Positions 1-32,906 of a stretch of 32,906 nucleotides of DNA are shown here, one piece after another; position 1 is the stretch's first letter, and the number at the start of each line of letters is the position of its first letter. Position numbers and translations under genes: made by a program. The stretch is from Phycisphaera mikurensis (lineage in GTDB: Bacteria > Planctomycetota > Phycisphaerae > UBA1845). The DNA lies in assembly GCA_005240095.1 (NCBI GenBank), contig SBAX01000046.1, positions 1 through 32,906 on the forward strand, written 5' to 3'. The notes beneath the pieces are model-generated. The model searched no databases. It was not told the origin of the DNA and worked only from the letters and a program-made list of their open reading frames with translations.

Positions 1-690
1 ATTCTTACGCGGGGCGTGGTTTTTTTTGGCGGCGGTGGGGATGCTGCGGCTTGGATAGGAACCAATAGGAAGAATGGGAGGAATGATGAGGGGGTACGGG
101 AGCGGCTTCGGTCGCCGTGGCCTGGGTGGTTCCATGACTGGCGCGTCTTGCGAAGCGGAGAACTTCACGGGCGAGATGACAGGTAGTCTTTGTCTTCCGG
201 ACGACTTCACAACCGCTGACAGCGAGGCGTTCGGGCGAGAGCACGGCTTACAGAGCTCACAGAGCCGTGGCACACGACAAGCTGTCACGGACCCTGTCGG
301 ATGTGCTTTTCTCCATCTTCGCGCGACCCGCTTACCACCCGGCGCACGCCACTTGATGTGGTGCTCCCCAGCTTGCGGCATTGCAAGATGTTGTAGAGTT
401 TAGGCTGTGAGAACCGTTTTCCTTCAAGGCCGCTGGCGCTCGCTGACGATACTAGAATCGACGGCGATCCCGTCCGGGGTAGACCGATGGACCGGCTCCC
501 CGCAATGTTGGCACGCCTGATCTCTCACCGTTCATTCAAGGACGGATGCGTGAGTGGACTCGCGGCGGAACCCGCCCGATGGCTTGGGTTGCGCCAGCGG
601 TGAGAGCCGCCTTCGGCGGTCGTGGCGGCGTGCTCGGATGGGATCTAAGCGCCGGGACAGTCGCGGTTACACGCGACTTCGCTCAAGGAC

Positions 691-963
691 GTGGCGACGA
701 TGAGCGAGCTTCTCAGCATCGGCGGCGTAGCGCCGCCCGCAACGGGCCGACTTGGATCGGAACTCCAGCCGGCATCCTGGGACAATCCCCCCAACGCCCC
801 CTCTTTCCCGCGGTTCGACGAGGAGTTGCAGCGCGTGCTGGCGCAAACGAGCTTCCGACGCGCCCGGGCCCGCGCCATACGCGTGGAAATCGAGAGCGGA
901 GCCTACGAGACTCCGGAACGAATTCGCGGCACGGTCGAGCGCCTTCTCGACGTGATCGGCTGA
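691..963 (+). CDS. Small protein with FlgM-like C-terminus (possible anti-sigma-28 factor)
   Basis: 90 aa ORF; C-terminal RARAIRVEIESGAYETPERIRGTVERLLDVIG resembles the FlgM 'I..GtYev...I...Ll' pattern; family assignment by eye only. Confidence 0.5.
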   Translation: MATMSELLSIGGVAPPATGRLGSELQPASWDNPPNAPSFPRFDEELQRVLAQTSFRRARARAIRVEIESGAYETPERIRGTVERLLDVIG

Positions 964-1100
964 TCACAAGGTGCATGGGTAGGCGCCGCGGCTTTCCTGC
1001 GGCGTGGCTGGCCTTCGCTGGTTCTAAGAGCGTCTAACAACGCCCCGTGGGCAGCAGTTGAACGTCCGCGCGGGCTTGAAGCCCGCGGCTCGTTTCTTAG

Positions 1101-1140
1101 ACCAAGAAAAAGAGCCCGGGCTCGCCGAAACCCGGGCTCA
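1101..1140 (-). terminator. Intrinsic terminator downstream of the Ser/Thr kinase gene
   Basis: On the minus strand GAGCCCGGG-(10 nt)-CCCGGGCTC followed by TTTTTCTT. Confidence 0.75.
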
Positions 1141-1252
1141 AGGGTTAAGGCTGTCCCGCCAGTGGCGGGAGAAAAACTCAGCCTTGCGCAAGGCGTATCG
1201 GAACGCCGCCCGCGGGGCTTGAGCAGCCCCCTGATGCTGGGCGCGGTGCAGC

Positions 1253-2875
1253 CTAGTTCTTGCGGCTATTGGGGCTGTTCGCCTGGGCCGAGGCGGCGAC
1301 GCGGTTCTCGAGGTCGCGAAGGTCCTCTTCCGTGAGTTTGAAGGATTCCTTGTCGTCCAGACACTCCGGGGAGTAGATCGTCAGCAGCCAGCTAAGGGCC
1401 TTTCGTTCCTGCTCGTAGCCGGCCGGGCCCCGGCGGCGGACCCAGTCCAGAGATTCGAGCAGCGTTGCTTCGGCCTCCTCATAGTCCAGGTCTTTGCTTC
1501 CTCCCTCCTGGGCCGGCCGGACGATCAGAAGCTCCGCCAGCCGCATCAAGGTGGGAGCCACGTCGCCTTCGCGGTTGAGCTTGCGAAAGATGGCCAGAGC
1601 ATTCTTGTAGTGCGGTTCCGCCTCCATGAGCTTGGCGTCGTCGTGGTGAAGCTCCTCGGCGAGCTTCTTCTCAAGGACCGCCACCTGAAGACTATTGAGG
1701 TCCATGGTGTTTTCCATGGCAACTCGGCGTTCACGCTCGAATCCTTCCGTGTAGTAGGCCACCGCCACCACGGCTGCCACCATTGCGGCGGCGGCGAGGA
1801 AGAACAGGCGGTGGCGCACGATGAGCTTGCTCAGGTGGTACAGGGCGCTCGCCGGTCGAGCGAGAATCGGCTGATCGGACAGATAACGCTCCACGTCCTC
1901 CATCATCGCGGCGGCGCTCTGGTATCGCCGGGAAGGTTCCTTTTCCAGGGCTTTGAGGGCGATGGTCTCCAGATCGCCTCGCAGGGTGCGGTCATAGGCG
2001 GAGGGCTTGCGCGGCGAGTCTTCGCAGATCACTCGAATCGCCTCGGGCAACGCCGTTCGCTTCACGACGTAGGGAAGATGCTCGGTCATCAGCTCGTAGA
2101 GGATCACCCCCAGCGAATACACGTCGCTGCGGACATCGATCTCGTCGGGGTTGCCTCGCGCCTCCTCGGGGCTCATGTAGGGCAGGGTGCCCATGATTCG
2201 CCCGGCATCGTGGGTGGTTGTGGTCAGCGATCCGTCGGCATCGGTGATGCGGGCCAGACCGAAATCCAGGATCTTGGGGTGCCCGTCATTGTCTACCAGG
2301 ATGTTCGTGGGTTTCAGATCGCGGTGGATAACTCCGCGCTGATGGGCGTAGTTGATCGCCTGGGCGATTTCCTGGAACAAGCGCAGTCGATCCCGTCGCG
2401 GCATCCGAGTGTCGCGCACATATTGCGTGAGGGGGACGCCCTGGACGAGTTCCATGGCAAAAAAATGTTCGCCATCGTCGGTTCGCCCTCCATGGTAGAT
2501 GGCGGCGATAGAGGGGTGCCGCAGTCGCCCAAGGGTCTGGGCTTCGCGTTCGAAGAGGCGTAGTCGATACTCGTCCACGTGCCGCCCTCCGCGCACGACC
2601 TTGATGGCCACCAGCCGTCTGGGGGCGTCTTGCTCTGCCTCGTAGACGATGCCCATGCCGCCCTCGCCAAGGCGGCGAATGACGACATAGGAACCGATTC
2701 GGGCGGGCATCGGCGCCGTCCTGGGTGTGGAGGCCTCATGAATCGCGGCCATGCCCGCGCGAAACTGCGCCGCCCGCTGGCGGCAGGTGGTGCAGCACGT
2801 CAGGTGCTGTTCCACCTCCAGGGCGCCGCGATCGAGCCCGCTCCAGAGATCCTCTTCTGTGAGTTCGCACGTCAT
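1253..2875 (-). CDS. Serine/threonine protein kinase with N-terminal zinc-finger-like motif, TM helix and C-terminal TPR-like region
   Basis: IGSYVVIRRLGEGGMGIVYEA, VAIKVV, HRDLKPTNIL, DFGLA motifs; N-terminal HLTCCTTC; TM LFFLAAAAMVAAVVAVAYY. Confidence 0.93.
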   Translation of the reverse strand: MTCELTEEDLWSGLDRGALEVEQHLTCCTTCRQRAAQFRAGMAAIHEASTPRTAPMPARIGSYVVIRRLGEGGMGIVYEAEQDAPRRLVAIKVVRGGRHVDEYRLRLFEREAQTLGRLRHPSIAAIYHGGRTDDGEHFFAMELVQGVPLTQYVRDTRMPRRDRLRLFQEIAQAINYAHQRGVIHRDLKPTNILVDNDGHPKILDFGLARITDADGSLTTTTHDAGRIMGTLPYMSPEEARGNPDEIDVRSDVYSLGVILYELMTEHLPYVVKRTALPEAIRVICEDSPRKPSAYDRTLRGDLETIALKALEKEPSRRYQSAAAMMEDVERYLSDQPILARPASALYHLSKLIVRHRLFFLAAAAMVAAVVAVAYYTEGFERERRVAMENTMDLNSLQVAVLEKKLAEELHHDDAKLMEAEPHYKNALAIFRKLNREGDVAPTLMRLAELLIVRPAQEGGSKDLDYEEAEATLLESLDWVRRRGPAGYEQERKALSWLLTIYSPECLDDKESFKLTEEDLRDLENRVAASAQANSPNSRKN

Positions 2876-3170
2876 GGCTGAATGACCGAGTCAGGTCTGC
2901 TTCCGCAAGGGGTTTCCCATCCATCATATCGCACGTGACCACGCCAAGTGAGAAGTCCGCGCCAGGGTTTCTGAGCAGGCGCGGGTGCGCAGCTGCGAAG
3001 CGGCCGAGCCGTGTTTTAAAGCCAAACTATACATCAAGATGTTTTTTTGCTAGCCCCGAAGTCCTTGCAGAAAAAATCCGGTTTTTTATCCGCCGAATTG
3101 CGTCCGGGCGTGTTGTAGAGGGTGGACAGACGGGATGGTCTGCCGCGCCGATGGGGCTGGGGCGTGGAGT

Positions 3171-3200
3171 TTGACAGGAAAGCCCGCGTCGGGATATAAG
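3171..3200 (+). promoter_or_regulatory. Sigma70-like promoter for prepilin-like gene
   Basis: TTGACA (3171-3176), 18 nt spacer, TATAAG (3195-3200). Confidence 0.6.
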
Positions 3201-3300
3201 GGACGTTTTCGGTGTTTCGAGGATCTCGGTCGAGCCGGCAATAGCGTCTAGGCGCGATTGAGGTAGGGGGCTTCATGACAGAAGTCCCGGGAGGATTCGA

Positions 3301-4452
3301 GTGATGCTAGGAATGTTTCGACAAGCCCGGTCTCGCCGGGGTAAGAAGAGCGGGGCGTTTACGCTGATCGAGTTGCTGGTGGTCATTGCGATCATCGCGC
3401 TATTGATCGCCATTCTGCTGCCCTCCTTGGAGGCGGCCCGGCGGCAGGCCAAGCAGAATACCTGCCTGTCGCACATCAAGAACATCGGGACGAGCAGCCG
3501 TGTCTATGAGGCGGACGATCCCAACGGCTGGGGTATTCCGGCTCACCCGGCGCAGTTTACTCAGCCCTCCAGCGAACCGACCTTCGTCGGCGCCTACGAG
3601 TGGGGTGGCAAGAGCGGCATCGGTTGGCCCGACTATATCCAAGGCGCTGGCGGAGCGACGACGGGGTTGGGGAGCAAGTATGGAACGAGGGCCGGCTTTG
3701 GACCGGCGACCCGCCCGATGAACGATATTCTGTACAAGGGTGGGTTCAAGGACAACAACGCCCCCTACAACCGCGCCGGAGCCACTGCGGACACGCAGCT
3801 TGATCTCGATCTGTTCAGATGCCCCGGCGACGACGGTCCGCCGCGCGCGGCGCACTGCCCGGATTGGGTGGCGAATTCCGAACGGTCGTCCTACGACCAT
3901 TTTGGCAACAGCTATGCGGCCAACGTGTTTATGACCTCGACGTCCGGTGGCGGCACGATGCGCAGCAACTCGCCTTATTTGCGGCCCATCACCCGGGTTC
4001 CGACACCCGCCCGTACGCTGTATTACGAAGAGAACATTGGTCGTTGGGCCTGGTCCTGCAAGAAAGAGCTGAGTCCGGACTGCGACTTCATCGGCCAGGG
4101 AGTAGATCCCGGTCCGACCAAGACCGTTCGTGGCTGGCACGGTAAGGACTGGACCTACAACCGGGTCTTCGTGGATGCCCACGCGGAATACCAGCGGGTC
4201 TACATCGAGGGTACGGAAGATCGGGAAGGCTACGCCAACCACTACCGCAACGAACAACTGGAGAGCTATCCCAAGTGGCCGGGATGCGGCCAGGGGGCCG
4301 ACCAAGATGGCGACTTCGACGGGTATCGCTGCATCATCGTCCGTGGCCCCGGTTGGCAGAAGGACACCATGCCTGCAGAGCTGATCTGCACCGGTTTGCA
4401 GCACAGCGGCGCCGGCAGGCCTTCCTACGAAAACTGCGTGGAGACCGAGTAG
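3301..4452 (+). CDS. Prepilin-type N-terminal cleavage/methylation domain protein (type II secretion pseudopilin-like)
   Basis: [35 protein letters not shown]-terminus typical of type IV pilin-like signal. Confidence 0.92.
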
Positions 4453-4480
4453 TTCGTTCACCGCCAAAACGTCCAACTAC

Positions 4481-4519
4481 AGCCCCACCGGCTCAAAGGC
4501 AGTCGGTGGGGCTGGTTTT
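4481..4519 (+). terminator. Intrinsic terminator after prepilin-like gene
   Basis: AGCCCCACCGGCT-CAAAGGC-AGTCGGTGGGGCT (one G-U pair) then GGTTTTTG. Confidence 0.85.
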
Positions 4520-4530
4520 TGCGCGGCCGG

Positions 4531-6690
4531 CTAAGGTTTGGCTTGCAGCTGAGTAAAGGCCCGGTGGGCCGCCTCGGCCCCCGCATAGTCGCCCATCTCA
4601 CGAAGAACGACCTCCAGGAATCCGTAGGCTTGGGCGTCGGAGGGGTTCAGCCGGATGCTCTCGCGAACGTGGGGAATGGCCTCGGCGGGGCTTCCGGCCA
4701 TCAAGGTCGCGACGCCGAGGTGGTAGTGGCCTTCCGCGAAATCAGGTTGCTCGGCGACGACGCGGCGCAGCTCCTCTACGGCTTCTTGCGGGTTTGGGCC
4801 TTCCGGGCGGCGAAGCAGCGCGAGGGCCAGTTGGTAGCGGACCTGCGTTCGATGCGGCTGCGAGACCAGGGCTCGGCGCAGCTCGTTAATCGCCGCATCG
4901 GTCTGCCCTACGCGGAGCAGGAAACCGCCGAACTCCGCGGCCAGATCCGCATCGTCGCCGGATGTGGAGATTGCCTGGCGATACACCTCGATCGCCGCCT
5001 CGACGCGGTGTTGTGAGACCAGCAGGCTGACCAGATCCTGCCGGGCACGGCTGTAGAGGGGATCCAGCTTCAGGGCTTGCCGGTAGACAGCCTCTGCTTC
5101 GTCGACTCGACGTGCCTTTCGCAGGACGCCGGCCAGGCCGCGGTGCGGTTCGGGCTGGCCTGGGGCACTTGCGATGAGCCGGCGTACGGTCGATTCGGCC
5201 GCGGCGGTATCTCCGAGCGCCAAATGCAGCCAGGTCAGGTCCTGCAACGCGGCGGGAGTCGTACGCAAGCCCAAAGTCTCGACGCGAGCAAGTCTGCGGA
5301 TTGCACGCATGGCCTGCGCCTGCTGGTCGGCGGATGCCCGGTCGAGCCAGGCAGCGCCCGGGAGCCACACGTCATCAGTGATCCGGAGAGCCACGAAGTC
5401 GCGGCGCCCGGACCATGCGTTCCATTGCACTGCGGCGCTGTGCAGAGTGAACGCGCCGAGGAGCGCGGCGATGACCAGGAAGGATAAGCCCGATGGGGTG
5501 ATGCGGCGGCCGCGCCTGAGTTGCAGGTTTTGCAGCCGGACGTTGGCTTGGCGGGCCAGGTGCAGGCATTTCACGGCGACGTAGCCGGTGATCGCCGCCA
5601 TTCCCATCGCCAGCAGCAGTGGGATCAGGCCGTACAGGCCGCGATAGGCCAGCAATGATCCCACCCCTACCAGGGCGAAAACGATTTCGTCGGAAAGTGA
5701 GAAATCAAAGTGTCGCGCCTTTGGCGCAGGCGCGGGCCGCGTGGCCGGGGCGTTTGTGGACGGCGGCAAGAAGCCTTGTAGAACTCGAGGGGTGGCGAAC
5801 CCGAAATAAAGGGCGTGATTGGGGCAAACGCTCACGCAATCCATGCACTTCATGCATCCCGGGTCCACGACCATGCCATACTGAGCGACTTCTTCATGGA
5901 CGCGGACGTTGGACGTGCAAACGGCCGTACAATGGCCACAGTGCTCGCAATCCTCGGTGACCCGAATACGCCCCACCGCAAACTGATCCGCGACCCCGAA
6001 CAACCCGCCATACGGGCATGCGTAGGTGCAAAACCCCTTGGATCCCAGGAAATACACGATGGCAAAGCCGCATACCGCCACGGTCAGGACCGCGATGCCG
6101 GGTCCGGGGAAAGTCTTCCAGAACTCCGTGGTCATCAGGTGGTTGGTGAGCGTCGGAGCGGACTGCCCGACGAACCATCGGAACACCGTCGGCCAGAAGA
6201 ACATGTAGAACGCCAGGGCGAGTGGCGCGAGCACCAGCAGGCGGGAACGAAACGGCTTAGGCTTGATGCCGACCTTCTTCAGCAACCAGGCGCAGAGATC
6301 CTGGTACGCCACCACATGACATCCCCAGCCGCACACGAATCGCCCGAAGATCAGCGTGGCAAGCAGAGCGACCGCCAGAAAAATGAAACCGGCGTTGAGC
6401 TGCCCGTCGTTCAGGGTGTACATGGTCTCGGAGGGCTCGACGGGAGAGAGCGTCCGGCCGGTGATGAGCCACTGGAGGACATGCCCGATGATGAGCAAGT
6501 GCACGGCCACAAGTGACAAGGTCCGCCAACGGCTGTTTCGCGATGCGCGCACCGCCGTGCGCCCGGCGACCACGGGCAAGGAGATCGCGCCCCCGGTCGG
6601 GTGTTTCACGCTGGCGCATTGCGGATTGGCGCTGGCGGCTGACATTCTCGGTCCCAAACAAAAACCCGGCTCGATTGACGAGACGCCCAT
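4531..6690 (-). CDS. NapH/NosR/CcoG-like membrane polyferredoxin fused to C-terminal TPR repeats
   Basis: FVCGWGCH motif, TM segments, two 4Fe-4S motifs (CEHCGHCTAVC, CMKCMDCVSVC), then several TPR units. The ORF call extends to 6939, but that extension overlaps the divergent gene; ATG at 6690 (or 6645) is more likely. Confidence 0.82.
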   Translation of the reverse strand: MGVSSIEPGFCLGPRMSAASANPQCASVKHPTGGAISLPVVAGRTAVRASRNSRWRTLSLVAVHLLIIGHVLQWLITGRTLSPVEPSETMYTLNDGQLNAGFIFLAVALLATLIFGRFVCGWGCHVVAYQDLCAWLLKKVGIKPKPFRSRLLVLAPLALAFYMFFWPTVFRWFVGQSAPTLTNHLMTTEFWKTFPGPGIAVLTVAVCGFAIVYFLGSKGFCTYACPYGGLFGVADQFAVGRIRVTEDCEHCGHCTAVCTSNVRVHEEVAQYGMVVDPGCMKCMDCVSVCPNHALYFGFATPRVLQGFLPPSTNAPATRPAPAPKARHFDFSLSDEIVFALVGVGSLLAYRGLYGLIPLLLAMGMAAITGYVAVKCLHLARQANVRLQNLQLRRGRRITPSGLSFLVIAALLGAFTLHSAAVQWNAWSGRRDFVALRITDDVWLPGAAWLDRASADQQAQAMRAIRRLARVETLGLRTTPAALQDLTWLHLALGDTAAAESTVRRLIASAPGQPEPHRGLAGVLRKARRVDEAEAVYRQALKLDPLYSRARQDLVSLLVSQHRVEAAIEVYRQAISTSGDDADLAAEFGGFLLRVGQTDAAINELRRALVSQPHRTQVRYQLALALLRRPEGPNPQEAVEELRRVVAEQPDFAEGHYHLGVATLMAGSPAEAIPHVRESIRLNPSDAQAYGFLEVVLREMGDYAGAEAAHRAFTQLQAKP

Positions 6691-6811
6691 TATAGTCGCC
6701 TTCAACGCGGTTGTAGCGTGGCGCGGCCTAGGAAAAGCCTTGCAGGCGCGGGGCGAAGCCCGACAATGACCGTTCTCACCGTGGTCCTGCGGCCGCGGGA
6801 AGGGGTTGGTC

Positions 6812-9109
6812 GTGAACGACGTGAACGAATCGAGCGTGATGACCCGGCTGGAGGAGCACCTGCGGCTTCGCCCGACCCTGGCCGAGCGCATCCATCGTGA
6901 GCTGCTGATGGAGCTGCACCGGCGCGGGATTGTCACCATCGACCAGATTCACGATCAGGCCAGGATGCAGGCCGGTCAACCCCCCGAACTGCGCGATGAT
7001 CCCAACCAGGCGGAGCGCGACCGCTGGGACGAGCGGGAGCGTGCACTCGTAGACGAGATCACCCGCGAGCACGTTGCCAGTCACTTTTCAGAGGCGGACA
7101 TCGACGATCTCGTCAATCTCACCATGAAGCGTGAGGAGGTCCACAATCTGGAGATTGTCGCCAACCGCGGCAACGTCTCCTTCCGCGAGCTGGCCAACTT
7201 GATCCAGCGGTTCTGCAAGCTGCCCCTGGGTGAGACCCGGCTGGCCCCTGCGGAGGTCGTCGGCACTCGAGTCGCTCTTACTCGACATTTCATCAGCGAC
7301 CAGCTGGAGTTCATCGGCATCGCCAAGAACCACCTGCACATCCGCGACTTCGATGACATCACCCGGCGGATGCTGGGCAGCGACAGCGGCATCGGGCGGA
7401 TCGGAGGGAAAGCGGGGGGGATGATCCTGGCCCATCGCATTCTCGCCGCGGCGGAGCAGGGAAAACAGACCTACCTTCCGGTGGCCGTCCCCGAGTCGTA
7501 CTACCTGCGCAGCGATGTCGTGGAGGAGTTCCTGCGCCTGAATCGGCTGGATGAGTATCAATCGCAGAAGTACAAGCCCATCGAAGACGTGGCTCGCGAA
7601 TACCCCCTGATCAAGGGTGTGTTCCGCAACGGCGAATTCCCGCTCAAGGTCGTGCACGACCTGCGGAGGATTCTCGAGCAGGTGGGGACGCACCCCTTGA
7701 TTGTGCGCTCCTCCAGCTTGCTCGAGGATCGGCTGGGCACGGCGTTCTCCGGGAAGTATGCCAGCGTCTTCGTCGCCAACCAGGGGACGCCGGAGCAGCG
7801 CCTGCGGGCGATCATCGGGGCGATCGCCGAGGTCTACGCCAGCATCATGGCGCCGGACCCCATCCTCTATCGCCGCGAGCACAACCTCATCGACTACGTC
7901 GAGGAGATGGCGGTGCTGATCCAGAAGGTCGTGGGCGTGCAGTACGGCGACTATCTCCTGCCGACGGTCGCGGGGGTGGCCTTCTCCCGGAATGAATACC
8001 GGTGGTCGCCGCGCATCCGCCGCGAAGACGGCTTGGCCCGGCTGGTCATGGGCCTGGGCACACGGGCTGTGGATCGCAGCGGGGCGGACTATCCGCGGAT
8101 GGTGGCCTTGGGGGCCCCGACCCTGCGCCCGGAGTCCAACGTCAACGAAATCCGCCGCTGCGCTCAGCACACGATGGACGTCGTCGACTTGAGGAAGAAC
8201 CGGCTGCAGACCATCCAGCTCGGCGAGCTGCTCTCCAATGGCTGCGACTTTCCGATGCTCGACAAGATCGTGTCGGTCTATCGTGACGGCGACCTGTATC
8301 CCCCGACCGGGCTGCGCGTGGATGAAGACCCCTCGCGGCTGTGTATCACCTTCGACAAGCTGATCCGAGAAACGCCCTTCGTGGCCCGGTTGCGGGACAT
8401 TCTGACGACGCTGGAACGCGCCTACGGGCTGCCCGTGGACATCGAATTCGCCACGGACGGCGAGAAGTTCTACCTGCTGCAATGCCGCTCCCAATCGCAG
8501 GCAGCGGAGGCCGAACCGGTGAAGGTGCCGGCGAACATTCCGGACCGTGATGTGCTCTTCGACGCCCACCGCTTCGTGCGGACGGGGCTGATCGAAGGGA
8601 TCGAGTACGTTGTGTACATCGACGCCGCCGCCTACGACGCCCTCCCTACGCGCGAACGTCGGCTCGAAGTCGCCCGGGTCGTGGGGCGGGTCAATCATGC
8701 CCTGCGGCCCAAGTCCTTCATCCTCGTGGGTCCCGGCCGATGGGGAAGCAACGATATCACCCTGGGGGTACCGGTGCGATACGCGGATATCAACCGTACC
8801 TGCATCCTCATCGAGGTGGCGCGACAGAAGGATGGCTTCTGCCCGGAGGTGTCCTTCGGCACGCACTTCTTCCAGGACCTGGTGGAGGCCAATATCCACT
8901 ACTTGCCGCTCTATCCCGACGAGCCCGGCAACCGCTTCAACGAGGCGTTCTTCCGGCAGTCGCCGAATGTGCTCTCCGCGATTGTGCCCGCCGATGCGGA
9001 GTTCGAGCGTGACGTCCGCGTGATCCACCTTCCTGCCGTCGCCGCGGGCCGCAAACTCACCATCGCCATGGATGGCGAAACGGACGTGGCGGTGGCCTAT
9101 TTGAAATGA
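6812..9109 (+). CDS. PEP/pyruvate-binding domain (PpsA/PpdK N-terminal-like) protein
   Basis: GGKAGGMILAHRIL, LIVRSSSLLEDRLGTAFSGKYASVF, DIEFATDGEKFYLLQCR; GTG start with upstream AAGGGG. Confidence 0.8.
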   Translation: MNDVNESSVMTRLEEHLRLRPTLAERIHRELLMELHRRGIVTIDQIHDQARMQAGQPPELRDDPNQAERDRWDERERALVDEITREHVASHFSEADIDDLVNLTMKREEVHNLEIVANRGNVSFRELANLIQRFCKLPLGETRLAPAEVVGTRVALTRHFISDQLEFIGIAKNHLHIRDFDDITRRMLGSDSGIGRIGGKAGGMILAHRILAAAEQGKQTYLPVAVPESYYLRSDVVEEFLRLNRLDEYQSQKYKPIEDVAREYPLIKGVFRNGEFPLKVVHDLRRILEQVGTHPLIVRSSSLLEDRLGTAFSGKYASVFVANQGTPEQRLRAIIGAIAEVYASIMAPDPILYRREHNLIDYVEEMAVLIQKVVGVQYGDYLLPTVAGVAFSRNEYRWSPRIRREDGLARLVMGLGTRAVDRSGADYPRMVALGAPTLRPESNVNEIRRCAQHTMDVVDLRKNRLQTIQLGELLSNGCDFPMLDKIVSVYRDGDLYPPTGLRVDEDPSRLCITFDKLIRETPFVARLRDILTTLERAYGLPVDIEFATDGEKFYLLQCRSQSQAAEAEPVKVPANIPDRDVLFDAHRFVRTGLIEGIEYVVYIDAAAYDALPTRERRLEVARVVGRVNHALRPKSFILVGPGRWGSNDITLGVPVRYADINRTCILIEVARQKDGFCPEVSFGTHFFQDLVEANIHYLPLYPDEPGNRFNEAFFRQSPNVLSAIVPADAEFERDVRVIHLPAVAAGRKLTIAMDGETDVAVAYLK

Positions 9110-9142
9110 GGCGATCGAAGGCGACAGCTCACATCACGGTGA

Positions 9143-10813
9143 ATGATGCCCGATAAGACGCCCGTGAGGGCGGGGACGGCCGGTTCGCTGTCCACCGCTG
9201 TTTCGCCAACTTCAGCGGACGCCATGACAAAGACCATGTCTGCGGAGCGGATGGACAACGATACCCAAACGGATATCGCCAAAGACGTATATCGAGCGGC
9301 AGCCGTGCAACGAGCTCCGTATTGGCTCAACGTCCTGGGGGCCACACCCTGGTTCGAGGAGAGCTGGCAGGCCGACCACGCCTGTGATGAGTGGTCGAGC
9401 TACCAGAAGGCATCCGCGGCGCTGTCCTTGGGGCTGTTCTGCGAGGTGTTCCCTCAAGCGGAAGAGGCTCCGTACCTGGGTGAATGCGTTCGTGCCGGGC
9501 TGGTTCAATGGCAATCCCTGCTGGGAAGGGATGGCCGCCCCCGACATCGCTTGGGGCGCCGTGATCCTCTGACCGCTGCAATCGCCACGCAAGTCGTCCG
9601 GTTGCTGACCGAGACCACTCATTTCCAGACGAGTTCGCTGATTGAGGATCTCTCGAAACACATGCGCTGGCTATCTCGCCGGGTTGAGCGGGCTTCCTGG
9701 GTGGAGGCTCTGGCGGTGAGTGCACTATCCGACGCCGCCACGCTGATCGGCGAGCCCGGGCTTCTGAGCCTGGCGCGCGAGCGGTTGAATAGCCTGCTGG
9801 CCCGTCAGGATGAGGAGGGGTGGTTCCCGGAAGACGGAGGACCGGAGCTGAGCCGATGGTCGGTCACAACCGACGCGCTGGCGCGGGTGTGGCACGAACA
9901 GGGCTGGCCGCAATTGGAGGCGCCGCTGAGGAAGGCGATCGGGTTCGCCCGACGAATCGTGGGCCCCCAGCCCCGGGAAATCGCGGCCGGACCTTTGGGG
10001 ATCGTCGGCCCGTACGGCTTGGAACTCCTGGCCGGCAGGGTTGGAGAGGCCGCGGTCCTGGCGCGACAGTGCCGTGAGTTCCATCGGCTCCTGCAAGCTG
10101 ACGTCGGCGCGGCCGGTGAGTCGTCCGAAGCTGGCGTGAGTCTCATGTTCGCGGTCATGGTTGCACCGACCACCGTTGCCCATACCCCCGAGACCACCGC
10201 TCACGCGAATGAGTCGTTGCCGCGGGCGGGTTTCTGGATTGAGGAGACCGCTGCCTACCGAGCCGTCGTGGAGGGCCGGCGAGGTGGAGCACTCCATATT
10301 GTCTGGCGGGACGGGACGGTTTTGGATGATCCCGGCGTGGCCGTCGTCCACTCGCACGGCATCAAGTCCAGCGGGCACGCCACGCGAGTCGAGGCCGTTC
10401 GGTTTCTGGATCGCGGCCTGATCTCCCGTGGCGTCTTGCGGCGGATGGCCGGTCACCGCGCCCAGGGTGCGGGCTGGCTGCGCCGACGGCGTGCGGCGCT
10501 TCCGGACATCGAGCCCGTAACCGTCGAGGGCGGCGGTGAACACGGCTTTCACCCACACCTCCACGACCACTTCGAGCGAGAGGTCAACTTCGAGGATGAC
10601 GCGATCCGCATCCGCGACCGCGTGGATTGCCTGCTCCCCTGCGTGGCCGTTGTGTGCCAGTCGCCTTTGCCGGGCAGCAGCATGAGATACGGCATCCCGC
10701 CGGCCGCCCCCATCTTCATCGAAGGTGGCCGACACGTGGAGCTGACTCGGCTCTTCCGGGAGGGCGCGCTAGTCGAACAACGCGTGCGCCGGACGCCGCG
10801 CACCGGGAAGTAG
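9143..10813 (+). CDS. Hypothetical protein, possible heparinase II/III-like architecture
   Basis: Long ORF with helical N-terminal and beta-rich C-terminal (IEPVTVEGGGEHGFHPHLHDHFEREVNFEDDAIRIRDRV); family is a weak inference. Confidence 0.55.
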   Translation: MMPDKTPVRAGTAGSLSTAVSPTSADAMTKTMSAERMDNDTQTDIAKDVYRAAAVQRAPYWLNVLGATPWFEESWQADHACDEWSSYQKASAALSLGLFCEVFPQAEEAPYLGECVRAGLVQWQSLLGRDGRPRHRLGRRDPLTAAIATQVVRLLTETTHFQTSSLIEDLSKHMRWLSRRVERASWVEALAVSALSDAATLIGEPGLLSLARERLNSLLARQDEEGWFPEDGGPELSRWSVTTDALARVWHEQGWPQLEAPLRKAIGFARRIVGPQPREIAAGPLGIVGPYGLELLAGRVGEAAVLARQCREFHRLLQADVGAAGESSEAGVSLMFAVMVAPTTVAHTPETTAHANESLPRAGFWIEETAAYRAVVEGRRGGALHIVWRDGTVLDDPGVAVVHSHGIKSSGHATRVEAVRFLDRGLISRGVLRRMAGHRAQGAGWLRRRRAALPDIEPVTVEGGGEHGFHPHLHDHFEREVNFEDDAIRIRDRVDCLLPCVAVVCQSPLPGSSMRYGIPPAAPIFIEGGRHVELTRLFREGALVEQRVRRTPRTGK

Positions 10814-10824
10814 CAGTGATCCGA

Positions 10825-11541
10825 TCACTCGCCGACGGTGCGCACTTCCTCGATGAGACGGCTGATCTGACCACGCACATCATCCGCGATCCGTAAAGCG
10901 TCGGCGTCTTCATCCAGGTCCTCGCGAACGGCGGGAGAGAAAGGCCGGCCAATATTCACGTGGAACGGTCCCCGCATGACCACAACGGTTCGGTAGCGAC
11001 GCCCATCGACGACCAGATCCAGATTAGGATACTCCCTGATGGCATGGCACGGAGCATGCAGGCCGAGGGGAATGATCGGGGCCCGGCTGCGCCGGTAGAT
11101 CCGGCCGACACCGGGAAAGAAACGCCCGAGCCGGCCGGGTGTCTGCAGGTCCCCCTCCGGCGCCGTGTAGACGGATTCGCCGCGTTGCAGGTAGGCGACG
11201 GCCTTTTCCACCACCGTGTGGCGATGGGCGGGCATGGCGTTGATCTGTTCGAACCAGTCATAGACCCGGCCCATGAGCTTCGAGTGGTAGCCGGGGCCGA
11301 TGATGATGTGTACCGGCTCGCCGAAGAGCGGCAGCACCCAGTACGGGTCCGTGGTGCTGATGTGGTTGGTGACGAAGATCTTCGGTCCTGCGGGAATGTA
11401 CCCTTCCCTCGTCAAGCGCAGGTCCAGAAACAAGCGCTGGTACAGGCGAATGCCGCTGACGAAAGCGCGAAAAAGGGATCGTTTCAGCAAGTTCACGACC
11501 TGGCCGGTCCCCGTTCGTGACGGCGAGTCTGGCCCACGCAA
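10825..11541 (-). CDS. 1-acyl-sn-glycerol-3-phosphate acyltransferase (PlsC-like)
   Basis: FVTNHISTTDPYW (NHx4D) and TAPEGDLQTPGRLGRF motifs. Confidence 0.82.
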   Translation of the reverse strand: MRGPDSPSRTGTGQVVNLLKRSLFRAFVSGIRLYQRLFLDLRLTREGYIPAGPKIFVTNHISTTDPYWVLPLFGEPVHIIIGPGYHSKLMGRVYDWFEQINAMPAHRHTVVEKAVAYLQRGESVYTAPEGDLQTPGRLGRFFPGVGRIYRRSRAPIIPLGLHAPCHAIREYPNLDLVVDGRRYRTVVVMRGPFHVNIGRPFSPAVREDLDEDADALRIADDVRGQISRLIEEVRTVGE

Positions 11542-11729
11542 GCCATAACATCATGTACAGTAAGACATTAGGCCGCGGTACGCTACCTGAGGCTAAATCC
11601 CGGGGCTTCAAGCCGAGTGCCAAGCCGTGTCCCTGTGCCAGCCGGTGGCGCTGTTGCCAAACCCCGCGAGGCGGCTAGGATGCCCGACGAGGAGTCGGAG
11701 AACCCGGCCCCGAATGGGAGGTACGTTCC

Positions 11730-12038
11730 GTGCAGAGCACAAGTTATACGCAGACCCAGACGATCCTGCGGGCCCTGGAGTTCGCCGCGGCGAAGGGCGG
11801 GTTCACCAGCGCCCAGCAGAAGAAGACTGCTCTCTCGCTCATCAAGAGCATGCGCAGCAACAAGTCGGTCAGTGGCCGGCACCAGCAACTGACGACGCTC
11901 CTCAAGAAAGGCGCGACCATCGATGAGATGAAGAGGGCCACCGGTGCGTCCCGCCGGACCATCTTCCGCTACCTCAATCACCTCAAGGAGGCCGGCTTGA
12001 ACGTCGAGCCGAGCGCCGGGAAGTACAGGCTCAAGTAA
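11730..12038 (+). CDS. Small HTH-domain protein
   Basis: GTG start; IDEMKRATGASRRTIFRYLNHLKEAGLNVEPSAGKYRLK resembles HTH (type 11-like). Confidence 0.72.
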   Translation: MQSTSYTQTQTILRALEFAAAKGGFTSAQQKKTALSLIKSMRSNKSVSGRHQQLTTLLKKGATIDEMKRATGASRRTIFRYLNHLKEAGLNVEPSAGKYRLK

Positions 12039-12062
12039 CGCGATCGTCGCAGCGCTCTCATC

Positions 12063-13631
12063 GTGGCACCGGAAGAGCCAAGCAGAGCGGAGGACGCCCG
12101 TCTACCCACGGCGGGCGGGCTGTTGCCGTGGCGGCGCCTGAGTTGGGCGGATTGGGCGCCCGTCCTGCTGCTGGCCTGCATGGTGGTTGTGGTGGCCGCC
12201 CCCCGCTTGCCACCGGGGGTATGTCAAGGCGATGCGGGAGAACTGCAACTCGCGGCCAGCGTGCTGGGCGTCTCGCATTCGCCCGGGTATCCCGCATACA
12301 TTAACCTGGCGCATCTATTCACGTACTTCCCGGGCATTGATCCGGCCTATCTCGTCTCCGCGGGGTGCATGGCCGTTGGCGTCCTCGTTCTGGTCCTCTG
12401 CGCAATGATCAGCATCAGGCTGGGAACGCACCCCTGGGTCGCGTGCGCTATCGCTTGGCTCCTGACCAGCCACTCCCGCTTCTGGCAGAACCTCATCACG
12501 CCGGAGGTCTACATCTTTTCCATCGCCTTCCTCACGGCCTCCGTTTACGCCCTGACTCATTACGCCTGCACGGGGCGGAAGCGAAGCCTCTACGTCGCTG
12601 CCTTCCTGTACGCTGTGGCCATGGTTAATCGACCGCCTGTCCTCCTGGCGGCCCCGTTCTTCGTGCTGGGCTGGTGGCTGAGTCGGCGGCGATGGGAGTC
12701 AGGATGGAGGCCGGCGCTGCGCGCTTTCGTGACGCTCGTTGCGTGGGCTACACTCCCGGTCATCTACTCCCTCGGTTACTTGTACGTCCGCGATACCCCG
12801 CAGACGCGATACAACTACATCGAGCACCATCAACGAGAGACGCCGGAATTGCCGCGCAGCGACGCCGGGCCGGTCGCCAAGCTCCAGCGTGTGGTCTGGA
12901 TGGCGACGGCCAGAGAGTTCCATTACCGCGCGGGCAACTCCTGGAAGCAAGTGCGGGCCAAGCTCACGTGGCTACGCTACGAACTGGCGGGTTATCACCG
13001 CGCCGCTCCTTTGGCGGCGGCGATGATCATCGGGATCGGCACCCTGCTCGTCTTTCGGCGATGTGCAGCGACGGCCATTGCGCTGTGCGGCATCGCCATG
13101 CAGGGGACGTTTTTCATACTCGCCTACAAGGACTATGGGCAAGCCGCCGATCTGCTCCCCTTGCTGATTCCTCTGACCATCGTGGCGGCCACCTCCCTCG
13201 GGGCCTTGGTCGCGAGTCGTGCCCGCAGCGAGCAGAACGGCCTTGCCGTGGGCGTCATCGCCATCGTGCTCGCATATACGCTGTTGGAGTTCCCGGAGCG
13301 CCGGGACTACGGTGAGCATATCGACGCCACGGACTATCTCCGCGACGCGGACCTGGCTACCTTTCCGGACAGCGCGGTCATCTTCTCCCATTGGACCTTC
13401 GCCCCTCCCTTGCTGTACGAGCGTGAGTTCCGCGCACACCGCCCCGATGTCGATGTCGTGATCGCCCAGCCCGGCAACTGGCTGCGCATGGCTCAACAGT
13501 TCGGCGAGCGTCCGATCTTCCTGGCGCGCATGCCAGGCCCGGGGCATGGTCGCCAGTTCACGCCTTTCCGAAATGTCTGGCGGTTGAGCCCGCCGACGGA
13601 GCCGGGCGTCCCGAAGGGAGTCGTCGAATGA
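12063..13631 (+). CDS. DUF2723-type multi-pass membrane protein
   Basis: LPPGVCQGDAGELQLAASVLGVSHSPGYPAYINLAHLF signature and many TM helices; GTG start. Confidence 0.85.
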   Translation: MAPEEPSRAEDARLPTAGGLLPWRRLSWADWAPVLLLACMVVVVAAPRLPPGVCQGDAGELQLAASVLGVSHSPGYPAYINLAHLFTYFPGIDPAYLVSAGCMAVGVLVLVLCAMISIRLGTHPWVACAIAWLLTSHSRFWQNLITPEVYIFSIAFLTASVYALTHYACTGRKRSLYVAAFLYAVAMVNRPPVLLAAPFFVLGWWLSRRRWESGWRPALRAFVTLVAWATLPVIYSLGYLYVRDTPQTRYNYIEHHQRETPELPRSDAGPVAKLQRVVWMATAREFHYRAGNSWKQVRAKLTWLRYELAGYHRAAPLAAAMIIGIGTLLVFRRCAATAIALCGIAMQGTFFILAYKDYGQAADLLPLLIPLTIVAATSLGALVASRARSEQNGLAVGVIAIVLAYTLLEFPERRDYGEHIDATDYLRDADLATFPDSAVIFSHWTFAPPLLYEREFRAHRPDVDVVIAQPGNWLRMAQQFGERPIFLARMPGPGHGRQFTPFRNVWRLSPPTEPGVPKGVVE

Positions 13632-13640
13632 CACTGACGA

Positions 13641-14414
13641 CTAAAGGCCAAAGAACTCAATCGTGCTGCGGGCGGACTGGCTGGCAAACCTTTCATACGG
13701 CGTGTGCCGCAACTCAGCGAGAAATCGCGCAATGTGGGCTACATGCGCGGGCTCGTTGGGACGGCGCCCGCGGACGGGCACAGGCGACAGGTACGGTGAG
13801 TCGGTCTCCACCATCAGTTTGTCGGCCGGGTAGTCGCGGGCGATTGTGTGCAGCTCGTCGGATTTGGGGAAGGTCACGATGCCGGTGAAGGAAATCCGCC
13901 AGCCGTGCGCCGCGATGCGTTCGGCCTCGCTGGGCGTGCCGGTAAAGCAATGGAACACCACGCGCTTATTCTCGTACCCGGCGTCCAGGAGCATGGGCAC
14001 GATGTCCTCCAGGGCCTCGCGACCATGGACGATGATCGGCTTTCCAAAGGGAGCGGCCAGCGCCAGTTGACGCCCGAAAACGTCGCGTTGGCTCTCACGG
14101 GCAGCGAAATCGTAGTGGTAGTCGAGACCCATTTCCCCGCAGGCAACCACCACGGGATCCCGCCACAGTTCGGCCATGGCCACGAGCTGATCCTCGGTCA
14201 CTTTGTCGGCTTCGTGGGGGTGAAACCCGATCGCCGGTTGAATGCGCGCCGGGTATTGCCGTGACAACACAATCGCGCGTCGGGCGTCCTCCAGCGACGT
14301 CCCGATGGTGATCACGCGGTCCACCCCGGCCGCATCGCAGCGGGCCAGCACGTCCTCGATCCGCCCGGCGAAGTCGTCGTAGGTCAGGTGCGCGTGGGAA
14401 TCGATCAGGCCCAT
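13641..14414 (-). CDS. tatD: TatD family hydrolase
   Basis: MGLIDSHAHLTYDDF, AIGFHPHEA, GEMGLDYHYDF, VVFHCFTGT, VETDSPYLSPVPVRGRRPNEPAHV. Confidence 0.95.
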   Translation of the reverse strand: MGLIDSHAHLTYDDFAGRIEDVLARCDAAGVDRVITIGTSLEDARRAIVLSRQYPARIQPAIGFHPHEADKVTEDQLVAMAELWRDPVVVACGEMGLDYHYDFAARESQRDVFGRQLALAAPFGKPIIVHGREALEDIVPMLLDAGYENKRVVFHCFTGTPSEAERIAAHGWRISFTGIVTFPKSDELHTIARDYPADKLMVETDSPYLSPVPVRGRRPNEPAHVAHIARFLAELRHTPYERFASQSARSTIEFFGL

Positions 14415-14438
14415 AGGCGTATCCTGTCTCCCTGCCGT

Positions 14439-14894
14439 TCAACGAGAGGACCGCGCGGCCCCGGGCTGCCAGGCATCTTCCACGTGCTCAATCTTCGTAG
14501 TGCCTCCGGGAAGGAGTGCCACGGTGATGACATCGAACCGGCAGGGACGGTGGCGGGCGGCGGGCTGGAGGCAGAAGTACCGGGCAGCACGGGCGATCTG
14601 CTCGCGCTGAAACTGCCTGACGGGCAGTTCGCCGTCGTCGTCGCCGGCCTCCTCATGGGTGCGGGTCTTGACCTCCACGAAGACGAGCGTCTCGCCCCGC
14701 GAGGCGATGAGGTCGATCTGCCCGGCAGGAGAATCGAAGTTGCGAACGAGAACGCGCAGACCCCCGCGCTTCAGGTGCCTGGCGGCCAGACGCTCACCCA
14801 GGGCGCCGAGGGCTTGGCGATCAGCCGGCCATGGCCGCGGGTTCCGCCGCCAGCTCAGCCTGGGGAGCCTTCTTGTGAGAAATGCGAAGTTCAC
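14439..14894 (-). CDS. yraN: YraN family (UPF0102) endonuclease-like protein
   Basis: ALGERLAARHLKRGGLRVLVRNFDSPAGQIDLIASRGETLVFVEVKTR; N-terminus overlaps rplS. Confidence 0.88.
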   Translation of the reverse strand: MNFAFLTRRLPRLSWRRNPRPWPADRQALGALGERLAARHLKRGGLRVLVRNFDSPAGQIDLIASRGETLVFVEVKTRTHEEAGDDDGELPVRQFQREQIARAARYFCLQPAARHRPCRFDVITVALLPGGTTKIEHVEDAWQPGAARSSR

Positions 14895-15225
14895 GCAGCT
14901 TGCGGGCCTTCCCGATTCGCTGACGCAGGTAATAGAGCTTCGCCCGACGGACGCGCCCGCGCCGCCGGACCTTCACGTCCACGATCGCCGGCGAGTGCAG
15001 GAGGAACTTACGCTCCACACCCTCGTTGCCGACAATGCGTCGAACGGTGAACGACTCGTTGAGCCCCCGACCCTGGCGGGCAATGATCACACCGCCGAAG
15101 GTCTGGATGCGTTCCTTTTCGCCCTCCACGATCCGGCACAGGACATCCACCGTGTCGCCGACGTGAAACTCGGGCGGTGAGGGTTTCAGATACGACTTCT
15201 CGACCAATTCCAACAACTGACTCAT
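14821..15225 (-). CDS. rplS: 50S ribosomal protein L19
   Basis: [62 protein letters not shown]. Confidence 0.97.
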
Positions 15226-16055
15226 CGCATGGCTCCACGTACGACCACCGGCTCCCGGAAAGAGGGCGGCGGTAGGGGTCTTTCGCGCTCGGATCTGGAA
15301 ACAACGGTGCGATCACAGAATGCGCGACGATTCAAACGAGATGAGGGGGACGGCTCGTCGTTGCCTTCCAGCAAATCAGGCCGGCGTTTTAGTGTTTTTC
15401 GGATAGCCTGCTCGCGGCGCCATGCGGCAATCCTGGCGTGGTCGCCTGAAAGCAGGACTTCGGGAACGGCCATCCCGCGAAACTCGCGTGGCCGAGTGTA
15501 TTGCGGATACTCCAGGACGCCCCCCGCAAAGGACTCCTCCACGGCTGACGTTTCATCGCCCAGCGCCCCGGGGAGCAGGCGAACCACGGCATCGATGATG
15601 ACCATGGCCGCAGATTCGCCGCCCGAAAGCACGTAGTCGCCGATGGAGATCTCTCGAGCGCCAAGCCCTTCGCGGATACGCTCATCAAAGCCCTCGTAGT
15701 GTCCGCAAATCAGCACCAGCCACGGGGCGGCGGCAAGCTCGGAAACGATGGGTTGCGTCAGTTGTTCGCCTTGGGGAGTAAGCAGGATTCGAAGGGGCTT
15801 GGCTTGAGGTTGGGAGGGATCGGTTTGAGCTTCTACATGTTCGAGGGCGTCGAAGACCGGCTGGCACATGAGCACCATGCCGGGCCCGCCCCCGAAGGGA
15901 CGGTCATCGACGCTGCGATGCCGGTCGAGAGCGAAGTCCCGAAAGCTGGTTGCGCGAATCGACACCAGTCCTCGCTCCGCCGCCCGCCCGACGATGCTCG
16001 TCGAGACAAACGGCTTGAGCACTTCCGGAAAGAGTGTCAATACGTCGATCCGCAT
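15222..16055 (-). CDS. trmD: tRNA (guanine-N1-)-methyltransferase
   Basis: [55 protein letters not shown]; 4-bp overlap with rplS. Confidence 0.97.
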
Positions 16056-16072
16056 GCCGCACCGCGTGGTTC

Positions 16073-16333
16073 CTAATCGCCCTTCACCGCGAAACCGCTC
16101 TTCTTGAGGATTTGCCGGACCGTGTCCGTCGGCTGGGCGCCGACGCTGAGCCAGTATTCGATCCGCTCACGATTGAGGTGAACCTGCTGCTCTTCGCGAG
16201 GGAAGTCGGGCTGATAGCTGCCCAACTCTTCGATAATCCGGCTGTCCCGCGATCGCCGCCGATCGACGGCGGTCAGGCGAAAGGATGGCTGGTGCCGTCG
16301 CCCGACCTTCTTAAGCTTTATCCGCACGGCCAT
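16073..16333 (-). CDS. rpsP: 30S ribosomal protein S16
   Basis: [42 protein letters not shown]; the ORF call to 16510 is an upstream over-extension, ATG at 16333. Confidence 0.96.
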
Positions 16334-16495
16334 ACATAAACTCCCTCTTCGGCAGGCCTGGCCAGCCGTCCTCAAGCCCCATGCCCTGGAACAATTGAAG
16401 CCTGAGCCCGGTGAGTATAGCGATCGGCTGCCCAAGGGCAAGCGGGCCAAAAATCGAGGGTATTTCCGCAGCCGCCTGGGGCCGCCAAGGCGGGC

Positions 16496-16538
16496 CCAAA
16501 AAGAAAGCACCGCTCACCCTAAGGCGAAACGGTGCTTT
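16496..16538 (-). terminator. Intrinsic terminator between nrdJ and rpsP
   Basis: Minus strand AAAGCACCG-(17 nt)-CGGTGCTTT followed by CTTTTTGGG. Confidence 0.8.
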
Positions 16539-16699
16539 CCGGAGGGGAAAGAAGCCTGGTACTTCGCTTGGATCCGGCCTTTCGGCCGACCTCCGGAATC
16601 AATCGTTTTTACGAACGAGGTAGGCTTTTGTTCATACAGCCGTAATCCCGCGTTCGCGCAGTACTATCGGCCAAATCTAGCCGCGAGCTTTCGCTCGTC
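16496..16699 (-). ncRNA. Candidate ncRNA or structured leader upstream of rpsP
   Basis: Promoter-like elements at its 5' side (TATAAT, + strand 16706-16711; also TTGACG-16 nt-TAGATT at 16674-16701), several tetraloop hairpins, a closing stem TTCCGGAGG/CCTCCGGAA, and an intrinsic terminator at its 3' side. Confidence 0.45.
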
Positions 16700-16755
16700 A
16701 ACACAATTATACCCCCGAAACCGAAAAAGTCTGTTACCGGACAAGACAACCCGGC

Positions 16756-19362
16756 TCAGCACTTGGAGAAGCCGCAAGCCTCGCAGGCCATGCAGCCTTC
16801 GCTAAAGTGAAGCTCACCCTGGCAGTCGGGGCAGCGGACCTTGTACTGGGTCTGCTGCCACTGCATGCCCCGGGCATCGAAACGGGACGGGGCGGCGGTT
16901 GGGTGCTCCTCGGCGCCGGCCTCATGTCCGTGGTGGCCGTTCCCATGACCGTTCCCACGGCCATGGCCATTCCCGTGCCCATTGCCGTGGCCATTGCCGT
17001 CCTTGGGTGTCTGCCCCCGTCCGGTGGGGTCGATCTCCGCCTCCCCCATGAGCAGGGACTTAAGCCCGCACTGCCGCTTGGCCTCGAGGTACCTCTTCAG
17101 GCCACGGGCCAAGCCATCCCCGAGGCTCATGATCTTGCCTTCCTTGGTCGAGACTTGGAGGCTCGATCCGATGGAGTGCAGCTGGTTCACGACGTGCTGC
17201 AGGTTGCCGCCCGAACGCAGCCACAGGCTGATCATCCGGCAGATGGCCTCCAGATCGCTGTTGGCCAGATCGCCGCCCTTGCCGAGCTGGGCGAAGACTT
17301 CCAGCTCCCGGTCGGTCTTGGGATCGACGGTGAGATTGATGTGCATGTTGCCGAAGGGGGTGAGCTGCCGGACGCGAATGCCGGCGCAGATTTCAGGCAA
17401 CGTGGAAGGCTCCAGCGGCCTGATTGCAGACTTCGACTGCGCTTCGCCGGCCGTCGCCTTGGCGTGAACCTGGTCGCTGTTTTTCAGGGCCATGGGCTGA
17501 TTCTTACGGCAGCCGTTGCGATACACGGTCACGCCCTTGCAGCGCAGCTCGTAGGCCATGCGATAGATGGACTCGACGTCGTCGACCGTGGCGGTCTCCG
17601 GGAAGTTGATGGTCTTGGAGATGGATGCGTCGCAGTGCTTTTGGAAGGCGGCCTGCATACGCATGTGCCAGGGAGGCGCGATGTCGTGGGCGCAGACGAA
17701 GACGCGGCGAACGTCGTCAGGGATGTCCGTCAACTTAGCGAGGGTGCCGTCCGTGGCAAGCCGCTCCATCAATCCCTCGCTAAGGAACCCTTGCTGCCGG
17801 GCGGTGGATTCGAAGATCGGATTGATCTCGATCATCGGGGTCTGCCCCTCGGCCTGCCCCTTCAGCACGTTGCGGAAGAAGGCCAGGCTGTAGAGAGGCT
17901 CGATGCCTCCCGCGCATCCGGCAATGATGCTGATTGTGCCCGTCGGCGCGACCGTGGTGCAGGTCGCGTTCCGCATCGGGCGGTGGAATTTCGTGTCGTA
18001 AATGCTGCCCCGCCAGTTGGGGAAGCAGCCGCGCTCGTTGGATAGCTTCTCGCTGTAGTTGTGCGATTCTTCATCGACGAAGCGCATGAAGCGTTCGCCC
18101 CAGGCCACGCCCTCGTCGCTGTTGTAGGCCACGCCCAGCTTGAAAAGGGCATCGGCAAAGCCCATCACCCCCAGGCCGATCTTGCGGTTCAGCTTGCAGA
18201 TGGTGTCGATTTCGTGGAGGGGGTACTTGTTGACGTCAATGACGTTGTCCAGGAACCGCGTGGATTCATGCACGGTCTCGCGCAGCCCGTCCCAGTCCAC
18301 GGTGGGCACGCCGCGAGGCCCGTCATGGACGAACTCGGCCAAGTTGATGCTGCCCAAGTTGCACGCTTCATAGGGCAACAGAGGCTGCTCCCCGCAGGGG
18401 TTGGTCGCCTCGATCCGTCCCACGTGGGGCGTGGGGTTGAACTCGTTGATCCGGTCGATGTAAACCACGCCGGGCTCGCCCGTGCGGTGGGCGTTGTTGA
18501 CGATGATGTCCCAGATTTCCTTGCGGGTGTAGAACTCACCGTCAGGCAACGGCTGGCCTTCCTTGATTTCCGGCAGGCTGCGGAGGTCGTACTTCCAGAC
18601 CTCGAGATTCTTGGGCAGGAGGTACGTCCGCCCAGTCCGGGGGTTCCTCACGACGTGCGGAGAGTTCGGGTCCTTCAAGAAGGCCTCCATCCACTCGTCG
18701 GAGACCTTCACGGAGATGTTGTAGTTGGTGAACTGAGTGAGGTCCTCCTTGGCGTGGAGGAACTTGAGGATGTCGGGGTGATGGATATTCATCATCCCCA
18801 TGTTGGCCCCGCGGCGGAAGGCCCCCTGCTGGATGGCGTTGGTGGCCTCCGAAAAGGCCCGCCAGAAGGAAATCGGTCCGCTGGTCGTACCGCCCGAGGA
18901 GCTGATGTAATCGCCGGTGGGGCGCAGTTCGTCAAAGGCGAAGCCGGTTCCGCCACCGGCTTTCTGGATCAAGGCGGTCTGCTTGATGGAGTCGAAGATG
19001 TCCCCGATGCTGTCGCGAACCGGGAGCACGAAACACGCGCTCAGCATGCCCATTTCGCGGCCCGCGTTCATCAACGTGGGACTGTTGGGCATGAACCGCC
19101 GCGACACCATCAGGTCGTAGAATCGGGTCTCCCACTCGCTGCGCACCGCAGGATTGCTGCTGTACATTGTTTCGGCATCGGCAATCGCGCGAGCAACCCG
19201 CCGAAACAGTTCCGCGGGCGTTTCCGTGCAGCGACCCTGCTCATCCTTTTTCAGATAGCGGGCGCGTAATACGCGCAGTGCATTCTCCGAGAACCCGAGG
19301 CCCTCACTCCGCGTGTCATCCGTAACACTCAAGCCACCGCCACGAACCGCCGTTTCCGCCAT
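16756..19362 (-). CDS. nrdJ: Vitamin B12-dependent (class II) ribonucleoside-diphosphate reductase
   Basis: MPNSPTLMNAGREMGMLSACFVLPVRDS, NPCGEQPLLPYEACNLGSINL, GLGVMGFADALF, ATCTTVAPTGTISIIAGCAGGIEP; C-terminal CPDC...CMACEACG. ATG at 19362 preferred because the 19563 start overlaps a -35 element. Confidence 0.95.
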   Translation of the reverse strand: MAETAVRGGGLSVTDDTRSEGLGFSENALRVLRARYLKKDEQGRCTETPAELFRRVARAIADAETMYSSNPAVRSEWETRFYDLMVSRRFMPNSPTLMNAGREMGMLSACFVLPVRDSIGDIFDSIKQTALIQKAGGGTGFAFDELRPTGDYISSSGGTTSGPISFWRAFSEATNAIQQGAFRRGANMGMMNIHHPDILKFLHAKEDLTQFTNYNISVKVSDEWMEAFLKDPNSPHVVRNPRTGRTYLLPKNLEVWKYDLRSLPEIKEGQPLPDGEFYTRKEIWDIIVNNAHRTGEPGVVYIDRINEFNPTPHVGRIEATNPCGEQPLLPYEACNLGSINLAEFVHDGPRGVPTVDWDGLRETVHESTRFLDNVIDVNKYPLHEIDTICKLNRKIGLGVMGFADALFKLGVAYNSDEGVAWGERFMRFVDEESHNYSEKLSNERGCFPNWRGSIYDTKFHRPMRNATCTTVAPTGTISIIAGCAGGIEPLYSLAFFRNVLKGQAEGQTPMIEINPIFESTARQQGFLSEGLMERLATDGTLAKLTDIPDDVRRVFVCAHDIAPPWHMRMQAAFQKHCDASISKTINFPETATVDDVESIYRMAYELRCKGVTVYRNGCRKNQPMALKNSDQVHAKATAGEAQSKSAIRPLEPSTLPEICAGIRVRQLTPFGNMHINLTVDPKTDRELEVFAQLGKGGDLANSDLEAICRMISLWLRSGGNLQHVVNQLHSIGSSLQVSTKEGKIMSLGDGLARGLKRYLEAKRQCGLKSLLMGEAEIDPTGRGQTPKDGNGHGNGHGNGHGRGNGHGNGHHGHEAGAEEHPTAAPSRFDARGMQWQQTQYKVRCPDCQGELHFSEGCMACEACGFSKC

Positions 19363-19534
19363 GACCGCCACGCCTCCACCGGCGAAAAAAGCCGGGCTAC
19401 TTCGTGCGAAAATGACCCACTCTCGCCACCACCGACCGCCTGCCCGAATGCGTCCCAGACCTGTTCTACGACCCTGTGTCCTTGCCCGGCCGTGCCAATC
19501 CGAGCCCTTCTCACGGCCTTGGCGGGCAAGAGTA

Positions 19535-19563
19535 ATCCTACACCAATTATCGGGGTTTGTCAA
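19535..19563 (-). promoter_or_regulatory. Sigma70-like promoter of nrdJ
   Basis: Minus strand TTGACA (19558-19563), 17 nt, TAGGAT (19535-19540). Confidence 0.7.
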
Positions 19564-19570
19564 ACGATAA

Positions 19571-19586
19571 CCACAATAGATTGTGG
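19571..19586 (-). promoter_or_regulatory. NrdR-box-like palindrome
   Basis: CCACAATAGATTGTGG, perfect 7-bp inverted repeat with 2-nt centre; 13 of 16 positions match acaCwAtATaTwGtgt. Confidence 0.65.
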
Positions 19587-19798
19587 CATCCTACCTATGG
19601 AGCACAAGTTCATGCGGGGCAAAGAGTTACAGCGAACCTCACAGATAACTGACATGTAACTCCTCTCGTGGATGCACGAGCCGGCCGTTTCAGACGCCAG
19701 CCGCCGCCAGCCGCTGGAGGATTCGCTGAGGCGCAAGCGCTCTATCACCGGGCGCCTAAACCGGATTCATTCCGTCTGGTGGTGCTTCGCCGAACGTC

Positions 19799-20740
19799 CT
19801 ACTCCGCGAATAGCGGGGTGGAGATATAGCGATCGCCGCCCGAGGGCAGGACGCAGATGATCGTCTTGCCTTTGTTCTCCGGCATGTGGGCAATCCGGTC
19901 AGCGGCGCACAGGGCAGCGCCGGAGGAGATTCCGCAGAGGATGCCCTCTTCCTTGGCCGCGCGGCGGGCCCAGGCGAACGCGTCTTCGTTGGAGACCTGC
20001 ATCACGTCATCGATGACTTCGAGGTTGAGCACCTTGGGGATGAACCCGGCCCCGATGCCTTGAATCATGTGCTTGCCGGGCTGGAGGGGCTGACCGGCGC
20101 GCTTCTGACTGATCACGGGGGAGTTGGTCGGCTCCACGGCGATACACTTGAACGAGGGCTTCTTGCTCTTGATGACCTCGCCCACGCCGGTGATGGTGCC
20201 GCCCGTGCCAATGCCTGACACCAGAATGTCGGCCTTGCCTTCGGTGTCGTTCCAGATTTCCAGGGCCGTGGTGCGGCGGTGGATCTCCGGGTTGGCGGGA
20301 TTCTCGAACTGCTGGGGCATGAAGGAGTTGGCCGTCTCACGCACGAGGCGCTCGGCGGCGGCGATGGCGCCCTTCATACCTTCGGCGGCGGGCGTGAGCA
20401 CGAGCTGGGCCCCGTGGGCCTTGAGGATCGCCCGGCGCTCGATGGACATGCTCTCGGGCATGGTCAGGGTCAGCTTGTACCCGCGGGCAGCGGCCACAAA
20501 GGCCAGGGCAATGCCGGTGTTTCCGGAGGTCGGCTCGATAATGGTGGTGTCGCGGTTGATGCGCCCGTCGCGCTCCGCGGCGTCGATCATCGCCGCCCCG
20601 ATCCGGTCCTTGACGCTCGAGAGGGGATTCTGAAACTCGAGCTTGGCGTAGACCGTCGCCGGCGCGTTGATGATGCGGTTGATCTTCACGAGGGGGGTGC
20701 GCCCGATCGCGCCGCTTATATCCTTGAACAGTTGTGCCAT
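19799..20740 (-). CDS. cysK: Cysteine synthase A
   Basis: [72 protein letters not shown]. Confidence 0.96.
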
Positions 20741-20895
20741 GTTTCGTCCTCCAAGCGATTAAATGTCGTCTGCTGCCCGAGGACCGGCAGGGTACTGCGC
20801 CCCCCGGCCTTGTCAACGGCAAAGGTCACACCGATGTATCGCGGGGTCACGCAAGAGTGTGCCCGCGGCGGCAAGGGTCCGGTATACTGGTCGGC

Positions 20896-21954
20896 ATGAC
20901 ACCCGCACGGAAAATCCGGCTGACGGACTACGCGAGCTGTGCCGGTTGAGCCGGCAAGCTCCCTATGGGAGCCTTGGCGCAGGTCGTGCGCAGCCTGCCC
21001 CGTCCGGTCGATCCCAACCTGCTGGTGGGCACGGACCACTTCGACGACGCGGGCGTGTACAAACTGGATGCCTCCACGGCCCTGGTCCTGACCGTGGATT
21101 TCTTCCCGCCGCTCGTGGACGACCCGTACCAGTTCGGGCGGATCGCGGCGGCCAACAGCCTGTCCGACGTCTACGCCATGGGCGGGCGCCCGGTGACGGT
21201 GCTCAACATCGTGGGCTTTCCGGACAAGGATGTGCCTGTCGAGGTCCTGGGCGAAATCCTCCGCGGCGGCGCGGAGCGGGTGACGGCGGCCGGCGCGGTG
21301 GTCGCCGGCGGACACAGCGTGCGCGACACGGAGATCAAGTTCGGCCTGGCCGTCACCGGCATCGTGCATCCGGAAAAGATCCTCACCAACGGAGGCGCCC
21401 AGATCGGCGATGTTCTCGTTTTGACCAAGCCGATCGGCAGCGGCGTGCTGACCACCGCGGCCAAGAAAGACATGATCTCGCAGGATGATCTCGCCGAATC
21501 CATCGATGTCATGGCCGACCTCAACAAGGGCGCCTGCGAGGCGGCTTTGGAAGTCGGCGTGCACGCTTGCACGGACATCACCGGCTTTGGCCTCATCGGC
21601 CACGCCTTCGAACTGGCCCAGGCCAGCGGCGTGGCCGTCGAGATCGACGCCGGAAAAGTCCCGCTCTTGGAGCGCACCCTGGAACTTGCCCGCGCCGGCG
21701 TGGTCACGCGGGCGCACAAGTCTAACCTTGAGCACCTCGCCGAGGGCTTCGCCGCCGACAACGTGGATGAAACGCTGGTCAAGGTCCTCGCCGACGCCCA
21801 GACCTCCGGCGGGCTGCTGCTTTCCGTTCGACAGGATCGCGTTGACGCCCTGGTGTCGGCCCTGCAGGGGCGGAATACACGCGCAGCCGCCGTCATCGGG
21901 CGCGTCCTCGCCCCGCACGAGGAGCCTGCCTCGGTAACCCTTCGCGGTCGTTGA
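20896..21954 (+). CDS. selD: Selenide, water dikinase containing selenocysteine (in-frame UGA at 20947-20949)
   Basis: MTPARKIRLTDYASCAG-U-AGKLPMGALAQVVRSL...; Sec aligns with E. coli SelD Cys17 and K with Lys20 (GCGCK vs GUAGK); body has VGTDHFDDAGVYKL, TVDFFPPLVDDPYQFGRIAAANSLSDVYAMGG. Confidence 0.9.
20955..20976 (+). promoter_or_regulatory. Candidate bacterial SECIS hairpin just after the selD UGA
   Basis: CAA-GCTCCC-TAT-GGGAGC-(C bulge)-TTG; starts 6 nt after the UGA; no G in the apical loop. Confidence 0.5.
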
Positions 21955-22005
21955 TCCGCGGGCCCAATAGTGCGATGATGGCGGCGGGAGAGGGAGGAGT
22001 AAGCC

Positions 22006-22470
22006 ATGCAGATGCCGACGCTCGGTGAACAGCATAAGAAGCTGTCGGCCTTCGTGGGCCAGTGGGCCAGCGAGGATACGATTCATCCCGCCCCCTGGGA
22101 TCCCAAGGGCGGAACCGCCGCGACGAAAATGAACTGCCGCATGGACCTCGACGGGTTCTTCGTGCTCTGCGATTGTGCGCAGGAGCGCGGCGGCAAGGTG
22201 ACCTACCGCGGCCACGGCGTGTTCGGCTACGACGGCATGCAGCAGCGATACACCATGCACTGGTTCGACGTGATGGGCGTCGATCCGGGCCCGCCGGCGC
22301 TGGGCACGTGGGAGGGCAAGCTCACCTTCGTCCACACCCACGCGATGGGCCACGGCCGGTTCACCTACGAGTTCGACTCGCCCACTAGTTTCAAGTTCAA
22401 GATGGAGCGCTCCCAGGACGGAAAGAACTGGGCGCCGTTCATGGACAGCGTCTATCGACGGGTGTCCTGA
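22006..22470 (+). CDS. DUF1579 domain-containing protein
   Basis: LGEQHKKLSAFVGQWASEDTIHPAP...RGHGVFGYDGMQQRYTMHWFD...GTWEGKLTF. Confidence 0.72.
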   Translation: MQMPTLGEQHKKLSAFVGQWASEDTIHPAPWDPKGGTAATKMNCRMDLDGFFVLCDCAQERGGKVTYRGHGVFGYDGMQQRYTMHWFDVMGVDPGPPALGTWEGKLTFVHTHAMGHGRFTYEFDSPTSFKFKMERSQDGKNWAPFMDSVYRRVS

Positions 22471-22485
22471 TTGATGAGAGGTTCC

Positions 22486-23283
22486 ATGAGCAGATTCGAA
22501 AAGATGATGTCGCAAGGGCATCGACCGGTCAGGTGTAGTGTCGGGGCTTGTCCCCGGCGCTTGACTTCAAGCGTCGCCCACAAGGGGCGACGCTACACTT
22601 CGGCGTTAAGTGCTCGAGTTCTCGCCGTTGCATTTCTGGCAGTGGTGTTGTCCGCGTGCCAGACGCAGGCGCCGCCGGCACCGTCCGACGCTGCGGCTGC
22701 AGACAAGCCCTCTGTTCGTTCCGCCGCAAGCCAGCCCGCGAAGAATGAACCCACGAGGACCGAGGCCGCGCCGGGCAAACCCCGCCCTGATGACTCGAAG
22801 GTTGCGGCGTCACCCACGCCGGGCCCGATTGAGGCTCAGGAGCAAAAGTATCCCAACGGCAACATGAAGAGCCGCACGGAAGGCTATCGTGATGCCGACG
22901 GCAACTTCGTGCGCCACGGTCTGACCACCCTCTGGTACGAAACCGGGCAGAAGAAAGCGGAACAGGGCTTTGCGCACGACGAGCCCCACGGGCCGCGAAC
23001 CACCTGGTATATCGATGGGCGCGTATGGTCACAGGGCCAGTACGTCGATGGAATCGAGGACGGCAAGTGGGCTACCTTCTTCGCCGACGGGACCCCCCAG
23101 ACCGAGTGGCACATGAAGCGGGGCGTCTGGCACGGCCCCTATACTGAGTGGCACATGAACGGCAAGAAGCGTCTGGAAGTCGAATTCGTCGAGGGGAAAC
23201 GCCAGGGTCCCTTGCTCAGCTACGATGAACAGGGTGTCGTGGTCCTCCGCTCGGACTTCGTGGACGGCATCGAGCAGCCGTAA
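22486..23283 (+). CDS. Lipoprotein with MORN/YwqK-like repeats
   Basis: Lipobox VLAVAFLAVVLSAC; repeats YPNGNMKSRTEGY, YETGQKKAEQGF, WHMNGKKRLEVEFVEGKRQG; AGAGG upstream of ATG 22486. Confidence 0.8.
   Translation: MSRFEKMMSQGHRPVRCSVGACPRRLTSSVAHKGRRYTSALSARVLAVAFLAVVLSACQTQAPPAPSDAAAADKPSVRSAASQPAKNEPTRTEAAPGKPRPDDSKVAASPTPGPIEAQEQKYPNGNMKSRTEGYRDADGNFVRHGLTTLWYETGQKKAEQGFAHDEPHGPRTTWYIDGRVWSQGQYVDGIEDGKWATFFADGTPQTEWHMKRGVWHGPYTEWHMNGKKRLEVEFVEGKRQGPLLSYDEQGVVVLRSDFVDGIEQP
22533..22598. repeat. 66-bp composite palindromic (REP/BIME-like) element within the lipoprotein N-region
   Basis: GTGTAG...CTACAC termini; hairpins GTCGGGG-CTTGT-CCCCGGC and GCGTCGCCC-ACAAG-GGGCGACGC; central CGCTTGA-CT-TCAAGCG. 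Confidence 0.75.
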
Positions 23284-23294
23284 CCGTGGGATGC

Positions 23295-23323
23295 TGTACA
23301 TTTCCCCGCGGATCGGCTATGAT
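23295..23323 (+). promoter_or_regulatory. Sigma70-like promoter
   Basis: TGTACA (23295-23300), 17 nt, TATGAT (23318-23323). Confidence 0.4.
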
Positions 23324-23471
23324 GTTGTGGTGATCAATCTCTGATTGACTCTTCCGAGGTCGTGCGTTTGCGTACGATTCACATGCCTTAACGTCGAAAG
23401 CGGTGGCACCGTCCCCGGTCCTTGAGCCGCTAGGCAGCTTCGACGCGAACCTACCGGGAGCGAGAAAACGC

Positions 23472-23732
23472 ATGTTCACCCTCACCGAGACCGCCGGCGC
23501 TCGTCTGGCCAAGAAGCTTGATCATAAGCATGGCAAGGAGGACGCGGCCATGCGGTTCGTACGGAAACGCCGCGGCTGGAAGCTGCAGTTTGATCGTCCG
23601 GCGGATGGGGACACGGTCTTCGCCCACAAGGGACGCACCGTCCTAGTGCTCGATGCCGGGGCATCCGAGCTGCTGGCTGGACGCACTCTCGACACCACCG
23701 GCACAAAGGCCGCCAAGCTTTGCCTGCGCTAG
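23472..23732 (+). CDS. Small protein with HesB/IscA-like fold, lacking the ligand cysteines
   Basis: MFTLTETAGARLAKKL...GDTVFAHKGRTVLVLDAGASELLAGRTLDT resembles the IscA/HesB pattern; only one Cys, near the C-terminus. Confidence 0.5.
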   Translation: MFTLTETAGARLAKKLDHKHGKEDAAMRFVRKRRGWKLQFDRPADGDTVFAHKGRTVLVLDAGASELLAGRTLDTTGTKAAKLCLR

Positions 23733-23792
23733 CTCGCCGAACGGCCCATTGCCCCCATCTTCGCATTTTGGGATGACGTTCCGATGTGTGGC

Positions 23793-23821
23793 TTGCCTTG
23801 GGTTCAGCTGCGTCGTATAAT
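23793..23821 (+). promoter_or_regulatory. Sigma70-like promoter of RRM protein gene
   Basis: TTGCCT (23793-23798), 17 nt, TATAAT (23816-23821). Confidence 0.5.
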
Positions 23822-23990
23822 ACATTGCGGTTGGATCTGTGGACCGGTTTGTGGCCGTGGCTTTCTGAAAAGCACGGCGTTGCTGCCTCTCTCGCTTTTC
23901 CTGCCTTGGGCCGATTGTCGGCCTCTTTCATGCTGACCCTGAAAGTGAATGTGTTGGGTCGGATTCGCCCTTGAACAGGAGAAACGTTGC

Positions 23991-24278
23991 ATGGGCAAAA
24001 AGTTGTATGTCGGAAATCTGGGTTATTCGGTCTCGACGACCGACCTGGAACAGTTGTTCGCGCCGCACGGAACGGTGGAGTCCGCGCAGGTGATCACCGA
24101 TCGCGATACCGGGCAAAGCAAAGGCTTCGGTTTCGTGGAGATGAGCTCGAACGCGGAGGCGGCGGCCGCCATCAGCGCCTTGGACGGCAAGGAACACGAC
24201 GGCCGGGCCCTCAAGGTCAATGAGGCTCGCCCCAAAGAGAGCCGCGGCGGCTATGCCGGTGCGAACCGTCGGTACTAA
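23991..24278 (+). CDS. RNA recognition motif (RRM) RNA-binding protein
   Basis: KLYVGNLGYSVSTTDLEQLFAPHGTVESAQVITDRDTGQSKGFGFVEM (RNP2 and RNP1). Confidence 0.96.
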   Translation: MGKKLYVGNLGYSVSTTDLEQLFAPHGTVESAQVITDRDTGQSKGFGFVEMSSNAEAAAAISALDGKEHDGRALKVNEARPKESRGGYAGANRRY

Positions 24279-24299
24279 GTAGTATCACCAGACTTTTTC

Positions 24300-24328
24300 G
24301 AGGCCCCGAAAGGGGCCTCCTCTTTTTG
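24300..24328 (+). terminator. Intrinsic terminator of RRM gene
   Basis: GAGGCCCC-GAAA-GGGGCCTC then CTCTTTTTG. Confidence 0.9.
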
Positions 24329-24335
24329 ATGCAGG

Positions 24336-25349
24336 ATGCGCAGCGCGGGCGGCAACCTGCAAGTCGCTTTCGGGTACAAGAATCTCTGGCGTCAACGATC
24401 CCGTTTTCTCGATAAATGGAGAATGCGCGCCCAGATGCACCAAGACCTGACCGTTCCGTTCCCTAGGTCCCTTCGGGGGCAACGCGTGGTCACCCTGGCT
24501 GGTGTGGTGATTCCCTTTGTGGGCTTGATCATCGCCATTGCCTCGCTGTGGGGCTGGGGATTCAGTTGGGTGGAACTCTCGCTGCTGATCGGCATGTATC
24601 TAGCCTCAGGGCTGGGGATCACCGTCGGCTATCACCGGCTTTTTGTGCATCGCTCTTTCGAGACCGTACGCCCGGTGAAGTTCATCCTCGGCGTGCTGGG
24701 ATCAATGTCCGTGGAGGGTTCCCTCCTGCGCTGGGCGGCGATGCATCGCCGGCACCATCAGCTCAGCGACGAACCCGGCGATCCGCACTCCCCGCACCAC
24801 TATGGAGGCGGCGCACGCGGAGTGATTGCGGGCTGGTGGCATGCGCACGTGGGATGGATGTTCGCACCCAGCCCGGCGAATCTCATGCGTTACGTGCGCG
24901 ACTTGCACGCCGACCGGCTGCTCCGCGCCGTCAGCCGCCTCTTTGGCGTCTGGGTTCTCCTGGGGTTGCTTATCCCCACCGGACTGGGGGCGCTGCTGAC
25001 CGGGACATGGACCGGGGCGCTGCTCGGCTTTCTCTGGGGCGGCCTGGCTCGGATATTCCTTGTTCACCACGTGACCTGGAGCATCAACTCCGTCTGTCAC
25101 CTGTGGGGCACTCGCCCGTTCCAAAGCGCGGACGAGAGCCGCAACAACTTCCTTTGCGGAGTGCTGGCCCTGGGTGAAGGCTGGCACAACAATCACCATG
25201 CTTTTCCTGCCTCGGCGCGGCATGGCCTGCGCTGGTGGGAGTTCGATTTCAGCTACCTGGTGATTCGCGTCCTGGAGCTGCTGGGCCTGGCGTGGAGCGT
25301 GCGCGTGCCGTCGCCCGATATCCGTGCCTCGCGGCGCACCGGCGCGTGA
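24336..25349 (+). CDS. Acyl-CoA/fatty acid desaturase
   Basis: His boxes HRLFVHRS, HRRHHQLSD, HNNHHAFP and TM segments; start could instead be 24423. Confidence 0.92.
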   Translation: MRSAGGNLQVAFGYKNLWRQRSRFLDKWRMRAQMHQDLTVPFPRSLRGQRVVTLAGVVIPFVGLIIAIASLWGWGFSWVELSLLIGMYLASGLGITVGYHRLFVHRSFETVRPVKFILGVLGSMSVEGSLLRWAAMHRRHHQLSDEPGDPHSPHHYGGGARGVIAGWWHAHVGWMFAPSPANLMRYVRDLHADRLLRAVSRLFGVWVLLGLLIPTGLGALLTGTWTGALLGFLWGGLARIFLVHHVTWSINSVCHLWGTRPFQSADESRNNFLCGVLALGEGWHNNHHAFPASARHGLRWWEFDFSYLVIRVLELLGLAWSVRVPSPDIRASRRTGA

Positions 25350-25380
25350 TCACGTTCGCTTTATCGGGCCGCAAGAACCC

Positions 25381-25453
25381 GCATGGACTGATCCGGTCGC
25401 CCGGTCGATAGTCCCACCGAGTTCGTTCGCCGGATGAAAGGGCCAGTCCATGC
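25381..25453 (+). promoter_or_regulatory. Inverted repeat covering the gdhA ribosome-binding region and start codon
   Basis: GCATGGACTGATCCGG (25381-25396) pairs with CCGGAT (25430-25435) and CAGTCCATGC (25444-25453, contains the ATG); GAAAGGGC is bulged. Confidence 0.6.
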
Positions 25454-26754
25454 CTGCCGTCGCCACTCCGCCGCGCGCCGCTGCCGCGCCGGTTACTGAG
25501 AAGAAGCTTCCCGCTGCCGCCTCGCACGTTGATTTCAACCGCATCACCGATGAGCAGTTCCTGATCGCCGCCGAGCACATGAAGCTCGAGGACGAGATTC
25601 AGCTTCTGCTCCGCACGCCCTATCGCGAGCTGGTGGTGCAGGTGCCGGTGCGCATGGACGACGGACATCTCGAAATGTTCCACGGCTATCGGGTGCAGTA
25701 CAACGGCGTGCGCGGCCCGTATAAGGGCGGCATCCGCTATCACCACGAAGTCGACCTCAGCGAAGTGCGCTCGCTCGCCGCCCTGATGACTTGGAAAACC
25801 GCGATCGTGGATCTGCCCTTCGGCGGGGCGAAGGGCGGCGTGACCTGCGACCCCACGAAAATGAGCCGCAAGGAGCTGCAAGCCCTCACCCGCGGCTTCA
25901 CGCAGAAGATCGACATGGCTCTGGGCCCGTATCGCGACATCCCCGCGCCGGATGCAGGCACCAACGCCCAGACCATGGCCTGGATCATGGACGAGTACGG
26001 CAAGAAGCACGGCTACACCCCCGCCATCGTCACCGGCAAGCCGGTGAACCTCGGCGGGTCGCTGGGTCGCGAGGAAGCCACCGGGCGCGGAGTGACCATC
26101 ATCACCCAGGAAGCGTGCAAGGCCTATCACATCAACTTCAAAGGCGCGTCCGTGGCCATTCAGGGCTTCGGCAACGTCGGCTCGTGGACGGCCATCCTCA
26201 TGCATCAGCTCGGAGCGAAGATCGTCGCCGTCTCCGACGTTGTGGGCGGCATCTGGAGCGAAGGCGGTTTGGACATCCCGAGAGTAGTTGAGCATTGTAA
26301 GTCCACCGGCTCCGTCTGCGGATTCAAAGGCGCCCGGGCCATCGACAACGAGGGATTGCTCGCTCTTGACGTGGATGTGCTGATCCCCGCGGCCCTCGGA
26401 GGGGCCATCACCCGCCGCAACGTGGACGGCGTGCGAGCCAGGCTGATCATCGAGGCGGCTAACTCGCCCATCACTCCGCACGCCGACGAAAAGCTCCACG
26501 CCCGCGGGATTCCCGTGGTGCCCGACATCCTGGCCAACGCCGGCGGCGTGACCGTCTCCTACTTCGAGTGGGTCCAGAACCTCCAGCAGTTCAACTGGAC
26601 CCACGAGAAGGTCAATCTGGAGCTGGAAGCGCGCATGCTTCGCGCCTGGCGCAGTGTGTACACCCGCAGTGTGGAGGGCGGCACGCCCCTGCGCATCGCC
26701 GCCTTCGTGGACGCTCTCGACAAAGTCGCTCAGGCAACCCGCCAGCGGTTCTAG
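25450..26754 (+). CDS. gdhA: Glu/Leu/Phe/Val dehydrogenase (glutamate dehydrogenase)
   Basis: YKGGIRYHHEVDLSEVRSLAALMTWKTAIVDLPFGGAKGGV, PAPDAGTNAQTMAWIMDEY, VAIQGFGNVGSW. Confidence 0.96.
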   Translation: MPAVATPPRAAAAPVTEKKLPAAASHVDFNRITDEQFLIAAEHMKLEDEIQLLLRTPYRELVVQVPVRMDDGHLEMFHGYRVQYNGVRGPYKGGIRYHHEVDLSEVRSLAALMTWKTAIVDLPFGGAKGGVTCDPTKMSRKELQALTRGFTQKIDMALGPYRDIPAPDAGTNAQTMAWIMDEYGKKHGYTPAIVTGKPVNLGGSLGREEATGRGVTIITQEACKAYHINFKGASVAIQGFGNVGSWTAILMHQLGAKIVAVSDVVGGIWSEGGLDIPRVVEHCKSTGSVCGFKGARAIDNEGLLALDVDVLIPAALGGAITRRNVDGVRARLIIEAANSPITPHADEKLHARGIPVVPDILANAGGVTVSYFEWVQNLQQFNWTHEKVNLELEARMLRAWRSVYTRSVEGGTPLRIAAFVDALDKVAQATRQRF

Positions 26755-26932
26755 ATCGGATTCGCGAATGCCGGTTTTGAAGGCGCGGATCCGCGCTCAG
26801 GCCCCAATCTGCGCACGCAACCTTGACCCACAGCCGCACGGCGAGGATCATTCGATTGAACGGCGCCGGCCGCAGCATTAGAGGAGGGGAGACGCCCGAC
26901 GACGGCAATCCCTAAGGCAGATGAGGGGACCA

Positions 26933-27286
26933 ATGGGCACGAACAATGTGATGATTCAGCGGCTGGGCGATGTGACCCTAGTGACGCTCCAGGATTCACG
27001 GCTTCTGGAGTCCCAGCAGCTTGATGCCCTGGGGCAGGAACTCTACCGCCTGGTCGACCAGATGGATCGCAAGAAGCTCGTCGTGGACTGTACGAAGGTG
27101 CAGTTCCTGGCCTCCGCCGCGATCAGCGTCTTCGTCAACCTGCACAAGAAGTCCGCCCTCATCAAGGGCACGCTGGTCATTTGCGGCCTGCGCAAGGAAC
27201 TCATGCAGGTCTTCGAGATCACCAAACTCACCAAGCTCTTCAAGTTCGCCCCCGATGAGAAGGCAGCCTTGCAGCTGCTCGCCTGA
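26933..27286 (+). CDS. STAS domain protein (anti-sigma factor antagonist-like)
   Basis: KLVVDCTKVQFLASAAISVFVNLHKKS...LVICGLRKELMQVFEITKLTKLF; GAGGGG SD before ATG 26933. Confidence 0.85.
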   Translation: MGTNNVMIQRLGDVTLVTLQDSRLLESQQLDALGQELYRLVDQMDRKKLVVDCTKVQFLASAAISVFVNLHKKSALIKGTLVICGLRKELMQVFEITKLTKLFKFAPDEKAALQLLA

Positions 27287-27428
27287 ACTGGGAAACTCTG
27301 CGGGCGGCGCTTCACGGTAGCCCGCGGAAAGTGATCAGTTTGGGTCAGTGAATAGGTCAACGGGTGATGTTGCCCGGAGGGCGTTTTTGACATAACATAT
27401 TGTCGCTACGTGACTTATAGCGATTTGT

Positions 27429-27515
27429 GGAGCGGTGTCCGAGTGGCTGAAGGGACCGCACTGGAAATGCGGTGTGCGGGCAACTGCACCGAGGGTTCGA
27501 ATCCCTCCCGCTCCG
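27429..27515 (+). tRNA. tRNA-Ser (anticodon GGA)
   Basis: Acceptor GGAGCGG/CCGCTCC, anticodon stem-loop CCGCA-CTGGAAA-TGCGG, long variable arm, T-loop GGTTCGAATCC; CCA not encoded. Confidence 0.95.
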
Positions 27516-27578
27516 ATGGCCGTATCGTGGCCGGATCCTCGGGCGACAACTCCGCGAACCCCCGGCGGTACAGGCACT

Positions 27579-28460
27579 ATGGATGAGATGCAAGGCATGG
27601 GAGCGGCCGCTCCCGCCGCGGGTCCCGACGGCGCTGCGCCGCACGTGCCCTTCGCCCGCCCGGTCTACTTGCCGCCCGTCTACACCGTGCCGCCCGATCG
27701 CCTCCTGCTCCCGGACGAGTCTCGCCGCATGGCCTGGGGCGATCTGGCGAGGTTCGCAGTCCTGGGCATCGCTGTCGAGATCCTCATCGTCGTCGTCATC
27801 CGCACGCTGGCGGTCATCAGCTTCGGCGAACTCGGCGAGCCCTCCGAGGCGCTCAAAGACGAGTTTCGCCGCGCCATGCTCCTGCCCACGGTGGCCCTCC
27901 GTAGCGTAGGCTGGATCACTGCGGTTGTCCTGATCCTGCGGCACCGCCATCAGGGCCCCGCTTCGATCGGGTTGATCCCCTCGCGCGTCCTCCTGGACAT
28001 TCCCCTGGGCGCTGCGATTGTCGTCCTGGCCTACGGCCTGATCGCCCTGACCATGTACACGCTCTTCTATCTCTGGCCTGAAGTAGCCGAGCAGATGCGC
28101 GAGAACGAGCAGCGGATCATGGCCTTCGTTCCCCGGCTTACGCCCTGGCAGTTCGTATTTCTGGCCATGCTGATCGGCCTGTACGAGGAAACGGTCTTTC
28201 GCGGTTTCCTCATGCCCCGCTTTCGGCGGGCCACGGGCTCCTGGGCGCTGGCCATCCTCCTGACCACCATGGTGTTCACGGTCCTGCACTCCTTCGATCA
28301 GACCTGGCCCGCATTGATTGTGGTCACCATCCTGGCGCTGCTGTTCAGCGCCGTCACCATCTGGCGGCGATCCATCGCTTCGGCGATCATCGCCCACGCC
28401 CTGTTCGACCTGTCCCAGTTCCTCGGCCTCTATTGGCTGGCGGGGGATAAGTGGGCATGA
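27579..28460 (+). CDS. CPBP family intramembrane protease-like protein
   Basis: YEETVFRGFLMPRF, SAIIAHALFDLSQF and TM helices; ORF call from 27435 begins inside the tRNA, so ATG 27579 (or 27516) is more likely. Confidence 0.85.
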   Translation: MDEMQGMGAAAPAAGPDGAAPHVPFARPVYLPPVYTVPPDRLLLPDESRRMAWGDLARFAVLGIAVEILIVVVIRTLAVISFGELGEPSEALKDEFRRAMLLPTVALRSVGWITAVVLILRHRHQGPASIGLIPSRVLLDIPLGAAIVVLAYGLIALTMYTLFYLWPEVAEQMRENEQRIMAFVPRLTPWQFVFLAMLIGLYEETVFRGFLMPRFRRATGSWALAILLTTMVFTVLHSFDQTWPALIVVTILALLFSAVTIWRRSIASAIIAHALFDLSQFLGLYWLAGDKWA

Positions 28461-28921
28461 GCCAACAGGGACGAGATCCGCAAGCCGCGTCTTGGCGGTC
28501 TATCGCCATTCGGCCCGCGCGGGCCGAGGACTATGATGCGTTGATCGCCTTGTGGCATGCTGTGGGCAGCAGCATCGAACCGGAGGGCCGGGAGGCGAGG
28601 GAGGCGTTTCTCCATCAATTGTCCCGCTTCCCCGATCTCTTTCTGGTGGCCACCGACGGCGACCGCATCGTCGGAGTCGTGCTCGGCACCCACGACGAAC
28701 GCAAGGGCTGGATCAGCCGCCTGGCGGTCGATCCCGCCTATCAGCGGCAGGGCATCGCCGCGGCCTTGGTGACAGCCTGTGGCACGGCGATCCGCGCCCG
28801 CGGCATCGGCATCGTCACCGCCCTCGTGGAGTCCGACAACGCCGCCTCCGTGGCCCTCTTCCGCAAGCTGGGCTACAGCGACGAAGTCCGCGTGGTGTAT
28901 TTCCGGAAGGCGAATCACTGA
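28457..28921 (+). CDS. GNAT family N-acetyltransferase
   Basis: ISRLAVDPAYQRQGIAAALVTACGTAIRARG, NAASVALFRKLGY; ATGA overlap with the preceding gene. Confidence 0.92.
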   Translation: MSQQGRDPQAASWRSIAIRPARAEDYDALIALWHAVGSSIEPEGREAREAFLHQLSRFPDLFLVATDGDRIVGVVLGTHDERKGWISRLAVDPAYQRQGIAAALVTACGTAIRARGIGIVTALVESDNAASVALFRKLGYSDEVRVVYFRKANH

Positions 28922-29034
28922 TGGCCGGACGCGCGGCTCGGGCGGAGCCCGCCCTCTCACTGGCTCGCTGGTGCGAGAATCGCATGTGTTTAGCATATCT
29001 TCCATGATGAGTGCAGCGCTCTCGCCATGGCGAA

Positions 29035-29260
29035 TGCGACCCCTCCAGGGTCGCAATGTCTAATCGCGGCGAGGTCCGGGGGCAGCGCTACGCTTGCCCT
29101 AAGGCTACTGTCGCGCAGGCTTTCAGCCTGCCGCCGTCCTCACGCTAAACACGTACGAGAATCCTTTCTCGCACCATGCCTGCGGGAGTCCTTTCCCACG
29201 ATCTCTTTCGCGGGATCGGAATCCCCGCCCCGTGTGTGCCGAGAAAGGATTCTCGGCACA
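29035..29260. repeat. Cluster of five short palindromes
   Basis: TGCGACCC/GGGTCGCA; GCAGGCT/AGCCTGC; CGAGAA/TTCTCG; GGGA/TCCC; TGTGCCGAGAA/TTCTCGGCACA. Confidence 0.65.
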
Positions 29261-29294
29261 GCAGTCGCTCCGACCCCCGGGGGCAGATGAGGGC

Positions 29295-29323
29295 TTTGCA
29301 CGAAAGCGCGGATCTGCTATAGT
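29295..29323 (+). promoter_or_regulatory. Sigma70-like promoter of DEAD-box helicase
   Basis: TTTGCA (29295-29300), 17 nt, TATAGT (29318-29323). Confidence 0.5.
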
Positions 29324-29361
29324 CCCGCGGTCGCGCGGCGGAGGATGTAACCGACAGACAC

Positions 29362-30657
29362 ATGCACAAACACCTTGAGCTACCTCAGGCATTTGCCGAC
29401 CTCGGCGTGGAGGTCCGCTTCCTTCAAGCCCTTCGCAAGATGCACTTCGTTGAACCCAGCGACGTTCAATGCAACCTGATTCCGCCCGCTCTGCAGGGGC
29501 GGGATATCCTCGGCCAAGCCCGCACCGGCACTGGCAAGACCGCCGCCTTCGGCCTGCCCATCCTTCAGCAGCTCGATCCCGCCGGACGCCTCCAGGCCCT
29601 CTGTCTGGCGCCTACGCGCGAGCTGGCCGTCCAGGTCACCGCCGAACTCCAGCGGCTGGCGGAGTTCGCCAACCTGCACATCGTGGCCATTTACGGCGGG
29701 CAGAAGGTCGCTACCCAGCTGCACCAACTCGGGCGCAAGCCGCACTTCGTGGTGGGTACCCCCGGGCGCGTCTGGGACTTCATGCAGCGCGGCGTGCTCA
29801 ACATCGCCGAGGTCCGCTTTGCGGTGCTCGATGAGGTCGACCGCATGCTCGACATCGGCTTCCGCGACGACATCCGCGCTATCCTCGGGAAGATCACGGC
29901 CAAGCACCAGACCATCTTCGTCTCCGCCACGCTCGACAATGAGATCAAGACCCTCGCCAAGCGCTACATGCACGATCCGCTGGAGATCAACGTCTCGCGG
30001 GACCGCCTCACCGTGGACGAGGTCGATCAGTCCTACGTGACCGTGGAGCCGCAGGACAAGTTCCGCCTGCTTCGGCTGGTGCTGGAGCAGGAAAAACCGC
30101 CGATCGCCATCGTCTTCTGCAACACCAAGCATGCCGCCCGCAAGCTGGCCAAGAAACTGCACGATGCGGGCGTGCAGGCCACGGAAATCCACGGCGACCT
30201 CGAGCAGCGCAAGCGCGACAAGGTCATGGACCGCTTCCGCAAGCACCAGATTCAGGTGCTGGTGGCCACCGACCTCGCCGCGCGGGGCATCGACGTCAGT
30301 GCTATCTCCCACATCATCAACTACGACATCCCCGTGGATTCGCAGGTCTACGTGCACCGCATCGGGCGCACGGCCCGCATGGGCCAGCAGGGCGTTGCCA
30401 TCACCTTCGTTACCCGCGAGCAGGGCAAGGAACTCACCGAGGTCGAGAAGCTGATCAATCGCGAGATTGCGTCGCGCACCGTGCCGGGCTTCACGCCGAC
30501 TCCCGCTCGACCGCCGATGGAAACACGCCGAGAGCCCGCGCCGGTCTCTCGCCTCGAGGCCCCCGTCGCCGGCGCCACCATGACTCAGACCGTCAAAATG
30601 CCTCCCAAGACCCTCGGCGGGCGCTTCCGCCCCAAACGCGGGCGACGAAGGCTGTAA
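29362..30657 (+). CDS. DEAD/DEAH box ATP-dependent RNA helicase
   Basis: ARTGTGKTAAFGLP, APTRELAVQ, TPGRVWDF, LDEVDR variant of DEAD, SATL, TDLAARGID, HRIGRTAR. Confidence 0.96.
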   Translation: MHKHLELPQAFADLGVEVRFLQALRKMHFVEPSDVQCNLIPPALQGRDILGQARTGTGKTAAFGLPILQQLDPAGRLQALCLAPTRELAVQVTAELQRLAEFANLHIVAIYGGQKVATQLHQLGRKPHFVVGTPGRVWDFMQRGVLNIAEVRFAVLDEVDRMLDIGFRDDIRAILGKITAKHQTIFVSATLDNEIKTLAKRYMHDPLEINVSRDRLTVDEVDQSYVTVEPQDKFRLLRLVLEQEKPPIAIVFCNTKHAARKLAKKLHDAGVQATEIHGDLEQRKRDKVMDRFRKHQIQVLVATDLAARGIDVSAISHIINYDIPVDSQVYVHRIGRTARMGQQGVAITFVTREQGKELTEVEKLINREIASRTVPGFTPTPARPPMETRREPAPVSRLEAPVAGATMTQTVKMPPKTLGGRFRPKRGRRRL

Positions 30658-31729
30658 TACGGCGGGAAACGCAAGAAACCTTGTGCGCAAGTGGGCCTCG
30701 CCCTAAACCATAGCCCTGAAGCAAACGGCGCAATATGAGCGATCCCATGACCAGGAGCGCCAGGGCCGTGACGAGGGCGCCCCAATCAGATACGGCGGGA
30801 ATGTTTGGTTCAAAACGAAACTTCTGCACGCGGTGGTTGCTCGAATCCGCTACATAGACGAAGCCGTTCACGGCTTTGAGGTCGTAGGGGAGATTGAATT
30901 GGCCCACGCCGCTGCCGAATGAGCCCCATTTGGTCAGGAAGACTCCGGCCCCCGTAAAGGCCTGCATGCGATGAAGGTCCCGGTCGTCCACATACACGTT
31001 GTCGATCTCGTCGATCGACAGACCGCGCGGGAAATCAAACTGCCCGTCTCCCGTGCCGGCCGAGCCCCAGGAGGTAATGAAAACGCCGTCGTTCGTGAAC
31101 TTCTGGATGCGAGGGCTGCTGTCGACAACGAACACGTTGTTCTGTGAGTCTACCGCAAGGCCGTTCGGATCGATAAATTGTCCGTTGCCATTGCCCAAGG
31201 TCCCCCACGCCATGATGAAGGTTCCATCGCTGGTAAACTTCTGCAACCGATCCTGGTCCCGGTCTACGACGAAGACGTTGCCGTTGTGGTCGACGGTTAA
31301 CTCGTGCGTGTGCCGGAACTGTCCGTTGCCGTCACCAAACGAGCCCCACATCGTCAGAAACACTCCGTCGCTGGTGAACTTCTGGACACGGTTGTTGCCG
31401 GTCTCGGCAACGTAAACGTCGCCTGTGGGCCCGATGCCGATTCCGTGGGGGTGGTTGAACTGCCCCGGGCCGGTGCCGGAGGATCCCCATTTGGTGAGGA
31501 ATAGGCCTTCGCTGGTGAACTTTTGGATGCGGTTGTTGCCCGTGTCGGCTACGTAAATGGTTCCGTTGGCGTCACCTTCGATCCCGTGCGGTCCGGAGAG
31601 CTGTCCATCGCCAGTTCCGTTGGACCCCCACTGCAAAACGAAGGTAGGAGGGTCCTCAACGGCCCAGGCGGAAGTGCAAGACAACATGAACCCACAGGTC
31701 AGAGCCAAGGTCTGAGTCGGAGCGTGCAT
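30593..31729 (-). CDS. NHL-repeat six-bladed beta-propeller protein with IPTL-CTERM-like region
   Basis: Repeated VQKFTSDGVFLTMWGSFGDGNGQF units; signal peptide MHAPTQTLALTCGFMLSCTSAWA; IPAVSDWGALVTALALLVMGSLILRR near the C-terminus. Confidence 0.88.
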   Translation of the reverse strand: MHAPTQTLALTCGFMLSCTSAWAVEDPPTFVLQWGSNGTGDGQLSGPHGIEGDANGTIYVADTGNNRIQKFTSEGLFLTKWGSSGTGPGQFNHPHGIGIGPTGDVYVAETGNNRVQKFTSDGVFLTMWGSFGDGNGQFRHTHELTVDHNGNVFVVDRDQDRLQKFTSDGTFIMAWGTLGNGNGQFIDPNGLAVDSQNNVFVVDSSPRIQKFTNDGVFITSWGSAGTGDGQFDFPRGLSIDEIDNVYVDDRDLHRMQAFTGAGVFLTKWGSFGSGVGQFNLPYDLKAVNGFVYVADSSNHRVQKFRFEPNIPAVSDWGALVTALALLVMGSLILRRLLQGYGLGRGPLAHKVSCVSRRITAFVARVWGGSARRGSWEAF

Positions 31730-31796
31730 TGGGTACCTCGTTCCAGTATCAAGAGCATCGTGTAAATCGGACAAATGCCCAGCGATTCATGTTTGC

Positions 31797-32792
31797 TCAG
31801 CAGCCGACGTTGCGCGATCCAGCCACAGCCCGGCGCAGGGTCCACGCCCCGGCGGTCGCGAGTACGGCGCCCATAGCTAAGAGTCCCCATAGACTGGTTG
31901 CGGGGATCGAGGGTCCCGCCGCTGCATCAACGGCGATCCCACTGGGTTGGAACAAGCCCGTGACCAGGAACTCCGCATTGGACCCGTCCAAGTTGGCGCG
32001 GGAGATCTGGAAATCGCCCGGCGAACCCTCGGTCCAGTACATTTTCCCGACAACAACATCCAGGGCGATCCGCACGGGCTCAACGATGGAGACTCCCGGA
32101 GTGAGAACCTCCTCGATCCCGCTGCCGTCCAAGTTGGCTCGTTGAATCTTCCCGGTGGCGACCTCGGTCCAGTAGATCTTCGCGTGGATCGTATCCACCG
32201 CGATGCCGCTGGGACTCGTGCCCGTTGAGACGACGATGCCTTCCTGGAATGACCCGTCGAAGTTGGCCCGCAGGATCATGAAGTCCGCCGGCGAGGCCTC
32301 GGTCCAGTACATCTTGCCGTGCGGCAAATCCAGGGCGACGTCCACGGGTTTGCTGCCCGGCACGGAGACGAGGTCCTCGACATTCGTTCCAAAATCAAGG
32401 TCAGCGCGCTGAATCTTGCCCGTGCCGACATCCGTCCAATAGATCTTGCCCGCCGCCACGTCGAGCTCGATCCCACTTGGGCTGAACAGGCCGGTGACAA
32501 AGTTGCCGGGGTCCGTACCATCCAGGTTGGCTCGTCCGATCATGAAGTCTGCGGGCGAGGCCTCGGTCCAGTACATCTTGCCACCGGCCATGTCGAGGGC
32601 GATGTCTACTGGCTCGAAGACTCGAGGAGCTGTCACAAGATCCTCGCCGCCTCCCGCGACCACGTCGATCCGCTGGATTTTGCTGCTCCCGACATCCGTC
32701 CAGTAGAGCACCTGCGCCCACGCCACCGCCGTGGGTTCGACGAAGTACAAGGCTGTAAACGCCCACAGGCGCGGTAGGGCACTCTGGTTCAT
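31797..32792 (-). CDS. LDLR class B (YWTD)-like beta-propeller protein with IPTL-CTERM-like C-terminus
   Basis: Repeated K(M/I)YWT(E/D) units; IPATSLWGLLAMGAVLATAGAWTLRRAVAGSRNVGC at C-terminus; N-terminal signal. Confidence 0.88.
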   Translation of the reverse strand: MNQSALPRLWAFTALYFVEPTAVAWAQVLYWTDVGSSKIQRIDVVAGGGEDLVTAPRVFEPVDIALDMAGGKMYWTEASPADFMIGRANLDGTDPGNFVTGLFSPSGIELDVAAGKIYWTDVGTGKIQRADLDFGTNVEDLVSVPGSKPVDVALDLPHGKMYWTEASPADFMILRANFDGSFQEGIVVSTGTSPSGIAVDTIHAKIYWTEVATGKIQRANLDGSGIEEVLTPGVSIVEPVRIALDVVVGKMYWTEGSPGDFQISRANLDGSNAEFLVTGLFQPSGIAVDAAAGPSIPATSLWGLLAMGAVLATAGAWTLRRAVAGSRNVGC

Positions 32793-32821
32793 GGGAGTCC
32801 CCCCTTGTTAACACTACAGCG

Positions 32822-32905
32822 CTAATTGTCATGGCGTTTGAGTCGTGAGGTTTTGGCGGTGCGGTTGCGGGCTTGGTGGTACTGGATGATGCGGGCGGTG
32901 CGTTC
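32822..32905 (-). CDS. Partial C-terminus of an ORF running off the window edge (possibly transposase-like)
   Basis: Reads ...ERTARIIQYHQARNRTAKTSRLKRHDN* on the minus strand; only 27 codons visible, family not determinable. Confidence 0.25.
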   Translation of the reverse strand, partial: ERTARIIQYHQARNRTAKTSRLKRHDN

Positions 32906-32906
32906 A

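Follow-up and report, generated by a model that had tools for sequence, protein, structure and literature searches.

We conclude that the window, the whole stretch of 32,906 nucleotides analyzed here, very probably carries a non-autonomous mobile palindrome, a 104-bp miniature element with a GTAG REP doublet at its core, which inserted in frame into a signal peptide and persists by virtue of a stop-free frame. What the letters show is a genuine insertion, one that looks translated, of a selfish palindrome whose kind is known but which is present here as a longer variant, bounded by terminal inverted repeats. The element (of a type we call form b) and its host gene have the following features.

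22477 to 22481, plus strand: Shine-Dalgarno-like AGAGG before the ATG at 22486, read from the sequence.
22486 to 23283, plus strand: predicted lipoprotein gene with MORN_2 repeats (PF07661, 41.9 bits), open through the element, which lies in frame.
22514 to 22617, plus strand: whole repeat element, form b, 104 bp, from the end-to-end match of the form-b covariance model and alignment with eight other copies.
22514 to 22519, plus strand: left terminal inverted repeat AAGGGC (family consensus TAGAGC), from the alignment of copies.
22533 to 22598, no strand assigned: REP doublet core, the 66-bp palindrome, from its fold (z = -6.0) and 42 related places in the assembly.
22535 to 22559, plus strand: left REP unit, with GTAG tag, 8-bp stem and CTTGT loop, from stem covariation across 44 distinct units.
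22560 to 22571, no strand assigned: 12-nt spacer, CTTGACTTCAAG (29-32 nt in ordinary doublets).
22561 to 22563, plus strand: in-frame TTG inside the element, a weak possible alternative start, read from the sequence.
22572 to 22596, minus strand: right REP unit, inverted, GTAGCGTC-GCCC-CTTGT-GGGC-GACG.
22612 to 22617, plus strand: right terminal inverted repeat GCTCGA (family consensus GCTCTA), from the alignment of copies.
22618 to 22659, plus strand: hydrophobic core and lipobox VLAVAFLAVVLSAC, from the translation.

The 66-bp palindrome had been noted in a sequence-only reading of this DNA, and we found its sequence, coordinates and hairpins to be as described there. The RNA fold of 22533-22598 reached -39.9 kcal/mol, compared to a shuffled mean of -22.7 (z = -6.0), and 0 of 200 shuffles folded as well. 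The palindrome consists of two REP units, inverted relative to each other. Its 66 bp are, however, the core and not the full unit, which conserved flanks in about ten copies extend to 22514-22617. We take the element to be 104 bp because the form-b covariance model, built from nine sequences of which the window copy is one, matches that copy end to end (22514-22617, 111.9 bits, E = 3e-29). The same reading had raised a kissing-loop RNA on the strength of the complementary loops; the CTTGT and ACAAG loops are complementary because the palindrome holds two inverted copies of one unit, and since inversion alone has this effect, we rejected the complementarity, a by-product of the inverted arms, as independent evidence for such an RNA. 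A comparison of 22300-22900 with Rfam gave no match.

Far from being single-copy, the palindrome has many relatives in its own genome. Within the same assembly (4.67 Mb, 488 contigs, ~90% complete), a 106-bp query found at least 42 places at E ≤ 0.001, a lower bound since 40 of the 81 first-look candidates were scored; copies were gathered as loci, and all copy counts are lower bounds in this sense. The pattern of a single REP unit, allowing up to three mismatches, matched 21 times in the assembly, compared to 0 for the reversed pattern. The REP family has dozens of copies in this Phycisphaerae-type genome. In the window and in most copies, the unit is composed of GTAG, an 8-bp stem with one T.G step and a 5-nt loop of the CTTGT type. 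We examined the stem in 44 distinct units from this genome and relatives, which were picked by likeness to two paired forms with off-register units dropped by hand, a choice that favors pairing, and found it paired in 95.5% of cells. Doubly changed stem cells numbered 58, compared to 22.5 expected from shuffles in which relatedness was uncontrolled, and slid versions of the covariation test gave at most 0.26, compared to 0.53.

In ordinary doublets, the two units stand 29-32 nt apart and the flanks are unrelated. Form b, with about ten copies including that in the window, has a shorter spacer, typically CTTGACTCCAAG, and its copies share outer flanks with the consensus TAGAGCATCTATCGATCAGG...CAGTTGGGCGTNAAGCGCTCTA, ending in TAGAGC...GCTCTA. 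Some form-b copies, but only some, have TA at both ends, and the ends suggest a TA target duplication for form b; the same may hold by extension for the window copy, whose termini are AA and GA, not TA. If TA is the duplicated target, the net gain at the window locus is 102 bp, or 34 codons.

Beyond this genome, the form-b model had matches in 13 of the 32 genera that make up the window's family (18 of 51 genomes), and full-length scores as high as form b were confined, in that search, to the window's genome. Exact copies of the REP arm are present in two further MAGs, Phycisphaerae bacterium OFTM243 and Sedimentisphaerales bacterium Zod_Metabat.417. The form-b core had no exact match in GTDB genome contigs, the plasmid collection gave no match, and we found no exact REP match in viral contigs.

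At the window locus, the element at 22514-22617 adds no frameshift or stop to the lipoprotein gene. With the element left out and one TA kept, the flanks encode MSRFEKMMSLVLAVAFLAVVLSAC, an ordinary lipoprotein signal, just as had been proposed for the insert-free peptide. The lipoprotein orthologues that we inspected in the family have ordinary N-termini, and none carries the insert; the nearest is 61% identical, and a near relative with an empty site is absent from the collections.

In a DUF4198 secreted protein (PF10670), a second form-b copy (G000:C165:1249-1352, L007) is likewise in frame; it follows MLRKKLL and occupies the n-/h-region junction, as in the window lipoprotein. This protein reads MLRKKLLSLWCVCGVALPASAHDFW when the copy is left out, its orthologues have n-regions of normal (short) length, and a GGGGAG motif precedes the ATG of its gene. 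Compared to orthologues, the same protein (L007:322-1473, minus strand) also has another insert of ~50 residues, GDPPVSPLMKGGGDFPF...DPPQSPLVKGGGD, apparently an in-frame repeat of another sort, with matches to a similar stretch in G013 and G001.

Both signal-peptide copies are in the sense strand and in the same frame, and we translated the form-b consensus in six frames to find that this is the only one free of stops. The consensus used has GCGTTAAG at a variable place, as do the window copy and L002; in form-b copies with other letters there, L003 for instance, a stop interrupts that frame. The shared frame of the two copies needs no explanation beyond survivorship. Survivorship accounts less fully for their shared position at the n/h junction, and two cases are few. 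That a repeat should land at the equivalent spot of a signal peptide, in its sole stop-free frame, is an event of a known kind whose recurrence is unusual. It is conceivable, but in our view unlikely, that form b, as a composite mobile element, supplies a ready-made signal-peptide n-region through its single open frame, whose product (...AHKGRRYxLALSAL) is basic and then mildly hydrophobic; if so, form b could insert ahead of the hydrophobic core and leave export unblocked, and would remodel secreted proteins.

The sequence-only reading held that the insert must be translated if the lipoprotein is made. This stands insofar as the stretch from the 66-bp core to the hydrophobic core has no in-frame ATG, GTG or TTG, but the TTG at 22561 lies inside the element itself. 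Translation from this TTG would give MTSSVAHKGRRYTSALSARVLAVAFLAVVLSAC and leave the element effectively extragenic; the upstream part (otherwise encoding MSRFEKMMSQGHRPVR) would be a structured 5' leader with a possible regulatory role for the gene. An in-frame TTG is present in both signal-peptide copies, and Di Nocera et al. caution that N-terminal REPs may reflect mis-called starts (PMC3733652). Moreover, four other form-b copies, in L003, L004, L005 and L008, end 20, 21, 21 and 41 nt upstream of the start codons of genes for an M20 peptidase, a PilZ protein, prfA (release factor) and a protein without a Pfam match, respectively. Intergenic space near starts is a large share of the sites at which insertions are tolerated, and may account for this apparent nearness. 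Against a start at 22561, no Shine-Dalgarno-like sequence precedes the TTG, which is buried in a strong hairpin; both genes have an upstream ATG with a purine-rich motif, in frame through the element; and the flanks alone encode complete signal peptides. We therefore consider translation from the TTG quite improbable, and the lipoprotein start appears best placed at ATG 22486.

We also note that the four upstream form-b copies stop just 5' of the ribosome-binding region. Single REP units occur in and near genes as well, in the places listed here.

L049:2600-2630 and L044:1001-1035: single in-frame REP units, one directly following the signal peptide in an OprB-type porin, another inside a PMT_2 membrane protein.
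L049:1001-1034: single REP unit immediately 5' of a PBP_like_2 (PstS-type) gene.

Long frames that cross REPs without domain support (e.g., L047 and L059) were not counted as genes.

In uvrA, we found two ordinary REPINs in frame (L039:545-626 and L034:1001-1085, on G000 contigs C20 and C225). Because the reading frames on C20 and C225 overlap in LITALNRLKSLGNTLLLVEH, the two pieces are probably one gene. One REPIN comes after the start of the DNA-binding domain and the other is in the linker joining the two halves, with UvrA sequence on both sides of each. These insertions bear on the concern that the window junction is a metagenome misassembly in which two unrelated pieces were joined through the repeat. 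The assembly is in 488 contigs, and the upstream and downstream neighbors that we tested are not beside the orthologues compared. Yet the two flanks make up one complete lipoprotein signal in a single frame, the second locus, in the DUF4198 gene, behaves likewise, and each uvrA REPIN has pieces of one protein on its two sides, such that we regard misassembly as extremely unlikely.

We compared the family, read as a mobile palindrome, with known systems. It resembles the GTAG REPs, REPINs and BIMEs (Bertels and Rainey 2011, PMC3116915; Di Nocera et al. 2013, PMC3733652) in its GTAG tag, which stands directly before a short stem-loop of ~25 nt with one T.G step, and in its many dispersed copies and inverted doublets with a spacer, some of them intragenic, including double uvrA insertions. 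It differs from GTAG REPINs in that the doublet of the window copy has a 12-nt spacer and is embedded in a longer element, which has terminal inverted repeats and flanks shared between copies, and in that no cognate RAYT was found for the window family in its own assembly. The Rickettsia RPEs (Ogata et al. 2000, reviewed in PMC10969869, PMC3733652), to which the element had been likened, are likewise palindromic selfish DNA found in frame in coding genes, where insertion adds a few dozen residues. In-frame coding insertion is also what we observed, by sequence, in the lipoprotein, in the DUF4198 protein and twice in uvrA. The RPEs of R. conorii, however, end in a CGTC tag (PMC3733652) and are not known to have a transposase; the outer tag of the window family is GTAG, and by the features tested the two are unrelated. 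The resemblance is useful as an analogy and a way of working, but by its tag the element is a GTAG REP doublet (REPIN). Like bacterial MITEs (review PMC10969869), form b is ~100 bp long (~104 bp), has terminal inverted repeats (TAGAGC/GCTCTA), lacks a transposase or any coding capacity of its own and has a possible TA target; it differs in that its terminal repeats are only ~6 bp, its core is a REP doublet and a parent IS was not found. We did not find a form-b-like variant, a longer REPIN with terminal inverted repeats, described in the literature searched.

REPs are thought to be moved by RAYTs, which are Y1 transposases with REP-flanked genes (PMC3116915, PMC8266576). The ~90% complete assembly has three Y1 genes, and 0 of the 3 is flanked by the window-type REP. 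We rejected all three as the cognate RAYT, since each has its own flanking repeats, unrelated to the window family: unrelated repeats of their own flank the genes on C263 and C174, and a different repeat, AAATCAGGGACAGTCACC, accompanies the third. In the relative G011, by comparison, sibling REPs, consisting of GTAGCGCC plus stem and loop, stand on either side of a Y1 gene on contig C218. The loci are as follows.

L070, L071 and L011: Y1 transposase loci of the window's own genome, with AAATCAGGGACAGTCACC beside L011.
L095:1150-2060: Y1 transposase gene of G011 with sibling GTAGCGCC REPs.

The G011 locus is a candidate REPtron for the window REP family, and given this arrangement around its Y1 gene, RAYT-type spread of the REP arms in the window genome is plausible. 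Separately, we noted that some of the GTAGCGCC REPs at the G011 gene are doublets with very short spacers, and that a 96-nt direct repeat at L071:2563 and 3359 flanks the Y1 transposase gene there.

The terminal inverted repeats TAGAGC/GCTCTA, and the TA at both ends of some copies, could instead mean that form b is a MITE of a classical TA-target DNA transposon (IS630/mariner-like) that picked up a REP doublet, with the REP having no role in movement. We consider this possible but on balance doubtful, as the DDE_3 (IS630-type) profile had no match in the assembly, and no longer element with TAGAGC/GCTCTA ends was found. One lone TAGAGC-type left end, on contig C355 (L161), runs into other sequence and reveals no parent element.

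In the course of events that we infer, a form-b element, mobilized at its REP hairpins by a single-strand transposase of the RAYT (Y1) type, would have inserted, probably at a TA that was duplicated, between the n-region and the hydrophobic core of the lipoprotein signal peptide. The 34 extra codons bring no stop or frameshift, and the gene, translated from ATG 22486, is predicted still to encode an exported lipoprotein, whose signal peptide would have a very long n-region ending KGRRYTSALSAR. The copy would persist as one that landed in the sole stop-free strand and frame, at a place where extra positively charged residues may be tolerated.

REP doublets thus enter coding sequence in frame in an uncultured planctomycete, outside the well-studied cases. 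Intragenic GTAG and CGTC doublets have been described, including double uvrA insertions in Opitutus terrae and Thioalkalivibrio (PMC3733652), and the double insertion in uvrA repeats that pattern. Of form b, the form with terminal inverted repeats, both intragenic copies that we recognized are situated where the n-region of a signal peptide meets its h-region.
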